DNA of 64,000 nt. Origin: Micromonospora sp. WMMD812 (GTDB lineage Bacteria; Actinomycetota; Actinomycetes; Mycobacteriales; Micromonosporaceae). The notes beneath the pieces were generated by a model. The model worked only from the letters and a program-made list of their open reading frames with translations, was not told where the DNA came from and made no database searches. Made by a program: the position numbers and the translations under genes. Positions 1 through 64,000 of the stretch are shown piece after piece. Position 1 is the stretch's first letter, and the number at the start of each line of letters is the position of its first letter. The DNA is taken from positions 2,626,001 through 2,690,000 of the forward strand of contig NZ_CP114904.1 in the NCBI RefSeq assembly GCF_027497215.1. Direction: 5' to 3'.

Positions 1-402
1 TGCCTGCACCGGATGGGCAGCCTGGCGTGGAGCGACCTGAACCGCAGCGTCCACTACTCCACCCTGGCCGCGTACGCCCAAGCGAAGCTCGCGCTCACCA
101 TGTTCGGCGTGTCCCTGGCCGGTCGGACCGGCGCGGAGGTGACCGTGGCGAACGTCCACCCCGGCGTGGTGCGGACGCGGCTGATGCCCGCCTACGGGCG
201 CAGCGGCGCCCCGGTCTCCGACGGCGCGCTGGCCGTGCTGCACGCGGCCACCAGCGAGGTGGCGCCGACGAGCGGCGGCTACTACGAGGGGCTGCTGCCG
301 GCGGCGCCGGCCCAGCTGGTGACCGACCGGGCCGCGGTGGAGCGGCTCTGGCAGCTGACCGAACGGATCCTCGGGCTGAAGGCCTCCGCCCGTGCGGCGT
401 GA
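1..402 (+). CDS. Short-chain dehydrogenase/reductase, C-terminal part (5' end outside window)
   Basis: The reading frame is open from base 1, so the N-terminal nucleotide-binding half of this oxidoreductase lies outside the window. What remains includes the SDR catalytic pair Y-x-x-x-K in AAYAQAKLAL, near codon 30, followed by the NVHPGVVRTRL segment in which the Pro-Gly follows the sixth strand of the Rossmann fold. The product should be an NAD(P)-dependent oxidoreductase. The substrate cannot be told. The WSDLN and GYYEGLLPA stretches resemble the retinol-dehydrogenase-like actinobacterial SDRs, which is inference. It ends at a TGA and is followed by about 220 bases without a convincing gene. 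Confidence 0.8.
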   Translation, partial: CLHRMGSLAWSDLNRSVHYSTLAAYAQAKLALTMFGVSLAGRTGAEVTVANVHPGVVRTRLMPAYGRSGAPVSDGALAVLHAATSEVAPTSGGYYEGLLPAAPAQLVTDRAAVERLWQLTERILGLKASARAA

Positions 403-468
403 GTCGGCGGGCGCGATGTGGCGGCCGTGTGTGGCGCTTCGTACCGTGCCGCGCCGGCCGCGGTCGGC

Positions 469-534
469 CCGCCCGTGGTCGCCCCGGCCGGGTCGACGGC
501 CCTGGTCGCCCCGCCCGTGGTCGCCGCGGCCGGG
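469..534. repeat. Imperfect 24-bp direct repeat in intergenic DNA
   Basis: Two copies of a 24-base unit beginning CCGCCCGTGGTCGCC lie at 469-492 and 511-534, with one mismatch and a 42-base period. They sit between the SDR gene and the membrane protein that starts at 622. No function is evident. The stretch is open in one frame, giving a Pro/Val/Ala-rich extension that I regard as non-coding. Confidence 0.5.
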
Positions 535-621
535 AAGGCGACCGGCGCTCGGCGGTCGGACCGGCGGCGTCGCGTCGAGCCGGTGAGAGTAGCCCGCGAA
601 TCGGCCGGGGGACGGCCATCG

Positions 622-1134
622 GTGACCGGCTGGGGTGGTGGTGCCGGCCGAACCTGGCGGGGCACCGCCGGCGGCGGCTGGCCGGGCGTCGTGGTGGCGC
701 TCACCGTGCCCGCCCTGCTGGGCGGCTCGCTGCTGTGTCTCGCGGCCACCCGGTCGGCGGCACTGCCGGTACGACTGGCCGGCGCGGCGACCGGCGCCGC
801 GCTGGTGGTCGCCGCACTGGCAGCTGGGCTTTCGGCGCTGGCGATGAGCCGGCTGACCGTTGAACTCACGCCCTACCAGGTGCTGGTCCGGCACCCGCTG
901 CTGCGCGGCCCGAACGCGGCGGTGCCGCTCCGGCAGATCCGGCGGATGCGCGCGGTCCAGGCGTCGGCACGGCCGTGGACGGTGTGGTGGTGTCCGTGGC
1001 CCGGCTGCTGGCGGCGGACCGTGCTGATCCGCAGCGGGCCGGCGCTCTGGCTGGAGCCGACGTCGGGACGGAGTTTCGTGGTCAGCCTCGACGACCCGCA
1101 GGCCGCGGTCGACGCCTTCCGTCGGCTCCGCTGA
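622..1134 (+). CDS. Small membrane protein with PH-like (bPH) domain
   Basis: A protein of about 170 residues with two hydrophobic helices in its first 75 residues (around VVVALTVPALLGGSLL and GAALVVAALAAGLSALAM), followed by a soluble tail containing LTVELTPYQVLVRHPLLR and VPLRQIRRMRAV. This is the usual layout of actinobacterial bacterial-PH-domain membrane proteins, whose role is not defined. I chose the GTG at 622 because GGGGGACGG lies about 8 bases upstream. An open extension back to 418 is low-complexity Pro/Val/Ala and less credible. The family assignment rests on the strand pattern only. Confidence 0.65.
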   Translation: MTGWGGGAGRTWRGTAGGGWPGVVVALTVPALLGGSLLCLAATRSAALPVRLAGAATGAALVVAALAAGLSALAMSRLTVELTPYQVLVRHPLLRGPNAAVPLRQIRRMRAVQASARPWTVWWCPWPGCWRRTVLIRSGPALWLEPTSGRSFVVSLDDPQAAVDAFRRLR

Positions 1135-1308
1135 CCCGGCGACCCCCTGACCTCCCGATGGCGGCGGCACGCCGGCGGTCACCTCCGCCGGCGGTGACCT
1201 CGCCGTGGCGGCGGTGACCGCCGGTGGCATGAACGGCCCACGTCCGGGAAGTCCGCCCTCGCCGCGCGGCGCGAGGGCGGAGAGGCGGGTCGGACGGGTG
1301 ACACACGG

Positions 1309-2019
1309 GTGACCGGGCCGGATGCCGGCCACGTCGAGGACCGAGCCCTGCCCAGGCCCGCGGTGGTCCGGCTGCTGGTGGTGCTGGCGGCGGCGTCGGG
1401 CTGCATCGACGTCTTCTGCGTGACCCGGCTCGGCGGCTTCTTCGCCAGCGTGATCACCGGCAACCTGGTGCAGCTCGGCCACGCGGTCGCCACGGCGAAG
1501 AGCCACCTGATGGCGGGCGGGGTGACCGCCGTCGGCGGGTACGCGCTGGGGGTGGCCGCGGGCACGCTGCCGCTGCGCCGGGTCCGACCCGGCTGGCACC
1601 GACGTACCGGCGTGGTGGCGGCGGGCCAGTCCCTGCTGCTCGTCGCCGTCGCGGTGGGCTGGTGGCGCAGCGGGGGCCGCACCGGGTACGCGGAGGGTCT
1701 GGCACTACTCGGCACGGCGTCGGCGGCGAGTGGCGTGCAGAGCGCGATCACCCTCAGCGTCGGGTTGCGCGGCGCCGCCACGACGTACCTGACCGGCTCG
1801 CTCACCGAGTTGGTACGGGGGGTGGTGCTCGATCCGCATCGCGTCACCACCGGCGCGGGCGGGGTGAGTCGCCTGCTCGGGGTCTTCGCCGGCGCGGCGC
1901 TCGGCGGCCTGACGTTGCAGATGGCACCGAGCTGGACGCCCGCCCTGGCGGCGGCGCTGGTGGTCGCCGTCGTGGTCGCCGCGGGTCTGGCGCTGGCGCG
2001 GGCCCGGCCCGCCGGGTGA
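1309..2019 (+). CDS. YoaK/DUF1275 family integral membrane protein
   Basis: 236 residues with about six membrane helices. The N-terminus shows the DUF1275 signature: a first helix ending in GCIDVFCVTRLGGFF followed by ASVITGNLVQLG. A second TAYLTGSLTEL-type segment (TTYLTGSLTELVRG) comes later. These proteins are inner-membrane proteins of unknown transport role. The start is a GTG at 1309. The next gene begins 10 bases after the stop, with its ribosome site GAGGAGG overlapping the end, so the two are probably co-transcribed. Confidence 0.85.
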   Translation: MTGPDAGHVEDRALPRPAVVRLLVVLAAASGCIDVFCVTRLGGFFASVITGNLVQLGHAVATAKSHLMAGGVTAVGGYALGVAAGTLPLRRVRPGWHRRTGVVAAGQSLLLVAVAVGWWRSGGRTGYAEGLALLGTASAASGVQSAITLSVGLRGAATTYLTGSLTELVRGVVLDPHRVTTGAGGVSRLLGVFAGAALGGLTLQMAPSWTPALAAALVVAVVVAAGLALARARPAG

Positions 2020-2029
2020 GGAGGCACGG

Positions 2030-3205
2030 ATGAGAGCTGTCGTCTACGAAGACGTCCGGACGGTCGGGGTACGGGAGGTGCCCGACGCGACGCTGGAGGC
2101 GGACACCGACGCCCTGGTCCGGATCACCTCCAGCGCCCTGTGCGGCACCGACCTGCACATGTACGACGGGCGGACCGGCGCGACAGCCGAATTCGTGCTC
2201 GGTCACGAGCCGCTGGGCGTGGTCGAGCAGGTGGGCGCGGCCGTGCAGACCGTCCACCCCGGAGCGCGGGTGGTCATCCCCACGCACCTGTTCTGCGGCA
2301 CCTGCGCGATGTGCGCCCGAGGTCTCTCCGCCGCCTGCCTCCGGGCCCGGGCCGAGGCGCCGGGCGCGGCGTACGGGTACGCCGGGATGGGCCCGTACCG
2401 GGGCGCCCAGGCCGACCTACTCCGGGTGCCGTGGGCCGACGCCAACTGCGTCCACCTGCCCGGCGAGCCCGGCGACGCCCGGGAGGACGACTTCGTGCTG
2501 CTCGCCGACGCGTTCGTCACCGGCTGGCACGCCGCGGCCACCCTGGCCGGCGTCGAACCCGGTGACACGGTGGCCGTGTTCGGCGCCGGCACGATCGGCC
2601 TGCTGAGCGCGTACTCGGCCCTGATCCTCGGCGCCCGCGCCGTCTACGCCGTCGACGCGGTGGACGCCCGCCTGGACAAGGCCGGCGAGCTCGGGGCGAC
2701 CCCGATCGATTTCCGCCGCGGCGACCCGGTCGCGCAGATCCGCGAGCATCGGGCTCGGGCGGGGCTGCCCCTCGGCGAGCAGAAGCTGGGCGGCGTCGAC
2801 AAGGTCATCGACGCGGTCGGGTTCCAGGCCCGCGACCGCGAACATCCCCAGCGGGAACGCCCCGACCAGGTGATCGCCGACGCGGCCCGGCTGGTCAACC
2901 CGACCGGCGCGATCGGCGTCGCCGGGGTGTACCCGGACAAGGACACGCACCCGCGGCCGGGCGCCAGCGGCCACGAGGACCTGACGGCGCCGTGGGGCAC
3001 GCTGTTCAGCAAGGGCGTCGCGGTCCGGTTCGGCCGTACCCACGACCGCCGCTACACGCTGCGGCTGCGTGACCTGGTGGTCTCCGGCCGCGCCCGGCCG
3101 GGCGTCGTCGTGACCCACCACGGCACCCTGGCCGAGGCGCCGGACCTCTACCGCCGCTTCGACCAGCGGGAGGACGGGGTGATCAAGGCGGTGCTGCACC
3201 CCTGA
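2030..3205 (+). CDS. Zinc-dependent alcohol dehydrogenase, formaldehyde-dehydrogenase-like (MDR superfamily)
   Basis: 391 residues. The GroES-like catalytic half carries CGTDLHMYDGR (first zinc-ligand Cys near residue 38), GHEPLGVVEQVG (His-Glu) and HLFCGTCAMCARG, the structural-zinc cysteine cluster. The Rossmann half begins at VAVFGAGTIGLLSAYSALILGA. Length and the long insert (near EHRARAGLPLGEQKLGGVDKV) match the glutathione-independent formaldehyde dehydrogenase-like branch, so it probably oxidises a small alcohol or aldehyde adduct with NAD. The exact substrate is unknown. ATG at 2030 follows GAGGAGG by 6 bases. It is tightly downstream of the DUF1275 gene. Confidence 0.9.
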   Translation: MRAVVYEDVRTVGVREVPDATLEADTDALVRITSSALCGTDLHMYDGRTGATAEFVLGHEPLGVVEQVGAAVQTVHPGARVVIPTHLFCGTCAMCARGLSAACLRARAEAPGAAYGYAGMGPYRGAQADLLRVPWADANCVHLPGEPGDAREDDFVLLADAFVTGWHAAATLAGVEPGDTVAVFGAGTIGLLSAYSALILGARAVYAVDAVDARLDKAGELGATPIDFRRGDPVAQIREHRARAGLPLGEQKLGGVDKVIDAVGFQARDREHPQRERPDQVIADAARLVNPTGAIGVAGVYPDKDTHPRPGASGHEDLTAPWGTLFSKGVAVRFGRTHDRRYTLRLRDLVVSGRARPGVVVTHHGTLAEAPDLYRRFDQREDGVIKAVLHP

Positions 3206-3247
3206 CCCGCCGCGCCACCTGCCCACCGCCGTCCGGGCCGTCGACGG

Positions 3248-4342
3248 TCAGCGGCGGCGCGACCGGCGCACCGCGACCAGGCCCACGATCACCACCGCGC
3301 CGACCCCGAGAGCCCCGGCCGCCACGATCGCGGCGGGGTGGGCCACGACGTCCCGCTGACCGCTCGCCGTGGCGGTCGCGGCGGGAGTGGGCTCCGCCGG
3401 GGCGGGGGTGGGCTCCGCCGGGGTCGCCGGTGCGGGGCCGCCCAGCGGATAGCGCAGGATCCGGGGCGCCGTCCCGGGTGGCTGGTCGGCCGTCTCGGAC
3501 ACGGTGAGCACGGATCGGCCGTCGCGGTGGTAGGCGATCGACTCGCCCTGCGGCTCGTCGGGCAGGGGCGTGATCCGTGGGGTGCCGCCGGTCAGGGCCG
3601 CCACCACGTCCCCTGCGGTGACCTCGAACTCGAACGCGTCGGCGTACGTGCGCAGCACCACCCGGCGCCCGTCCGGCGCGGTGGCGGCGCCGGTGACGGC
3701 CGTCCGGCCGAGCCCGCCGAAGGGATTGCTGGTCGTGGTGGCCGGCAGCCGCACCTGTCCCACGCGGGCCAGGGGCACCGTCGCACCGGGCCGCAGGGCG
3801 GTGGCCGGGGCGTACAGGCCCGCCGAGTACTTCGTCACGATCAGCGGCCGGCCGTCGCCCGTCAGGAGGAACGCCTCGGCGTCGTGCGGGCCGTCCGGGT
3901 ACGCCATCCGGTACAGCACCGGCCGGTCGGCTCCCGGCGCGAGCTTCCAGACCGCGACCGTCAGCCGCGAACGGTCGTTGTCGCCGACGTCCGCCACCCA
4001 GATCGAGCCGTCCGCGCCGACGGCCAGGTCCTCGGTGTCCCGGGGCCGCGTGGGGTACGGCACGGCCCGTAGCACCGCGCAGTCCGACCGCAGGAAGAAG
4101 ATCCGGCGGCGGGACTCGTCGTCGGCGCCGTCGTTCACCACGACGAACCCGCCGTCTGTCGCGGCCAACCCGGAGATCTCGGTCAGCCGGGGATCCCGTA
4201 CCTCGCAGACCGGCGTGGCCGGGGCCGGCCCGGCCGACGGTTCGGCGACCGCCCGACCCGGAACCGCCGCCGCGCCCACGAGCAGCGCCGCGACGCCCAC
4301 CGCGACGCGCCGCCACCGGCTCGCTGCACCGTCTCCCCGCAT
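3248..4342 (-). CDS. Secreted beta-propeller-like protein with C-terminal membrane anchor
   Basis: 364 residues. An N-terminal signal peptide (WRRVAVGVAALLVGAAAVPGRAVA) is followed by CEVRDPRLTEISGLAAT and repeated blades such as WVADVGDNDRSRLTVAVW and DGPHDAEAFLLTGDGRP, typical of SdiA-regulated/esterase-like propellers. Then comes a Pro/Thr/Ala-rich linker (APATPAEPTPAPAEPTP) and one membrane helix ending in RRSRRR. It is therefore probably displayed on the outer face of the membrane. No catalytic motif is recognised. I chose the ATG at 4342 because GGGGGAGGG lies 7 bases upstream in transcript orientation. It is convergent with the alcohol dehydrogenase, with a 42-base gap. Confidence 0.75.
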   Translation of the reverse strand: MRGDGAASRWRRVAVGVAALLVGAAAVPGRAVAEPSAGPAPATPVCEVRDPRLTEISGLAATDGGFVVVNDGADDESRRRIFFLRSDCAVLRAVPYPTRPRDTEDLAVGADGSIWVADVGDNDRSRLTVAVWKLAPGADRPVLYRMAYPDGPHDAEAFLLTGDGRPLIVTKYSAGLYAPATALRPGATVPLARVGQVRLPATTTSNPFGGLGRTAVTGAATAPDGRRVVLRTYADAFEFEVTAGDVVAALTGGTPRITPLPDEPQGESIAYHRDGRSVLTVSETADQPPGTAPRILRYPLGGPAPATPAEPTPAPAEPTPAATATASGQRDVVAHPAAIVAAGALGVGAVVIVGLVAVRRSRRR

Positions 4343-4407
4343 CGTCCACCCTCCCCCGCACCGCCGGTCCCGCTCGCCCCGGATCTGCCGGCGACGGGCC
4401 TCCTCCG

Positions 4408-5727
4408 TCAGGACGCCGGCCCGTCCCCGCCCACCCGACCGCCGTCGACCGCCGTGGAGCGAGCCGGGCGGAGCCGGACCCGGGTGATGGCCCGGCCGGT
4501 CACCTCCGCCACCTCCGCCGTGAATCCCGGCACCTGCACAACCTCCCCGGCGGTCTTCGGGATGTGGCCGAGGTGGGCCAGGACCAGGCCGGCGACCGTC
4601 GTGTAATCGCCCGCTTCGAGCGTCTCGCCGTCGAGGTCGACGCCCACGTCGGGCAGGTCGTGCAGCGGGAACCCGCCGGGCAGCAGCAGTGACCCGTCGG
4701 CGGCCCGGACGACCGACTGCACGTCCCGGTCGGTCTCGTCGTAGATCTCCCCGACGATCTCCTCGACCAGGTCCTCCATCGTGACGATGCCGTCGATGGA
4801 CCCGCGCTCGTCGACTACGAGGGCGAACTGCTGGCGCTGCTGGCGCATCTCCCGGATCGCCTCGGTGACCTTCAGCGTCTCCGGCAGGTAGAGGGCCGGA
4901 TGCGCGTGGTCGCCCACCGGTCCGCTCCGGTCGAGCAGGTCCCGCATGTGCACCACGCCGAGCGTGTCGTCCAGACCGCCACGCCCGACGACCGGCGCCC
5001 GGGTCTGGCCCGAGGCGCCCAACTCCCGCAGCGCCTCCCCGGCGGACAGGGAGGCGGACAGCGACACCACCTCCCGGCGGGGCACGAGGATCTCGCGCAG
5101 GATCCGCTCGGCGACCTCGAACGCGCCGCTGATGATCATCCGGTGCTCGGGCGTCAGGCTGCGCTGGGCGGCGACCATGTCCCGCAGCTCCTCCGTGCTG
5201 ACCTCCTCCCGCCGGGCGCGGGGATCGCCGCCGGTCAGCCGGACCACGGCGTCGGTCGCCCGACCGAGCAGCCACACCACCGGACGGGAGATCGTCGACA
5301 GGGCGTCCAGCGGCCGGGCCACCAGCAGCGCCCACCCCTCCGCCCGCTGCATCGCGATCCGCTTCGGCGCCAGCTCACCGAGGACGAGGGTGATGAAGGT
5401 CAGCACGATCGTCACCAGGACGATCGACACCGGCCGCGCCGCCGAGCCGAGGAACCCCAGCGGCCCGACCAGCGGCGCGGCGAGCGACACCGCCGCCGCC
5501 GCGGAGGCCAGGAACCCGGCCAGCGTGATCCCGATCTGGATCGTGGCCAGGAACCGGTTCGGGTCCCGTGCCAGCCGGGCGAGAACCCGCCCGCCCCGCG
5601 ACGCCCGCCCCAGTCGCTGCAACTGGCTCTCCCGCAGCGACACCAGCGCCATCTCACTGCCCGCGAACACCGCGTTCACCAGCACCAACACGAGCACCAG
5701 CGCGAGCTGCGCGCCATAGCCGCCCAT
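4408..5727 (-). CDS. CNNM/HlyC-CorC family membrane protein (DUF21, two CBS domains, CorC_HlyC)
   Basis: 439 residues. The N-terminal DUF21 region has four hydrophobic helices with the family motifs AVFAGSEMALVSLRESQL, LATIQIGITLAGFLASA and TLVLGELAPKRIA. A CBS pair follows (around ILVPRREVVSLSASLS and FALVVDERGSIDGIVTMEDLV, then EEIVGEIYDETD), and a C-terminal CorC_HlyC domain (GGFPLHDLPDVGVDL to VRLRPAR). Relatives act in Mg2+/Co2+ efflux or homeostasis and are often mislabelled haemolysins. The ATG at 5727 fits the family N-terminus. GAGGAGG lies 13 bases upstream. The gene is divergent from the cation exchanger at 5844, with only about 115 bases between them. Confidence 0.9.
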   Translation of the reverse strand: MGGYGAQLALVLVLVLVNAVFAGSEMALVSLRESQLQRLGRASRGGRVLARLARDPNRFLATIQIGITLAGFLASAAAAVSLAAPLVGPLGFLGSAARPVSIVLVTIVLTFITLVLGELAPKRIAMQRAEGWALLVARPLDALSTISRPVVWLLGRATDAVVRLTGGDPRARREEVSTEELRDMVAAQRSLTPEHRMIISGAFEVAERILREILVPRREVVSLSASLSAGEALRELGASGQTRAPVVGRGGLDDTLGVVHMRDLLDRSGPVGDHAHPALYLPETLKVTEAIREMRQQRQQFALVVDERGSIDGIVTMEDLVEEIVGEIYDETDRDVQSVVRAADGSLLLPGGFPLHDLPDVGVDLDGETLEAGDYTTVAGLVLAHLGHIPKTAGEVVQVPGFTAEVAEVTGRAITRVRLRPARSTAVDGGRVGGDGPAS

Positions 5728-5843
5728 GCCCCGCTCGACGCCTCCTCTGCCCGGACCGTCCCGGACACCCACCGTAGCGGCAGCCTCCTGCCGCCGAACG
5801 GCCCATCGGCGCATTACCGGCCGGGATCGGGGAACCACCCGGC

Positions 5844-6884
5844 GTGCCGGATCCGACCGCTCTGCCCTGGCCCCTGCCGTGGACTGCCGCCGTGTTCCTC
5901 CTCGCCGGCGCGGTCACCGTCGCGGGCAGCATCCGGCTGGCCGGCCTCGGCGACGCGCTCGCCGATCGCACCGGTTGGGGCGAGGCGCTGTTCGGCGTGG
6001 TGTTCTTCGGCATCGTCACCGGCCTGTCCGGCATCATCATGACCATCGTCGCCGCGGGCAGCGGGGAGGCCAGCCTCGGCTACAGCAACGCGGTCGGGGG
6101 GATCGCCGCCCAGACCACCGCCGTCGCCGTCGCGGACGCCTTCCACCGGCGGGCCAACCTCGAACACGCCGCCGCCTCCCTGTCGAACGTGCTCTCCGGC
6201 TGCCTGCTCATCGCACTGCTCGCCCTCGCCCTGCTGGCGAGCTACATCCCGGAGACCACCATCGCGGGTGTCGACCCGATGTCCGGTGTCATCGTCGCCG
6301 CGTACGTCGGTGGACTGGTCCTCATCCGCCGCGCGGGCGCCCAACCGATGTGGCAGGCCATCGCCACCGCCGAGACCCGGCCCGACGTCCCGCACAACGA
6401 GAGCCCGCTGAACCGCCGCTCACCCCGGTGGTTGTGGAGCCGTTTCGCGGTCGTCGGCCTGCTCGTCGCCGCCAGCGGGTGGCTCGTGGCGCTCGCCGCG
6501 GAGAGCCTGGTCGACGTCACGGGCCTCACGGCCGGGTTCGTCGGTGCGGTGCTCATGGGTGTGGTGAACGCGCTACCGGAGACCGTCACCGCCATCGCCG
6601 CCGTCCGCCGCGGCGCGGTCACCCTGGCCATCGCCGCGGTCCTCGGCGGCAACATCCTCGACGTGCTCACCCTCGTCGCCGGCGACGTCGCCTACCGGCA
6701 GGGGTCGATCTACCACAGCGCCGGCGACCAGGAACTGCTCGCGACCACCACCAGCCTGTTCATGACCGCCACCCTCCTCGGCGGCCTGCTCATCCGGCAG
6801 ACCTGCGGCTGGGGCCGGCTCGGCTTCGAGGGCATCCTCCTGCTGGCCAGCTACGCCGCCATGACGGCCGTCCTCGCGCTCTGA
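5844..6884 (+). CDS. Sodium/calcium exchanger superfamily (CaCA) membrane protein
   Basis: 346 residues with about ten membrane helices. The two alpha-repeat signatures are visible: SGEASLGYSNAVGG near residue 75 and the second repeat NALPETVTAIAAVRRG with AVLGGNILDVL near residues 235-270, containing the acidic residues expected in ion binding. It probably exchanges Na+ or H+ for a divalent cation. The ion is not predictable. The start is a GTG at 5844. Divergence from the CNNM/CorC-like gene suggests, as inference, a shared divalent-cation context. Confidence 0.8.
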   Translation: MPDPTALPWPLPWTAAVFLLAGAVTVAGSIRLAGLGDALADRTGWGEALFGVVFFGIVTGLSGIIMTIVAAGSGEASLGYSNAVGGIAAQTTAVAVADAFHRRANLEHAAASLSNVLSGCLLIALLALALLASYIPETTIAGVDPMSGVIVAAYVGGLVLIRRAGAQPMWQAIATAETRPDVPHNESPLNRRSPRWLWSRFAVVGLLVAASGWLVALAAESLVDVTGLTAGFVGAVLMGVVNALPETVTAIAAVRRGAVTLAIAAVLGGNILDVLTLVAGDVAYRQGSIYHSAGDQELLATTTSLFMTATLLGGLLIRQTCGWGRLGFEGILLLASYAAMTAVLAL

Positions 6885-7022
6885 ACCCGGCGCCCCGGGC
6901 GGCGTCTGGCCGACCACCGATCGCACCGCCCGGGCCGGCCATCGACCGCGCCTCGCGGGCGGGCCACGGGCCGGGTCGACCGGCCGGCCCCGCGCCCGCA
7001 CCGACCCGTGGCGGACGGTGGT

Positions 7023-7028
7023 CATGCT
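7023..7028 (+). promoter_or_regulatory. Leaderless-type -10 hexamer for the YccF gene
   Basis: CATGCT is followed by exactly six bases (GGAAGG) and then the GTG start at 7035. This spacing matches the -10/start arrangement of leaderless actinobacterial transcripts and recurs at several genes in this window. GGAAGG abuts the start too closely to be an ordinary ribosome site. Confidence 0.45.
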
Positions 7029-7034
7029 GGAAGG

Positions 7035-7415
7035 GTGATTCGCTTCCTGCTGAACGTGCTGTGGCTCGTCTTCGGTGGCGGGGCCCTGCTGGCCCTCGGT
7101 TACGGCATCGCGGCGCTGATCTGCTTCCTCCTCGTCGTCACGATCCCGTTCGGAGTGGCGTCGCTCCGGCTCGCGGTCTACTCGCTGTGGCCGTTCGGCC
7201 GTACGCTCGTGCCGAAGCCGGGCGCGGGGGTCGCCTCGGGACTCGCGAACATCCTGTGGCTGGTACTGGCGGGATGGTGGCTCGCCCTGTCCCACGTCAT
7301 CGCCGGGGTCGCCCTGTGCGTCACGATCATCGGGATCCCCTTCGGCGTCGCCAACTTCAAGCTCGTCCCCGCGGCGTTCTGGCCCCTCGGGCGCGAGGTG
7401 GTCGACGCCCCGTAG
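7035..7415 (+). CDS. YccF domain-containing membrane protein
   Basis: About 126 residues containing the duplicated YccF unit: FLLNVLWLVFGG then LLVVTIPFGVASLRLAVYSLWPFGR, repeated as LANILWLVLAGWW then CVTIIGIPFGVANFKLVPAAFWPLGR. The T-I-P/G-I-P-F-G-V turn and the WPxGR ending are the family hallmark. It is a small integral membrane protein with no established function. I chose the GTG at 7035 rather than the upstream 7008 because the family begins at the RFLLNVLW segment and a leaderless-type -10 sits 7 bases before it. Confidence 0.85.
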   Translation: MIRFLLNVLWLVFGGGALLALGYGIAALICFLLVVTIPFGVASLRLAVYSLWPFGRTLVPKPGAGVASGLANILWLVLAGWWLALSHVIAGVALCVTIIGIPFGVANFKLVPAAFWPLGREVVDAP

Positions 7416-7601
7416 CGCGCGCGGGCGCGGCCCGGCCGCTGTTTCGCGGAGCCCCTCTCGATATCAACGGTTTCGCATCCATCGTGAATATGTCCATGAT
7501 CCCTAACCGGTCGGTAGGCGGTACGGTCCTTACTACCGCGGCGTGCGACACGCCCCGAAGCACGCCGGCCACCAGTGGGGGCATCGCGTGGAGGCATACG
7601 C

Positions 7602-9614
7602 ATGACTCGATTGAAACCGTCAGGCAGAAGACGCCGGATGTTCGGCGCGGCGGCCACCGTGGCGCTGGTCGTCGCCCTGTTGCCGGGCACGGCGTCGGGC
7701 CAGGAGGCCGAACCGGACCCGCGGATCGGCCTCGGGTCCGGCTGGCTGGACGCGCAGAGCGCGATCAGCAACCTCGAACAGCTGGCGCACCGGGACAAGC
7801 CCGCCGGCTTCGTCAACCCGGCCAACCCGGGCGACTTCGGCTACGTCTCGTCGGACCTCGCCTTCGGCGGCCACCACGCCTTCGTGGGCAACTACAACGG
7901 ATTCAACATCTACGACGTCTCGCAGCCGGCGAACCCGACGATCGTGACCAACGTGGTCTGTCCGGGTGGGCAGGGTGACCTCTCCGTCCACGGCAACCTG
8001 CTCTTCATGTCGGTCGAGGAAACCCGCGGCCGGCTCGACTGCGGCACGAACGCGGGCGTCGGCACCCGCTTCCAGGGCGTCCGCGTCTTCGACATCAGCG
8101 ACGTGGCGAACCCGGTGCAGGTGGCGGCGGTGCAGACCTGCCGCGGCTCGCACACCCACTCGCTGGTGACCGACCCGGACGACAGCGCGAACGTCTACGT
8201 GTACGTCTCCGGCACCGCCGGCGTCCGTCCGGCCAGCACGATGGCCGGCTGCAACAACACCCCGGCGTCGGGCGACAACCCCGCCCGGTGGCGGATCGAC
8301 GTCATCAAGGTTCCGGTCGCGGCGCCCGAGCAGGCCGCGCTCGTGAGCGGCCCGCGCCTGTTCGCGGACCCGGAGACCGGCGCGGTCGACGGCCTGCAGA
8401 ACACCCCGCCGGCGCCGACCCACCCGTCCGGCGGGTCGTGGAGCCCGTCGCCGGTGACCGACGCCTGTCACGACATCACCGCCTACCCGGAGCTGGGGTT
8501 GGCGGCGGGCGCCTGTGAGGGCAACGGCATCCTGATCGACATCTCGGATCCCGCCAACCCGGTGCGGATCGACGAGGTCGCCGACCCGAACTTCGCGTAC
8601 TGGCATTCGGCGACGCTGAGCAACGACGGCAAGAAGGTCGTCTTCACCGACGAGTGGGGCGGCGGCACCGGTGCCCGGTGCCGGACCACCGACCAGCCGC
8701 AGTGGGGCGCCAACGCGATCTTCGACATCGTCGACGGGAAGATGCGGTTCGCCAGCTACTACAAGCTGCCGGTACCGCAGACGGCGCAGGAGAACTGCGT
8801 CGCCCACAACGGTTCGCTGATCCCCGTGCCGGGCCGGGACATCCTCGTCCAAGCGTGGTACCAGGGTGGCATCTCGCTGATGGACTTCACCGACTCGGCG
8901 CACCCGAAGGAAATCGCCTACTTCGACCGCGGGCCGATCAGTCCCACCTCGACGGTCCTCGGCGGCTTCTGGTCGGCGTACTGGTACAACGGCCAGATCT
9001 ACGGCAGCGAGATCGCCCGGGGCTTCGACGTGTTCGGGCTCCGGCCGAGCGAGCACCTGACGCAGGCGGAGATCGCCGCCGCCCGTGAGGTGCAGCTGCC
9101 GCAGTTCAACGCGCAGCACCAGACGACGATCAGCTGGGCGCCGAGCTTCGCCGTGGCCCGGGCCCGCTTCGACCAGTTGGCCCGTACGTGCACCTCGACC
9201 ATGACGGCGCGGCACAACGGGCCGCTGACGGTCAACGGGGTCACCTGCCTCGACGGGGCGACCGTCTCCGGCCCGGTCACGGTCCGGCCGGGCGCCTCGC
9301 TGCTGGCGATCGACTCGTCGATCTCCGGCCCGGTCTCCGCGTCGAACGCCGCCGCGGTGCACCTCTACCAGAGCACCGTGCGCGGTCCGGTGAGCATCAC
9401 CGGCACCCGGGGCAGCACGGCCATCGTGGAATCCGAGATCCACGGGCCGGCCGTGGTGACCGGCAGCCGCACCGGCTCCGTCGAGCCGATCATCGCCGAC
9501 AGCACGGTGCGCGGCCCGCTCGCCTGCACCGGCAACTCGCCGGCGCCGATCAACCTGGCGGCGGCCAACACCGTGTCGGGGCCGGCCACCGGCCAGTGCT
9601 CCGGTCTCGACTGA
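7602..9614 (+). CDS. Secreted LVIVD-repeat protein with C-terminal beta-solenoid-like tail
   Basis: 670 residues with a signal peptide (RRRRMFGAAATVALVVALLPGTASG). The body carries LVIVD-type propeller motifs, for example GNYNGFNIYDVSQPANP, VRVFDISDVANPVQV and NGILIDISDPANPVRIDEV, in a roughly 500-residue extracellular propeller. From about residue 535 a different module begins, in which Gly-Pro turns recur about every 19-23 residues (VSGPV, ISGPV, VRGPV, IHGPA, VRGPL, VSGPA), suggesting a parallel beta-solenoid. No catalytic residue is recognised. ATG at 7602 follows GTGGAGG by 8 bases. The DUF305 gene lies convergent downstream; LVIVD and DUF305 genes are frequent neighbours in actinobacteria. 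Confidence 0.85.
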   Translation: MTRLKPSGRRRRMFGAAATVALVVALLPGTASGQEAEPDPRIGLGSGWLDAQSAISNLEQLAHRDKPAGFVNPANPGDFGYVSSDLAFGGHHAFVGNYNGFNIYDVSQPANPTIVTNVVCPGGQGDLSVHGNLLFMSVEETRGRLDCGTNAGVGTRFQGVRVFDISDVANPVQVAAVQTCRGSHTHSLVTDPDDSANVYVYVSGTAGVRPASTMAGCNNTPASGDNPARWRIDVIKVPVAAPEQAALVSGPRLFADPETGAVDGLQNTPPAPTHPSGGSWSPSPVTDACHDITAYPELGLAAGACEGNGILIDISDPANPVRIDEVADPNFAYWHSATLSNDGKKVVFTDEWGGGTGARCRTTDQPQWGANAIFDIVDGKMRFASYYKLPVPQTAQENCVAHNGSLIPVPGRDILVQAWYQGGISLMDFTDSAHPKEIAYFDRGPISPTSTVLGGFWSAYWYNGQIYGSEIARGFDVFGLRPSEHLTQAEIAAAREVQLPQFNAQHQTTISWAPSFAVARARFDQLARTCTSTMTARHNGPLTVNGVTCLDGATVSGPVTVRPGASLLAIDSSISGPVSASNAAAVHLYQSTVRGPVSITGTRGSTAIVESEIHGPAVVTGSRTGSVEPIIADSTVRGPLACTGNSPAPINLAAANTVSGPATGQCSGLD

Positions 9615-9638
9615 CGCGCCACCAACGGCCCGCAACTT

Positions 9639-9674
9639 GGGCGCGTCCCGCCGACGACTCGGCGGGGCGCGCCC
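9639..9674. terminator. Strong GC hairpin between convergent LVIVD and DUF305 genes
   Basis: Arms at 9639-9654 and 9659-9674 pair over 16 positions (one G-U) around a CGAC loop. No U-tract follows. The position shortly after the LVIVD stop and before the convergent DUF305 stop suggests a bidirectional terminator. Confidence 0.7.
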
Positions 9675-9842
9675 CTCGTCGTGGGCGCGCACCTCGTCGT
9701 TCGACGCGCCGCGCCGTCGGTCCGCCGAGCCGGCGGGGGCGTCGGGCCGGTTGACTCGCGGATGACCAGGCAGCATGCGCGGTGCAAACCCGGCGGGCAC
9801 ATCGTGGTTCGTGGTGCGGGCGGTCGGCCCGTGGTCCGGCGG

Positions 9843-10529
9843 TCAGCCGGCGAGTCGGGCCTGCAGCTGCTGCATGCTGCGGATCTCGATGCCCTGGTCG
9901 GCGGTGACCTCCCGCGCGAACCGGTCGCTCGCCGGTTCCAGCCCGCCGCCGGCCGCGTAGAGCTGCTGCACCATCGTCAGCGCGCCGTTGTGGTGGCGGA
10001 TCATGAAGTCGAGGAAGAGCCGGTCGAACGCGGCGCCCCGGGCCTGCCGCAACAGGCCGAACTGCTCCGGGGTGAGCATTCCCGGCATCACGGCGTCGTG
10101 CCCGGCGTGGTGCGCGTGCGGTCCCGGAACCTCCTCGCCGCGTTCGGTGAGCCACCGCTGCATCTGCGCGATCTCGTCGCGCTGCGAGGTCTCGATCCGC
10201 CGGGCGAGCAGCGGCACCTCGCTGCTCGCCGCGCGGTCGGCGACGAGGGCGGTCATCTCCAGCGCCTGCGCGTGATGCGCGATCATGTGCTGCATGAACT
10301 GCGTGTCCGCCGCGGTGTGGGTCGGCGGAGGGGGCAGTTGGGCCTGCTCGGCCGGGGATAGCGTCCGGCTGGTCTGGCCCGGTGCGCCGGGCTGGACCAC
10401 CCGGGTGGGGGCAGCCGGCCGCGCGTCGGAGTCGTCGCCGGTGAGCTGGACGATCGCGAACAGCACCGCGCCGAGGGTGACGGCGGCGGCCACCACGGCG
10501 GTCAGGACACGGCGACGCGAGGAGAACAC
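9843..10529 (-). CDS. DUF305 family exported protein
   Basis: 228 residues. One N-terminal hydrophobic helix (VLTAVVAAAVTLGAVLFAIV) precedes a linker and a His/Met-rich helical DUF305 domain with the paired motifs DTQFMQHMIAHHAQALEM and FLDFMIRHHNGALTM, the duplicated HMIxHHxxAL/M signature of this ferritin-like fold. It probably lies outside the membrane and may bind a metal such as copper. That is known only loosely for the family. The start is a GTG at 10529 with no clear ribosome site. TACGGT lies 9 bases upstream in transcript orientation, so the leader may be very short. It is divergent from the sugar dehydrogenase. Confidence 0.85.
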   Translation of the reverse strand: MFSSRRRVLTAVVAAAVTLGAVLFAIVQLTGDDSDARPAAPTRVVQPGAPGQTSRTLSPAEQAQLPPPPTHTAADTQFMQHMIAHHAQALEMTALVADRAASSEVPLLARRIETSQRDEIAQMQRWLTERGEEVPGPHAHHAGHDAVMPGMLTPEQFGLLRQARGAAFDRLFLDFMIRHHNGALTMVQQLYAAGGGLEPASDRFAREVTADQGIEIRSMQQLQARLAG

Positions 10530-10694
10530 GATGTGATCACCGTAGCCGAAGTGCCGCTACCCGGCGAGGCCCCGACCGTGCCGGTAAACTTCTCGGCCGC
10601 GCTGATCGTCTGGCTTCGACGGTCGTCCTCGCGGACACTGGAACGACGTGACCGCCGGACCGACCGGCCTCTCCCCCAGCCTCGGAGGTTCAGC

Positions 10695-11819
10695 ATGGCA
10701 GGCAGCACGGCAGGCAGGCGGTGGCGGTGGGCGTGGGGGGCGCTGCTCGCGATGAGCGCCGCCGCGGGATGTGACGGCGGCGGGGACGACTCCGGCCCGG
10801 CTCCCACCGACCTCGCTACCAGCAGCGCCGTGAGCGCGCCGACCGGAGCCCCTGACCTCGACGCGGGTGAGGAGGTGGCGCGGGGCGTCGACGTGCCGTG
10901 GGGTCTGGCGTTCCTGCCGGGCGGCGATGCCCTCGTCGCCGAGCGGGACACCGGCCGGGTGCTGCGGATCGCGCTCGGCGGTGGCGACCCCGCGCAGGTC
11001 TACGAGGTGCCGGGCGTGACGGCCGGTGGCGAGGGCGGGCTGCTCGGCCTCGCCGTCTCGCCGGGCTTCGCCGAGGACAACCTGGTCTACGCCTACTTCA
11101 CCGCCGAGCGAGACAACCGGATCGTCCGCTTCCGCCTCGACGGCGGGCAGCCCGAGGTGATCTTCGACGGCATCGCCAAGGCACGTAACCACAACGGCGG
11201 GCGGATCGCGTTCGGCCCGGACGGCATGCTGTACGTGGGCACGGGCGACGCGGGCGACACGGACCGGTCGCAGGACCCGGCGAGCCCCAACGGCAAGATT
11301 CTCCGCCTCACCCCCGATGGCGCGCCGGCCCCCGGCAACCCGACCGCCGGGTCGCCGGTGTACAGCCTCGGCCACCGCAACGTGCAGGGTCTGGCCTGGG
11401 ACACCCAGGGCCGGTTGTTCGCCACCGAGTTCGGGCAGAACGACCTGGACGAGGTGAACCGCATCGAGCCCGGACGCAACTACGGCTGGCCCGAGGTGGA
11501 GGGACGCGGCGACACCGCCGGCGGGCGGTACACGAACCCGCTGGTCACGTGGCCGGTCCGGGACGCCTCGCCGTCGGGCCTGGCCATCGCCAACGGCACG
11601 GCGTACGTGGCCGCGCTGCGCGGCGAGCGGTTGTGGAGCGTCCCGCTCGACGGGGACACCGCGGGCGAGCCGTCGGCGCGGTTGGAGGGGCGCCACGGCC
11701 GCCTGCGGACGGTGCAGGTGGCGCCGGACGGCGCGCTGTGGGTCACCACCTCGAACACCGACGGGCGCGGCGACGTCCGCGACGGCGACGACCGCATTCT
11801 GCGCTTTCCCGCACGTTAG
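10695..11819 (+). CDS. PQQ-type sugar dehydrogenase, lipoprotein
   Basis: 374 residues with a lipobox (LLAMSAAAGC) after a charged N-terminus, then the six-bladed soluble glucose dehydrogenase/YliI-type propeller: VPWGLAFLPGG, GGEGGLLGLAVSPGF, NHNGGRIAFGPDGMLYVG, SLGHRNVQGLAWD, ATEFGQNDLDEVNRIEPG and NYGWPEV. These include the residues that in aldose sugar dehydrogenases hold PQQ and Ca2+. It probably oxidises aldoses at the cell surface. Whether the strain makes PQQ cannot be seen here. I chose ATG 10695 because CGGAGG lies 6 bases upstream and the lipoprotein signal starts there. Confidence 0.88.
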   Translation: MAGSTAGRRWRWAWGALLAMSAAAGCDGGGDDSGPAPTDLATSSAVSAPTGAPDLDAGEEVARGVDVPWGLAFLPGGDALVAERDTGRVLRIALGGGDPAQVYEVPGVTAGGEGGLLGLAVSPGFAEDNLVYAYFTAERDNRIVRFRLDGGQPEVIFDGIAKARNHNGGRIAFGPDGMLYVGTGDAGDTDRSQDPASPNGKILRLTPDGAPAPGNPTAGSPVYSLGHRNVQGLAWDTQGRLFATEFGQNDLDEVNRIEPGRNYGWPEVEGRGDTAGGRYTNPLVTWPVRDASPSGLAIANGTAYVAALRGERLWSVPLDGDTAGEPSARLEGRHGRLRTVQVAPDGALWVTTSNTDGRGDVRDGDDRILRFPAR

Positions 11820-11894
11820 GCTCAAACCGGCCGGTCAGGCCCTGATCAGGCGGACCGCGAAGCGCCGACGGCGCGGTGTGCTGGGAGGTAGGTC

Positions 11895-13481
11895 CTGCTC
11901 GGTCTCGAACTCGTCGTGGTGGTCGGTCTGGCGCTGCTCGTGTCCAGCGTCCTCGCGCGTCGCCTCCGGGTCGCCCCGCCGGTGCTCCTGCTCGGCTCCG
12001 GCCTGCTCCTGGGGTTCGCGCCCGCGCTGCGCGACGTGCACCTGCCACCCGAGATCGTGCTGCTGCTCTTCCTGCCCGCCCTGTTGTTCTGGGAGAGCCT
12101 GACCACCTCGCTGCGCGAGATCCGCAGCAATCTGCGGGTCATCGTCCTGCTGAGCACCGTGCTGGTAATCGGTACGGCCGCCGCGGTGGCGACGGTGGCG
12201 CACGCGCTGGGGCTGCCGTGGGGGCCGGCGTGGGTGCTCGGCGCGGCCGTCGCGCCGACCGATGCGACGGCGGTCGGGGTGCTCGCCCGGGCGCTGCCCC
12301 GTCGCACCGTCACCGTGCTGCGCGCGGAGAGCCTGGTCAACGACGGCACGGCGCTGGTCATCTACGGGCTGGCCGTCGGCATCACGGTGGGCGAGGAGAG
12401 CCTCGGCACGGCGCACGTCTCGTGGCTGTTCGTGGTCGCGTACGGCGGAGGCGCACTGGTCGGGGTGGTGACCGCGTGGCTGCTGCTCCAGGTCCGCCGA
12501 CGGCTCGACGATCCGCTGCAGGACAACCTGGTCTCCCTCCTGGCCCCGTTCGCCGCGTTCCTGGCCGCCGAGAGGATCCACGCCTCCGGCGTGCTCGCCG
12601 TCGTGGTGACCGGGCTGTGGCTGAGCCAGGCCGGCCCCCGCGAGGTGAGCGCCGACACCCGCCAGCAGGGGACGGCGTTCTGGTCCCTGTCCACGTTCGT
12701 GCTCAACGGCGCGCTGTTCGTCCTCATCGGGGTGGAGGTCCAGTCCGCCGTCCGTGGTCTGACCAGTGTCGACCTCGCCCGCGGGCTGGTCGCGGTCGGC
12801 GTCGTCTCGGCGACCGTGATCGGCGTGCGCTTCGCCTGGCACTTCACCACCCCGTACCTGATCCGCCTGGTGGACCGGCGCCCTCAGCAGCGACGGCGCC
12901 GGGTCGCCGCCCGCGCCCGGCTGGTCAGCGCGATCGCCGGGTTCCGCGGCGCCGTGTCGCTCGCCGCGGCGCTCGCGGTGCCGCAGACGCTGCGATCCGG
13001 GGCGCCGTTCCCCGACCGGGACACGATCGTGTTCGTCACGGCGGGGGTCATCGTGGTGACGCTGGTGGTGCAGGGTCTGCTGCTGCCGGTCGTGGTGCGC
13101 TGGGCCCGGCTGCCCCGCGACACGACCGCCGAGCACGAGCGGCACCTGGCCGAGACGGTCGCCACCGAGGAGGCGCTCGCCGCGATTCCGCGGGTCGCCG
13201 CCGACCTCGACACCGACCCGGACGTCGTCGAGCGGCTGAGCCGGGAATATCGGAAGCGCCTGCGGGTGCTGCGCGCCAGCCGCGGCGAGGGCGACGACGA
13301 CGTGGCGCTGCGGTACGACGAGCAGTACAGCGCGCTGCGCCTGGCCGTGCTCGCCCACAAGCGCGCCGCCGTCGTCCGGCTGCGCGACGAGCGCCGCATC
13401 GACGACGCCGTGCTGCGCGAGGTGCAGGCCAGGCTGGACATCGAGGAGGTACGCCTGGCCCGGCGCGAGACGCCGGAGTGA
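11895..13481 (+). CDS. CPA1 family Na+/H+ antiporter, apparent CTG start
   Basis: 528 residues, 11-12 membrane helices and a cytosolic tail of about 120 residues. CPA1 hallmarks are GAAVAPTDATAVGVLA, RAESLVNDGTALVIYG and the helix-terminating ARLVSAIAGFRGAVSLAAAL. It exports Na+ (or K+) in exchange for protons. The start is unusual. An in-frame TAG at 11889-11891 blocks any earlier start, GGGAGG at 11883-11888 lies 6 bases before a CTG at 11895, and translation from there gives MLGLELVVVV, the usual N-terminus of the family. The next candidate is a GTG at 11916, which would sit 27 bases from the ribosome site and lose part of the first helix. Confidence 0.88.
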   Translation: MLGLELVVVVGLALLVSSVLARRLRVAPPVLLLGSGLLLGFAPALRDVHLPPEIVLLLFLPALLFWESLTTSLREIRSNLRVIVLLSTVLVIGTAAAVATVAHALGLPWGPAWVLGAAVAPTDATAVGVLARALPRRTVTVLRAESLVNDGTALVIYGLAVGITVGEESLGTAHVSWLFVVAYGGGALVGVVTAWLLLQVRRRLDDPLQDNLVSLLAPFAAFLAAERIHASGVLAVVVTGLWLSQAGPREVSADTRQQGTAFWSLSTFVLNGALFVLIGVEVQSAVRGLTSVDLARGLVAVGVVSATVIGVRFAWHFTTPYLIRLVDRRPQQRRRRVAARARLVSAIAGFRGAVSLAAALAVPQTLRSGAPFPDRDTIVFVTAGVIVVTLVVQGLLLPVVVRWARLPRDTTAEHERHLAETVATEEALAAIPRVAADLDTDPDVVERLSREYRKRLRVLRASRGEGDDDVALRYDEQYSALRLAVLAHKRAAVVRLRDERRIDDAVLREVQARLDIEEVRLARRETPE

Positions 13482-13525
13482 CCGCCGGCGCGGGAAATTC
13501 GGCGCCGGCCCGGATCCGGGTGGCA

Positions 13526-13531
13526 TAGGTT
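13526..13531 (+). promoter_or_regulatory. Leaderless-type -10 hexamer
   Basis: TAGGTT is followed by six bases (GACCCG) and the ATG at 13538. This fits a leaderless transcript of the methyltransferase-like gene. No ribosome site is visible. Confidence 0.55.
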
Positions 13532-13537
13532 GACCCG

Positions 13538-14218
13538 ATGGGGGAAGCGGCTTCCGTGGTCGAGCGGGCGGTGACCGCGCGGGGTGAGCTGGTCCTCCGG
13601 GAGCACGCCGGTCACTTCGAGATCATCAGCAACGGGGTGTTCCTCATGGACACCCGTGCGGGCGCGTCGGAGCGGCTGCTCGTCCGGGCGGCGCTCGACC
13701 TGCTGCGGCCGGGGGGTCGGGTCCTGATCGGCGGGCTCGGCGTGGGCTTCTCGCTGGCCGAGGCCGTCGCGTCGGCGCTGCCCGCGGAGATCGTCGTGGT
13801 GGAGATCGAGCGGACGATCATCGACTGGCACCGCCGCAGCCTGGCCGCCTACAGTGCCCACGCCCTCGACGATCCCCGGGTGCGGGTCGTCAACGAGGAC
13901 ATCGTGACGTGGCTGCGCCGCACCGGCGAGGTCTTCGACGCCATCTGCCTCGACACCGACAACGGCCCGGACTGGACGGTCTTCGCGCAGAACGCGGCAC
14001 TGTACGACACGGACGGCATCGCCCTGCTGCGCGACCGTCTGGCCGAGGGGGGCACCCTGGCCATCTGGAGCGCCTCGGCGGCACCGCGGTACGCCGACCG
14101 CCTGGCGGCGGTGATCGGCCCGGTCACCGCCCACCCGGTCGCGGTGTCCCGCGGTGAGCCGGACATGGTCTACCTGGCCCGTCGCGGCGGTCCGGGCCGG
14201 CCGGGCCGCGCGGGCTGA
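13538..14218 (+). CDS. Spermidine synthase-like / class I SAM-dependent methyltransferase-fold protein
   Basis: 226 residues. The nucleotide-binding motif RVLIGGLGVGFSLAEAV, the acidic ribose-binding segment IVVVEIERTIIDWHR, VRVVNEDIVTWLR and FDAICLDTDNGPDW follow the order seen in polyamine aminopropyltransferase-like proteins. The N-terminal part (HFEIISNGVFLMDTRAGASERLL) also fits that family. True spermidine synthases have an extra N-terminal tetramerisation domain that is missing, so the polyamine role is uncertain. It could be a methyltransferase. It appears to be transcribed leaderless on its own promoter. Confidence 0.75.
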   Translation: MGEAASVVERAVTARGELVLREHAGHFEIISNGVFLMDTRAGASERLLVRAALDLLRPGGRVLIGGLGVGFSLAEAVASALPAEIVVVEIERTIIDWHRRSLAAYSAHALDDPRVRVVNEDIVTWLRRTGEVFDAICLDTDNGPDWTVFAQNAALYDTDGIALLRDRLAEGGTLAIWSASAAPRYADRLAAVIGPVTAHPVAVSRGEPDMVYLARRGGPGRPGRAG

Positions 14219-14369
14219 GGCCCGACCAGCCTCGCGTCAGTCGGCGGCCGAACATCGCCCGCAGTGACCGGCGTCACACCCCTGGCCTGTCGGGTCTGTG
14301 CCGTCGACTCCGACCCATCGGTGAGCGGCGTCCGACCGGGTGCCGCACCAGGGAGAGGAACGACGCGAG

Positions 14370-15074
14370 ATGACGAAGGTGACCGCACAGCTGTCGGTGT
14401 CGCTGGACGGGTTCTACGCGGGCCCGCGGCACACCGGCGACGGCGACTGGATGGCGTCGGCCGAGAGCGCCGGCTTCTTCCGGGTCACCCGCTGGGCGAC
14501 CGACGCGATGGCCTGGCGCGAACGGCAGGGCTTCGCCGGCGGGGAGCAGGACACGAACTCGGAGGTGATCGCCGAGACGTTCGCGGCCGCCGGCGCGTAC
14601 GTGATGGGGCGGCGGATGGCCGACGGCGGCGAGGTGCCCTGGGGGGAGGAGCCACCGTTCCGCGCGCCGGTCTTCGTCGTCACGCACCGGCCCCGCCAGC
14701 GGTTGGTGCGCGGGGGCGGCACCAGTTTCACGTACGTCACCGAGGGCCTGGTCAGTGCCGTCGAGCAGGCGCGCGCCGCGGCGGGCGACCGCGACGTCGC
14801 GGTGGCCGGGGGTGGCGGCCTGGTCCGGCAGGTGCTCGCGGCCGGCCTGCTGGACGAACTGGAACTGCACATCGTGCCGGTCGTGCTCGGCACCGGCCTG
14901 CGGCTGTTCGACGCGGACCTCGACCTCGCCGAGAAGGAGGGGATCGAGCTGACGCCGACCCGCGTGCTCCACGCGCCACAGGTCACCCACATCCGCTACA
15001 CGGTGGGTGGCCGTGCTCCGCTCCTCCTCGACGACCGGGGCAGCGGCGGCGGCGCGACGACGATCATCAACTGA
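14370..15074 (+). CDS. Dihydrofolate reductase-like (RibD C-terminal domain) protein
   Basis: 234 residues of the DHFR/RibD-C superfamily: an N-terminal strand VTAQLSVSLDGFYAGP, then AGAYVMGRRMADGG, PVFVVTHRP, and DVAVAGGGGLVRQVLAAGLLDELELHIVPVVLGTGLRLF. These conserved segments bind NADPH. Members are actinobacterial reductases of unknown substrate and are not the essential folate enzyme. ATG 14370 is preceded by GAGAGG 11 bases upstream. A shorter paralogue lies at 28361. The C-terminus ends in an unconserved Gly/Ser-rich tail. Confidence 0.85.
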   Translation: MTKVTAQLSVSLDGFYAGPRHTGDGDWMASAESAGFFRVTRWATDAMAWRERQGFAGGEQDTNSEVIAETFAAAGAYVMGRRMADGGEVPWGEEPPFRAPVFVVTHRPRQRLVRGGGTSFTYVTEGLVSAVEQARAAAGDRDVAVAGGGGLVRQVLAAGLLDELELHIVPVVLGTGLRLFDADLDLAEKEGIELTPTRVLHAPQVTHIRYTVGGRAPLLLDDRGSGGGATTIIN

Positions 15075-15103
15075 CCGGGGACACGGGCATCGACGCTCGG
15101 CCC

Positions 15104-15109
15104 TATCCT
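15104..15109 (+). promoter_or_regulatory. Leaderless-type -10 hexamer
   Basis: TATCCT is followed by six bases and the ATG at 15116, the same spacing as at 13526 and 48266. It should drive leaderless expression of the DUF1905 gene. Confidence 0.55.
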
Positions 15110-15115
15110 GGCCGG

Positions 15116-15403
15116 ATGGACGTGGAGTTCCGTGGCGAGATCTGGTTCTGGAGGGGCCCGGCGCCGTGGTACTTCGTCACGGTCCCGGCCGTCGAGAGCG
15201 GCGCGTTGGAGGCGACGTCGGCGTCCGTCAGCTACGGCTGGGGCATGATCCCGGTCGTGGCGCGCATCGGGCAGACCGAGTGGCGGACGTCGCTCTTCCC
15301 GAAGGACGGGCGGTACGTCGTACCGGTGAAGACACGGGTGCGCGCGGCCGAGGGGCTCGACATGGGCGACCTCGTGACCGTGCGCCTCTCCGTCGACGTC
15401 TGA
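15116..15403 (+). CDS. DUF1905 domain-containing protein
   Basis: A 95-residue compact beta-barrel-like protein that starts EFRGEIWFWRGPAPWYFVTV, contains GWGMIPVVARIGQTEWRTSL and ends with DGRYVVPVKTRVRAAEGLDMGD and VTVRLSVDV, the complete DUF1905 pattern. The function of the family is unknown. It is cytosolic, with no signal peptide. The gene probably has its own leaderless promoter and follows the DHFR-like gene by 41 bases. Confidence 0.85.
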   Translation: MDVEFRGEIWFWRGPAPWYFVTVPAVESGALEATSASVSYGWGMIPVVARIGQTEWRTSLFPKDGRYVVPVKTRVRAAEGLDMGDLVTVRLSVDV

Positions 15404-15555
15404 TCCTCGGCGGGCGACCGTCCGCTGCGGGGGCCGGCCTCGTCACGGCGTGTGCTCGGCGGGGTGGGCCGGAATCCGGCAATGGCGCGATCGGCGGGAG
15501 TCTCGCCGGTAAGTTCGGTTTCGTCCAAAAAGCCGTGATTGCCGGGAGTCAGCCG

Positions 15556-16578
15556 ATGTCGCACCACCTCGACACCCCCCACGCCGCTCAGAGCGGCCAG
15601 CTCTACATCAACGACCTGTTCGTCTTCGACGGCGAGCGCGGCACCGTGTTCGTCATGGACGTGAACAGCTCGATCACCGGGGCCGACATCAAGTCCGGCT
15701 TCCAGACGGAGTCGCGCTACGAGTTCAAAATCCACTTTGACGGGCACGAGATGGAGGACCTGACCTACCGGCTGTCCTTCGGGGACGCGGACGCGCAGGG
15801 CCGGCAGCCGATGACCCTGCACGCGGTGACCGGCGCCGAGGCGCGGGACGACGGGGCGACCGGCACCATGCTGGTGGAAGGCCGGACCGGCGAGACCGCG
15901 AGCACGGACACCCTCCGACTGTGGGCGGGCCGCATCCGCGACCCGTTCTTCATCGACCTCGACCAGCTCGCGACCGTCAACGACGCGTTCAAGAACGGCG
16001 CGAAGCTGGACCGGAAGTCGTGGCGGCCGGAGAACGCGAAGAACACCTTCGCCGGCACCACCGTCGAGTCGATCGTCCTAGAGGTCGCCAAGGGCGAGAA
16101 GACGCTGCGCGACAGCGGCCCGATCGGCGTCTGGTGCCGCACCATGCTGGCCACCGACGCGGGCGGGTGGCGGCAGATCAACCGCGCCGGCCACCCCATG
16201 ATGTGGCCCATCTTCTGGCCCACCGACGTCGACTTCTCCGACCCGGCGAACGTCCGGCACCCCTGCGACGACCTGCGGGCGGACGGCTCCGGGATTGCGG
16301 CGACGGTCGGACGGGTCGTGGCGGCGAACGGGACCGCGCCGGACCCGGAGGCGTACGGCTGGAGCGTGGCCCGGGCGGTCTACCCGGACCTGCTGACGTA
16401 CCAGATCGGCACTCCGGCGAACTACGGCTTCGCGGTCCGCAACGGGCGCACCATGCTGGACAACGTGCCCGAGGTGATGTTCTCGCTGGTGCTGAACACC
16501 GGGATGACCTCCGGGCTCACCTCGGACGTGACCAAGGACGCCCGCTCCGACACCTTCCCGTACGTCGTGGCGGCCTGA
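15556..16578 (+). CDS. DUF4331 family protein
   Basis: 340 residues beginning MSHHLDTPHA, the characteristic opening of DUF4331 proteins, followed by QLYINDLFVFDGERGTVFVMDVN, WAGRIRDPFFIDLDQL, NTFAGTTVESIVLEV and the C-terminal RNGRTMLDNVPEVMFSLVLNTG. No signal peptide is seen, so it appears cytosolic. No biochemical role is established. ATG 15556 follows CGGGAG by 8 bases. A strong hairpin lies just beyond the stop. Confidence 0.85.
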   Translation: MSHHLDTPHAAQSGQLYINDLFVFDGERGTVFVMDVNSSITGADIKSGFQTESRYEFKIHFDGHEMEDLTYRLSFGDADAQGRQPMTLHAVTGAEARDDGATGTMLVEGRTGETASTDTLRLWAGRIRDPFFIDLDQLATVNDAFKNGAKLDRKSWRPENAKNTFAGTTVESIVLEVAKGEKTLRDSGPIGVWCRTMLATDAGGWRQINRAGHPMMWPIFWPTDVDFSDPANVRHPCDDLRADGSGIAATVGRVVAANGTAPDPEAYGWSVARAVYPDLLTYQIGTPANYGFAVRNGRTMLDNVPEVMFSLVLNTGMTSGLTSDVTKDARSDTFPYVVAA

Positions 16579-16602
16579 CCGCCGCGACGGACGCCCGCCC
16601 TC

Positions 16603-16645
16603 GCGGCCGCCGCCCCCGGGTCGGGACCCCGGGGCCGGCGGCCGC
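16603..16645. terminator. Bidirectional hairpin between DUF4331 and aldo/keto reductase genes
   Basis: GCGGCCGCCG at 16603-16612 pairs perfectly with 16636-16645, and the interior adds further C/G pairs with one mismatch around a short loop. The hairpin lies between two convergent stops. No U-tract is present. Confidence 0.65.
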
Positions 16646-16658
16646 GTCCACGGTGGTG

Positions 16659-17759
16659 TCAGCCGACCGGCCGGGCGGCGCCGTTCCACACCGGCGGGGC
16701 GTACCCGGCCGGCTTGTCGCCGACGCCCAGGCCCGGGCTGACGATCCAGGACTGGTACTCCGGGGTGAACATCGCGTACGGCCCGGCCAGCGGTTCGGCG
16801 CTGGCCTCGTCGAGCCGGGCGCGCAGCTCGCGCGGGATCGCGAAGTCGAGCGCGGCCAGGTTGCCGTCGACCTGATCGGGGCTGCTCGCCCCGATGATCA
16901 CGGAGCCGACGGCGGGTTGGGTCGCCACCCAGTTGATTGCCACCTGGGCCATGCTCCGGCCCAGCTCGCCGGCCACGCGCTCGAGCGCGTCGATCACCCG
17001 CCAGTCCCGGTCGCTCACCGGTCGCCCGTTCGCGCCCGCGGTGCCGAGCCGACCCGCACCGGTCAGCCCGTCCTCGGTCCGCCGGTACTTGCCGCTGAGC
17101 AGTCCGCCGCCGATGGGACTCCACGCGGTGAGTCCCATCCCGAGCGACTGCGCCATCGGCAGGAACTCCGGCTCGATGCCCCGGGCGACCAGGGAGTACG
17201 GCAGTTGCAGGTTGATCATCGGCGTCAGCGCGTGCGCCTCGGCGACGCTCTGCGCCCGGGCGGCGTACCAGGCGGGCACGTCGGACAGGCCGGCGTACCG
17301 GATCTTGCCCGCCCGCACCAGGTCGTCGAAGGTACGCACGACCTCCTCGACCGGGGTGATCCGGTCCCAGGTGTGCAGCAGGTACAGGTCGAGGTAGTCG
17401 GTGCCGAGCCGACGCAGCGACGCGTCCAGCGCGCGGATGATGTGCTTGCGGCCGTTGCCGCTGGCGTTCGGGTCGACGGGGTCGACGGTGTTGGTGAACT
17501 TGCTGGTCAGCACGAGCCGGTCGCGCGCTCCGGCGGACGCGATCAGCCGGCCGAGGATCTGTTCGCTCTCACCGGCGGTGTAGAAGTCCGCCGTGTCGAT
17601 GAAGTTGCCGCCGGCCTCCAGGTAGCGCCGGAAGATCGGCTCGGCCTCCGCCTCGGTCTTGCCGTACGCGGCGTGGAAGCCGCCGGTGCCGAAGTTCATC
17701 GTGCCCAGCGCCAGGCGGCTCACCCGCAGCCCGGACCGGCCGAGCAGGTAGTAGTGCAT
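16659..17759 (-). CDS. Aldo/keto reductase
   Basis: 366 residues forming the (beta/alpha)8 AKR fold: LRVSRLALGTMNFGTGG at the N-terminus, NFIDTADFYTAGESEQILG with the catalytic Asp and Tyr, the Lys in LVLTSKFTN, DYLDLYLLHTWD with the His, and the NADPH-binding segment VGSVIIGASSPDQVDGNLAAL. It should reduce carbonyl compounds with NADPH. The substrate is not predictable. The start is the ATG at 17759, which begins at MHYYLLGRSGL as in the family. A perfect inverted repeat lies about 80-97 bases upstream and may be its operator. Confidence 0.9.
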   Translation of the reverse strand: MHYYLLGRSGLRVSRLALGTMNFGTGGFHAAYGKTEAEAEPIFRRYLEAGGNFIDTADFYTAGESEQILGRLIASAGARDRLVLTSKFTNTVDPVDPNASGNGRKHIIRALDASLRRLGTDYLDLYLLHTWDRITPVEEVVRTFDDLVRAGKIRYAGLSDVPAWYAARAQSVAEAHALTPMINLQLPYSLVARGIEPEFLPMAQSLGMGLTAWSPIGGGLLSGKYRRTEDGLTGAGRLGTAGANGRPVSDRDWRVIDALERVAGELGRSMAQVAINWVATQPAVGSVIIGASSPDQVDGNLAALDFAIPRELRARLDEASAEPLAGPYAMFTPEYQSWIVSPGLGVGDKPAGYAPPVWNGAARPVG

Positions 17760-17838
17760 TGGTATCTCAGCTTCCCTCGTCGGACGACTCACGACAGCCC
17801 GGGTCGGGCTCCCGGTCCGCAACGGTGCTCCGGCAAAA

Positions 17839-17856
17839 TTGGACCGGCAAGTCCAA
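17839..17856. promoter_or_regulatory. Perfect inverted repeat upstream of the aldo/keto reductase gene
   Basis: TTGGAC-CGGCAA-GTCCAA forms two perfect 6-base arms around a 6-base spacer, inside the 307-base divergent region 17760-18066 between the reductase and the ECF sigma gene. The flanking bases are A-rich, unlike the rest of the region, in which I see no gene. A two-fold symmetric site like this suits a dimeric repressor of the reductase gene. The regulator is not encoded next to it. Confidence 0.5.
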
Positions 17857-18066
17857 AAGCTGGCGACCGCGGCGGGTCGCCATCCACGTGGGCGCGGACG
17901 GCGCGGGACGGGCGGAGGAACCGTCCCCGCCCCGTTAGCTCCGCCACAGCCCGGGCACGCGGGCGGGCAACCCGCCGTCCGGTCGCGGCACGATCGACTC
18001 GGCTTCCTGACCGGCACGCCGGCCGCCCGGCGCCGAGCACCGCGATCAAGACGGGTGGAGCGAATC

Positions 18067-19017
18067 ATGAGCGTGGCCGAAGACGACGCGGACCTCGTCC
18101 GGCTGGCCCAGTCGGGCGACGTGGCCGCGCTCGGCGTGCTGCTGGGACGCCACGAGGCCGGGATGCGCGCGGTCGCCCTGAGCGTGCTCGGCTACGGACC
18201 GGAGGCCGAGGACGCGGTGCAGGACGCGATGGTGGTGGCGCTGCGCCGCGTCGGCGAGGTCCGTGACCCCGCGTCCGTCGGCTCCTGGCTGCGGGCCATC
18301 GTCCGGAACAACTGCCGGATGGCGCTGCGCGCGTCCCGACCGACGCCGGTCGCCGAGCCCGAGTGGTTCGCCCTCCCGGCCGGCACGCCCACCCCGGAGG
18401 AGGCGCTGGACCGGGGCGCGCTGCGCGACTGGGTCTGGCACGCGATCGGCGGCCTCTCCGAGCCCGACCGGCTGGTGACCCTGCTCCGGTACTTCAGCGA
18501 CGCGTCCTCGTACGACCACATCGCGGCCCTGTGCGGGGTGCCGGTCGGCACCGTCCGCAGCCGTCTCAGCCACGCCCGACGCACGCTCGCCGAGGGTCTG
18601 CACACGTCGGCGACGGCGGCGCACGCCGACGCGACGGCGTCGGCCGACGCGCGGTGGCGCGAGGGCCGGGACATGATCGCCGCGGCAATGCGCGGGGACT
18701 TCGACCGCGTGGTCCGCGACAGCTGGTGGCCGGACGCCGAGCTGCTGGTCCCCGGCGGGCGGCGCGGTGGCCGCGACTTCGCGGTCCGCGGCATGGCGAA
18801 GGACCTGGCCGACGGCGTACGCCAGCGCCTGCGCAACGTCGTGGCCAGCCGCGACGTGCTGATCTGGGAGACCGACCTGATCAGCCCGCCCGACGACCCG
18901 GACCACTGCCCGCCCGGCGCGCTCTGGTTGCAGCTGTTGCGGGAGGGACGGGTGCGGCAGATGCGGCTCTTCCACCCGACCCCGGCCCGGGCGGGCGCCC
19001 AGCCGGCGGCTGCCTGA
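18067..19017 (+). CDS. ECF-type RNA polymerase sigma factor with C-terminal NTF2-like domain
   Basis: 316 residues. Sigma region 2 spans ADLVRLAQSGDVAALGVLL to AEDAVQDAMVVALRRVGEV, and region 4 is RLVTLLRYFSDASSYDHIAALCGV with the helix-turn-helix VPVGTVRSRLSHARRTLAEG. From about residue 195 a further ~120 residues (ARWREGRDMIAAAMRGDFD to LRQMRLFHP-like end) resemble SnoaL/NTF2 domains, which in several ECF groups replace an anti-sigma factor. The linker motifs that define ECF41 are not evident, so the subgroup is open. ATG 18067 follows GGTGGAG by 7 bases. An alpha/beta hydrolase follows and may be in its regulon. Confidence 0.85.
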   Translation: MSVAEDDADLVRLAQSGDVAALGVLLGRHEAGMRAVALSVLGYGPEAEDAVQDAMVVALRRVGEVRDPASVGSWLRAIVRNNCRMALRASRPTPVAEPEWFALPAGTPTPEEALDRGALRDWVWHAIGGLSEPDRLVTLLRYFSDASSYDHIAALCGVPVGTVRSRLSHARRTLAEGLHTSATAAHADATASADARWREGRDMIAAAMRGDFDRVVRDSWWPDAELLVPGGRRGGRDFAVRGMAKDLADGVRQRLRNVVASRDVLIWETDLISPPDDPDHCPPGALWLQLLREGRVRQMRLFHPTPARAGAQPAAA

Positions 19018-19129
19018 GAAATCCTCGCCGCCGGGCGAACTTTCCGGTCGGCCCACGCGTCCGGTCCGCGCCAACACCCAACTCCCGCGCGGGCAGGCAC
19101 CGCGCGGGCCACGGATCGGGAGACAAGTC

Positions 19130-20014
19130 ATGGGTTCCACCAGCCACGACGCCGGCGTCCTCACCCCGGGCACGCACGAGTTCACCGTCGACGGCGTCCG
19201 GCAGGTCTACCACGTCGCCGGCACCGGCCCGGTGTGCGTGGTGCACAGCGGCGGCCCCGGCATCGCCTGGGCGTACCTGCGGATGCCCCGCATCGAGGAG
19301 CACTTCACCACGGTGTACGTCGAGCCGGTCGGCACCGGCGCCTCGGGGCGGCTCGCCAGCCGGGACGACTACCGCCTCGACACGTACGTCCGGTTCCTCG
19401 GCGCGGTGGTCGACCACCTCGGCGTGCCCCGGGTCCACCTGCTCGGCCACTCGCACGGCGGTTTCGTCGTCCAGACGTACGCGCTGGCGCACCCGGACCG
19501 GGTCGCCGGCCTCGTCCTCTACGACACCTCGGCGGTCACCGGCGCCGAGTTCTGGGCCGAGGCGATGGCCGGTCTGGCCGCGTACCCGCAGCGGCACCCG
19601 GACCGCCCCGAGGCCGCCGCGGTCCCGGCCGCCTTCCAGGAGGCCGTCACCGCCACCGACGACGACGCGCTGAGCGCCGCCCTCCGCGCCGCCATGCCGG
19701 TCTACTTCGCGGACTTCTGGTCCCGCCAGGACGAGTTCGCCGCGTTCCAGGCGGCGGTCCGGGTCTGGGCGGAGCCGGCGGGCGCCCAGGACCCGACACC
19801 GTTCGACGTCCGGGACCGGCTCGGCGAGATCATCGCGCCGACCGTGGTGATCGTCGGCGCGGACGACTTCATCTGCGGCCCGCGGTGGGCGGAGCAACTG
19901 CACGAGGGCATCAAGGACTCGCGCCTCGTGGTGCTGGGGCGCAGCGGCCACTTCGGGCACCTGGAGCAGCCGGCGGAGTTCGCCGCGGCGGTCGTCGAGC
20001 TGCTGGACCGCTGA
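19130..20014 (+). CDS. Alpha/beta hydrolase, proline iminopeptidase-like
   Basis: 294 residues. The N-terminal HSGGPG (residues 39-44) is the oxyanion-hole motif of prolyl-aminopeptidase-type hydrolases. The nucleophile Ser108 lies in the elbow LLGHSHGGF, the acid is probably the Asp in VGADDFICGP, and the catalytic His lies in GRSGHFGHLEQP. A helical cap lies between. It may cleave peptides, esters or lactones. No signal peptide is present, so it is cytosolic. It follows the ECF sigma gene by 112 bases on the same strand, preceded by GGGAGA, so the two may share a transcript. A perfect terminator hairpin follows. Confidence 0.85.
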   Translation: MGSTSHDAGVLTPGTHEFTVDGVRQVYHVAGTGPVCVVHSGGPGIAWAYLRMPRIEEHFTTVYVEPVGTGASGRLASRDDYRLDTYVRFLGAVVDHLGVPRVHLLGHSHGGFVVQTYALAHPDRVAGLVLYDTSAVTGAEFWAEAMAGLAAYPQRHPDRPEAAAVPAAFQEAVTATDDDALSAALRAAMPVYFADFWSRQDEFAAFQAAVRVWAEPAGAQDPTPFDVRDRLGEIIAPTVVIVGADDFICGPRWAEQLHEGIKDSRLVVLGRSGHFGHLEQPAEFAAAVVELLDR

Positions 20015-20022
20015 GCGTCGGC

Positions 20023-20064
20023 GACGGTCGCACCCGGGTGAGACGTCACCCGGGTGCGACCGTC
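20023..20064. terminator. Perfect 19-bp hairpin between hydrolase and alpha-galactosidase genes
   Basis: Arms 20023-20041 and 20046-20064 are perfectly complementary around the 4-base loop GACG. The hairpin starts 9 bases after the hydrolase stop and lies 22 bases before the convergent alpha-galactosidase stop, so it should serve both. Confidence 0.8.
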
Positions 20065-20085
20065 CGCTGTCAGCGCCGGCGTTCC

Positions 20086-22170
20086 TCAGCAGGTGGCGTT
20101 CAGGCCGGCCCAGTTGGCACGGTCGTTGTAGCCGCCGTCGCCGGCGTCACCGACCACCAGGTCGAGCACCCGGACGCCGGACAGGTCGACGTCGACCTGC
20201 TGGGTGGCGTCGCGGGTCACCACGCCGCTGTCGAACAGCACCCGACCGTCGCCGACCACCTGGAAGGTGGCGGTCCCGCCCTCGGGGCCGACGTTGCGCA
20301 CCGCGTCGTCGATGCCGACGAGCGCGGTCAGCCGGCTGCACTGGTCGCCGACGTAGTAGCGGACCGTGGACGGGGACGCGACGCCGAGGCCGGTGGGGTG
20401 CACCTGGCCGAGCATGCTGATCGGGGACCAGCCGCCGACGCTGAGGTCGACGGTCGGGCTCATCCAGCCGCTGGTGGCGCTGATCCAGGTGTGGTGCGAC
20501 AGCACGACCGCACCGTCCGGTGGCACCGGTGCGATCACCAGGCTCGACGCCGTCTGCTGCTTCAGCCGACCGTGCCCGAGCACGTCGTACGACGTGGTCG
20601 CGGTCACCGACGCGGTGCCGGCGGCGGCGGAGGCCGGCGGGGACACCGTGAACGCGTATGTGGTACGGCCGCCCGGAGCCAGCAGCAGCGGCGCCCGGTT
20701 CAGGGGCCGGACCGTCCAGCCGGCCGGCGTCGCCAGCACGACCTTCGGCGTGAACACCGGCAGCAGGCCGTCGTTGCGCACGGCGATTTCGACCCGCGCC
20801 TCGTCGCCGCCGGCGAGCACCGGCGCCGAACCGTCCGGCGTCGGAGCGCCGCCGACCTGCGTGACCTTGGGCAGGCTGGCGGTCACGTGCGGGACACCCG
20901 GCAGGCCGCGGGCCGGTGTGATCCGCAGCAGCGCCGCGCCGTGGGCGGGCACGGCCGCGCTGATCGTGCCGGCGCTCTCGGTGACCGTGTTGGTCCAGGC
21001 GTTCTTCACGGTGAACCGCGACCCGGACAGGCCGATCTTGGCGCCCGTGGTGGTCTGCACGGTCGGGCTCTCGCCCCGGTTGAGCAGCACCACGGCACGG
21101 CCGCCGTCGGCGAGCCGCTTCACCCAGGTCTCGGTCGTGCCGGCGGGACCGACGCGGACGGCCTGGACGCCGGCCTTGTCCTGGTTGACGGCGAGCATGT
21201 CCGCGTCGGCGAGGATGTCGACCGAGGTCTGGCTGAGCTTGCGGACGTCGCTACCGATCACCAGTGGCGCGGCGGCGACGGCCCACAGCGACATCTGCGT
21301 ACGGAACTCCTCGTCGGTCATCCCGAGTTCGGGCGCGACGTAGTCCGGGTCGTTGAAGTGACCCGGTCCGGCGACCTCGGGGTGCCGCGCGTTCGCGTCG
21401 TAGTTGCGCAGCACGTCCTTGAACTTGATGTCCCCGACGAAGCCCACGTCGGTGTACGTGCGCCAGGACTGCGCGATCGCCGGCGCGTAGGTCCAGGAGT
21501 ACGTCGACTGCTGCTCCTCCGGGTAGTCGCCCCAGTCGGGGGAGGTCACCGGGTTGCACAGGTTGAAGATGATCTGACGGCCGCTGGCGTTGTTCCGCAG
21601 CGCGTGCGCGAACTCGGTGAAGACCGTCTTCGGGTCCAGGTCCGCGGCGATCCCGCAGAGGAAGTCCACCTTCACCGCGTCGAACTCCCAGGCGGCGAAC
21701 TGGTCCGCGTCGCGCTGGTAGTAGCCGCCGCTGCCGAGCCCGCACTTGCCCGGGATGTACGGTCCGGCGTCGGTGTAGATGCCCGCCCGCAGGCCCTTGC
21801 CATGGATGTAGTCGACCAGCGGCTTCAACCCGTTCGGGAAGCGGGTCCGGTCGGCCTGCAGGTCACCGGCGGCGGTCCGGGGCTCCGGGTCCTGCCAGCC
21901 GCCGTCCAGCCAGACGATGTCGTAGCCGGCCTTCGCGAGACCGCGGTCGACCAGGGCGTCCGAGACCTCCCGCACCGACTGCTCCGAGAAGTTGCCGCCG
22001 AGGCCGAAGTACGTGTTCCAGCCCTGGTACGGCGTGGGGCTCAGCAGTTGCTGAGCGGCCGGCGCCGCGCCGGCTCCCGGGCCGGCCGCGGGGGCGGCCT
22101 GGGCGGGTGCGGGCACGGTCAGCAGACCGGCCGTGAGCGCGAACAGGGCGGTGAGCACAGGTCGTTTCAC
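20086..22170 (-). CDS. Secreted GH27 alpha-galactosidase with NEW3 and NPCBM-type domains
   Basis: 694 residues with a Sec signal (VLTALFALTAGLLTVPAPAQA). The GH27 barrel begins TPYQGWNTYFGLGGNFSE and contains WLDGGWQDPEP, LRAGIYTDAGPYIPGKCG, FDAVKVDFLCG with the nucleophile Asp, and PGHFNDPDYVAP. A beta-sandwich follows, then an alpha-galactosidase-associated NEW3 domain (GGDEARVEIAVRNDGLLPVF) and a C-terminal NPCBM-like carbohydrate-binding module ending WAGLNATC. It should release terminal alpha-D-galactose or a related sugar outside the cell. The start is a GTG at 22170 with AAAGGA 7 bases upstream. A good promoter and a palindrome lie upstream. Confidence 0.92.
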   Translation of the reverse strand: MKRPVLTALFALTAGLLTVPAPAQAAPAAGPGAGAAPAAQQLLSPTPYQGWNTYFGLGGNFSEQSVREVSDALVDRGLAKAGYDIVWLDGGWQDPEPRTAAGDLQADRTRFPNGLKPLVDYIHGKGLRAGIYTDAGPYIPGKCGLGSGGYYQRDADQFAAWEFDAVKVDFLCGIAADLDPKTVFTEFAHALRNNASGRQIIFNLCNPVTSPDWGDYPEEQQSTYSWTYAPAIAQSWRTYTDVGFVGDIKFKDVLRNYDANARHPEVAGPGHFNDPDYVAPELGMTDEEFRTQMSLWAVAAAPLVIGSDVRKLSQTSVDILADADMLAVNQDKAGVQAVRVGPAGTTETWVKRLADGGRAVVLLNRGESPTVQTTTGAKIGLSGSRFTVKNAWTNTVTESAGTISAAVPAHGAALLRITPARGLPGVPHVTASLPKVTQVGGAPTPDGSAPVLAGGDEARVEIAVRNDGLLPVFTPKVVLATPAGWTVRPLNRAPLLLAPGGRTTYAFTVSPPASAAAGTASVTATTSYDVLGHGRLKQQTASSLVIAPVPPDGAVVLSHHTWISATSGWMSPTVDLSVGGWSPISMLGQVHPTGLGVASPSTVRYYVGDQCSRLTALVGIDDAVRNVGPEGGTATFQVVGDGRVLFDSGVVTRDATQQVDVDLSGVRVLDLVVGDAGDGGYNDRANWAGLNATC

Positions 22171-22270
22171 ATTGGAATCCTTTGCTGCCGGGGGGACGGG
22201 CGGACGCCACGGGCCGGCGGCGCGGACGCGAGGCGCCGCACCGCCGGCACTCCTGAGCTTTGTTTCCAGG

Positions 22271-22299
22271 ATCTTGCATGCGTTACGGCAAGGTGTCAA
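22271..22299 (-). promoter_or_regulatory. Vegetative-type promoter of the alpha-galactosidase gene
   Basis: Read on the minus strand, a perfect -35 TTGACA (22299-22294) is followed by a 17-base spacer and the -10-like CAAGAT (22276-22271). Transcription from about 22264 would give a leader of roughly 95 bases before the GTG at 22170. The surrounding 60 bases are notably AT-rich for this genome. Confidence 0.6.
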
Positions 22300-22306
22300 T
22301 ATTAAT

Positions 22307-22319
22307 TCGTAAATTACGA
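22307..22319. promoter_or_regulatory. Palindromic operator candidate next to the alpha-galactosidase -35
   Basis: TCGTAA-A-TTACGA is a perfect 13-base palindrome lying 8 bases upstream of the -35 box of the alpha-galactosidase promoter and about 230 bases upstream of the catalase start. Position and symmetry suit a sugar-responsive regulator. No regulator gene is adjacent. The rest of 22320-22550 shows no gene. Confidence 0.5.
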
Positions 22320-22550
22320 GTTCATGGCTGGTCGGCGACCGGTGGGCATTCGGCTCGACCAGGTCGCGAGGCCGGACGGTGGCGGTGACGACGACCCCGC
22401 TTCCGCGTGCCGGCACTGTGGATGGTCGCCCTCGGTGTGTGGAGTGCCTGGGCAGCGGGCCAGGACCGGCGGGGTCGCGTGTTTCGCCGGCGGGACCGGG
22501 GGTAGGGCGAAAAGGCCTGCTCAGCCCAGCTCCATGGAGGTATTCGTCCA

Positions 22551-24812
<2,262 letters not shown>

Positions 24813-24831
24813 GGCCGCCGGTCGCCCTCGC

Positions 24832-24863
24832 GGGGTCGTCCTCCCTCCCGGGAGGACGACCCC
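24832..24863. terminator. Hairpin after the catalase gene
   Basis: GGGGTCGTCCTCCC at 24832-24845 pairs perfectly with 24850-24863 (14 pairs, loop TCCC). It lies 20 bases after the catalase stop and before the convergent membrane-protein gene. Confidence 0.75.
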
Positions 24864-24926
24864 AGGCGTCTGGGGCCGTCGACGAGCGCGGCAGCGCTCG
24901 GTCACGATGTCACCGGGCGACGCCTC

Positions 24927-25364
24927 TCACGCCCGCAGCCTCGCCGCGGCGACGCCCATCAGCAGCAGGCTCGGCAGGAAGAAGAGGCCGACCGACGCCG
25001 CGCCGACCAGCACTCCCACGGCGAGCAGACCCGTCGTGCCCGCGGCCACCGCGCGCCGCCCCCGCCGTGGCGCGAGCAGCGGTGCCGCGCACAGCGCCAC
25101 CGGGACGGCGGCGACAGCCGCCACCCGCCAACCGTCCCGGGCGAGGAGGCTCTCCCGCCGCCTCTCCTCGGGAGCCACCGGTGCCGCGGTGGGCGTGGCC
25201 GCCGGCGACGACGGTCGCGCACGGGACTCGACCGTCGTGCTCACCGGAAGCAGCACGAGCAGCAGGCCCGCCACGACGGCGGCCAACAGCGCCGACACGA
25301 GCCACCACCGGCCGGGCTGCGGTCCGGGCGATCCCCGCACCAGGAGCTTCTTCGTCGCCGACAT
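24927..25364 (-). CDS. Hypothetical membrane protein
   Basis: 145 residues that I do not recognise. Helix 1 (WWLVSALLAAVVAGLLLVLLPV) is followed by about 45 polar Pro/Ala/Glu/Arg-rich residues and then two or three hydrophobic segments (VAAVAAVPVALCAAPLLA, AAGTTGLLAVGVLVGAASVGL, LPSLLLMGVAAA). Charged ends suggest an integral membrane protein with an external loop. ATG 25364 has GGAGAG upstream (AGAGGAGC). It is convergent with catalase and divergent from the PHP gene at 25663. Base composition and codon use look native. Confidence 0.6.
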   Translation of the reverse strand: MSATKKLLVRGSPGPQPGRWWLVSALLAAVVAGLLLVLLPVSTTVESRARPSSPAATPTAAPVAPEERRRESLLARDGWRVAAVAAVPVALCAAPLLAPRRGRRAVAAGTTGLLAVGVLVGAASVGLFFLPSLLLMGVAAARLRA

Positions 25365-25526
25365 GCGCGCTCCTCTCCCGCCTCGCCCCCGTCAGGCCGG
25401 ACGGCCGGGCGGGCCTGGATGTGACACCGCAGCCCTGGCTGGAGCCTGCCACAGCGCGGCAACGCGGTGCGGGTTTGCGGCCTGACGACGGGTACTTCGC
25501 GGTAGCTCCGTTCGTCGCCATGCCGT

Positions 25527-25548
25527 CTTCACGGATGATTCACGAGAC
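25527..25548 (+). promoter_or_regulatory. PHO-box-like pair of 11-nt direct repeats upstream of the PHP phosphoesterase
   Basis: CTTCACGGATG and ATTCACGAGAC are exactly adjacent 11-base units. Each shares TTCAC with the actinobacterial PhoP repeat GTTCACC-N4 (5 of 7 core positions). TAGCGT at 25566-25571, 17 bases further on, could be the -10. The site is 115 bases before the start of a predicted phosphoesterase, which is why I take it seriously. The rest of the 298-base gap 25365-25662 shows no gene. Confidence 0.45.
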
Positions 25549-25662
25549 CGGCACGATCCGCTGGCTAGCGTCGTCCTCGCATGATCAACCGAACTCACCC
25601 ACCGACGCCCGAGCCGCGGACCCGCGCGCCGATGGCGCGGGTTCGCAGGAGATGAGGGCGAC

Positions 25663-28110
25663 ATGGAACTTGATCGCAGGCGGTTCATCGCCATCGGTGG
25701 CGCCGTCGCCGCCGCCGGGCTGCTGCCCGGCACCGCCGCCCAGGCGGACGCGGGCGACGAGCGCGAGCACGGCGGACACGGCGAGCCGGAGGGCATGTGG
25801 CTGCCGGGTGACACCCACGTCCACGACGACCACTCGTCGGACGGCAGCGCGCCGCGTCAGCTGTCCGACCAGCGCGACCCGGGGAACCTCCCGGTCAGCG
25901 ACCAGATCAGCTACGCCGAGTCGGTCGGCCTGGCCTTCCTGCCGCTCACCGACCACCGCACGTTCGACCAGCACTGGGACCCGCTGTGGCGCTCGGACAA
26001 GCTGCTGCTCCTCACCGGTGAGGAGGTGAACGGCTCGCCGCACGCCGTCGTGCTCGGCGCCGTCGACACGGTGGTGGACGGCGCCAACCCGCCCGGCTCG
26101 GCGGCGTTCCGGCACGTTCAGCAGTCCATCTGGGACGCGCACGCGCAGAACGCGTTCTGGTCCGTCGCCCACCCGGACGACGGCGAGTACACCTCGGCCA
26201 CCGGGCCGAACGACAACGCCAGCGCCCAGGGAGTCGACGCCGTCGAGCTCTGGAACGCGAGCAGCAACCCGGACGTCGAGATCGAGTACGCCGAGAACCG
26301 CTGGAACCACGGCTTCCGCTTCGGTGGGGTCGCGGCCAGCGACAGCCACTTCAAGGAGCTGCGCCCGGCCAGCGCTCCGGGGCGGCCCACCACCTGGGTC
26401 TTCGCCGCCGAGCGCTCGGTCCGCGCCATCCTCGACGCGCTGAAGGCCGGTCGTACGACGCTGTCACTCGGCCCGGACGGGCCCTTCGCGACGATCGAGG
26501 CCGACGTGGACGGCGACGGCCGCTTCGAGGCGATCGGCGGCGACGAGGTGATCGTCGGCGACCGCCGCCTGCCGAAGCGGGCCACGCTGCGGGTGCGGGT
26601 CAAGGCCGCCGCCGGCATGCGGGTGCTCGTGTACGCCGCCCCGGGCCGCTCGGCCGGGCCGGTCGCCACCTACGTCCCGGCGGCCGACGACCAGACCTAC
26701 CTGCTCCCGCTCACGCTGAGCGGCGACCACACCTGGTACCGGGTGGAGGTCCGCGCCCCCGGTGAGCTCTCCGGGCGCGAGGCCGACCCGAACCTGCCCG
26801 ACCAGCTGCGCGCCGCCACGTCGCCGGTCTTCGTGTCGGTGAAACGGCCCGCCGTACCGGCTCCCGAGATCGCGCTCCCGGCGCCCGCCGGCGCGGCCGA
26901 CCGGGCCGACCTGGTGCTGGGCGAGCGGAGCGGCTTCGCCGGGTTCGCCGACGTCGCCGTCGAGGGTCGGATCACCCACGTCGTCGCCGAGGTCCACGAG
27001 GGTCACCGGACGGCGGTGGTCTACCGCCGGCTCGACGGGCACGGAGACCGGCACGCGGACAAGGGCGAAACGCTGTCCGGCCAGTCCGGCACGGCCCGGG
27101 CTCCGCGGGTGGTGGCCTCCGGCGACGACGTCTGGGTGGTCTGGCAGGACGCGCGGGGCCAGGAGCGGCCGCACCGGCCGGGCATCTGGCTGCGCCACAG
27201 CGGCAACGGCGGCCGCAGCTTCGCGCCGGCGGTGAAGCTGAGCACCGGGCATGGTCGCGCCGAGCAGCCGGCGCTCGCCGTCCTCGACGGCCGGCACCCG
27301 GTGGTCGCCTGGGCGGAGAACAGCGGCGGCGCGTTCGACGTGCACGTCCAGGTCGTCGGCGTCGACCGGGCACCGGTCAACGTCTCGGCGGCCGGCAAGG
27401 TCATCGTCCCCGGCACGCCCGAGGACGCCCGCTCGCCGATCCACCCGGCTTCCCTGTTCCCCGCGGTCGCGGTGACCCGGGCCGGGCGGATCGTGGTGAC
27501 CTGGCAGGACAACCGGTTCGACCCCGACGCGGGCTGGACCGGTCACACCCCGCCCGCCGGCCAGCCCGCCGGCGGCGGCACCAACCCCGACAACTGGGAG
27601 ATCCTGGCCGCGGTGCGGCCCGGTTCGGGCCGCCGCTGGGGTTCGCCGGTGCGGGTCAGCGCCAACGACGACGCCGCCGACCGGCACCCGGCCGTGGCGG
27701 TGGACCGGGACGGCGCGTACGTGGTGGTCTGGGAGACTAAGGCGCTCTCCGCCGCCGGAGTGAATCTCACCCTGCGCGCGAGCCGGTCCACCGACGGCGT
27801 GACCTGGTCCGCTGCCGAGGCTGTCGCGCTCGACCCGAACGCGATGAGCCAGCGGCCCCGGGTCGCCGCCGACCCCGACGGCGCGATTCGCGTCGTCTGG
27901 TACGACTCCCGCTCCGCCGACTGGCGCTGGAAGGTCCTCACCTCCCGCCGGACGGCGTCGGGCTGGACGCCTCCGCTGCCGGCCGGCACCCTCGGCAACA
28001 ACACCTGGCCGGCCGTCGACAACGGAGTGGTGGTCTTCACCAGCGACCGCCGCGCCGAGCGCAGCCAGCGCGACGGCACCCAGGAGATCTACCTGGTGCG
28101 GCAGCACTGA
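25663..28110 (+). CDS. Tat-exported PHP-domain phosphoesterase (CehA/McbA family) with C-terminal BNR-type propeller
   Basis: 815 residues. The N-terminus DRRRFIAIGGAVAAAGLL is a twin-arginine-like signal. The PHP domain carries the metal motifs GDTHVHDDHSSDG, LPLTDHRTF, LTGEEVNGSPHAVVLG and VAASDSHF, as in the CehA/McbA carbaryl-hydrolase-like metallohydrolases. After about residue 400 come repeated Asp-box-like blades (VWVVWQDARG, RIVVTWQDNRFDPDAG, AYVVVWETKAL, IRVVWYDSRS), a six- or seven-bladed propeller. Predicted role: extracellular metal-dependent hydrolysis of a phosphoester or other ester. ATG 25663 has GGAGATGAGGG upstream. The PHO-box-like repeats suggest phosphate control (inference). 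Confidence 0.82.
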   Translation: MELDRRRFIAIGGAVAAAGLLPGTAAQADAGDEREHGGHGEPEGMWLPGDTHVHDDHSSDGSAPRQLSDQRDPGNLPVSDQISYAESVGLAFLPLTDHRTFDQHWDPLWRSDKLLLLTGEEVNGSPHAVVLGAVDTVVDGANPPGSAAFRHVQQSIWDAHAQNAFWSVAHPDDGEYTSATGPNDNASAQGVDAVELWNASSNPDVEIEYAENRWNHGFRFGGVAASDSHFKELRPASAPGRPTTWVFAAERSVRAILDALKAGRTTLSLGPDGPFATIEADVDGDGRFEAIGGDEVIVGDRRLPKRATLRVRVKAAAGMRVLVYAAPGRSAGPVATYVPAADDQTYLLPLTLSGDHTWYRVEVRAPGELSGREADPNLPDQLRAATSPVFVSVKRPAVPAPEIALPAPAGAADRADLVLGERSGFAGFADVAVEGRITHVVAEVHEGHRTAVVYRRLDGHGDRHADKGETLSGQSGTARAPRVVASGDDVWVVWQDARGQERPHRPGIWLRHSGNGGRSFAPAVKLSTGHGRAEQPALAVLDGRHPVVAWAENSGGAFDVHVQVVGVDRAPVNVSAAGKVIVPGTPEDARSPIHPASLFPAVAVTRAGRIVVTWQDNRFDPDAGWTGHTPPAGQPAGGGTNPDNWEILAAVRPGSGRRWGSPVRVSANDDAADRHPAVAVDRDGAYVVVWETKALSAAGVNLTLRASRSTDGVTWSAAEAVALDPNAMSQRPRVAADPDGAIRVVWYDSRSADWRWKVLTSRRTASGWTPPLPAGTLGNNTWPAVDNGVVVFTSDRRAERSQRDGTQEIYLVRQH

Positions 28111-28360
28111 CGGGGCGGTGGGGCGCCGGCCGGCCGCGTCGGCGCCCCACCCACGCCACCGGCTGACATTCACGGTGAATACCCGATCACCCACCGGCGG
28201 CCCGCTCGGCGTGATGCTCTGAGCCCGTCCCCTCCTGGCACGGTCCTGCGGCGACCCGATCGAGAAATCTCCGGGTCGGATGTCGAACGGGGCTCCCCCG
28301 GCCTCGACCACCGGGTAGAGGGCGGCCCGGCCGGGCCGACGGAGACGAAGGAGCGGATCG

Positions 28361-28963
28361 ATGACGACGGTCATGACCGGGGCGACGATGTCGCTCGACG
28401 GCTACATCGCGGACGCGTCCCACGGCGGGTTCGAACACCTCTTCCAGTGGTACGCCAACGGCGACGTCGAGACGCCGACGGCGGATCCGACGATGACCTT
28501 CCGCACCTCGGCGGCGAGCGCGCGGCACCTGCGCGAGCTGAACGAGAGGACCGGCGCGCTGGTCGTCGGCCGCCGCCTGTTCGACATCACCAAGGGGTGG
28601 GGTGGCCGGCACCCGATGGACGTGCCGGTCGTCGTCGTCACGCACCACGTGCCCGACGGCTGGGAGCGCGAGAACGAGTCGTTCGTCTTCGTCACCGACG
28701 GCATCGAGCGCGCGATCGCGCGTGCGAAGGCCATCGCGGGCGACAAGCACGTCGGCGTCAACGGCGGCACGATCGCGACGCAGGTCATCGAGGCCGGCCT
28801 GCTCGACGAGGTCCACGTCGACCTCGTGCCGGTGCTGCTCGGTGGCGGCATCCCGCTCTTCGCCGACCTGGGGATCGCGCCCGTCCTGCTCGACGGGCCG
28901 ACGCGCGTCGTCGAGGGCACCGGCGTGACGCACCTCGCGTACCGGGTCCGCAGCGCGGGCTGA
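28361..28963 (+). CDS. Dihydrofolate reductase-like (RibD C-terminal domain) protein
   Basis: 200 residues of the same superfamily as the gene at 14370: VMTGATMSLDGYIADASHGG, TGALVVGRRLFDITKGWGG, PVVVVTHHVPDGWERE, KHVGVNGGTIATQVIEAGLL and DEVHVDLVPVLLGGGIPLF. These form the NADPH-binding Rossmann-like core. The substrate is unknown. This copy is closer to the actinobacterial YwjB/YyaP type. ATG 28361 follows GAAGGAG by 8 bases. It is monocistronic, with a hairpin 23 bases downstream. The preceding gap (28111-28360) holds no other visible feature. Confidence 0.87.
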   Translation: MTTVMTGATMSLDGYIADASHGGFEHLFQWYANGDVETPTADPTMTFRTSAASARHLRELNERTGALVVGRRLFDITKGWGGRHPMDVPVVVVTHHVPDGWERENESFVFVTDGIERAIARAKAIAGDKHVGVNGGTIATQVIEAGLLDEVHVDLVPVLLGGGIPLFADLGIAPVLLDGPTRVVEGTGVTHLAYRVRSAG

Positions 28964-28986
28964 CGCGCCGCCCCGGTGCCAGACGT

Positions 28987-29022
28987 GTGTGGGGCTGACG
29001 GCGGTCGCCGTCAGCCCCACAC
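28987..29022. terminator. Bidirectional hairpin after the DHFR-like gene
   Basis: A 16-base arm at 28987-29002 pairs perfectly with 29007-29022 around the loop GGTC. It lies between convergent stops at 28963 and 29040. Confidence 0.78.
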
Positions 29023-29039
29023 GTGTCAGCCTCGGCCGG

Positions 29040-31358
29040 TCAGGAGATCGGCCCGAACGCCGTCGGGTCGCCCCACGCACCGCCGCCCGCCGGGGTGCCG
29101 GGATAGAGCAGGACCCGCCCGGTGGCGGCCTCCCCCGCGACGAGGTCGTCGTAGCTGTCCTGGTCGAACCGGAGCGCGGCGAGCTCGTCACGGCCCGCCC
29201 AGCCGCCGGCGGCGATCTCGACCCGACCGCCGAGCGAGCCTCCGGCGGCGGTGCCGGGGTAGAGCCACAGCTTGCCGGTCGCCTTCTCCACGGCGACCAT
29301 GTCGTCGTACGCGTCCCGGTTGAACCGGCCGCGCGCCACCGCGCCGAGGTCGTTCCAGTTGCCGGACTCGATGATGGCGCTCGCGCCCCAACTGCTGCCG
29401 GCGGCGGTCCCCGGGTAGAGCCGCAGCTTCCCGGTGGACTTCTCCACGCCCGCCACGTCGTCGTACTCGTCGGCGTTGAACCGGCCCGCGGTCAGCCGCT
29501 CCAGCCCCAGCCAGTTCGTCCCGACCGGCTTGTCACCGCGCCCGCCCCAGTAGGTGCCGGCCGCCGTGCCGGGGTAGAGCCACAGGCTGCCCGTGCTCAT
29601 CTCGATGGCCAGCAGGTCGTCGTACGCGTCGCGGTTGAAGCGACCGACCGTGAGGTCCCGGTAGCCGTTCCAGCCGCTGCCGACGGCGATCCGCCGGCCC
29701 CAGGTGCCGGCGCCGGTGCCCGGGTAGAGCCACAGCCGCCCGGTCCCCTTCTCGACGCCGATCAGGTCGGCGTACTGGTCGCGGTTGAACTCACCGGTCA
29801 CGGTCTCGAGCAGGCCGTGCGGCTGGAGGGAGGGCACGCGGCCGACCGGCTGCACCCGGGCGCCCAGCGCGCCGCCGGCGGTCGTGCCGGGGTAGAGCCA
29901 CACCTGGTCACCTTCGACCGCGATCAGGTCGTCGTAGCCGTCCGGGTTGAGCCGGCCGGCCGCGACCGCGGTCAGCCCCTTCCCGCCGGTGGCGATGGTG
30001 GCCACCGCGCCCCAGTTCGATCCGCCGGCGGCGGTGCCCGGGTACATCATGAGGTCGCCGCTGGCCTTGTCCACCGTCACCAGGTCGTCGTAGCTGTCCC
30101 GGTTGAACCGACCGGCGACCAGCTCACGCTTGCCCGTCCAGCCGCTGAAGCCGATGTCGTCGATGGTGCCCCAGAGTGAGCCGCCCGCGGCCGTGCCAGG
30201 GTACAGCTTGAGCTTGCCGGTGGAGAGCTGGACGCCGGCCAGGTCCTCGTAGCCGTCCCGGTTGAACCGGCCGACGACCAGGTCGCTGACGTCCTGCCAG
30301 TTGACGCCGGCCACCACCCGGTCGCCGAACCCGCCGCCGGGCGTGCCGGGGAACAGCCAGAGGGTGTTGGTGGACGTCTCGATGCCGAGCAGGTCGTCGT
30401 ACGCGTCGCCGTCGAACTGGCCGGCGACCAGGTCGCGGTAGCCGCTCCAGTTGGTCTCCGGCTCGATCCGCACCGGGTCGCCCCAGACCAGGTCCGTGGA
30501 CGTGCCGGGGCGGAGCCACAGCCGGCCGGTGCCCGGCTCCACGGCGATCAGGTCGTCGCGGCCGTCCCGCGTGAACTCCCCGACGACCGTGTTGGACAGC
30601 GCGTACGGCTGGTAGCGGGTGCTCTGCCGGAACCAGTCGCCCAGGTCGTCGAGCCGGGTCTGGGTGGCGCCGACGCGTGTCTCGGTCTCGCCGAGGCAGC
30701 CGTGCTGCCAGCTGGTGTTGTTGAGCGCCACCAGTTCGACCTGCGCGCCGCTCTCACGGAAGGCCGGGCCGCCCGCGTCCCCCTTGCAGATCGTGGCCCC
30801 GGCGGAGGTGCCGGTGACGTCGATCGTCGTGGCGCCCACCGTGCCGACGCTGAACGTGGCGGTGTGCAGCCGGTCGGGCACCCACTCGGTCGCGGTGCGG
30901 CCGTAGCCGGTGACGCGCAGGGTCTCCGCGGCCGCGGGCGGCGCGGCGGACCACGCCACCGGCGCCACGTCGGTGACCGGTGCGGACAGCTCGGCGAGCG
31001 CGACGTTGCGGGTCGGGTGTGGAACGACGGTCGTGACCGCCAGTCGGTGCCCTGCGGCGCCGGCGAGGTTCGTCCGTCCGACGAGCGCGCTCGTCGGACG
31101 GCTGGGCGCTCCCTCGACGACCGGAGTCGTGCCGTCGGTGAGGCAGGTCTTCGCGGTGACGAGCCACCGGCTGGCGACGAGGGCGCCGGTGCAGCTGCGC
31201 AGGTCGCCGAAGGTCACCTTGGCGGTGAACGGGTAGCCGCCGTCGGGGACGTCCTCACCGCCCGAGACCGCCGAGGCGGCGCCGCCGGCGAGCACTCCGG
31301 CGGCCAGCCCGGCCACCAGCAGGGCCGCGCCCCAGGTGCGTGCAGACCTACGTGACAA
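29040..31358 (-). CDS. Secreted trypsin-fold pseudoprotease fused to ten FG-GAP/VCBS-like blades
   Basis: 772 residues with a signal peptide (WGAALLVAGLAAGVLAGGAASA). Residues 31-255 follow the S1 trypsin pattern (GGEDVPDGGYPFTAKV, SCTGALVASRW, ICKGDAGGPAF), but all three catalytic residues are replaced: His by Thr71 (TAKTC for TAAHC), Asp by Asn118 (RNVAL for DIAL) and Ser by Ala195 (GDAGGP). It should therefore be inactive. From about residue 260 ten repeats of 49-53 residues follow, each like GRFNRDxYDDLxxVE-STGxLWLYPGT, the Asp-rich loop of FG-GAP/integrin-type blades. A binding role at the cell surface is likely. The start is a TTG at 31358 with GGGAAG 7 bases upstream. Confidence 0.88.
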   Translation of the reverse strand: MSRRSARTWGAALLVAGLAAGVLAGGAASAVSGGEDVPDGGYPFTAKVTFGDLRSCTGALVASRWLVTAKTCLTDGTTPVVEGAPSRPTSALVGRTNLAGAAGHRLAVTTVVPHPTRNVALAELSAPVTDVAPVAWSAAPPAAAETLRVTGYGRTATEWVPDRLHTATFSVGTVGATTIDVTGTSAGATICKGDAGGPAFRESGAQVELVALNNTSWQHGCLGETETRVGATQTRLDDLGDWFRQSTRYQPYALSNTVVGEFTRDGRDDLIAVEPGTGRLWLRPGTSTDLVWGDPVRIEPETNWSGYRDLVAGQFDGDAYDDLLGIETSTNTLWLFPGTPGGGFGDRVVAGVNWQDVSDLVVGRFNRDGYEDLAGVQLSTGKLKLYPGTAAGGSLWGTIDDIGFSGWTGKRELVAGRFNRDSYDDLVTVDKASGDLMMYPGTAAGGSNWGAVATIATGGKGLTAVAAGRLNPDGYDDLIAVEGDQVWLYPGTTAGGALGARVQPVGRVPSLQPHGLLETVTGEFNRDQYADLIGVEKGTGRLWLYPGTGAGTWGRRIAVGSGWNGYRDLTVGRFNRDAYDDLLAIEMSTGSLWLYPGTAAGTYWGGRGDKPVGTNWLGLERLTAGRFNADEYDDVAGVEKSTGKLRLYPGTAAGSSWGASAIIESGNWNDLGAVARGRFNRDAYDDMVAVEKATGKLWLYPGTAAGGSLGGRVEIAAGGWAGRDELAALRFDQDSYDDLVAGEAATGRVLLYPGTPAGGGAWGDPTAFGPIS

Positions 31359-31621
31359 GATCGTTCTTCCCGTCTCCCGTGACTGTTGCCCGCCGGTGTC
31401 CGGCCGGCCACCGCAGGTTACTGACGTCGATGCGTCGCCGCGCCCCGCGAGGATGAAGCGGGCAATTCATCGCCCGAGCGTCCGGTATGGACCGACTGCG
31501 GCTCGCCGGCGCGGAGAACTGTTATCCCCGCGCGGCCGGCCGGTCTCCTGAGGGGAGGCGTCGGTGGGATTTCCACCGGCGCCCCCCGCCGACGACGGCG
31601 CGACCCCAGGGAGTGGAGACG

Positions 31622-32746
31622 ATGCACGGAACAGGTCGGGGTGCCGCCGACACCGACGAGGCACGCGGGCGCACCGGGCCCTCGGGTGGCGGGGCGCGAC
31701 GGGGTGCCCACGCGGCACCGTCGGGTGGCCTGGGGCGCCGGACCTCGAAGAGGGTGGTGGCACCGGTCCTGGCGGCTGCCGCGGTCGCCGTCCTGGCGGC
31801 CGGGGCGATCGTCGTGTTCCGGCCGGGCGGATCGACACCAGCTGCGACGGCGACGCAGGCGGTCGAGGCGCTGCCGTCCGCGACTCCACTCGTCAGCCCG
31901 CCCGCGGCGACCATGCCTGCCGCGACGCCGTCCCCGGCGACCTCGACGCCGACGCCGAAGCCCTCGACGAAGCCGACGCCGGCCCGGCCGGCCGCCCCGG
32001 CGCCCTCGGTCACCTCGACGAAGAAGGGCGTCGGCGTCTGGACGTTCGACGGCGTCAGCCAGGCCCTGGCCAACTCCACGGCGGGTTGGTACTACACCTG
32101 GAACGTCGGCCATCAGGGCGTCACGACCCCGAAGGGCGCCGAGTTCGTGCCGATGATCTGGGGGGCGAAGAGCGTCACGGCGAGCAACCTGCAGCAGGCC
32201 AGGGGAAACGGCCGCTACCTGCTCGGGTTCAACGAGCCGGACATGGGCGGCCAGGCCAACATGAGCGTGGAGCAGGCCCTGGACCTGTGGCCGCAACTGG
32301 AGGCGACCGGTCTCCCGCTGGGCAGCCCGGCGGTGGCCTGGGGCGGGGACCGGCCAGGCGGGTGGCTCGACCGGTTCATGTCCGGTGCGAAGCAGCGCGG
32401 CTACCGGGTCGACTTCATCGCCCTGCACTGGTACGGCGGCGACTTCTCGACCACCAACGCGGTCAACCAGCTCAGGTCCTACCTTGAGGCGGTCCACGAC
32501 CGGTACGGGCTGCCGATCTGGCTCACCGAGTTCGCGCTGATCGACTTCGCCGACGGGGTTCGGTTCCCCCGCCAGGACCAGCAGGCCGCGTTCCTCACCG
32601 CCGCGACCCGGATGCTGAGCGGGCTGCCCTGGTTGCACCGGTACGCCTGGTTCGGCCTGCCCGCCACGGACAAGGACCAGACCGGGCTCTTCCGGACCGG
32701 CGTCGAGGCGACGGCGGTGGGCCGCGCCTTCCGGGCCGCGCGCTGA
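31622..32746 (+). CDS. GH128-type glycoside hydrolase (endo-beta-1,3-glucanase-like), membrane-anchored
   Basis: 374 residues. One N-terminal helix (VVAPVLAAAAVAVLAAGAIVVF) and a long Pro/Thr/Ala/Ser linker (to about residue 130) precede a compact barrel with WYYTWNVG, FVPMIWGAKSV, LLGFNEPDMGGQ (probable acid/base Glu205) and YGLPIWLTEFALIDF (probable nucleophile Glu303). These motifs define the glycosyl hydrolase catalytic core/GH128 family, which cuts beta-1,3-glucan. It probably acts outside the membrane on fungal or plant glucans. ATG 31622 follows GGGAGTGGAG by 3-8 bases. It is divergent from the pseudoprotease. The 263-base gap between them shows no further gene. Confidence 0.87.
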   Translation: MHGTGRGAADTDEARGRTGPSGGGARRGAHAAPSGGLGRRTSKRVVAPVLAAAAVAVLAAGAIVVFRPGGSTPAATATQAVEALPSATPLVSPPAATMPAATPSPATSTPTPKPSTKPTPARPAAPAPSVTSTKKGVGVWTFDGVSQALANSTAGWYYTWNVGHQGVTTPKGAEFVPMIWGAKSVTASNLQQARGNGRYLLGFNEPDMGGQANMSVEQALDLWPQLEATGLPLGSPAVAWGGDRPGGWLDRFMSGAKQRGYRVDFIALHWYGGDFSTTNAVNQLRSYLEAVHDRYGLPIWLTEFALIDFADGVRFPRQDQQAAFLTAATRMLSGLPWLHRYAWFGLPATDKDQTGLFRTGVEATAVGRAFRAAR

Positions 32747-32804
32747 CGCCACTGACGGAGCCCGCCCGGTGCGACTCGCCGACCCTGGCCGCCGCGGCGG
32801 CGGC

Positions 32805-32840
32805 GGGCCGGGCGGGCCGGGCAGTGGGCGGGCGGGCGGG
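32805..32840 (+). other. Cluster of eight GGG tracts (potential G-quadruplex)
   Basis: Eight G3 runs with loops of 1-4 bases lie within 36 bases, ending in GGGCGGGCGGGCGGG. They sit in the 169-base gap between the GH128 gene and the next membrane-protein gene, on the non-template strand of both. Confidence 0.5.
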
Positions 32841-32915
32841 CGACACAGCGGTACGTAGCGGGAACGTGACAGTCGCGAGACCCAACGGTCCGCCCACGTC
32901 GGGCACCGTGACGCC

Positions 32916-33824
32916 ATGAGTCAGCAACGGGTGATCCTGGGTGCGCTCGTCGCGGTCGTGCTGTCGGTCTGCGGCCTCGCCGTCGCCGCCCCCGTCCTCG
33001 TCCCACTCGCCCGTGGCCCGAACCTCTACGAGGTGACCGAGGTCCGGGACGGTAACGGAGCAGACACGGTGCAGGTGCGGGTCGACAGTCGGGTCGGCGG
33101 CCACCACCGATCGACGCTCTGGGGGCTGGACGACGGCGGCTCGGGAGAGGACCGGTCCATCGACCAGCCGCGGCCCGCCCGCACCGAGGATTGCGCGGAC
33201 GACGACTGCTACCGCGTGGTGCCCGGCCAACTGCGCGTGGACCACCGGCGCGGCGATGCAGCCGGGTACACCGTGGCGTGGGAGATCAGCGGTACCGAGT
33301 ACCGCCGGCTCGCGCGGGCGCTGCCGGAACTCGGCGATCCGGCGGCCCACCTGTCGTCACGGTCGCTGGTCGTGCACAAGGTCGGCGAAGGCCATGTGGT
33401 GTTCGTCGCCAACGGCCGCGACGGCGTGCTCTACCGAGACGTCGCCGGTGGGTGGCACCGGCTGGGGTATCCGCAGGGAGGCGAGGGCTACTACTTCGAG
33501 CTGCCCCCGCGATTGAGCACCGACCCCCGCCCACTCGACCTGACCTGGTATGCGGTCGGGACGGTGGTGCTGCTGGTCGGGGCGGCGGGAGCGGTCGCGG
33601 CCGTGGTCCGCGGGCCCCGCCGCCGGGCAACGGTGTGGCAGGTGCCCCTGGTGGCGCTGGTGGCCGGGGCGGTGACCCTGGTGGCCGCCAACTATCCGGG
33701 CGTCGGCATGTTCCCGGGCATCGTCTACGCGGTGCCCGTCATCCTCACCACGCTGGTGCTCGGCTGCGCGGTCGCGGTCGCTATCGCCCGACGCCCCGGT
33801 GCACCCGCACCGTCCGGTCGATGA
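32916..33824 (+). CDS. Hypothetical membrane protein
   Basis: 302 residues that I do not recognise. An N-terminal signal/anchor helix (VILGALVAVVLSVCGLAVAAPVLVPLA) is followed by about 175 soluble, probably external residues, including an acidic two-cysteine segment (EDCADDDCYRV) and VVFVANGRDGVLYRDV. Three C-terminal helices follow (WYAVGTVVLLVGAAGAVAAVV, VALVAGAVTLVAANY, VPVILTTLVLGCAVAVAI). The ATG at 32916 is preceded by CACCGT plus six bases, a leaderless-like spacing, and no clear ribosome site. Its last 44 bases overlap the convergent DUF1801 gene. Confidence 0.65.
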   Translation: MSQQRVILGALVAVVLSVCGLAVAAPVLVPLARGPNLYEVTEVRDGNGADTVQVRVDSRVGGHHRSTLWGLDDGGSGEDRSIDQPRPARTEDCADDDCYRVVPGQLRVDHRRGDAAGYTVAWEISGTEYRRLARALPELGDPAAHLSSRSLVVHKVGEGHVVFVANGRDGVLYRDVAGGWHRLGYPQGGEGYYFELPPRLSTDPRPLDLTWYAVGTVVLLVGAAGAVAAVVRGPRRRATVWQVPLVALVAGAVTLVAANYPGVGMFPGIVYAVPVILTTLVLGCAVAVAIARRPGAPAPSGR

Positions 33825-34209
33825 GCTCACGCAGCGCGCCCTCGTCGACGCCGTCGAGCCGCTTCAGGTAGAGACAGCCCTTCCCGGCCTTGTACGGGCC
33901 GAGCCGGGCGAGCACCGACGCGTGCCGCTCCTCGAAGCCGCCCACCAGGTAGACGACGAGTTGCTGCTTGCGCGGCGAGAAGCCGACCAGTGGCCAGTCG
34001 CCCGCGCGCCCGCTCTCGTAGGTGTAGCGATAGCTGCCGAAGCCGACGATGCTCGGGCCCCACATCACCGCGGGTTCGCCGGTCAGCTCCCCCATGATCG
34101 CGCGGAGGCGCGCCGCGTCGGCGCGACGGCGCTCGTCGGGGACCGCGGCGAGGAAGTCGTCGACGCTCGCGTCGGTCGGCACGGTCACCGGCTGCTTCGA
34201 AGTCGCCAT
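33781..34209 (-). CDS. DUF1801 domain-containing protein
   Basis: 142 residues: VDDFLAAVPDERRRADAARL, MWGPSIVGFGSYRYTY, WPLVGFSPRKQQLVVYLVGG and the end KGCLYLKRLDGVDEGALREL form the complete DUF1801 (YdhG-like) pattern. It is a small cytosolic protein of unknown role. I chose ATG 34209 because GGGAG lies 10 bases upstream. ATG 34218 is an alternative but lies immediately at that ribosome site. The 3' end overlaps the convergent membrane-protein gene by 44 bases. Confidence 0.85.
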   Translation of the reverse strand: MATSKQPVTVPTDASVDDFLAAVPDERRRADAARLRAIMGELTGEPAVMWGPSIVGFGSYRYTYESGRAGDWPLVGFSPRKQQLVVYLVGGFEERHASVLARLGPYKAGKGCLYLKRLDGVDEGALRELIDRTVRVHRGVGR

Positions 34210-34311
34210 GCCGGTCATGCTCCCAGACGGATACGACACGGAGGCCGACACCCGCGCTCCCGCGCGTCGCCGGCGCCGCGCCGCGCCGGCAGGGTTCGCC
34301 GCTCGGGCCGC

Positions 34312-34378
34312 GGGCGCGCCTCGTCCAAGGCCGCAGGGCGCGCCTCGCCCAAGGCCGCAGGGCGCTCGTCCAGGCCGC
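34312..34378. repeat. 24-bp tandem repeat, 2.8 copies
   Basis: A unit beginning GGGCGCGCCTCG occurs at 34312-34335 and 34336-34359 with one mismatch. A degenerate third copy reaches 34378, the base before the ABC transporter stop. It is intergenic and its role is unknown. The copies may fold with the transcript end of the ABC gene. Confidence 0.6.
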
Positions 34379-36358
34379 TCATCGGAAACGTGCGGCGCCG
34401 GGGTCCGTGTGGGTGGCGTCGTAGCCGGCGGCCTGGAGGGCGAACAACTCGGCGTAGCGGCCGCCGGCGGCGACGAGTTCGTCGTGGCTCCCGGCCTCGA
34501 CCAGCGCGCCCTGGTGCAGGACGAAGATGCGGTCGGCGTGACGGACGTTGGCCAGCCGGTGGGTGATGAGGATCGTCGTCGCCCGGCCGCGCCGGTCCCG
34601 GATGGCCTGGAACAGCGCGTCCTCGGCGCGGGGGTCGAGGGCGGACGACGGCTCATCCATGATCAACAGTTCGGCGTCGCGGAGGAAGCCGCGGGCGGCC
34701 GTGATGCGTTGCCACTGGCCGCCGGAGAGGTCCTGGCCCTTGGCGAACGTGCGGTCGAGCAGCGTCTCGTACCCGTGCGGCAGCTCGTTGATCATGTCGT
34801 GGGCGACAGCGAGGGCGGCGGCGGTCTCGATCCGGTCCTGCCGGGGCTCGGTGTCGACGTCGCCGATGGCGATGTTCGTCGCCGCGGTGAACGGCCACTT
34901 GTGGTACTCCTGGGTGACCACGGCGATGCGGGCCTGCAGCGCCTGCGGGTCCCATTCGGACAGCGGCCGCGCGTTCCAGCAGATGACGCCCTCGTCGGGC
35001 GCCCGCAGGGTGGCGATCATCGCGGCCAGGGTGGTCTTGCCGGAGCCGTTCTCCCCGACGAACGCCACCGTCTGCCCCGCCTCGATCGTCAGCGACACGC
35101 GGTCGACGGCCGGGGCGTCCCGGTCGGGGTAGCGCAGGCTGACGTCGCGGACCGCCAACTCCCGCAGCGGCTCGGGCGCGGGACCGGGCACGTCGTCGGG
35201 CGTGTCCGAAGCCGGGTCGGGCAGGTAGGCGGCGGCGCGGGACATGAACCCGGTGTAGTCGCCGAAGTGCTGGCCCTCGGTGTAGACGCGGTCGACGTGG
35301 ACCGTCACGATGGCCAACGCGCGCTGCGCGGCCTGCACGGCGATCACGCAGGTCGCCGCCGCGGCGAGCGGGATCTGCCCGTCGACGAGCAGCAGCCCGA
35401 GCAGGACGTAGACCGCGCCGGTGGCGGCTCCCCCGATCATCGCCCCGACCGTGGTGGTCGTGGTGACCCGGCGGGCCAGCCGGAGCTGGATGTCGGTCTC
35501 GACGCCCATCACCCGGTCGTACTGGTCGAGCAGGAACCGGCGCAGCCCGTAGGAGCGCAGCTCCGGGGCCGAGGCGCGCTCGGCCATCAGCCGGTGGAGC
35601 AGCCAGATCCGCCGCCGCCGGACCGAGCCGGCCGCGTAGGTCTCGTACCGCAGGTGACCGGCCCGCAGCGACCCCCAGGCGTTCGGCACCGTCGCGACCA
35701 GCAACGCCAGCAGCAGCAGCGGATGGATCACCACGACGGCGACCGTGACGGCGAGGAGGCCGGCCAGCCCGGCGAGCAGGTTCATCGACGCCTCCACGAG
35801 GTCGGTCGTCGACTCGGCGCCGCGCGACGCGCGTTCCATGTCGTCGGCGAACGCGTCGGCGTCGAACGCCTCCAGCCGCACCTCGGTGGTCACCTCGAAG
35901 AAGCCCCGCTCGACCTCCCGGTCCACCTTCGGGCTCAGCCCGTTCTGGGCGTAGCCCATCGCCGTCCCCATGCCCGCCCGCAGGGCCGTCACGCCCGCCA
36001 GCGCCGCCAGCGCGGGGAGCGCGGCGACCACCTTGTCCGCGGTCGGCCCGTTGGCGAACAGCTCCACCAGCACGCGCTGCGTCGCCAGCAGGCCGAAGGC
36101 GGCCATCACCCCGGCGCCGACCGTGGCGGCGGCCACCACCCCGGTGCGGGCCCGGTCGGCGCGCCAGCTGACCCGCAGCGCCCCCCAGACCAGCCGGGGC
36201 AGCTCGGCGAACACGGCGAGCAGACCCGCCTCCGCCCGCGCCCGCACCCCCGTCTCCCACCACATCGCCCGCAACTCCGGCAACACGGACTCCGCCCGGA
36301 CCGGGCCCGGTTGCCGAGTCGGAGTTCGCTGCTCGTCGGCGGTGGCGGTGTCGGTCAT
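34379..36358 (-). CDS. ABC exporter, fused permease and ATPase
   Basis: 659 residues. The transmembrane half (residues ~55-360) has six helices, and the nucleotide-binding domain follows: Walker A VGENGSGKTT, Q-loop VVTQEYHKW, signature LSGGQWQR, Walker B ELLIMDEPSS and the His of ILITHRLANV. One half-transporter of this type works as a dimer. No partner gene is adjacent, so a homodimer is likely. The substrate (peptide, lipid or drug) is unknown. ATG 36358 follows AGGGAGG by 6 bases. The 219-base gap upstream contains a single PHO-like half site but no paired repeat. Confidence 0.9.
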   Translation of the reverse strand: MTDTATADEQRTPTRQPGPVRAESVLPELRAMWWETGVRARAEAGLLAVFAELPRLVWGALRVSWRADRARTGVVAAATVGAGVMAAFGLLATQRVLVELFANGPTADKVVAALPALAALAGVTALRAGMGTAMGYAQNGLSPKVDREVERGFFEVTTEVRLEAFDADAFADDMERASRGAESTTDLVEASMNLLAGLAGLLAVTVAVVVIHPLLLLALLVATVPNAWGSLRAGHLRYETYAAGSVRRRRIWLLHRLMAERASAPELRSYGLRRFLLDQYDRVMGVETDIQLRLARRVTTTTTVGAMIGGAATGAVYVLLGLLLVDGQIPLAAAATCVIAVQAAQRALAIVTVHVDRVYTEGQHFGDYTGFMSRAAAYLPDPASDTPDDVPGPAPEPLRELAVRDVSLRYPDRDAPAVDRVSLTIEAGQTVAFVGENGSGKTTLAAMIATLRAPDEGVICWNARPLSEWDPQALQARIAVVTQEYHKWPFTAATNIAIGDVDTEPRQDRIETAAALAVAHDMINELPHGYETLLDRTFAKGQDLSGGQWQRITAARGFLRDAELLIMDEPSSALDPRAEDALFQAIRDRRGRATTILITHRLANVRHADRIFVLHQGALVEAGSHDELVAAGGRYAELFALQAAGYDATHTDPGAARFR

Positions 36359-36577
36359 GGAGTACCTCCCTGGCGGTGGGGCAGGCCGTCGTCGTGAACC
36401 TCTGGAGCCCAGGACACCTCTCGTAGCTCATAGCATCAGCCACGACACCGACAGTTATCGAGGCGAAAAAGTCGCGCAAGCGCGGCGGGGCACGCTGGTG
36501 CTGTTCCTTCTCGGCCAGCGCACGGAGCCGCAGCGGTGGGCCCGGCTTCGTCCGGGTCCGCCGTTCCGACCCGGTCG

Positions 36578-37492
36578 CTACGGGACGAGGACGACCTTGC
36601 CGCGCAGCCCACCGGCCTCCACCAGCCGGTGGGCGTGCGCCGCGTCGGTCAGCGGCACGGTCGCCGCCACCCGGGTCCGCAGCGAGCCGTCCGCCACCGC
36701 CGCCATCAGCTCGGCAAGCATCGGCTGGTCGAGCCGGATCAGGACGAGGTGTTGGCGGACCCCTCGGGCCGGATCCACCGGCGGCGTCGGACGGGTCGTC
36801 ACCAGCACGCCGCCGTCGGCGACCGCGGCCGCCGCCGGGGCACCGACCGGCACCGCGTCGAGGACGGCCGGGACCGGCCCGACCGTGGCCAGGTCGGTCG
36901 TGCGGGGCAGCACCTCGGCGACGCCGAGGCCGCGCACCCACTCCTCGTCGCCCTGGCCCGCCACCGCGAGCACCCGGTGCCCGGCCCGCGCCGCGAGCTG
37001 GGCGGCGAACCCGCCCACGCCGCCGCTCACCCCGTTGACCAGTACGGTCGAGCCGGGGGCAAGGTCCATCAGCGACAGCGCCTGCCGCGCGGTGAGCGCG
37101 TTCAACGGGACGGTCGCGGCGGCGGCCGGATCGAGGTCGTCCGGGATCGGGACCACCGAGTCCCGGTCGACCGAGACCAGTTCGGCGTACGCCCCGAAGG
37201 CGCCCCGGGTCTCGTACCAGGTGACCATGCCGGCGACCCGCCCGCCGGGACGCAGGTCGGTGACCCCGTCGCCACACCCGACGACCTCGCCGGCGAAGTC
37301 CCAGCCCAGCACGAACGGCGGCGCGATGGGTGCACCGACCACGACCCCGGCGCGGGAGCCCAGGTCGGCGGGGTTCACGCTGGCCGCTCGGACGCGCACC
37401 AGCACCTGTCCCGGCCCCACGACCGGCTCGGGCCACTCGACCAGGCGGAGCACCTCCGGACCGCCGACCGCCGTCACCGCCACCGCGCGCAC
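36578..37492 (-). CDS. NADP-dependent quinone oxidoreductase-like protein (zinc-free MDR)
   Basis: 304 residues of the medium-chain dehydrogenase superfamily. It has RAASVNPADLGSRAG, FVLGWDFAGEVVGCGDGV, PLNALTARQAL, the Rossmann loop TVLVNGVSGGVGGFAAQLA, and ends GLRGKVVLVP. The zinc ligands of alcohol dehydrogenases are absent, as in quinone oxidoreductase/zeta-crystallin-like enzymes that reduce quinones or enones with NADPH. The start is a GTG at 37492 with GGAGGGA 8 bases upstream. It lies 71 bases downstream of the DUF916 gene on the same strand, so read-through from that operon is possible. Confidence 0.88.
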   Translation of the reverse strand: MRAVAVTAVGGPEVLRLVEWPEPVVGPGQVLVRVRAASVNPADLGSRAGVVVGAPIAPPFVLGWDFAGEVVGCGDGVTDLRPGGRVAGMVTWYETRGAFGAYAELVSVDRDSVVPIPDDLDPAAAATVPLNALTARQALSLMDLAPGSTVLVNGVSGGVGGFAAQLAARAGHRVLAVAGQGDEEWVRGLGVAEVLPRTTDLATVGPVPAVLDAVPVGAPAAAAVADGGVLVTTRPTPPVDPARGVRQHLVLIRLDQPMLAELMAAVADGSLRTRVAATVPLTDAAHAHRLVEAGGLRGKVVLVP

Positions 37493-37563
37493 GTGATCAC
37501 TCCCTCCGCGTGGCACTCATCCTCGCCGCGGCGGTTCCGGCTTGGCAACAGCCGGCTTCGCTC

Positions 37564-38634
37564 TCACGCGGTCTGGTCGCGCAGCGCCTGCTCGACGGCC
37601 TTCTGCACGCGGTCGTCCTCGTGCCGCTTGCGCCGCGCCCGGTTGCGCCGCGCGAGCAGGCGCGCCACGACCACGACGGCGACCACCACGACGACCAGCA
37701 GCACCAGCGTCCACGGGAGGGCCAGGCCGTGCGCCGTGGCACGGACCGGCTCCAGCGAGGTGGTGGAGCCCGAAGCGTCGGTGAGCAGCGGCGTGATGGT
37801 CGTGGTCGCCGCCAGCCAGACCGCCGGCGCGACGCCGTCCACCGGCACCGTCACCTTCCAGCTCTCGCCGGGAAGCAGCTCCGGGGACGCCTGGATCGCG
37901 CCGGCCTGGGTGCGCAGCCACCCGAACGGCCCGGCGACAGTCGCGTTCTGCTTGCTCGACAGGGCCGCGTTGCCGGTGTTGTGGATCGTGTAGGTGACGG
38001 TGGCGTCGCTCTTGCCGAACGGGTTGACCGTGCCGGCGTAGTCCACGTGGACGTCCTCGACCGCGAGGCTCGGCTTCAGCTCGCCGCCGACGCGCATCTT
38101 GATCCGGATGCCGAGGCGCCGGTCCACGTTGACGCCCTGCGCCTGGTCGGGCTGGGTCAGCGAGGTGAGGACTCCGCCGACGTAGTCACCGGGCGTGGCG
38201 CTGCCCGGGACGCTGATGGTGAAGGGGACCTGGGCGGTCTTTCCCGGCTGGATGGTGACGGTGGCGGTGCCGGCGTGGGCCCAGGCGCCGATCGCGATCG
38301 ACTTCTTGTCCTTGGTGAACAGGTCGAGCTGGCCCGCGTCGGTGGTGAAGCCGTCGGCGGCGTACACGGCGAGGGTCAGTGGCGCCGGTCCCCGGTTGGC
38401 CACCACCATGGCGTCCTCGACCACACCACCGGGGTTGACGTTGTAGCTGTAGCTGGACCGGTCGGCCCCGTAACCGTTGGAGGCCGTCCGGACCGTCCAG
38501 GCGACGTCGCCGTCGGCGGCCAGGGCGGGGCCGGCGCCGACACCGGCGGCCGCGACGACGGCGAGCAGGGACAGGGCGGTCGTACGGAGGAGCGTGGCGG
38601 TCCTGGTCTTCCAGCGCGGTACGGGCGCGTGCAT
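37564..38634 (-). CDS. DUF916 (WxL-interacting-protein-like) membrane-anchored surface protein
   Basis: 356 residues. A signal peptide ending GAGPALAADG is followed by a DUF916-type domain (residues ~42-165: YSYNVNPGGVVEDAMVVANR, ATVTIQPGKTAQVPFTI, PGDYVGGVLTSL), a second beta-sandwich (LAVEDVHVDYAGTVNPFGKS, VTYTIHNTGNAALS), one membrane helix (WTLVLLVVVVVAVVVVARLLA) and a basic tail. This is the architecture of Firmicute WxL-interacting proteins, which anchor WxL-domain proteins at the wall. The gene directly upstream encodes a phosphatase with a WxL-like C-terminus, which supports a partnership. ATG 38634 follows AGAGGACG. The 92-base spacer contains a very stable hairpin. Confidence 0.82.
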   Translation of the reverse strand: MHAPVPRWKTRTATLLRTTALSLLAVVAAAGVGAGPALAADGDVAWTVRTASNGYGADRSSYSYNVNPGGVVEDAMVVANRGPAPLTLAVYAADGFTTDAGQLDLFTKDKKSIAIGAWAHAGTATVTIQPGKTAQVPFTISVPGSATPGDYVGGVLTSLTQPDQAQGVNVDRRLGIRIKMRVGGELKPSLAVEDVHVDYAGTVNPFGKSDATVTYTIHNTGNAALSSKQNATVAGPFGWLRTQAGAIQASPELLPGESWKVTVPVDGVAPAVWLAATTTITPLLTDASGSTTSLEPVRATAHGLALPWTLVLLVVVVVAVVVVARLLARRNRARRKRHEDDRVQKAVEQALRDQTA

Positions 38635-38676
38635 CTCTCGTCCTCTGGGTGATCTTGCGAAGGTGGCGAACGGGTG

Positions 38677-38708
38677 GCGGGGTAGGCGCCCGAAGGCGCC
38701 TACCCCGC
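38677..38708 (-). terminator. UUCG-capped 14-bp hairpin between phosphatase and DUF916 genes
   Basis: Arms 38677-38690 and 38695-38708 are perfectly complementary. On the transcribed minus strand the loop reads UUCG closed by C-G, an exceptionally stable tetraloop. No U-tract follows. Between two same-strand genes it could be a partial terminator or an mRNA-stabilising element that sets the ratio of phosphatase to anchor protein. Confidence 0.65.
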
Positions 38709-38726
38709 ACGATGGAGCCGGTTCGA

Positions 38727-40700
38727 TCAGCTGCTCAGCGCAGTGATCGTGAGGGTGGTGCGGTAGCTGCCCTTGGTGACGCTGTCCGGGATCTTCAGAT
38801 CCAGGTCGGCGCCGAGCTTCGCCCCGCCCCGGGGGTGGCCCTGCGCGGCCGAGCCGAGACCGCTCGACACCGAGAGGCCCTTGCCCTGGTCGTCGTAGGA
38901 CGACAGGACCGGAGCCCCGGCCTCGGCGCCGGCACCGGCGTCGAGCACGTACGGCGTCCAACCCAGGTACGAGCCGGAGAAGGTCTTGTCGCCGTCGGTG
39001 AAGTCACCCACGCTGGCCGAGATCGACCACGGGGCGAGCGAGCGGCGGCTGTCCGACACGAGGATCGGGTTGATCTTGCCGTTCGCCGCGAAGTAGGCGC
39101 CGTCGCGCTCCTGCGCGGTGCCGAGGTCGACCAGACCGTTGTAGCCGTCGATCGTCCAGCCGAACTCACCCGGGGCCGGGTTGGGCACGTTGACCTGGAT
39201 GTCCTGGCCCGAGCCGTGGTAGGGGTGCACCGTCACGTTGTCGACGATCGAGCCGACCGGCTGCCCCTCCGGGGTGTTGGTGCAGGACAGGCCCTTCTCG
39301 ACCGCCGCGTTCGGCGCCGAACAGGTGCCGCTGCGGACGTTCTCGAGGACCAGCTTGTTCGAGCGCACCTGCACCTTGACGTAGCTGCGGACGTGCTCCT
39401 GGTTCTGCACCGAGTTGTACCAGTACTTGTTCGGGTCCAGCGGATCGGGTCCGTTGCCTCGGATGCCCGTACCGCTGCTGTCCGGCTTCTTGATGTCGTA
39501 GTACTTCGAGCCGGAGGCCGAATTCGCCGTCACGTAGATGACGCCGCCCGGACCGGGGTAGACCTCGGCCGCGCCGGGCTGCTCCGCGGGGTTCGCCTTC
39601 TGGCCGTTCTTGATGGCGTAGCTGCGGGAGTAGCTGTGGTCGTGACCCTGCAGCACCATGTCGATGCCGAGGTTGGAGAAGGCGGTCGTGAAGTCCTCAC
39701 GCCGCTGCTTGTTGTCGCTGTCGGTGGCGTGGCTGGCCGGAGAGTAGATGGAGTGGTGGTAGACCAGCACCTTCCACTTGGCCTCGGCGCCGTGCTTGTT
39801 GACGACGTCGGTGACGTACGCGACGTGCGCCGCGTCGCCGCCGAGGGAGCCGTCGGCGGGGTTGACGTAGCTGTTGCTGTTGATGTCGATGAACAGCACG
39901 TCCTTGTAGACGAACCAGTAGTCACCGCCGGACCGGGTCGCCTGGTCCCCGCTGTAGTACTGGGCCGAGCGGTCGGTGTTCGGGGTGAAGTGGTGCTGCT
40001 CGTAGGACTTGCCGCCGACATCGTGGTTACCGATGGTGGCGACGAGCGGATACTGACGCAGCTGGTCGGGCGCCATGAACGAGGTCCACTGGCCCTCGTC
40101 GTTGGCGCTCTCCACGTGGTCGCCGCCCGACACCAGCAGTTCGGCGTTCGGGTTGGCGCCGGTGGCGACCTTCAGGGTCTCCTCCCAGCCGGCCTGGTCC
40201 TTCAGCCGGTCACCGGACGAGCCGATCTGCGGGTCGCCGAAGAACAGGAAGTCGTAGTCGCCCTCGAAGTCCTGCGTCTTGAACGAGTACGCCGGCGACC
40301 AGCTGCCCTCGGAGCCGACACGGTACGAGTACGCCGTGTTCTCCCGCAGGTTGGTGATCGTGGCGTGGCGGTTGAAACCGCTGGTGGAGGTGTTCGCCCC
40401 ACCGACAGCGTCGAAGCTGACGGCGTTGGCCGGGAACTCACCGTTGACGATCTCGGCGGTCGGGGCGACCTGGATCTTCTGCGCGGTGTCGGCCGACGAG
40501 TACCAGGTGACGATCCGCTGGGTCTCGTTGGCGCCGACACCGAGGACGACGCCGCTGAGCGTCGTGGGGTCGGCCGCGCTGGCGGCGGCCCACAGGCCGC
40601 TACCGAGGGCTACGGTCAGACCCAGCACGCCCGCGGTGGCCCCTGCGGCCACGCGACGCCGCACCAGCCCGGAGGCTCGCGTCGTGGTGCTGAATTCCAT
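38727..40700 (-). CDS. Secreted purple acid phosphatase-like metallophosphoesterase with WxL-like C-terminal domain
   Basis: 657 residues. The signal peptide is followed by a fibronectin-like N-terminal domain (IVTWYSSADTAQKI to YSYRVGSEGSW) and a metallophosphoesterase core with FFGDPQIG, LLVSGGDHVE, ATIGNHDVG, VYHHSIYS and LQGHDHSYSR, the five metal-binding blocks of purple acid phosphatases. Residues 513-657 form another module, with WSISASVGDF (Trp558), GSYLGWTPYVL (Trp581), LGADLDLKIP and the end YRTTLTITAL, resembling a WxL domain. It should release phosphate from organic esters at the surface. ATG 40700 follows AAAAAAGGAAAG. PHO-box-like repeats lie 76-97 bases upstream. Confidence 0.87.
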   Translation of the reverse strand: MEFSTTTRASGLVRRRVAAGATAGVLGLTVALGSGLWAAASAADPTTLSGVVLGVGANETQRIVTWYSSADTAQKIQVAPTAEIVNGEFPANAVSFDAVGGANTSTSGFNRHATITNLRENTAYSYRVGSEGSWSPAYSFKTQDFEGDYDFLFFGDPQIGSSGDRLKDQAGWEETLKVATGANPNAELLVSGGDHVESANDEGQWTSFMAPDQLRQYPLVATIGNHDVGGKSYEQHHFTPNTDRSAQYYSGDQATRSGGDYWFVYKDVLFIDINSNSYVNPADGSLGGDAAHVAYVTDVVNKHGAEAKWKVLVYHHSIYSPASHATDSDNKQRREDFTTAFSNLGIDMVLQGHDHSYSRSYAIKNGQKANPAEQPGAAEVYPGPGGVIYVTANSASGSKYYDIKKPDSSGTGIRGNGPDPLDPNKYWYNSVQNQEHVRSYVKVQVRSNKLVLENVRSGTCSAPNAAVEKGLSCTNTPEGQPVGSIVDNVTVHPYHGSGQDIQVNVPNPAPGEFGWTIDGYNGLVDLGTAQERDGAYFAANGKINPILVSDSRRSLAPWSISASVGDFTDGDKTFSGSYLGWTPYVLDAGAGAEAGAPVLSSYDDQGKGLSVSSGLGSAAQGHPRGGAKLGADLDLKIPDSVTKGSYRTTLTITALSS

Positions 40701-40775
40701 CGATTACTTTCCTTTTTTCGATGGGATACGGGATGCTTTCCCGAGGCAACGAAAAAGCCTCCTCACGCTTTACCC

Positions 40776-40797
40776 GCATCATGAACCGGCCATGAAT
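40776..40797 (-). promoter_or_regulatory. PHO-box-like pair of 11-nt repeats upstream of the phosphatase gene
   Basis: On the minus strand ATTCATGGCCG (40797-40787) and GTTCATGATGC (40786-40776) are exactly adjacent 11-base units matching the PhoP repeat core GTTCACC at 4 and 5 of 7 positions. They lie in the 142-base gap after the HupE stop. Nearer the gene, GAGGC and GCCTC arms flank an A/T-rich loop in the leader. An internal phosphate-controlled promoter is inferred. Confidence 0.45.
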
Positions 40798-40842
40798 GCG
40801 ATCTGGCAGACAGTTGCACGTCCCGGAATTCCTGCCAGTGTC

Positions 40843-42060
40843 TCAGGATGCGAGAACCCGCTGCACGAACCAGACCAGGCCCATAATGGACACGCCAGCA
40901 GCAATCGCGCCGGTGACCCAGAGGCCGACTCTCGGGAATGTGCGCCGCACCACAATCAGCACCGGAAAGACGACTCCGATGACGGCCAACTGCACGGCCT
41001 CGATGCCGACGTTAAACACCAGCAGCGACCACAGCAGGGTCCACGACCACGCCTCGTCGATGCCCAACGCGCCGGCGAAGCCCAGGCCGTGCACGAGGCC
41101 GAAGCAGAACACGACGCCGAGCCGAAGCCAGCCCGAACGGTCCAGGCTGAAGTGGCCGCCTCCGGCCGTCTCGAGGTCCGTCGCGTGGTCGCCGCGCCGC
41201 CAGATCCCCCACAGGTGCCAGCCGGCGACCACGGCGATGGACAGCGCGATGACGGGCTCCACGACCGCCGCGGGCACGTCGACCAGGCCCAGGGCGGCGA
41301 CCATGAACGTCACCGAGTGCGCCAGGGTGAAGCTCGTGGCCGCGAGCACGATCTCGCGCAGGCGCCGCGACCCGGCGATGAGCGCCAGCAGGAACAGGAT
41401 GTGGTCGATCCCCGTCAGCAGGTGCTCGGCGCCCAGGACGAAGAACTCCCGAAAGCGGTCGTACCACGCCTGGCCGGTCGAGAATGACGGACTATCGGCG
41501 TCGAGCGCGGCGCTGCCGGAGTGACCGTCGAGGTCGTAGGTAACGATCGTCTTGGTGCCCTTGACGTAGCCCTCGGAGTCGGGGAACAGACCACTGCGCA
41601 CCTCGTGCGCGTCGACCTGCTCGGGGCAGGCCCAGTCGAGCAGCAGACGCGCGTACGGCACACCCTCCTGCACGCCCATCGTGACGTCGCCGACCCGCGT
41701 CGGCGCGCACGCGCCGCCGCCCGAGGTCACCGAGAAGCGCTCGGTGACGTACCTCGCGGCCGCCGCCAGGTGGGTGTTGAGCGCCGCGGCCTGCGCGGCG
41801 GCGTCACCGGCCTCGAACGCGGCGGTGCCCGCCTTGAAGAGCGGGTCGTCGTGCTCGTAGTCGGCGGCGGAGACGACGAAAAGGTCGTATTCGAGTTCCA
41901 ACTCCGTCCGAATGTGACCCTCGTCTCCCGGTGTGATGTTCGCGTAAACCGTCGACGAAAATCCATGGGCAAGCGCCGGCGTGGCACCCAGAAGTGTCAG
42001 CCACGCGGCCACGATTCCGACGACGAAGGTGATAACGGCACGGCGAATGGTACGCGACAT
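40843..42060 (-). CDS. HupE/UreJ family transporter with extracytoplasmic N-terminal domain
   Basis: 405 residues. A signal peptide (ITFVVGIVAAWLTLLGATPALA) is followed by about 185 external residues starting HGFSSTVYANITPGD, then seven helices with the HupE hallmark GAEHLLTGIDHILFLLALIAG, FTLAHSVTFMVAALG and FGLVHGLGFAGALG. The His/Asp-containing helices resemble nickel/cobalt permeases of hydrogenase and urease loci, but no hydrogenase or urease gene is near. It is the first gene of a minus-strand set with the phosphatase and DUF916 genes, so metal supply to surface phosphatases is an attractive guess. ATG 42060 follows GAGGGAG. A PHO-box-like array lies upstream. Confidence 0.85.
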   Translation of the reverse strand: MSRTIRRAVITFVVGIVAAWLTLLGATPALAHGFSSTVYANITPGDEGHIRTELELEYDLFVVSAADYEHDDPLFKAGTAAFEAGDAAAQAAALNTHLAAAARYVTERFSVTSGGGACAPTRVGDVTMGVQEGVPYARLLLDWACPEQVDAHEVRSGLFPDSEGYVKGTKTIVTYDLDGHSGSAALDADSPSFSTGQAWYDRFREFFVLGAEHLLTGIDHILFLLALIAGSRRLREIVLAATSFTLAHSVTFMVAALGLVDVPAAVVEPVIALSIAVVAGWHLWGIWRRGDHATDLETAGGGHFSLDRSGWLRLGVVFCFGLVHGLGFAGALGIDEAWSWTLLWSLLVFNVGIEAVQLAVIGVVFPVLIVVRRTFPRVGLWVTGAIAAGVSIMGLVWFVQRVLAS

Positions 42061-42097
42061 GGTGCTCCCTCGTTTTTGGCGAGTGCACGTTGCACGC

Positions 42098-42141
42098 CAG
42101 GGATGAACACCAGTCCCACCGTCGGCGAACCACCGGCGAAC
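42098..42141 (-). promoter_or_regulatory. PHO-box-like array of 11-nt direct repeats upstream of the HupE operon
   Basis: Four consecutive 11-base units read on the minus strand: GTTCGCCGGTG (42141-42131), GTTCGCCGACG (42130-42120), GTGGGACTGGT (42119-42109) and GTTCATCCCTG (42108-42098). Units 1, 2 and 4 match the PhoP core GTTCACC at 6 of 7 positions each and keep exact 11-base phase; unit 3 does not match. The site is 38 bases before the HupE ATG and is shared with the divergent lipoprotein gene at 42236. Confidence 0.6.
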
Positions 42142-42235
42142 AAACCGCGGGAACGGCGGCCCGCCGATTTCACGGCGACCGGAATTGGGATAAGAAGGTA
42201 TCCGCAGTTTCCCCCTCGCCGGAGAGGACTCCGCC

Positions 42236-42898
42236 TTGCGTCGCCCGCTTCGGGCCGTTGCCATGCTGGCCGCCGCGACCGCACTGATCACCGGATGCGG
42301 CTCCGGCGACGACTGGTCGCGGCCGCATGCCAAGCCCTCCCCCGTCGGCACCTTCGGCCCGGGGTTCGTCGACCCGTCCACCCGGCCCGCGCCGGAGGGG
42401 ACCCTCACGCCCCGGCCCGGCTCGTGGAGTGGGGTCCACCCGTCGAAGGACTACCGCGTGGTGCTGCTCACCGTCGGTGACGAGCCCACGACCAAGGCCC
42501 TCGTGACGGCGGTGAAGGGCTGGGCCGACGACGAGGACGCCGACCTCCGGACCGTGGTCGCCGACGCGCACGACCCCGTACCCGGCATCGTGAAGGCCGT
42601 CGACATGCGCCCGGACCTCATCGTGAGCGCGGGCAACGACCTCGTCGACCCGCTCGCGCTGGTCACCGCGAGCCACCTGTCGCAGCAGTTCCTCGTCGTG
42701 GGCGCGGAACTGGCCGAGCCCACCCACAACGTCACCGCCGTCGACTGGTCCGGCGCGTCGTTCCGGGGTGAAGGGCTCGGCATGTCCTCGACGTACGACC
42801 CGAACTCGTTCACCCCGGAGCGCTGCGCGGCGGCCGTCCGGGCGGGTGTCGCGGCCGTGCTCCACGACCTGACCGGGATCGTGGTCTGGCTCGACTGA
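42236..42898 (+). CDS. Lipoprotein related to BMP/PnrA-type substrate-binding proteins
   Basis: 220 residues with a lipobox (AATALITGC). After a Pro-rich spacer comes a periplasmic-binding-like half: YRVVLLTVGDEPTTKALVTAVKGWADDED, DMRPDLIVSAGNDLVDPL and QQFLVVGAELAEPTHNVTAVDW, which resembles the nucleoside-binding BMP/Med family. It is much shorter than complete BMP proteins (about 340 residues), so it may be a single-lobe derivative. No permease genes are adjacent. The start is a TTG at 42236 with GGAGAGGA 7 bases upstream. GGATA-N6-TATCC at 42188-42203 could be an operator, and the PHO-like array is on the other side of the intergenic region. Confidence 0.6.
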   Translation: MRRPLRAVAMLAAATALITGCGSGDDWSRPHAKPSPVGTFGPGFVDPSTRPAPEGTLTPRPGSWSGVHPSKDYRVVLLTVGDEPTTKALVTAVKGWADDEDADLRTVVADAHDPVPGIVKAVDMRPDLIVSAGNDLVDPLALVTASHLSQQFLVVGAELAEPTHNVTAVDWSGASFRGEGLGMSSTYDPNSFTPERCAAAVRAGVAAVLHDLTGIVVWLD

Positions 42899-42903
42899 CC
42901 CGT

Positions 42904-42941
42904 GCTCGGTGACCTCGCCGGATCCGGCGAGGTCACCGAGC
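42904..42941. terminator. Perfect 19-bp palindrome between convergent lipoprotein and propeller genes
   Basis: The 38 bases form a perfect palindrome centred on GGATCC, giving a 17-bp stem with a GATC loop. It begins 5 bases after the lipoprotein stop and ends 11 bases before the convergent stop at 42953. Confidence 0.8.
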
Positions 42942-42952
42942 CACACTTCGGC

Positions 42953-44284
42953 TCAGCCCGTCGTGGCGGCCCGCGCCTTCAGCCGGCGCAGCTCCTCGGC
43001 CGACATCAGCCAGGTGGAGTTCGTCGCGCCGAGGCCGAGGAGCACCTGGTCGAAGGTGTTGCCGTCGTTGTCGTCGGTGTAGCAGGCGGCGACCTCGCCC
43101 CACGGGGACGCGGCGACCGCCATCTGCTCCTGGCGGCCCGTCGTCGTCTGGCTCAACGCCTGGGTCGCCAGCCGGCCGGTGGCCGTGCCGTCCGGGTTGA
43201 GACCCCGGGCCCACACGTCGGGGGTGCTCCCCCGCACCGTCCAGCCCACCACGACGTTGTCCTGGTCGTCGATGCCGACGCCCGGGGCCGTGGCGCCGGT
43301 ACCCGTGGAGACCTCGACCTCCGCGTGCCGCGCGACTGCGGCGGCGGTGAACGAGCGCTCCCAGACGCCCCGGGTGCCGGTGTGGTCGGACTCCCACGCC
43401 ACGGTGAAGTCACCGGCGAAGTTGGCCGCGATCGAGGCCCGCTGCTGCTGCCCGCCGCTCTGCGTGTTGGCCGTCCGCCGCGACAGCACCACCGACCCGT
43501 TGGACCGCGCCAGCCGGGTCAGCCCGATGTTGTACGCGCCGTTCGCGTCGGCGTCCTCGTCCCAGACCACCAGCGCCTCGCCGGAGGCGGAAACCGCCAC
43601 GTCGGGGCGGTGGTGCGCGCCCGTCGTCTGCGAGGCCGTCACCTCGTACGCCTTCGTGGCGGCGGCCGTGTAGCCGGCGGCCTTGACGGTGGCGGGAGCG
43701 CTGCCCTGCACGTCCTCCCAGACCACGGCGAAGCCGACCGCCGCGGTGGTGGGCGCGCCGTCGGGGTCGACCGCCACCTTCGGCCAGATCTGCTGGCCGG
43801 CGTCGTTGGCGTTGACCTGCCCCGAGCCGAGCACCGCGCCGGCGGGCGACACCACCCGGTACTGGATGTTGTAGACGCCGTTGCCGTCGCCGTCGGCGGC
43901 CCAGACCACCACCGCGTTGCCCCGGTCGTCGAGCCCCACGTCCGGGCTGATGTGCCGCCAGGCGGCCCCGCTGGTGCCGCCGCCGGACAGCTTCACCTCG
44001 TAGGCGGACGTGCCGTTGGTGAACAGGCGCAGGTAGATCTCGCTGTGGATGTCGTCCTCGGGTGCAGTGCCGTCCCGGTCGTCCTCCCACACGACCGCGA
44101 CGTGACCGTTGCGGTTCATGGCGATGGCGGGCACGTCCTGGTCGCCGGTGGCGGTGCTGTTCGCCGTGGTCCAGGTGACCGCCGCGGCGGTGACTGCGGT
44201 CGGCCCGGCGGCGAGCGCGCCGACGGGGGTGACGGCCGGTACCGCGAGAACGGACGCGGCCAGCAGTGACGTGAATGTGCTCAT
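42953..44284 (-). CDS. Secreted Asp-box/BNR-like propeller protein
   Basis: 443 residues with a signal peptide (LLAASVLAVPAVTPVGALA). Repeated blades each hold a xxVVWxDxxDGNG-type strand: HVAVVWEDDRDGTAPE, NAVVVWAADGDGNGVYNIQY, GFAVVWEDVQGSAP, EALVVWDEDADANGAYNI, DFTVAWESDHTGTRGV and VVVGWTVRGST. This gives a six- or seven-bladed propeller with Asp-rich, possibly Ca-binding loops. No catalytic residues are seen. It starts 12 bases after the PhoD stop with GGAGGAG 6 bases before the ATG, so the two are one operon. A role in binding substrate or the surface for PhoD is inferred. Confidence 0.75.
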   Translation of the reverse strand: MSTFTSLLAASVLAVPAVTPVGALAAGPTAVTAAAVTWTTANSTATGDQDVPAIAMNRNGHVAVVWEDDRDGTAPEDDIHSEIYLRLFTNGTSAYEVKLSGGGTSGAAWRHISPDVGLDDRGNAVVVWAADGDGNGVYNIQYRVVSPAGAVLGSGQVNANDAGQQIWPKVAVDPDGAPTTAAVGFAVVWEDVQGSAPATVKAAGYTAAATKAYEVTASQTTGAHHRPDVAVSASGEALVVWDEDADANGAYNIGLTRLARSNGSVVLSRRTANTQSGGQQQRASIAANFAGDFTVAWESDHTGTRGVWERSFTAAAVARHAEVEVSTGTGATAPGVGIDDQDNVVVGWTVRGSTPDVWARGLNPDGTATGRLATQALSQTTTGRQEQMAVAASPWGEVAACYTDDNDGNTFDQVLLGLGATNSTWLMSAEELRRLKARAATTG

Positions 44285-44296
44285 CGGTGACTCCTC

Positions 44297-45823
44297 CTAC
44301 CCGGCCTGCAGGCCGGGCTGGCCGTCGAGAATGACGAACGAACGGACCGTGGACGCCGCCGCGCCGTGCTCGGTCACCGTGCTCACCGCGCGGAAGTCCG
44401 CGCGGACCTGACTGCGGCTGATCGTGGTCCGGACGTAGCCACGCCGGTCCGAGTGGAACCTGAGGTGCGGGTTGGTCGCCGCGTTCGGGATGGTGGTGCT
44501 GCCGCTGCCGTTGCCACCCGAGGTGATCGAGGTGCAGACCAGTTCGGTGCCGATCGTCGCGGAGGACGGGTTCGCGTAGTCGGCCTTGAGATCGTTGGCC
44601 CAGGCCCGGTGGACGTCGCCGGTGAGCACCAGCGGGTTGCGCACCGCGCGCTGCTGCCAGCCGGTCTGGATGCGGCTGCGGGAGGCCCGGTAGCCGTCCC
44701 AGGCGTCCATGTTCGCCGCCCCGTTGGCCTCGAACTGTCGGGCGAAGAAGACCTGCTGGCCGAGGATGTCCCAGGTCCCGTAGTGCTGGGCCAGCCCGTC
44801 GAGCAGCCAGGCCTCCTGCGTCGCGCCGGTCAGCGACCGGGCGGCCAGGTCGGCGTCCGTGCAGACCTTCCAGCCGTCGCCGCAGGCCTGGTCGTCGCGG
44901 AACTGGCGGGTGTCGAGCATGTGGAAGGTGGCGAGCTGCCCCCAGCGGACGCGGCGGTACAGCGGGATGCTGTTGCCGCTCGGCGCGGACGACGGCCGCA
45001 GCGGCATGTTCTCGTAGTACGCCCGGTACGCCGCGGTCCGCCGGGCGGTCCACTGCGCGGCGGTCAGCGTCGGGCTGCTGTCGGCGCGGACCATGTTGGC
45101 GTAGTTGTTCTCCACCTCGTGGTCGTCCGGCACCACCAGCCACGGCGCCGCCGCGTGCGCCGCCTGCAGATCCGGGTCCGACTTATAGAGCGCGTACCGG
45201 CGGCGGTAGTCGGCCAGCGACACGATCTCGCTGCCGACGTGCTGCCGGACGGCGGAGGTGTTGACGCCGCCCTCGTAGATGTAGTCGCCGAGGTGCAGGA
45301 TCAGACCGGGGTTCTCCTCGGCCATCCGTCGGTAGGCCGTGTAGTAGCCGGCCTCGTAGTGGGCGCAGGAGGCGAAGGCCATCACCAGGTCGCGGCCGAA
45401 GGTGCCGACCGCCGGGGCGGTACGCGTCCGCCCCACCGCGGAGATGTGTCCCTGGGCCCGGAAGCGGTAGTAGTAGTCGGAGTCGGCCGCGAGCCCGCCG
45501 GCGACCACGTGCACCGAGTGCGCGTCGGCGTAGCGGGCGACCACCGAGCCGGAGGCGACCAGCGAGGAGAAGCTCGCGCTGGTCGACACCTGCCAGTCGA
45601 CGGTCACGTCGGCGTTGGCCATGCCGCCCTGCCCGTCGGCGTTGAGCGGTGAGGGCGCCAGCCGGGTCCAGAGGACGATGCTGTCCGGCGCCGGATCGCC
45701 GGACGCCACACCGAGTTTGAAGGGGTACGGCACCGCGGCCCGGGCACCCTGCCAGGGTGCGACCGCGGCGCCCGCGGCGGCGAGTCCACCGAGGACGAAG
45801 ATGCGACGGCTAAGCCTTGTCAT
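44297..45823 (-). CDS. phoD: Tat-exported PhoD-family alkaline phosphatase/phosphodiesterase
   Basis: 508 residues. The N-terminus RLSRRIFVLGGLAAAGAA is a twin-arginine signal. An N-terminal beta domain (FKLGVASGDPAPDSIVLWTRLA) precedes the PhoD metallophosphatase core: FASCAHYEAGYYTAYRRMAE, LILHLGDYIYEGG, VPDDHEVENNY, FHMLDTRQFRDDQ and LVLTGDVHRAWAND. PhoD enzymes use Ca2+ and Fe to release phosphate from mono- and diesters and are usual Pho-regulon members. ATG 45823 follows GAAGG by 8 bases. ATG 45841 is an alternative. The last codons form CCGGCCTGCAGGCCGG, a palindrome at the junction with the next gene. Weak PHO-like units lie upstream. Confidence 0.9.
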   Translation of the reverse strand: MTRLSRRIFVLGGLAAAGAAVAPWQGARAAVPYPFKLGVASGDPAPDSIVLWTRLAPSPLNADGQGGMANADVTVDWQVSTSASFSSLVASGSVVARYADAHSVHVVAGGLAADSDYYYRFRAQGHISAVGRTRTAPAVGTFGRDLVMAFASCAHYEAGYYTAYRRMAEENPGLILHLGDYIYEGGVNTSAVRQHVGSEIVSLADYRRRYALYKSDPDLQAAHAAAPWLVVPDDHEVENNYANMVRADSSPTLTAAQWTARRTAAYRAYYENMPLRPSSAPSGNSIPLYRRVRWGQLATFHMLDTRQFRDDQACGDGWKVCTDADLAARSLTGATQEAWLLDGLAQHYGTWDILGQQVFFARQFEANGAANMDAWDGYRASRSRIQTGWQQRAVRNPLVLTGDVHRAWANDLKADYANPSSATIGTELVCTSITSGGNGSGSTTIPNAATNPHLRFHSDRRGYVRTTISRSQVRADFRAVSTVTEHGAAASTVRSFVILDGQPGLQAG

Positions 45824-45841
45824 GTGCCATACCTTCAACAT

Positions 45842-45885
45842 CGTCGATGAACGGCGTCCGGTGCGGCGCGGAATCTGAGGTGACA
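45842..45885 (-). promoter_or_regulatory. Weak PHO-like units upstream of phoD
   Basis: On the minus strand TGTCACCTCAG (45885-45875, 5 of 7 core matches) and GTTCATCGACG (45852-45842, 6 of 7) lie in 11-base phase. The two units between them (ATTCCGCGCCG and CACCGGACGCC) match poorly. Suggestive only. Confidence 0.3.
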
Positions 45886-46023
45886 CGACGCTGTCCGCGC
45901 CAAGGCCGTCTGGTGTCGTCACCCTCCGTGACACGGCCCAAGGGGAACGCCGAACCGGCCGCCTGCTCCCCGGAAAACCGGTTTGATCGGTACGTCGGAT
46001 CGAGCCGAGAGCGGGAGGCCGGG

Positions 46024-47232
46024 ATGCCGGACGGGAGTGGCCGTCGAAGGGGCCGCCGGGTCCTCGGTGGCGTCGACCAGACCGGCGAGGGGCAGCGGGT
46101 GACCCGGTTCGAGCTGCTGTTCGACCTGGTCTACGTCTTCGCGGTCACCCGCGTCACCGGCTACCTGGCCGAGGCCCACAGCGCGGTCGGCGTCGTCCAG
46201 GGTCTCCTGCTGCTCGCGCTGTTGTGGTGGACCTGGTCCGGGTACACCTGGCTCGGCAACCAGGCCCGCGCCGACAGCGGTCTGCTCCGGTTGGGCATGT
46301 CGGTCGCGATGGCCGCGATCTTCGTCGTCGACCTGACCATCCCGGAGGCGTGGCAGGACGCGCCCGGCGGCCTGGACGGCCCGCTGGTCCTGGTGTGCGC
46401 CTACCTCGTCGTCCGCGCCGTTCACCTGATCGTGTACACGGTGGCGGCGGCCGGCGATCCGGGCCTCCGCCATCAACTCGCCATCACCTGGATCCCCACC
46501 CTGGCGGGCGCCGCCCTGCTGCTGGCGGGTGCCCTCCTCGGCAGCTGGCGCCAGACCCTGCTGTTCGCGGGTGCCCTCGCCGTGGACTGGGGCGTCGTCT
46601 ACCTCACCTCGCGCCGGGGCAACTGGCGCGTCCACAGCGCCAGCCACTGGACGGAGCGACACGGGCTGTTCGTCATCCTGGCGATCGGTGAGTCGATCCT
46701 CGCGATCGGCGTCGGCGCCGCGAACCAGCCGATCAACGCGCCGCTCATTGTCGCGGCCGTCCTGGGCATCGCCGCCGCCATCGGCCTGTGGTGGCTCTAC
46801 TTCGACCTGGTGTCACCCGCCTACGAGCACCGGCTGGAGCAGGCGCAGGGACAGGCGCGGACGCTGCTGGCGGCCGAGGCGTACACGTACGGCCATTTCC
46901 CGATCATCGCCGGCATCATCCTCGCGGCGCTCGGCATCGAGGGAGTCCTGGCCCACGCCGGCGACGCCAAGCCTCTCGGGTGGTTCTACGCGGCGGCCCT
47001 GTGCGGCGGGCTCGCCGCCTACCTCGTCGGTCACCTGCTGTTCGCCAACCGCATGCACTACGGGCCACACGTCGGGCGGCTGGTCACCACCCTGGCCCTC
47101 CTGGCGTGGCTGCCGGCCGCCGCCGCCCTTCCGCCGCTGGTCGGGCTGGCCGTCGTGGTCGTCATCCTCGCGGCCCTCATCGCCGCGGAGACGGTGCGCT
47201 ACGCCGACCTGCGACAGGCCCTGCGCGCCTGA
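46024..47232 (+). CDS. Low temperature requirement protein A (LtrA) family membrane protein
   Basis: 402 residues with about ten membrane helices. The conserved opening is RVTRFELLFDLVYVFAVTRV, followed by LLLLALLWWTWSGYTWLGNQ, and the middle motif WTERHGLFVILAIGESILAIG is diagnostic of LtrA. The family's biochemical role is unknown. The name comes from a Listeria cold-growth mutant. ATG 46024 follows GGGAGG by 7 bases. An open extension to 45817 lacks family similarity. Confidence 0.9.
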   Translation: MPDGSGRRRGRRVLGGVDQTGEGQRVTRFELLFDLVYVFAVTRVTGYLAEAHSAVGVVQGLLLLALLWWTWSGYTWLGNQARADSGLLRLGMSVAMAAIFVVDLTIPEAWQDAPGGLDGPLVLVCAYLVVRAVHLIVYTVAAAGDPGLRHQLAITWIPTLAGAALLLAGALLGSWRQTLLFAGALAVDWGVVYLTSRRGNWRVHSASHWTERHGLFVILAIGESILAIGVGAANQPINAPLIVAAVLGIAAAIGLWWLYFDLVSPAYEHRLEQAQGQARTLLAAEAYTYGHFPIIAGIILAALGIEGVLAHAGDAKPLGWFYAAALCGGLAAYLVGHLLFANRMHYGPHVGRLVTTLALLAWLPAAAALPPLVGLAVVVVILAALIAAETVRYADLRQALRA

Positions 47233-47287
47233 CGGCGGTGGCGCCGACGCCGCGTCGGCACCCACACCATCCGCGTGCCGCCCCGCG

Positions 47288-47452
47288 CTACCTGTCGCGT
47301 CGGGCGATCCGCACGCCGAACGCGAACGCGCCGACCACGAGCGCTCCACCCAGGAGTTGGAGGCCCGGCGAGTCATCGGCCTCGCCGTACAGGATGCCGC
47401 CGACGCCGATCGCGATGGCGAGGAGGGCGACGAGGGCAAGGACGTATTTCAT
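47288..47452 (-). CDS. Small membrane protein, 54 residues
   Basis: A short protein starting MKYVLALVALLAIAIGVGG with two hydrophobic helices separated by an acidic turn (YGEADDSPG) and ending VRIARRDR. It is not assigned to a named family. GAAGGAGAG lies 4-10 bases before the ATG at 47452, and the codon pattern suits a real gene. It follows the HTH regulator by 44 bases on the same strand and probably belongs to the DUF2975-HTH operon. Confidence 0.65.
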   Translation of the reverse strand: MKYVLALVALLAIAIGVGGILYGEADDSPGLQLLGGALVVGAFAFGVRIARRDR

Positions 47453-47496
47453 GGTGCTCTCCTTCTCGGCGACGGAACCCGCCGGCGTGTCACGGT

Positions 47497-47703
47497 TCAT
47501 TCGTCGACCCACTCGAGCAGGTCGCCGGGCTGGCAGTCGAGCACCCGGCACATGGCCTCCAGGGTGCTGAACCGGACGGCCTTGGCACGGCCGTTCTTCA
47601 GCACGGCGACGTTGGCCGGGGTGAGCCCGACGCGTTCGGCGAACTCGCCGACGCTCATCTTGCGTTTGGCCAGTTGGACGTCGATGCGCACGACGATGGG
47701 CAT
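47497..47703 (-). CDS. Small Cro/CI-type HTH regulator (YozG-like)
   Basis: 68 residues that are almost only a helix-turn-helix: VRIDVQLAKRKMSVGEFAER, VGLTPANVAVLKNGRAKAV and FSTLEAMCRVLDCQPGDLLEW. This matches the small XRE-type regulators paired with DUF2975 membrane proteins, thought to regulate their own operon. Its ATG overlaps the stop of the DUF2975 gene by one base (TGATG), so translation is coupled. Confidence 0.9.
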   Translation of the reverse strand: MPIVVRIDVQLAKRKMSVGEFAERVGLTPANVAVLKNGRAKAVRFSTLEAMCRVLDCQPGDLLEWVDE

Positions 47704-48182
47704 CAGATCACCGCTTCCATGTCGGTGCGCAGCGTGGTGGCCTGCCGCAGCAGCGCGCGCATCACCACCATCAGCAGCCCCAGCACCGCGACCCCGACCA
47801 GCATCAGGAACAGCAGGAGCGGCAGCCCGGGGTCGTCCGCGTTGACGCCGACGTACAGGAACACGCCCAGCAGCACCACCCAGGCGGCGACGATCGCCCA
47901 GACGATCGCGTCCACCCACGCCATGGAGGCCTCGCTGAAGATGCGGTCCTTCTTGACCAGGGTGAGCAGCTTCCAGGTGCAGACGATCACCACCTGGATG
48001 CACAGCACCCAGAACACCGTCACGGCGGTCGCCGGCCACCTGAGGTAGGCAGAGTCCGGGGACTCCTCGGCCATGTGCGCGAACTGCCCGGGAAGCGAGA
48101 GGGTCTGGAACACGACCAGGATCCCGAACAGCAACGCAAGGAAGATCTTGAGCGGGCCCACCGCGCGGTGCTCTGTCAACAT
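47703..48182 (-). CDS. DUF2975 family membrane protein
   Basis: 159 residues with four helices. VKKDRIFSEASMAWVDAIVW is the conserved cytoplasmic loop, preceded by CTWKLLTL and followed by ALLRQATTLRTDMEAVI. DUF2975 proteins occur almost always beside a YozG-like HTH gene, as here. The pair may act as membrane sensor and regulator (inference). The ATG at 48182 lies six bases after a -10 hexamer, with a -35 TTGACT 17 bases further upstream, so the transcript is probably leaderless. Confidence 0.85.
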   Translation of the reverse strand: MLTEHRAVGPLKIFLALLFGILVVFQTLSLPGQFAHMAEESPDSAYLRWPATAVTVFWVLCIQVVIVCTWKLLTLVKKDRIFSEASMAWVDAIVWAIVAAWVVLLGVFLYVGVNADDPGLPLLLFLMLVGVAVLGLLMVVMRALLRQATTLRTDMEAVI

Positions 48183-48188
48183 GTATCG

Positions 48189-48217
48189 AGTTTCGCTCGT
48201 TACCTATCGAAAGTCAA
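48189..48217 (-). promoter_or_regulatory. Promoter of the DUF2975-HTH operon
   Basis: On the minus strand TTGACT (48217-48212), a 17-base spacer and GAAACT (48194-48189) are followed by six bases and the ATG. CCTAT and ATAGG at 48203-48221 form an inverted repeat over the -35, a possible operator for the operon's own HTH protein. Confidence 0.5.
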
Positions 48218-48265
48218 TAGGTTCGGTTCATCAGGCGGCAGCCACCTCCTCGCGCTACGCGGCGG

Positions 48266-48271
48266 TACGCT
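48266..48271 (+). promoter_or_regulatory. Leaderless-type -10 hexamer
   Basis: TACGCT is followed by six bases (CAGCGC) and the GTG at 48278, the same spacing as at 13526 and 15104. Confidence 0.5.
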
Positions 48272-48277
48272 CAGCGC

Positions 48278-48673
48278 GTGGCAGGCATCGGCCAACTCAG
48301 CGGCATCGCCCTGGAGTGCCCCGACCCGGCCGCGCTGGCCGCCTTCTACAGCGCGGTCACCGGCTGGCCGGTCGTGTACGCCTCCCCGGACTGGTATTCC
48401 ATCGGGCCGAGTGCGGACGCTCCACTGCACCTCTCGTTCCAGTTGGCGCCCGGGCACCAACCGCCGACCTGGCCCGACCCCGCCTCGTCCATGCAGTTCC
48501 ACCTGCACCTGCGCGTCGACGACCTGGACGAGGCCGAGCGGATGGTCCTCGAACTCGGTGGGACGATGTTGGCCGGGCAACCCGACGGCGCGGCCTTCCG
48601 CGTGCTGGCCGACCCCGCCGGCCACCCGTTCTGCCTCTGCCCTCGGCCGGCGCCGGGCCGGGCGACCGGCTGA
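48278..48673 (+). CDS. VOC superfamily (glyoxalase/bleomycin-resistance-like) protein
   Basis: 131 residues in the two-module VOC pattern: GIALECPDPAALAAFYSAVTGW, then SSMQFHLHLRVDDLDEAERM, LELGGTMLA and FRVLADPAGHPFCLCP at the end. Such proteins bind a metal and small ligands, and roles range from dioxygenase to resistance binding. The substrate is unknown. The start is a GTG at 48278 with a leaderless-type -10. It is convergent with the lipoprotein gene at 48716. Confidence 0.88.
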   Translation: MAGIGQLSGIALECPDPAALAAFYSAVTGWPVVYASPDWYSIGPSADAPLHLSFQLAPGHQPPTWPDPASSMQFHLHLRVDDLDEAERMVLELGGTMLAGQPDGAAFRVLADPAGHPFCLCPRPAPGRATG

Positions 48674-48715
48674 GCCGCGTCCGTCGGGAGATCCGCGCGG
48701 AGTCAGCGAGCGGAG

Positions 48716-49219
48716 TCAGAGGCAGGTGGGGCGCAGGTCCCGAGGCGTGTAGGTGATCCGCACGCGATATGTCCCCTCGGCGGCGCTGAGCACCTGGAGG
48801 AGCCACGTGCACGCCGTCCCGTCCGACTTGTTGGCGTCGTAGACGTGGCTGGGCTGGTCGAACGCCTCCCAGCCGCTGGATCGGGCGAGATCGGCATAGA
48901 AGCGGGAGACGTCCCCGGCGGCGCCGGCGCCGGCGATCTCCCGTTCGAGCATTCCAAGGTCGGGCGTGTGCGTACCGTCCCAACCGCAGCTGACGGACTC
49001 GGTTACCGATGTCGGGACGGCGCCTGGTGGCGTCCGGGTCAACACCGGCTCCTGACGCAGCGCGGCGACCGTCTCCGGATCCGGATGACAGTCGCGGGCG
49101 GGATCCCCCGACATGGCGTCGCCCAGCCGGCCACAGCCGCCGACGGACAAGCCCACCACGGCCACCATGACAGCGTGGCTCACCACGCGGACCCGACTCA
49201 CCGGCACACGCCCCACCAT
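48716..49219 (-). CDS. Hypothetical lipoprotein
   Basis: 167 residues. An N-terminal helix ends in the lipobox VGLSVGGC, followed by an external domain with Cys pairs (DCHPDPETV, SVSCGWDG, TACTWLLQV and the final PTCL). I do not recognise the family. The order of cysteines and the closing YRVRITYTPRDLRPTCL resemble actinobacterial lipoproteins of unknown role. I chose ATG 49219 because the signal sequence begins there; no strong ribosome site is seen. Confidence 0.65.
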   Translation of the reverse strand: MVGRVPVSRVRVVSHAVMVAVVGLSVGGCGRLGDAMSGDPARDCHPDPETVAALRQEPVLTRTPPGAVPTSVTESVSCGWDGTHTPDLGMLEREIAGAGAAGDVSRFYADLARSSGWEAFDQPSHVYDANKSDGTACTWLLQVLSAAEGTYRVRITYTPRDLRPTCL

Positions 49220-49319
49220 CGTTCGATCTTCGGCCGGCAAGCATACGTCCGTGTGGGGTGAGTGAGGGCACCTCGCGACACGCTTCCCGTCCCGATCGCG
49301 CCGATGCCAGGGTGACGTC

Positions 49320-49748
49320 ATGAGCAACAGCGAGGTGACGCGTCGCGTCGTCGGGGACTTCCTTCGGCACGTCCGCTCCGGGCGAGAGCCGCAGCGGGCG
49401 GCGGAGTTCATGAGCCCGGTGGTGCGTGCCCACCAGGTGCAGTCCGAGGACCTGGCCACCATCGAACGGACCCCGGACGACTACGCCGAGCACGTCCGAG
49501 AAATGACCGCCACCTGGGGTGCCTTCGACGTCACCGTCGAAGAGTTCCTGGTTGATGGCGCGCGTGCGTATGTCCGGCTGGCTCAGGTGGGCCGTCACCT
49601 CGAGACCGTGGACGGGATCCTCCCGACCGGCCGGACCGTGCGCCAGATCAACTCCGTCGTCTACCAGGTCGAGGACGGGCTGATCACGGAGTACTGGATG
49701 CAGATCGACCGGGCCGGTCTGCTCGCCCAACTCCGGGACGATTCCTGA
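49320..49748 (+). CDS. SnoaL/NTF2-like ester cyclase-family protein
   Basis: 142 residues. RVVGDFLRHVRSGREPQRAAEFMSPVV, FDVTVEEFLVDGARAYVRL and VYQVEDGLITEYWMQIDR show the NTF2-like cone fold of SnoaL-type polyketide cyclase relatives. The function cannot be assigned, because most such proteins are small binding or isomerase proteins. ATG 49320 is preceded by CAGGGT plus six bases, again a leaderless-like spacing, though AGGG could also act as a ribosome site. Confidence 0.8.
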   Translation: MSNSEVTRRVVGDFLRHVRSGREPQRAAEFMSPVVRAHQVQSEDLATIERTPDDYAEHVREMTATWGAFDVTVEEFLVDGARAYVRLAQVGRHLETVDGILPTGRTVRQINSVVYQVEDGLITEYWMQIDRAGLLAQLRDDS

Positions 49749-49801
49749 CGGGTGCGCGGCCCGCCGGCACAACCCGACCACCGACTGTCGCCGTTCGGGG
49801 G

Positions 49802-51943
49802 CTACTCGAAGCGGACGGTGTCGTGCCGGGTGGTGAGGCTCAGCAGGGGCAGGGCGAGGGTCGAGAAGAGCAGCGCGGCGAGCACTCCGCCACCGATGAA
49901 GGCGTACATCTCCGGCACCGGCCAGCGCCAGTCCACACCGCCCTGGCGGGCCGAGCCGTACGCGAGCAGCATGCCGATCCCGACACCGGCGACCGATACC
50001 ACCGCCATGGTCGCCGCGGTCTCCAGCATCACCGCGCGGCGCAGCTCGCCGAGGTACACGCCGGAGGCGCGCAGCAGCGCGAACGGCCGCCGGCGCTCGA
50101 CGACACCACCGACCATCGACGCCGCCAGCCCGAAGGCCCCCACGAGCAGCACGAACAGGGCGGCCACCGCCGCCAGGCGGTCCAGGTCCCGGAAGAACGT
50201 CTCCAGGTTGTAGTCGATGGGGTCACGGTTGCTGTTGATGATCGCGTTCGGCACGAGATTCGCCGCCCGGGTCCGGACGCGGTTCTCCGCCGCCAGCGAC
50301 CCATCGGTGGGGACGAGGATGAGGTCGATGGAGGCGCTGGAGTCGGAGAACTGCTCGGCGAACCCGTTGTTCGGAGTCAACGGGCAGGTGACGGAGAGCA
50401 CGCGGGTGAGTTCGGCGCATCGTACGGTCAGGTCACCGCCGTAGCCCCGCCGGAGCGCCACCGCGCCGTCGGACAGCAACGGCTGGACCGTCTCGGTCGA
50501 CACGCCGCCGGTCATGACCGAGACCACGCCGGGGCGCATCGACGCGGTCCACGGCCCGTCCAGGTCGCCGGACGTGTTCGGACCGGCGGTGATCGCGACC
50601 GTGCAGCTGAGGTAGGCCAGTCCGAGGGCGGCCAGCCCTACGGCGGCGACCGAGTAGAACGTGGCCTGCGGGTTCTCGGCGATGCGGCGTGCGGCCAGCA
50701 GGCTGGGCACTGACCGGCTCAGCCGTGCGACGCCCCGGCCGACCACGGTGACGAGCCACGGCCCGACGAGGACGAAGCCCACGACGGCCGACAGGGCCAG
50801 CAGCGCCCCGATCGCCGCGAGCGGCGGTGGGGACCCGTCCTCGGTGGGTGCCGTCAGCCGGTCCCGGAAGGGCAGGACGGCGAACTGTCCACCGAGCGCC
50901 AGGACCAGCAGCGCGACCAACCAGGGCGACGGGCGGCGCCGCCGCGACTGCCGCTGCACCGCGAGCGGACGCACGTGGACGCCGCGCAGCGACGCGATGG
51001 CCGTGAGCATCACCAGTAGCGGCGCGCCCAGCAGGATCCCGACCAGCCAGGACGGTGGCACGGCCACGTCCGGGAGCCAGAAGTGCCCGTACTGGAACGT
51101 GATGGTGGCGGACAGTGTCCGCCGGCCCACCTCGTAGAGCGCCCAGCCCAGGGCGGATCCCCCGACGGCCGCGACCCCGACCTCGGCCGCGGCCACCAGC
51201 GAGATCTGGGACTGGGTGGCGCCGACGAGCCGGATCGCGGCGAGTCGCTGTTCCCGCTGCCGCCAGGCGACCCGGGTCACCACGACGATGAGGATCACGA
51301 CCGGGACCAGGACCAGCGTCGAGCCCGCGAGCACGAAGAACGCCAGGATGGCGACGATCGCCCACCCGCCCGGGCGTACCTCGGCGAACCCGTGCACCTC
51401 GCCGACCGAGCGCACGCCCGCCAACTGCTGCGGCGTCCGGCCGATGACACCGACGAGCTCGTTGTCGTGGGCCAGCCCCTCGGGGCCGATCACCATCGTG
51501 ACCCGGCCCGGGAACCGGGCGTCGAGTTCCTCGTCCGGAGTGGACCCCAGCAGTCGGACCAGTGCCGGTGATGCGGCGATCTCGCCCGGCCCGGGCGCGC
51601 GGGAGAGGCCCGGCGGCACGGGCGGGTCGTCCCCGAGCGCCGCCAGGTAGGCGCGGGTCATCGGCCGACCGTCGTGGTAGTCGCTCACCGCGAGGAACAG
51701 CGCCCCGTCGGCCGACTCCGCGACCGGGTCGTCGTCGGTCTCCGGGCTCAGCGCGGAGTAGGCCGCGTCCTGCCAGGCCATGCGCTCGAACCGGCCGGAC
51801 AGGGCGTGCGGTGCGGTCAGGCTAAGCAGCAGCAGCGCGACGCCGAGGCCGACCCCGACCGCCATGAAGACCAGTCGGACGAGACCTTCCCGGCCACCGC
51901 CCAGGGCCAGCCGCAGCCCGAGGCGCAGCGTCCGGCTCACCAC
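49802..51943 (-). CDS. ABC transporter permease, two FtsX domains
   Basis: 713 residues. Two FtsX permease modules are visible: one near residues 205-320 (VILIVVVTRVAWRQREQRLAAIRLVGATQSQ) and one at the C-terminus (AASMVGGVVERRRPFALLRASGV), each followed by three helices. External loops lie between them. With the ATPase encoded just upstream it forms an ABC complex of the MacB/lipoprotein-export or signalling type. The 5' end overlaps the ATPase gene by 7 bases, so translation is coupled. It is the last gene of the PadR-ABC operon. Confidence 0.9.
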   Translation of the reverse strand: MVSRTLRLGLRLALGGGREGLVRLVFMAVGVGLGVALLLLSLTAPHALSGRFERMAWQDAAYSALSPETDDDPVAESADGALFLAVSDYHDGRPMTRAYLAALGDDPPVPPGLSRAPGPGEIAASPALVRLLGSTPDEELDARFPGRVTMVIGPEGLAHDNELVGVIGRTPQQLAGVRSVGEVHGFAEVRPGGWAIVAILAFFVLAGSTLVLVPVVILIVVVTRVAWRQREQRLAAIRLVGATQSQISLVAAAEVGVAAVGGSALGWALYEVGRRTLSATITFQYGHFWLPDVAVPPSWLVGILLGAPLLVMLTAIASLRGVHVRPLAVQRQSRRRRPSPWLVALLVLALGGQFAVLPFRDRLTAPTEDGSPPPLAAIGALLALSAVVGFVLVGPWLVTVVGRGVARLSRSVPSLLAARRIAENPQATFYSVAAVGLAALGLAYLSCTVAITAGPNTSGDLDGPWTASMRPGVVSVMTGGVSTETVQPLLSDGAVALRRGYGGDLTVRCAELTRVLSVTCPLTPNNGFAEQFSDSSASIDLILVPTDGSLAAENRVRTRAANLVPNAIINSNRDPIDYNLETFFRDLDRLAAVAALFVLLVGAFGLAASMVGGVVERRRPFALLRASGVYLGELRRAVMLETAATMAVVSVAGVGIGMLLAYGSARQGGVDWRWPVPEMYAFIGGGVLAALLFSTLALPLLSLTTRHDTVRFE

Positions 51944-52695
51944 GACATCCTGTCGGCCGGCAGGTCCACGTCCGACGCGGTGACCCGCACCGAGTCACCA
52001 CCGGTGGCGACCGTCGGATCGACGATGTTGACCCGAACCGACTCGACGCCGTCGCGCATCAGGACCGTACGGTCGGCGAAACCCGCCACGCGCGGCTCGT
52101 GGGTGACCACGAGCACGGTGCTGCCCTGCTCTCTCGCCGTGTCGACGAGCAACTCCATCACCTGGTCGGCGCCGACCGAGTCGAGCGAGCCCGTCGGCTC
52201 GTCGGCGAAGACCACCCTCGGCCGCCCGATCAGCGCCCTCGCCAGGGCGACCCGCTGGCCCTGCCCGCCGGAGAGTTCGCCCGGCAGGCGGTCCCCCAGG
52301 CCGGACAGGCCCATCCGGGTCAGCCATGCCCGCGCCTCGGAGACACCCGTACGCCGAGGTTGCCCGGCGAGCAGCAGCGGGAGCGCGATGTTCTCCACGG
52401 CCGGCAGCTCCGGCACCAACTGCCCGAACTGGTACACGAGCCCGAAGGCGCCACGCCGCAACTGCACCCGGCGCCGGTCCGGCAGCCGGTCGATCCGCTT
52501 GCCGGCGAAGTACACCTCGCCCTTGTCCGGTCCGAGGACGCCGGCGAGACAGTGCAGCAGGGTCGACTTGCCGGAGCCGCTGGCCCCCATCACCGCGACG
52601 ATCTCCCCCTCGTCCACCGCGATGCTGGCGCCACGCAGCGCCGGGGTCAGGCCGTAGGATTTGTGCAGCTCACGCCCGACGAGAATCGGTGCCAT
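51937..52695 (-). CDS. ABC transporter ATP-binding protein (MacB/LolD type)
   Basis: 252 residues: Walker A GASGSGKSTLLH, Q-loop LVYQFGQL, signature LSGGQGQRVALARAL, Walker B VVFADEPTGSLDS and the His in LVVTHEPRV. The sequence matches the ATPases that pair with FtsX permeases. Its start overlaps the PadR gene end by 26 bases and its end overlaps the permease by 7 bases. The three are one operon, and the exporter is probably induced when PadR releases its operator. Confidence 0.92.
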   Translation of the reverse strand: MAPILVGRELHKSYGLTPALRGASIAVDEGEIVAVMGASGSGKSTLLHCLAGVLGPDKGEVYFAGKRIDRLPDRRRVQLRRGAFGLVYQFGQLVPELPAVENIALPLLLAGQPRRTGVSEARAWLTRMGLSGLGDRLPGELSGGQGQRVALARALIGRPRVVFADEPTGSLDSVGADQVMELLVDTAREQGSTVLVVTHEPRVAGFADRTVLMRDGVESVRVNIVDPTVATGGDSVRVTASDVDLPADRMSW

Positions 52696-53218
52696 CGCGC
52701 ACCTCCTCGGCCAGGGTCGACAGGCGCGACTCGGTGTGGTCGAGCCAGCGCAGATCCGCCTCGATGTGGAACAGCTGGTAGTCGTGGAGCAGAGAGTCCT
52801 GCGTGGACCCCGCCCGGCGCCGGGCCGCGGTCAGCTCCTTCATCGCGGCGAGATGCGTGGTCCGCTGCGCGTCCAGGTATTCGGCCGCCGGGCGGCCGGA
52901 CATCAGCGCCAGCACGACCTTGGTGAACAGCACGGACTGGAGCTGGGGTTGCGGCGCCTCCGGCTCGGCCAGCCAGCTGTCGAGGTCGGTGACGCCCTCG
53001 GGCGTGATGGAGTAGCGCTTGCGGTCGGGCCCGGCGCCGGCCTCGACCCCGACGACCGTCACCCGGCCGTCGCGCTCGAGCTGGGCCAGCGTGCGGTAGA
53101 CCTGGCCGAACCGGATCGGCTTGGCGGCGGCGAACCGCCGGTCGTACGACTGCTTGAGGTCGTAGCCGTGCCGGTTCGCCCCCTCGAGCAGCCCGAGCAA
53201 CGCGTAGGAGATGGTCAC
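52670..53218 (-). CDS. PadR family transcriptional regulator
   Basis: 182 residues. The winged helix is ISYALLGLLEGANRHGYDLKQ, IRFGQVYRTLAQLERDGRVTV and RKRYSITPEGVTDLDSWLAE, followed by the C-terminal dimerisation helices typical of PadR-s1/Vir_act_alpha_C proteins. It should repress its own operon, including the ABC exporter. The start is a GTG at 53218, exactly six bases after TATAGT, and overlapping palindromes cover that promoter. Confidence 0.92.
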   Translation of the reverse strand: MTISYALLGLLEGANRHGYDLKQSYDRRFAAAKPIRFGQVYRTLAQLERDGRVTVVGVEAGAGPDRKRYSITPEGVTDLDSWLAEPEAPQPQLQSVLFTKVVLALMSGRPAAEYLDAQRTTHLAAMKELTAARRRAGSTQDSLLHDYQLFHIEADLRWLDHTESRLSTLAEEVRDGTDSRRA

Positions 53219-53224
53219 GTCCGG

Positions 53225-53254
53225 ACTATACCCATCGGGTATACCCGCAGACAA
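53225..53254 (-). promoter_or_regulatory. PadR-ABC operon promoter with overlapping palindromic operator
   Basis: On the minus strand -35 TTGTCT (53254-53249), an 18-base spacer and -10 TATAGT (53230-53225) precede the GTG by six bases. TATACCC-ATC-GGGTATA (53227-53243) and GGGTATACCC (53237-53246) are perfect overlapping palindromes, giving three GGGTATA half-sites across spacer and -10. Autorepression by PadR is the obvious reading. Confidence 0.65.
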
Positions 53255-53327
53255 TACGTTCGGCATCGACGAGAGGTCGCACGGTCGGCGGGCGCGAAGA
53301 TCCTGGCCGCGAGGGGTCAGCGGGGCG

Positions 53328-54299
53328 ATGATGACGGCCATGGCGTTGTCGACGGCTTTCACCACGTTGTTCGGCGTGCGGCACCCGATCGCGGTGGCGC
53401 CGATGGGCGGATCGGCCGGTGGCGCGCTGGCCGCGGCCGTCTCTCGCGGCGGCGGGCTGGGGTTGCTGGGCGGTGCGAACGGGGATCGGGACTGGCTGGC
53501 CCGCGAGCTGCCGATCGTGGCGGAATGCGCGAAGCCGTGGGGTGTCGGGTTCCTGAGCTGGGCGGCGGGTGTCGAGGCGGTCGAGCAGGCGCTGGAGCAC
53601 AACCCCGCCGCTGTGATGTTGTCCTTCGGAGACCCGAGGCCGTTCGTCGAACTCGTCCGTGACGCCGGCGCGGCGCTGATCATTCAGGTCACCGACCTGG
53701 AGGAGGCCAGGGAGGCGGTGGACCTGGGCGCCGACGTCATCGTGGCGCAGGGCACCGAGAGCGGTGGGCACGGCGCCCGGCAGGGGCGTTCCACGCTGCC
53801 GTTCGTGCCGATCGTGGTGGACCTGGCGGCACCGGTGCCGGTGCTCGCGGCCGGTGGGATCGCCGACGGCCGGGGCGTGGCCGCCGCCCTGGCGCTGGGG
53901 GCCGCCGGGGCGCTCATCGGCACCCGATTCCAGGCCACCACCGAGGCCCTCGTCGACCCCTCGATCTCCCAGGCGATCGTCCGCGGACGCGGGCAGGACA
54001 CGGAGCGCAGCCGCGTCCTCGATATCGCACGAGGGTCCCGCTGGCCGTCGAAGTACACGGCGCGCACGCTCGGCCATCCGTACCTTGACCAGTGGCGGGA
54101 CCGGGAGGTCGAACTCGCCGCCGACGCCGGGGCGCAACAGGCGTATCAGGCCGGGGTGGCGCGAGGCGAGCTGCCGCCTCTGCCGATCTGGGCCGGCGAG
54201 GCCCTCGACCTCGTCACCGACCTGCCCCCGGCGGCTGATCTTGTTGCCGCCCTCGCCGCTCAGGCCGAGCAGGCCCTGGCCCGAGCCGGACGGCAGTGA
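53328..54299 (+). CDS. NAD(P)H-dependent flavin oxidoreductase / nitronate monooxygenase family
   Basis: About 323 residues. FGVRHPIAVAPMGGSAGGALA begins the FMN barrel, GADVIVAQGTESGGHG carries the family's central His, and PVLAAGGIADGRGVAAALALGA with GALIGTRF forms the phosphate-binding end. Members oxidise nitronates or reduce quinones and enoyl substrates. Which applies here is unknown. Three ATGs (53328, 53331, 53340) are possible. I took 53328 because of GAGGGG 11 bases upstream, but 53340 is close to the conserved start. It is divergent from the PadR operon. Confidence 0.85.
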   Translation: MMTAMALSTAFTTLFGVRHPIAVAPMGGSAGGALAAAVSRGGGLGLLGGANGDRDWLARELPIVAECAKPWGVGFLSWAAGVEAVEQALEHNPAAVMLSFGDPRPFVELVRDAGAALIIQVTDLEEAREAVDLGADVIVAQGTESGGHGARQGRSTLPFVPIVVDLAAPVPVLAAGGIADGRGVAAALALGAAGALIGTRFQATTEALVDPSISQAIVRGRGQDTERSRVLDIARGSRWPSKYTARTLGHPYLDQWRDREVELAADAGAQQAYQAGVARGELPPLPIWAGEALDLVTDLPPAADLVAALAAQAEQALARAGRQ

Positions 54300-54306
54300 C
54301 CGAGGG

Positions 54307-54687
54307 TCAGCCGCCGGCGGTCGGCTGCGCCGGCCAGAAGGGCCACTCCTCGAACGACCTGCAGCGCCCGTCCGCGGCGAAACGCATGACCCACAGGTCG
54401 CGGTACTCCTGGTCGACCGGGTCGCCGTAGCGGACTTCCACCCGCACCACCGCCGTGTCGCCGTCGACCGCGACGATGTCGCTCCTCATCCGGAACACCT
54501 CGTCCGGGCCCTCGCGCTCGTCTTCCCACATCCTGGCGATGTCCGGCAGGCCGATGACCGGCGTCCGGTACGGGCCCTGCAGATAGCTCGCGTCCGCGGT
54601 GAAGATCGTGGCGAGCCGCTCCGTCCCCGGCGCCCGCCACGCCTGTTCGTAGGCCCCGAGCCAGCCGGTCACCTGCTCTCTGTCCAC
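54307..54687 (-). CDS. NTF2/SnoaL-like domain protein
   Basis: About 126 residues: VTGWLGAYEQAWRAPGTERL, IFTADASYLQGPYRTPVIG, VVRVEVRYGDPVDQEYRDLWVMRF and CRSFEEWPFWPAQP follow the NTF2-like cone fold. These are small cytosolic proteins of unknown substrate. I chose GTG 54687 because AAGGTGG lies 6 bases upstream. A second GTG at 54693 would sit on that ribosome site. It is convergent with the flavin oxidoreductase, with a 7-base gap. Confidence 0.75.
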   Translation of the reverse strand: MDREQVTGWLGAYEQAWRAPGTERLATIFTADASYLQGPYRTPVIGLPDIARMWEDEREGPDEVFRMRSDIVAVDGDTAVVRVEVRYGDPVDQEYRDLWVMRFAADGRCRSFEEWPFWPAQPTAGG

Positions 54688-54761
54688 GAGCACCCACCTT
54701 GCCACGGAACGAGGCGTCCGACCGGGGATTCGGGCCATGCGTGGCGACACTGCCCCGTGGG

Positions 54762-56540
54762 TCAACGGAAGCTGGGCGTGGTGAGCCGCCAGGCCGCGCC
54801 GATGAGACCGGCGTGGGAGAGCGCCAGCGGGGTGTTGCCGACGTGCGCTCCGGTGTGGGGGTCGATCTGTTCGGCGAACAGCCCGAGGTCGTTGGCGCGG
54901 GCGGCGGTGCGTTCGAACAGGTCGGTGGCGCGCTCCATCTCGCCGGCCATCGCCAGACACTCGACCAGCCAGAACGTGCACACCACGAAGCCGGCCGGGT
55001 CGTCGGGCCAGCGCCGGACCAGCCCGTTGGTCGTCAACCGCTCCGCGATGGCGTCGATGGTGGCGCGCATCCGGGGTTCGGTGGCCGACACGATGCCGGT
55101 GAACGGCAGGACGAGGACCGACGCGTCCAGCTCCGCGGAGCCGATGGCTCCGGTGTAGGCGCCGACCTGCTCGTTCCAGCCGTCCCGCAGCACCACGGTC
55201 CGGATCTCGTCGCGGATGGCCGCCCATCGCTGCGGATCCGCGCGCTGGCCGAGCATCGGCGCGAGCTTGACCGCGCCGTCCAGCGCACCCCAGCACAACG
55301 CCTTCGACGCCAGGTAGTGCCGCCCCGGCCCGCGTGCCTCCCACATGCCGGCGTCCGCCTTCCGCCACTGGGTGGCCTGCTCGGCGAGACCGACCAGCAG
55401 CGCCTGCGACTCCGGCGAGAGTTCGCCGAGCCGGTCGCGGATCAGATACGCGCTGAGCAGCACGCCGCCGGGCACGTCCTGCTGCCGCTGCCGCCAGGCG
55501 TCGTTGCCGACCCGCACCGGGCGGCTGCCGGCGTACCCGCGCAGGTGGTCGAGGGAATACTCGGAGAGGTCCCGCTCGCCCGCGACCCCGTACATGATCG
55601 GCACCGGTTCGTCGCCGCTGCGACCGGCGGAGCGGGCGGCCCAGTCGAAGAGCCGGCTGGTGTCGTCCGGGCAGGCGGCCACCCAGAGGGCGCGCATCGT
55701 CACGTCGAAATCCCGCAGCCAGGCGTACCGGTAGTCATAGTTGTCCCTGCCGCCGAGCCGCTCCGGCAGCGAGGTGGTGACGGCGGCGACCACCGCACCA
55801 CTGGGCCGGTAGGTCAGGCCCTGCACCACCAGGGCGCTGCGCCGGACGAGGTCGGCGTAGCGGCCGTCGTACTCGTGCATCTCCCGCAGAGCGCGCCACG
55901 CCTCCACCGTGTCGGCGAGCGACGCCACCGGATCCAACTCCCGCGGCGGGGGGCCGTACGCCGGCGCGTGTGCCAGGTCGAAACCCAGCACCTGGCCGGC
56001 GACGACGTCGAACTCGCCGTACGCCCGGCCGTGCGCACAGTCCAGGCGCACCGGAGCCCGCAGCGTCAGTTCCAGCGGACCCGCGCCGACCTGCACCCGG
56101 CCGCCCGCACAGTGCAGATACGGCGTGACCAGCCCGTACTCCGGACGGGGAACGAACTCGCAGCGCATCCGCACCGTGCCGGTCAGCCCCTCGACGACCC
56201 GGGCCAGCACCGCCGGCGAGTTGCGGCCCAGTTCGTGCCCGCGCGCGCCCGGCTCGGCCACCAGCGCCTCGGTCACCGCGACTTTGCCGCCGCCGGTGTG
56301 GTGCACGGTCCGCAACACCAACGTGCCGTCGACGTAGGCCCGCTCACTGCGCCCACCCGACCCGGCCGCCACCGGACTGAGCGCCCAATGCCCCGCCTCG
56401 GGATCGAGCAGCCGGCCGAAGACCGACGGCGCGTCGAACCGGCCCGGGCACCACCAGTCGATCGAGCCGCCCCGGCTGACCAGCGCCGCCGACGCGCAGT
56501 CGGACAGCAGACCGTAGTCGGCGATGGCGAACTCGGACAC
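54762..56540 (-). CDS. Glycoside hydrolase family 15 protein (glucoamylase/trehalase-like)
   Basis: 592 residues. An N-terminal super-beta-sandwich (IADYGLLSDCASAALVSRGG, SIDWWCPGRFDAPSVFGRLL) is followed by the (alpha/alpha)6 barrel: GGRDNYDYRYAWLRDFDVT, ADAGMWEARGPGRHYLASKA with the probable general acid Glu, and NDLGLFAEQIDPHTG with the general base Glu. Actinobacterial members of this length include glucoamylases and the acid trehalases, and the sequence alone does not separate these. No signal peptide is present, so it acts on intracellular glucans or trehalose. The start is a GTG at 56540. Confidence 0.9.
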   Translation of the reverse strand: MSEFAIADYGLLSDCASAALVSRGGSIDWWCPGRFDAPSVFGRLLDPEAGHWALSPVAAGSGGRSERAYVDGTLVLRTVHHTGGGKVAVTEALVAEPGARGHELGRNSPAVLARVVEGLTGTVRMRCEFVPRPEYGLVTPYLHCAGGRVQVGAGPLELTLRAPVRLDCAHGRAYGEFDVVAGQVLGFDLAHAPAYGPPPRELDPVASLADTVEAWRALREMHEYDGRYADLVRRSALVVQGLTYRPSGAVVAAVTTSLPERLGGRDNYDYRYAWLRDFDVTMRALWVAACPDDTSRLFDWAARSAGRSGDEPVPIMYGVAGERDLSEYSLDHLRGYAGSRPVRVGNDAWRQRQQDVPGGVLLSAYLIRDRLGELSPESQALLVGLAEQATQWRKADAGMWEARGPGRHYLASKALCWGALDGAVKLAPMLGQRADPQRWAAIRDEIRTVVLRDGWNEQVGAYTGAIGSAELDASVLVLPFTGIVSATEPRMRATIDAIAERLTTNGLVRRWPDDPAGFVVCTFWLVECLAMAGEMERATDLFERTAARANDLGLFAEQIDPHTGAHVGNTPLALSHAGLIGAAWRLTTPSFR

Positions 56541-56641
56541 CCGGCGCGACTACCCCGGTTCTGGCCCGCTATGCCTCGTGGCTCAGCCGCCCGGCTTGCC
56601 CACCACGTCGAGCAGCTAGACGACCGGTCGGTCCGGAGTGA

Positions 56642-57751
56642 TCAGCGGAAGCACCGCCAGGCGTACGCGTCACCCGGGTCGGAGTTCCGTGCGAAGGCGG
56701 CTGGATCGTACGAGTCGCGGCAGGCGACGTCCATGTCGACGATGGACGAGGAGAGAAGCCTCGTACATTGCCAACGACCGTCGCTGCGGGCGTCCGCCGA
56801 CCCGCCGACGTGCTGATCGCAGTACCGCTGCGCCATGTTCTCGACCCCGCGCCTGCCCGACGGGCCGAGCAGGACGGGGCCGGCGCTCGCGGTCGGTGTG
56901 GGCGTGGCCCCACCGGGCGTCGGGGTCGGCCTGGCGGACGGCGTGACCGACGGTGTGGCGCTGGGCGTGGCGGACGGCGTGACCGACGGTGTGGCGCTGG
57001 GCGTGGCGGAGGGGCTGGGTGGTGTCGCGGAGTCGGGCGGCGTCGACGAGAGCTCCGGAAAGGTGATCGGCTCGTCGGCCGGGCCCGCCGGGATGGTGGC
57101 CGCCGCCACGGGCAGTCCGCCTTCCGGCGACCGACCGGCCCCCCAGGTGAACATCAGAGAGCCGAGCAGCGCCCCCAACGCGAGCGCGCCGACCGGGATC
57201 AGCCAGCGCCGCCGGTGGGTGGCCGGCGGCGGGGGAACCGGGACGTCCCGAGCGTGCTTGCGCCCGGGCCGCCCCTCGTCCGCCCTCGGGTCCGGGGCGC
57301 CCGCCCCCTGGCGGTACTCGTCGCGGCTGGCGTGACCGTCGCGGGGGTCCTCGTGGGCGTGGTCCGCCTCCGATTGGGCGTACCCGACCTGCTGCGCGTC
57401 GTACTGGTCGGGCGCGTAGTACGCCGCTTCCGGGTAGGCCTGCGGTTCCGCCCACCGCTGGGCCTGCTCGTACAGCTCGCGCTCAGCCTCGTGCGGCGGG
57501 TGCGCCCGGTGCCGTGCGTGTCGCGCTTCGGGCTCCGGGTACGCGTCCGCGGGCGGGTACGCCTCCTCGTACGGGGCGGACACGGCCTCGTGCCCCTGCG
57601 GCGCGCCGCTGTTCTGCCAGCCGAACGACGGGTCGGAATCACTTGCTTCCAGCCGCGAGCGTCGAGAGATCCAGCTGTCCACGACTCGCGCCGGGTCGTC
57701 GTGATCTTGGTCAGCCCGTTCGGCGGAACGAGGGGTCGATCTCTCGGCCAC
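56642..57751 (-). CDS. Membrane-anchored low-complexity protein with C-terminal Cys-containing domain
   Basis: 369 residues. About 175 disordered, Asp/Glu/Ala/Tyr-rich cytosolic residues precede one helix (WLIPVGALALGALLGSLMFTW). An external Pro/Ser/Thr linker with TPSATPSVTPSATPSA-like repeats follows, then a 60-residue domain with four cysteines (QRYCDQHVGG, WQCTRLL, DVACRDSYDP, AWRCFR). The closing CRDxYDPxAxARxxDPxDAYxWRC pattern is common at the ends of actinobacterial membrane proteins of unknown role, perhaps binding wall polymers. The start is a GTG at 57751 with GGAGG 9 bases upstream. The linker is encoded by a DNA tandem repeat. Confidence 0.7.
   Translation of the reverse strand: MAERSTPRSAERADQDHDDPARVVDSWISRRSRLEASDSDPSFGWQNSGAPQGHEAVSAPYEEAYPPADAYPEPEARHARHRAHPPHEAERELYEQAQRWAEPQAYPEAAYYAPDQYDAQQVGYAQSEADHAHEDPRDGHASRDEYRQGAGAPDPRADEGRPGRKHARDVPVPPPPATHRRRWLIPVGALALGALLGSLMFTWGAGRSPEGGLPVAAATIPAGPADEPITFPELSSTPPDSATPPSPSATPSATPSVTPSATPSATPSVTPSARPTPTPGGATPTPTASAGPVLLGPSGRRGVENMAQRYCDQHVGGSADARSDGRWQCTRLLSSSIVDMDVACRDSYDPAAFARNSDPGDAYAWRCFR
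56932..57010. repeat. 36-bp tandem repeat, 2.2 copies, coding
   Basis: A 36-base unit starting TGGCGGACGGCGTGACC is repeated exactly at 56932-56967 and 56968-57003, with 7 bases of a third copy. It encodes part of the Thr/Pro/Ser linker of the membrane-anchored protein. Copy number may vary between strains. Confidence 0.75.
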
Positions 57752-57991
57752 GGTCGCCGGCCTCCGGGTGAGCGCAGGTGCGGACAGCTAGTTGACCTTA
57801 CTCACCATGGGCCAAAAGTCCATACCGTCATCCCGCGAAAGGCGACGAGACCTGTCGTGACGTCATCACCGCAGGCCGAACGTCGCAACGACCCGCACGA
57901 TCGGCCGGAGCGGCGAGCGCAGCCCGCTGCCGTCGGCCCGTGCCGGCCGAACTCCAGGCTTAATGGCGCGGACTGAAGGGTAGTCGGCGTC

Positions 57992-58354
57992 ATGAGTCGC
58001 ACCGAAGCCTTCTTCGACGCGTTGGACCGGCGCGGATTCGAGCCGCTGTTGGCGAAGGCGACCGGCACGGTGCGTTTCGAGATCGTGCGGGGGCTCTGCA
58101 CCCAACACTGGTACGTCAGGGTCGACAACGGCGCAATCCGGGTGTCACGGGAGAACATGGAAGCCGACGGAGTGGTGCGCGCCGGCTGGGAGTTGTTCGA
58201 CCGTATCGCCGGCGGCGGACAGAACCTGATGACCGCGTTGCTCCGCGGCGAGATGTCCGCCGAAGGGGACATCGCGCTGCTCGTTCTGCTCGAACGGCTC
58301 TTTCCCGGGCCACACGCGTCGGCCGAGAGGTGGCTGGCCACGAGCGGAGGATGA
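57992..58354 (+). CDS. SCP2 sterol-transfer-fold protein
   Basis: 120 residues: RTEAFFDALDRRGFEPLLAK, TVRFEIVRGLCTQHWYVRVD, IRVSRENMEADGVVRAGWEL, FDRIAGGGQNLMTALLRG and EMSAEGDIALLVLLERLF match the SCP2 lipid-binding fold. It probably binds a hydrophobic ligand in the cytosol. ATG 57992 has GAAGGG 11 bases upstream. Its stop lies 2 bases before the probable start of the debranching-enzyme gene, so the two are coupled, an unexpected pairing of a lipid-binding and a glycogen-type protein. The 240-base gap before it shows no gene. Confidence 0.82.
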   Translation: MSRTEAFFDALDRRGFEPLLAKATGTVRFEIVRGLCTQHWYVRVDNGAIRVSRENMEADGVVRAGWELFDRIAGGGQNLMTALLRGEMSAEGDIALLVLLERLFPGPHASAERWLATSGG

Positions 58355-58356
58355 CC

Positions 58357-60411
58357 GTGGCGATGGCTGGAGACCGGGTCAACATCCTGGCCGGAAACAC
58401 GTTCGTGGTCAGTGACACCCGTGGTGACATCGACGCCTCGCCCACCGACCCGAGTGGGCTCTTCTCCTTTGACACCCGTTTTCTGTCCACGTGGGTCATG
58501 ACCATCGACGGTAGGCGGTTGACCGCTCAATCGCTCGATGACCTGCAGTACTTCGAGACCCGGTTCTTCCTCGTCCTGGACTCCGGACGGGTGGGCGTCG
58601 ACCCGAAGGTTTCGGTGATCCGCCAGCGCGCGGTATCCGAGGGGTTCCGCGAGGAGCTCACGATCCTCAACCACGGCGAGGAGCCGGTCGACCTCACGGT
58701 CCGATTCCGGGCGGCCTGCGACTTCGCCGATCTGTTCGAGGTCAAGGGTTCCCTGGCGAAGAAGGGCACGTACCACGCGCAGGCGGAGGACGGGCGCTTG
58801 GTGCTCGAGTACACCCGCGAGCAGTTCCACCGCCAGACCGTCGTCTCGGCCACGGCACCGGCTCAGGTCGACGAGCATGGACTGACCTTCACCGTCCACA
58901 TCGAGCCGAAGCAGGAGTGGACGACGGAGCTACGGGTAGTCCCCACGATCATCGGCCTGGCCGGACGGAAGCTGCGGTTGATGCCGGAGGAGAGTCGGGC
59001 GCGCGCCGGCCGGACTAGGGCCGAGGATCTGCACGATTGGCTGGCGAGGGCGCCGCGCCTGGAGTGTGACTGGGATCCGTTGAAGCACACGTACGAACGC
59101 AGCCTGGTCGACCTCGCCGCGCTGCGCTTCGTGGCGCCCACCTCCGCGGGGCAGAGCCTGCCGGCCGCCGGCCTGCCGTGGTTCATGAGCATCTTCGGGC
59201 GCGACAGCATCTTCACCAGCTTGCAGGCGCTGCCGTTCCAGCCGGAACTCGCGGCGACGGCTCTACGGGAGCTGGGATCGCGGCAGGGAACCCGCCGGGA
59301 CGATTTCCGCGAGGAGGAACGCGGACGGATCGTCCACGAGCTGCGGTTCGGGGAGACGGCCGCGTTCGAGGAGCAGCCCCACTCGCCCTATTACGGCAGC
59401 GCGGACGCGACACCGCTGTTCGTCGTGCTGCTCGACGAGTACGAACGGTGGACCGGCGACGCCGACCTCGTGCGCCAGTTCGAGTACGAGGCCCGGGCGG
59501 CGCTGGAGTGGATCGACGAGCACGGCGACCTCATGGGCAACGGCTACCTCTCCTATCGGCGTCGCAATGAGCAGACCGGCTTGGAGAACCAGTGCTGGAA
59601 GGACTCGTGGGACGCGATCTCCTACCGGGACGGTCGGCTGCCCGGATTTCCGCGGGCGACCTGCGAGCTTCAGGGCTACGCGTACGACGCGAAGACGCGT
59701 GCCGCCCGGCTGGCTCGCCTCTTCTGGGACGACGGGGCCTTCGCCGAGAAGCTGGAGGCGGAGGCCGCCGATCTCAAACGGCGCTTCAACGACGAGTTCT
59801 GGCTCGACGAACGGCAGTGTTACGCCCTCGGCCTGGACGCCGACGGCAGCAGGATCGACGCGCTCGCCTCGAACATGGGGCACCTGCTCTGGAGCGGCAT
59901 CGTCGACGCGGAGAAGGCGGACGCCGTGGTGCGGCACCTGCTCGGTCCGGCACTGTTCTCAGGCTGGGGGGTACGCACCTTGGGGACGGGTGAGGGCAGG
60001 TACAACCCGGTCGGCTACCACGTCGGCACGGTCTGGCCGTTCGACAACTCGTTCATCGCGTGGGGGCTGCGTCGCTACGGCTACGAGGCGGAGGCTGCCC
60101 GCGTCGCCGCCGGAATCCTCGACGCGGCCCCCTACTTCGGGTGGCGACTGCCGGAGGCGTTCGCGGGGCACGACCGTACGCGTACGCGGTATCCGGTCGA
60201 GTTTCCGACCGCCTGCAGCCCGCAGGCCTGGTCGGCGGGAGCGCCCCTGCTGCTCTTGCGAACGATGCTGGGCCTGGAGACGTCAGGTGAGAATCTGGTG
60301 GTCAATCCGGCCCTTCCCCAGCACATCGGTCACATCGAGCTGCTCGACATACCCGGGCGGTGGGGTCGCCGCGACGCCTACGGCCGCGGCACGGTCATGG
60401 TCGAGTCGTAG
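58357..60411 (+). CDS. Amylo-alpha-1,6-glucosidase-like glycogen debranching protein
   Basis: 684 residues. The N-terminal GDE_N_bis-type beta domain (NTFVVSDTRGDIDASPTDPS, GLFSFDTRFLSTWVM) is followed by an (alpha/alpha)6 barrel: LPWFMSIFGRDSIFTSLQAL, ENQCWKDSWDAISYRDG, ACELQGYAYDAKTRAA-like helix, NPVGYHVGTVWPFDNSFIAWG and the C-terminal AGAPLLLLRTMLGLE. Trp-Lys-Asp and the VWPxDNS segment are typical of bacterial amylo-alpha-1,6-glucosidase/GH63-like enzymes, probably acting on glucans or glucosides. I chose GTG 58357, which has GGAGG 6 bases upstream. ATG 58351 overlaps the SCP2 stop but sits on the ribosome site. Confidence 0.85.
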   Translation: MAMAGDRVNILAGNTFVVSDTRGDIDASPTDPSGLFSFDTRFLSTWVMTIDGRRLTAQSLDDLQYFETRFFLVLDSGRVGVDPKVSVIRQRAVSEGFREELTILNHGEEPVDLTVRFRAACDFADLFEVKGSLAKKGTYHAQAEDGRLVLEYTREQFHRQTVVSATAPAQVDEHGLTFTVHIEPKQEWTTELRVVPTIIGLAGRKLRLMPEESRARAGRTRAEDLHDWLARAPRLECDWDPLKHTYERSLVDLAALRFVAPTSAGQSLPAAGLPWFMSIFGRDSIFTSLQALPFQPELAATALRELGSRQGTRRDDFREEERGRIVHELRFGETAAFEEQPHSPYYGSADATPLFVVLLDEYERWTGDADLVRQFEYEARAALEWIDEHGDLMGNGYLSYRRRNEQTGLENQCWKDSWDAISYRDGRLPGFPRATCELQGYAYDAKTRAARLARLFWDDGAFAEKLEAEAADLKRRFNDEFWLDERQCYALGLDADGSRIDALASNMGHLLWSGIVDAEKADAVVRHLLGPALFSGWGVRTLGTGEGRYNPVGYHVGTVWPFDNSFIAWGLRRYGYEAEAARVAAGILDAAPYFGWRLPEAFAGHDRTRTRYPVEFPTACSPQAWSAGAPLLLLRTMLGLETSGENLVVNPALPQHIGHIELLDIPGRWGRRDAYGRGTVMVES

Positions 60412-60473
60412 GTTGCGGGAAACCACCCCTCGGCAGCGGCGCGTCGACGACGGGGCAGCCGGTGGGCGGCTTT

Positions 60474-62813
60474 TCAATTCACCCGTCGGGAGAGCAGTGC
60501 GCGGGCGACCTCGGTGGTGAAGAACCGGACGAATCGAAAGACCGTCGCCGTCGTTTCCCGGCCGGTGGTCTCGGTGGCGCGAAGACTGGCGAGCAGGCGC
60601 ACCACGTCGGCGACGGAGATGGTCAACCGGCCGGTGGGCACCAACGACTCGTACCGGTCGTCCGGACTGGTGAGGGCCACGTCGAGCACGGTTGTCGCCC
60701 GCCACGGCCCCCGACCCGTGTGCCGCCCCACCTGCTTGGACCCCCGGAGCAGCCACCGCACCCCCCGGTCGTCCCGGAACGGCAACGAGTAGTCCATCGT
60801 GCGCCGTGGCCCGCCGTCGACGGCCGGGAGGAGGTGCAGGGTGCCGCCTTCGACCGGCGCGGGCTGCCCGGTCAACCCGTCGACCTGCGCCGTTCCGCGT
60901 AGGCGTGCCGTGTGCGCCGGATCGGCCAGGAACAGTTCGAGGTCCGGTACCTCGACGTGCAACCGCACCGCGACCCTTCGCCGCCCGCCCGGCGCACCGT
61001 CACCGGCCGACGTGATCAGGCCGCCCCGCAAGGTCTCGCGGAACCGCACACCGGCGCCGGATCGGCGCCGGGGCGGCTGGGCGACCACGGCCCGGGTGGC
61101 CGCGTCCTCCGGCACCGGGCCGCGTACGACCTGTGCCCGCTGCGGTGCCACCCAGTCCGGGGTGCCCTCGACGATGCGTCGGATGGCCACCTCGATGCAC
61201 CTCTCGGCGACGGCCGCGATCGTGAGGGACGGATTCCCGCCCGTCGGGCCGGGCAGCGCGGCGCCGTCCAGGACGTACAGGCCGGGATGCCCGAAGACTT
61301 CACCGTCGGCGTTCACCACGCCGGTGCTCGGATCCGTTCCCATCCGCGCGCCGCCGAGATTGTGCACCGTGATCGGCTGACGGAACATCCGCCAGGTCGG
61401 AGTCACGAACGGACGCCCGCCGAACGCCCGCACGACGTCGGCGGAGAATGCCTGCTCCTCGGCGTACAGCGGGTGGCTACGGGTCGTGTCCCAGGTGATG
61501 CGCAGGCGGTGGTTCGCGCCTCTCAACTCGATGCGCCCCTCAGCGTTGTCGCGGCCCATGGCGAGCAGGACGGCGACGTCACGCCGGTCGGGGTCGAGGG
61601 TTGCCCCGGTGCCGCGGATGGCGGCGAGAAGCCGCCGGGTGCCCGTGCTGATGGCGCGTCCCACCTCCGGTGGCAGGCGCGCGGGGTCAAGCCCGTGGAC
61701 GAGCTTGGCGAGGTGTTGGGAGTAGCCGCCGTCCTCCAGGACGAACCAGTGCTCCTCGTCCTTCTCTCGTCCGCCGGCCCGGATCACCGAAGCGGTGGTG
61801 ATGGTCGGCCCGGACCCGGGCTCGAACACCTCCCGCATGTCCTGCCCGAAACTGAGGAAATCCCCGTTGCCCGAGTACCCCTCGCCGAGCGCGGCAGGGA
61901 GATGCGGAAGGGTCTGGTACTGGTCCCGGCTCCGCAGGAGGAGTTCGGTGGTTCCCAACGCGCCGGCGCAGACGAACACGTATCTGGCGGTGATGTCGCG
62001 CCGGACGCCGTCACGGCCCGCCCCGGGCCGTCCGTGCTCGCGCAGGCGGACGCGGTAGCCACCGTCGTCGGTGCGGGCCAGGTGTACGGCCTCGGTGCGC
62101 GTGCCCACCAGGGCGCCGTGCCGCTCGGCGAGGGCCAGGTAGTTCAGGTCAAGGCTGTTCTTGGCCCCGACGTTGCAGCCGATGTCGCATTCGCCGACGA
62201 AGGTGCAGCCGCGCTGCGGGACGCCGAACTTGTTCACCTGGTCCGGGCCCTCGTCCGCGAACGTGATCGCGAGGTTGGGATGGAAGAAGCCGGCCGCGAA
62301 GCCCAGCTGGTCGGCCGCGCGTGCCATGAGCCGGGTCTTCGGCGGCAGGTCGCCGGTCCGCGGATCGGGCGGTATCGGCCTGACGTCCAGCATGTGCGCC
62401 ACGAGGTCGTAGTACGGCTCAAGCATGTCTCGGCTGTACGGTTCGGGCCACGGCGCCGCGTCGAAGACCTCCTGCGGTGGCCGGGCCGCCACGTTGGCGT
62501 AGACCAGCGAGCCACCGCCGTAGCCGGCGGCCTGCACCGCGAGGATGTCGTTGAGCGGCCGGACGTCGTAGAGCCCGTGCTCGCACACCCACAACCAGCC
62601 GTCGTCGAGACGGGACAGATCGCGTGGAAAGGTGCCCGGCCGCCAGCGTCGACCGCGCTCGATGACGGCGACGTCCACGCCGGCCTGCGCCAACCGGCAG
62701 GTGGCTACCGCCCCACCGAAGCCACTGCCGATGACGAGCGCCTCGACGTGGTCGCGGCTCAGATACTCTCCGTCGTCGGAGGCGCGCGACGCGCTGGCTG
62801 CGGTCGGCGTCAC
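60474..62813 (-). CDS. GMC-type flavin oxidoreductase (cholesterol-oxidase-like)
   Basis: 779 residues. The FAD motif ALVIGSGFGGAVATCRLAQA is near residue 26, AAGYGGGSLVYANV follows, and the cysteine-rich loop RGCTFVGECDIGCNVGAKNS is typical of this subfamily. Then come VFVCAGALGTTELLLRSRD and the C-terminal active-site block VHNLGGARMGTDPSTG with GLYVLDGAALPGPTGGNPSLT. About 210 further residues form a separate beta-rich domain (VRLHVEVPDLELFLADP). It oxidises an alcohol, possibly a sterol or other lipid. The GTG at 62813 overlaps the preceding gene's stop (GTGA), with GGAGGACGC before it. It is the last gene of a three-gene coupled operon. Confidence 0.88.
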   Translation of the reverse strand: MTPTAASASRASDDGEYLSRDHVEALVIGSGFGGAVATCRLAQAGVDVAVIERGRRWRPGTFPRDLSRLDDGWLWVCEHGLYDVRPLNDILAVQAAGYGGGSLVYANVAARPPQEVFDAAPWPEPYSRDMLEPYYDLVAHMLDVRPIPPDPRTGDLPPKTRLMARAADQLGFAAGFFHPNLAITFADEGPDQVNKFGVPQRGCTFVGECDIGCNVGAKNSLDLNYLALAERHGALVGTRTEAVHLARTDDGGYRVRLREHGRPGAGRDGVRRDITARYVFVCAGALGTTELLLRSRDQYQTLPHLPAALGEGYSGNGDFLSFGQDMREVFEPGSGPTITTASVIRAGGREKDEEHWFVLEDGGYSQHLAKLVHGLDPARLPPEVGRAISTGTRRLLAAIRGTGATLDPDRRDVAVLLAMGRDNAEGRIELRGANHRLRITWDTTRSHPLYAEEQAFSADVVRAFGGRPFVTPTWRMFRQPITVHNLGGARMGTDPSTGVVNADGEVFGHPGLYVLDGAALPGPTGGNPSLTIAAVAERCIEVAIRRIVEGTPDWVAPQRAQVVRGPVPEDAATRAVVAQPPRRRSGAGVRFRETLRGGLITSAGDGAPGGRRRVAVRLHVEVPDLELFLADPAHTARLRGTAQVDGLTGQPAPVEGGTLHLLPAVDGGPRRTMDYSLPFRDDRGVRWLLRGSKQVGRHTGRGPWRATTVLDVALTSPDDRYESLVPTGRLTISVADVVRLLASLRATETTGRETTATVFRFVRFFTTEVARALLSRRVN

Positions 62814-63376
62814 GCGTCCTCCTCCGACCGTTTGACCGGCGCTCTCCAGCGCACGGCAGCCAGGTCGACGCGAAGCGCCCGCCAGAACGGGACAGCGGTG
62901 AAGTAGGCCCCGACGAGGCCGACGATCGACAGGATGAGCTCCGTCGCCCACCGGCCTTCCTCGGTCCAGTACACGTCGCGCAGGGCAAGGAGCAACGGCA
63001 GCTCGTCAGTCACGAGACCGCAGCCTGCCCCGTAGGTGGCGCCGGCCAGGCAATGCACGACGAGCTTGTCGCTCCCACGCACCCCGAGGGCCCCGGCCGT
63101 GGCGAGCAGGGCGATGCCCGGCAGATAGTGATGAATGTGCACGGGCCCGACGACCACGTCGCGCAGTCCCAGCTGCTTCTTGCGGACGGAGACCGTGACG
63201 CCACGGACTGCCGCGACGGTGATCGCGTACGTGAGATAGGCGACCAACGCCGAGCGCTGCCGGCTGGTCAGCGTGTCGCGGAACTCGCGGTGAGCAAGCG
63301 CCGCGATCCGACCGGCCGGAGCCCGGCGCAGCTGGTGGAGGAGGCGTTCGGCGAACCGCCGCGGCTGGTCGCTCAT
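62810..63376 (-). CDS. Hypothetical four-helix membrane protein with HIHHYLPG motif
   Basis: 188 residues that I cannot assign to a named family. After an amphipathic basic N-terminus come three or four helices: ALVAYLTYAITVAAVRGVTV, VVVGPVHIHHYLPGIALLAT, LVVHCLAGATYGAGCGLVTDELPLLL and TELILSIVGLVGAYFTAVPFW. The His cluster H-I-H-H at the membrane edge and DELPLLL suggest metal or haem binding, which is inference only. Start ATG 63376 overlaps the upstream stop (ATGA), and the end overlaps the oxidoreductase start by 4 bases. Confidence 0.75.
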   Translation of the reverse strand: MSDQPRRFAERLLHQLRRAPAGRIAALAHREFRDTLTSRQRSALVAYLTYAITVAAVRGVTVSVRKKQLGLRDVVVGPVHIHHYLPGIALLATAGALGVRGSDKLVVHCLAGATYGAGCGLVTDELPLLLALRDVYWTEEGRWATELILSIVGLVGAYFTAVPFWRALRVDLAAVRWRAPVKRSEEDA

Positions 63377-63942
63377 GCCGGTTCGCCGCGCTCCGGCGAT
63401 CCGCGGCGTGTCTCGCCCGCCTGCCCGGCGGGACGATAGCGCGAGTCGCGCACCACCTCGACGAGGAGGACCCAGGCGTTGCCCGTCGCGACGACAAGGG
63501 CGGTGAGCACTGCCCCGGCCAGCCAGTACAGCCCGCCGGGAAGCCACCCCAGCAGCGACGCACCGGCGAGGGCGGCCGGCACGGTGGCCAGATGAACGCC
63601 GATCAAGCGGGTGAGACGCCAACTGGCCGGTTGCCTGGTCGGCCCGCGCAACCCGGGGACGGCGATCGCCACACCGACAGCCCAGACCAGCAGTCCGGCG
63701 ACCAGCAACTCCAGACCGAGCGCCGAGACCGGTTGATTCGGGATGAGTACGAAGGCGCACTCGCACAACACGGCGAGGAAGAGGATCACGCTCTCCCCGG
63801 CCCGCCCGGGCAGGCCGCGGATGGCCAGGATGCGGTCGATGTTGATCGACACAGCCACGAAGACGAGACCGGCCAGCACGGCCGCCGCCCCGACGAGGGC
63901 GAGGGCGAAGCCCTCCCACGAGGCAACGTAGTCGTGGCTCAC
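63373..63942 (-). CDS. Hypothetical membrane protein, first gene of the GMC operon
   Basis: 189 residues with about five helices: ALALVGAAAVLAGLVFVAVS followed by INIDRILAIRGLPGRAGESV, ILFLAVLCECAFVLIPNQP, LLVAGLLVWAVGVAIAVPGL, VHLATVPAALAGASLLGWLP and GLYWLAGAVLTALVVATGNAWVLLVEVVRD. The pattern resembles a group of actinobacterial integral membrane proteins without known role. I chose GTG 63942 (GGGAGG 4 bases upstream). An upstream GTG at 63975 is possible. The stop overlaps the next start (ATGA). The 58 bases after the start to the window end hold nothing recognisable. Confidence 0.7.
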   Translation of the reverse strand: MSHDYVASWEGFALALVGAAAVLAGLVFVAVSINIDRILAIRGLPGRAGESVILFLAVLCECAFVLIPNQPVSALGLELLVAGLLVWAVGVAIAVPGLRGPTRQPASWRLTRLIGVHLATVPAALAGASLLGWLPGGLYWLAGAVLTALVVATGNAWVLLVEVVRDSRYRPAGQAGETRRGSPERGEPA

Positions 63943-64000
63943 CCGCCCTCCCAGCTGCGCAAACGACGCCAACACCGTACCGAGTTCCGCACCGGGACCG

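Follow-up and report, generated by a model that had tools for sequence, protein, structure and literature searches.

A candidate phosphate-starvation operon in Micromonospora encoding a metallophosphatase with a WxL-like C-terminal module beside a DUF916 protein

Gene content and features of the locus

The window, a 64 kb stretch from a genome of 7.13 Mb in a single contig, carries hupE, a phosphatase gene and a DUF916 gene, in this order on the minus strand and with intergenic gaps of 142 and 92 bp (Table 1). These three minus-strand genes had been predicted from the sequence, and Pfam agreed, assigning them to HupE_UreJ_2, to Pur_ac_phosph_N with Metallophos, and to WxLIP_PGBD. A search of the window proteins and the window module against NCBIfam returned nothing over the curated cut-offs, and the phosphatase, HupE and the module all lacked a match at E ≤ 1. 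Signal peptides and the membrane helix in the window proteins were assigned by eye.

Table 1. Coordinates of the features in the window
Feature	Position	Strand	Description
DUF916/WxLIP protein	37564..38634	minus	356 aa, presumed signal peptide, two Ig-like domains, one membrane helix; PF06030 E 8.3e-9
DUF916 transmembrane helix	37654..37722	minus	residues about 305-327; hydrophobic stretch ALPWTLVLLVVVVVAVVVVARLL, by eye
DUF916 hairpin loop	38113..38163	minus	residues 158-174, SLTQPDQAQGVNVDRRL; proposed WxL-docking hairpin
Metallophosphatase	38727..40700	minus	657 aa, presumably secreted, purple-acid-phosphatase-like; Pfam PF16656, PF00149
WxL-like module	38730..39164	minus	phosphatase residues 513-657; PF13731, family evidence, AF2
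hupE	40843..42060	minus	Ang-2-type HupE/UreJ-2 permease, His after presumed signal peptide; Pfam PF13795 E 2.2e-35
PHO-box-like operator (putative)	42102..42141	minus	GTTCGCC-GGTG-GTTCGCC-GACG-GTGGGAC-TGGT-GTTCATC, 11-bp-phased, 41 bp before hupE ATG

The phosphatase matched Pur_ac_phosph_N at 1.9e-16 and Metallophos at 1e-9, and has the N-terminal and catalytic domains of purple acid phosphatases in common with the kidney bean enzyme 1kbp (phmmer E 2.9e-9). Its closest relatives among the matches listed were phosphatases from Micromonospora with 88-89% identity. In an 11-row phosphatase alignment D156, D194, N225, H315/316, H353 and H355 were invariant and E197 was nearly so. The window enzyme is probably not purple, because this glutamate, in our mapping to 1kbp by eye, stands in place of the tyrosine that ligates Fe(III) in purple acid phosphatases.

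The DUF916 protein passed the WxLIP_PGBD cut-off (36 bits against 27.3) and has one hydrophobic C-terminal helix, as had been expected of it. A DUF916 profile of 49 sequences, the window protein included, matched EfmWxLIP1 (9i25_C) with an E value of 8.5e-5, and hhalign aligned DUF916 with a WxLIP from Enterococcus gilvus (75.9% probability, E 2.3e-5). The fold of the DUF916 model matched solved WxLIP structures, including 9i25, in which WxLIP was solved bound to WxL. The second domain, DUF3324 (WxLIP_HBD, PF11797), had no match at E ≤ 1 in the window protein, unlike the Firmicutes WxLIP, of which the E. gilvus protein matched at 1.3e-31. A modelled homologue of the window protein nevertheless had an Ig-like second domain.

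The C-terminal module of the phosphatase

The original prediction had noted that the tail of the phosphatase resembles a WxL domain. Trp558 (in WSI), Trp581 (in LGWTP) and the C-terminal end YRTTLTITALSS are all present, and profile searches upheld the reading for the related family while leaving the window module itself below the cut-off. Taken alone (stretch 38730-39191), the latter matched Pfam WxL (PF13731) at E 0.036 with 14.5 bits, the cut-off being 25; for scale, an E. gilvus protein located between WxL and WxLIP scored 14.1 bits against the same profile. The partner of another DUF916 gene in the same genome (locus L001) passed the cut-off with 25.2 and 26.4 bits. We assembled a set of 45 modules from the window module and the 44 that remained of 85 matches after a 70% identity cut. 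Pfam WxL was matched at E ≤ 1 by 32 of the 45, the best match being 9.9e-10.

In the available text of PMC5817068, the WxL motif is defined by two W-x-L, the distal one being YxxxLTWxLxxxP. Neither the distal motif nor a pair of W-x-L motifs was found in any of the 45 modules. They had W-x-[LIV] at the first motif position (38/45) and LxWxP (33/45), and the module match ended no more than 17 residues from the C-terminus in all 85 cases. Since the distal motif and the double W-x-L are absent from the whole set, the window module is, on its motifs, a WxL-like variant and not a canonical WxL. The original reading holds in its gene content and largely in its interpretation, with the module as a WxL-like variant.

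Structure-based comparisons gave less. AlphaFold2 (AF2) modelled a homologous module with a pLDDT of 87-97 over most of its length. In hhalign the module family was aligned with one E. gilvus WxL on the first Trp motif at 17.7% probability, and with two other E. gilvus proteins at 0.1 and 1.3%. A first, small module profile matched nothing among PDB sequences at E ≤ 1, and a larger one recovered no WxL chain there, its top matches being glycoside hydrolases (E 0.007). The fold list of a fused module-DUF916 model was filled by the DUF916 part, with one chain per entry, and the missing WxL chain there is uninformative.

Co-occurrence of the module and DUF916

Four DUF916 genes were detected at E ≤ 0.001 in the genome carrying the locus, and directly before each of them lies a gene for a module-type protein. 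We collected 80 of about 140 listed DUF916 places, mainly the top-scoring ones, leaving out the window's own locus and including the other three of the same genome. A module gene was found immediately upstream on the same strand in 72 of these 80 loci, three of them being the genome's other loci, which were also profile seeds. This recurrence speaks against a chance pairing. Locus L100 has a 73rd adjacent module gene, recognised by inspection. In L067 and L096 the module lies further off on the opposite strand, and no module was detected in L078, L080, L087, L091 and L098, three of which have short-tail phosphatases. The module profile is fitted to its 80 loci, since it was seeded with the genome's own four modules and iterated on the same loci; it gave 85 matches in 75 of them.

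A whole-genome profile search of 393 genomes of the class, 83 of which have DUF916, detected the module in 108: in 79 of the 83 genomes with DUF916 and in 29 of the 310 without a DUF916 match (Fisher p about 1e-52, ignoring kinship and with a module alignment built from loci in these genomes that carry DUF916). Module and DUF916 distances were correlated over the 72 pairs (Mantel r 0.85, reached in 0 of 2000 permutations) and true pairing beat swapped pairing in 20 out of 20 within-genome comparisons, results that linked inheritance alone could also produce.

The 44 module proteins carried varied domains (Pfam and NCBIfam, E ≤ 1e-3). These included HtaA (7), Big_3_5 (4), choice-of-anchor M/TIGR03773 (4), purple acid phosphatase (3), and one each of glycerophosphodiesterase, ice-binding and 3-keto-disaccharide hydrolase-like domains; WxL itself was matched at this threshold in 11 of the 44. 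With such varied cargo, the module-DUF916 pair looks like a general display device.

Phosphatase C-termini and the DUF916 hairpin

A second set of loci was built around the phosphatase from the best 80 of at least 564 confirmed stretches, which resolved into 78 loci. Two of these (L155 and L172) end inside the gene and were dropped from the tail count, leaving 76 loci and the window. Within this best-80 set, the presence of DUF916 tracks the C-terminus of the phosphatase. DUF916 was adjacent in 51 of the 52 cases with a WxL-like module end, in 12 of the 12 with a short tail and in the single case of a different C-terminal stretch (L177, Solirubrobacter), as opposed to 0 of the 12 with other ends. 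HupE was present in 67 of the 78 phosphatase loci, with and without DUF916. The one module-type exception, L173, lacks DUF916 in its 7.7 kb locus and has five DUF916 genes elsewhere in its genome; in L156, a module-type locus with adjacent DUF916, the frame is broken near the module. Judged by eye, the other ends were repeat-like in six Curtobacterium (three of them assessed from the last 14 residues only), Frondihabitans, Galbitalea, Nocardioides and Glaciihabitans, and sortase-type in Mycetocola (LASTG) and Plantibacter (LANTG). Eleven of these 12 genomes had no DUF916 at E ≤ 0.001, and the remaining one (L186) had a single copy elsewhere. The "other" state requires at least three changes on the tree. 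Phylogenetically independent pairs all pointed in the same direction (3/3, p 0.25), three pairs being too few to reach significance.

That the module is an unrelated beta-sandwich, close to DUF916 by coincidence, would fit the E value of 0.036 for the window module alone and the absence of the distal WxL motif from 45 of 45 modules. We consider this very improbable given Pfam WxL matches in the family down to 9.9e-10, 72 adjacent pairs in 80 loci, the co-inheritance of module and DUF916 and the switching of tails.

The 12 short tails ended with WLQ in seven cases and PLQ in one, and four short-tail phosphatases had a W-x-x-Q stretch and ended in TLTALS, VTALN or TLTSVS. Tails of the latter type resemble the last strand of the module (TTLTITALSS), and short tails were mostly preceded by Pro/Gly/His-rich linkers.

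The length of the DUF916 hairpin, taken as the residues between GGIxT and GIR, differed between these groups (loops could not be parsed in L126, L148, L164 and L177). In the best-80 set, the hairpin had 16-17 residues in 47 of 48 parsed module-type loci and 22 in the other one, but only 8-14 in 9 of 11 parsed short-tail loci; it had 17 in the two remaining short-tail loci, L158 and L163. AF2 models of Firmicutes proteins in the available text of PMC10599100 place the DUF916 hairpin in a gap of WxL, so that a hairpin decaying where the module has been lost would fit one shared interface. This covariation is suggestive and not proof, because the short-tail loci go back to one event or two on the tree. 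An AF2 model of a homologous read-through module-DUF916 fusion reached a pTM of 0.78; the model was judged on pTM and pLDDT, which do not show the interface itself. The hairpin tip had a pLDDT of 76 in the fusion and 57 in DUF916 alone, in single runs with different alignments.

A further reading of the pairing makes DUF916 a chaperone tethered to the membrane and not a permanent anchor; it would fold or export the WxL-like protein in the manner of PapD/FimC and a pilus subunit, the phosphatase then being bound to peptidoglycan through its module or released. We think this unlikely and favour a lasting attachment to DUF916.

The HupE permease

Translation of hupE had been placed at GTG 42141, but ATG 42060 is probably the start, because positions 42102-42141 form a promoter-like element and the ATG yields a signal-peptide-like start ending in ALA before HGF. 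After the presumed signal peptide (cleavage site by eye), the window protein begins with His. An N-terminal His was likewise recognised by eye in 65 of the 67 HupE loci of the best 80 of at least 564 stretches, L145 and L155 not being assessable.

With PF13795 and His1 after the signal peptide, the window HupE has the features of the HupE/UreJ-2 type named Ang-2 in PMC12537917 (2025), the available text of which describes it as confined to Actinomycetota and gives a Cu2+ Kd of 62 nM for the Ang-2 domain of Microbacterium. Metallophosphatases and DUF916 are given there among the neighbours of Ang-2, so the gene neighbourhood has already been published, and Ang-2 anglerase loci of Actinomycetota resemble the window in HupE type, His1 and both neighbours. 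The available text makes no mention of the phosphatase carrying a WxL-like domain, of a link between its tail and DUF916, or of a PHO box. The original suggestion that the combination was undescribed is thus superseded for the gene neighbourhood. In titles, abstracts and main-text passages of the literature searched, which covered few subscription papers or preprints, we met no account of a module on the phosphatase, of the tail swap, of the hairpin covariation or of the PHO box.

A PHO-box-like element upstream of hupE

The available texts of PMC6988585, PMC7244524 and PMC4832192 describe PHO boxes of Streptomyces as GTTCACC units in 11-nt direct repeats, and the first two characterise Pho regulon members by at least two such repeat units upstream. 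Before hupE, 7-bp units follow one another in 11-bp phase, and three of the four (positions 1, 2 and 4) are good. Scored by the best three of four units, this element has a score of 18, and no other site in the window reached our threshold of 16; 20 shuffles of the window gave on average 1.75 sites at ≥16 and none at ≥18.

The element recurred in about half of 67 hupE upstream regions, from 66 loci of the best-80 set and the window. Their mean score was 15.55, compared with 11.96 ± 0.13 after shuffling, and 35 of 67 scored ≥16, against a shuffled mean of 0.12 (max 1) and 0.48 (max 2) in random stretches of the same loci. Leaving out the window, 34 of 66 reached the threshold at a period of 11, the best of periods 8 to 16, the others giving at most 3. 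A weaker, pair-only score gave 10 of 67 regions ≥12, against 0.03 for shuffled sequences and 0.9 (max 5) for random stretches. As a control, regions before DUF916 were searched and none of 55 scored ≥16. Regions before the phosphatase gene did so in 15 of 66 cases, perhaps through overlap with the hupE promoter where the ORF start was called too early.

As in the Streptomyces Pho regulon, GTTCACC-type units in 11-bp phase lie upstream of a phosphatase operon, which, judging from the motif, suggests that the hupE operon is under phosphate-starvation control. Scores ≥16 were found in 8 of 9 loci with other phosphatase ends, 5 of 12 with short tails and 21 of the remaining 45. The presence of the element beside other phosphatase ends suggests that what is regulated is the HupE-phosphatase core, with an anchor that can be exchanged.

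The available text of PMC12537917 proposes metal acquisition for Ang-2, and the set could serve primarily this end, with the phosphatase freeing metals from phosphate complexes or being a minor partner. Binding of Cu2+ by the Microbacterium domain, the neighbours given in that text, the N-terminal His motif in nearly all HupE loci, and the HtaA (7/44) or choice-of-anchor M (4/44) domains of other actinobacterial module proteins would all fit. Against it, the promoter element is PHO-box-like and is kept with other phosphatase ends, and two Zur-like patterns were found in 0 of 67 regions upstream of hupE. Metal acquisition as the primary role is in our judgement improbable, and phosphate starvation remains the preferred reading.

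Proposed function

We consider it likely that the locus is a phosphate-starvation operon, probably controlled by PhoP, for a phosphatase tethered to the surface through an actinobacterial variant of the WxL/WxLIP system. Judging from the motif, PhoP on the PHO box would switch on all three genes. After export of the phosphatase, its module, a putative WxL-like beta-sandwich, would dock on membrane-anchored DUF916 with the hairpin packed against it, as covariation and modelling lead us to infer. The enzyme would thus stay at the cell surface and release phosphate close by, while HupE/Ang-2 would take up a metal ion from outside and import it.

More tentatively, and short of an even chance in our view, the WxL-like module and DUF916 may serve Actinomycetota as a general platform for sortase-independent display. 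Its purpose would be to capture nutrients and not to adhere to a host, with phosphatase, glycerophosphodiesterase, heme-binding HtaA and transporter-associated proteins as cargo. In one lineage a short C-terminal peptide (W-x-x-Q, WLQ or TLTALS) may have taken the place of the folded module and may still direct the enzyme to DUF916, while the hairpin that once held the module decayed.

Comparison with known systems

In the WxL/WxLIP (DUF916-DUF3324) clusters of Firmicutes, as far as the available texts of PMC10599100 and PMC9772566 and PDB entries 9i25 and 9i1y go, a presumably secreted protein with a C-terminal module is likewise encoded beside DUF916. Firmicutes WxLIP and the window DUF916 are alike in having two Ig-like domains, one membrane helix and a long hairpin. 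The window differs in its phosphatase cargo, and its type of module has one W-x-[LIV] and LxWxP in place of the distal WxL motif of Firmicutes. Clusters of Firmicutes encode two WxL proteins, one small and one large, whereas actinobacterial loci mostly have one module protein per DUF916 locus.

If the proposed function is correct, a type of surface anchoring known mainly from Firmicutes extends to soil actinobacteria, where it has a definite part in nutrition and a signal that probably regulates it. Phosphate starvation would also provide a context for the Ang-2 permeases, which were described recently. Natural swaps between module, short tail and sortase-type end allow a direct test of whether DUF916 works as an anchor.

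The phosphatase was rarer across the class than DUF916 or the module. It was found at E ≤ 1e-40 in 21 of the 393 genomes, 17 of them with DUF916, compared with 83 and 108 genomes for the other two.

Variant C-termini and other cargo

The link between the phosphatase and DUF916 was retained in loci where the WxL-like C-terminal module was not. In L177 the phosphatase carried a different C-terminal stretch (AFTPG...TGAYTKSLTFTLSTTNP), which may represent a second WxL-like family, and was still directly followed by DUF916. In the loci L157, L158, L160-L167, L171 and L190 the module was replaced by a short tail whose terminal peptide was WLQ, PLQ or of the TLTALS type, again with DUF916 kept. In L156 the phosphatase frame was broken near the module, the end of which lay in another frame; this break is either an assembly error or real.

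Among the actinobacterial module proteins scanned, HtaA was the most frequent cargo domain (7 of 44). Another module protein of the window's own genome (L002) bore a choice-of-anchor M / TIGR03769 repeat, and the consecutive genes of L194 are perhaps a further cargo type.

Features of the variant loci and of the region upstream of the operon
Locus	Position	Strand	Feature	Source or match
L177	4044-6803		phosphatase, different C-terminal stretch	Solirubrobacter phytolaccae
L156	around 6671-6973		broken phosphatase frame	Micromonospora parastrephiae
L002	7-1059		module protein, choice-of-anchor M / TIGR03769 repeat	own genome
L194	854-5002		family 43 glycosylhydrolase, small hypothetical protein, DUF916	Clavibacter phaseoli plasmid
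window	42953-44284	-	443-aa protein	no Pfam match over its cut-off
window	44297-45934	-	PhoD-type alkaline phosphatase	Pfam PhoD, 2.4e-107

Sites and genes upstream

A PHO-box score of 16 was also reached in 15 of 66 regions of 240 bp preceding the phosphatase ORF, in phosphatase-family loci from the best 80 of 564 stretches. These PHO-box-like sites may arise where the regions overlap the hupE promoter, or may mark a second site.

The genes for the PhoD-type alkaline phosphatase and the 443-aa protein lie upstream of the hupE operon, on the same strand.
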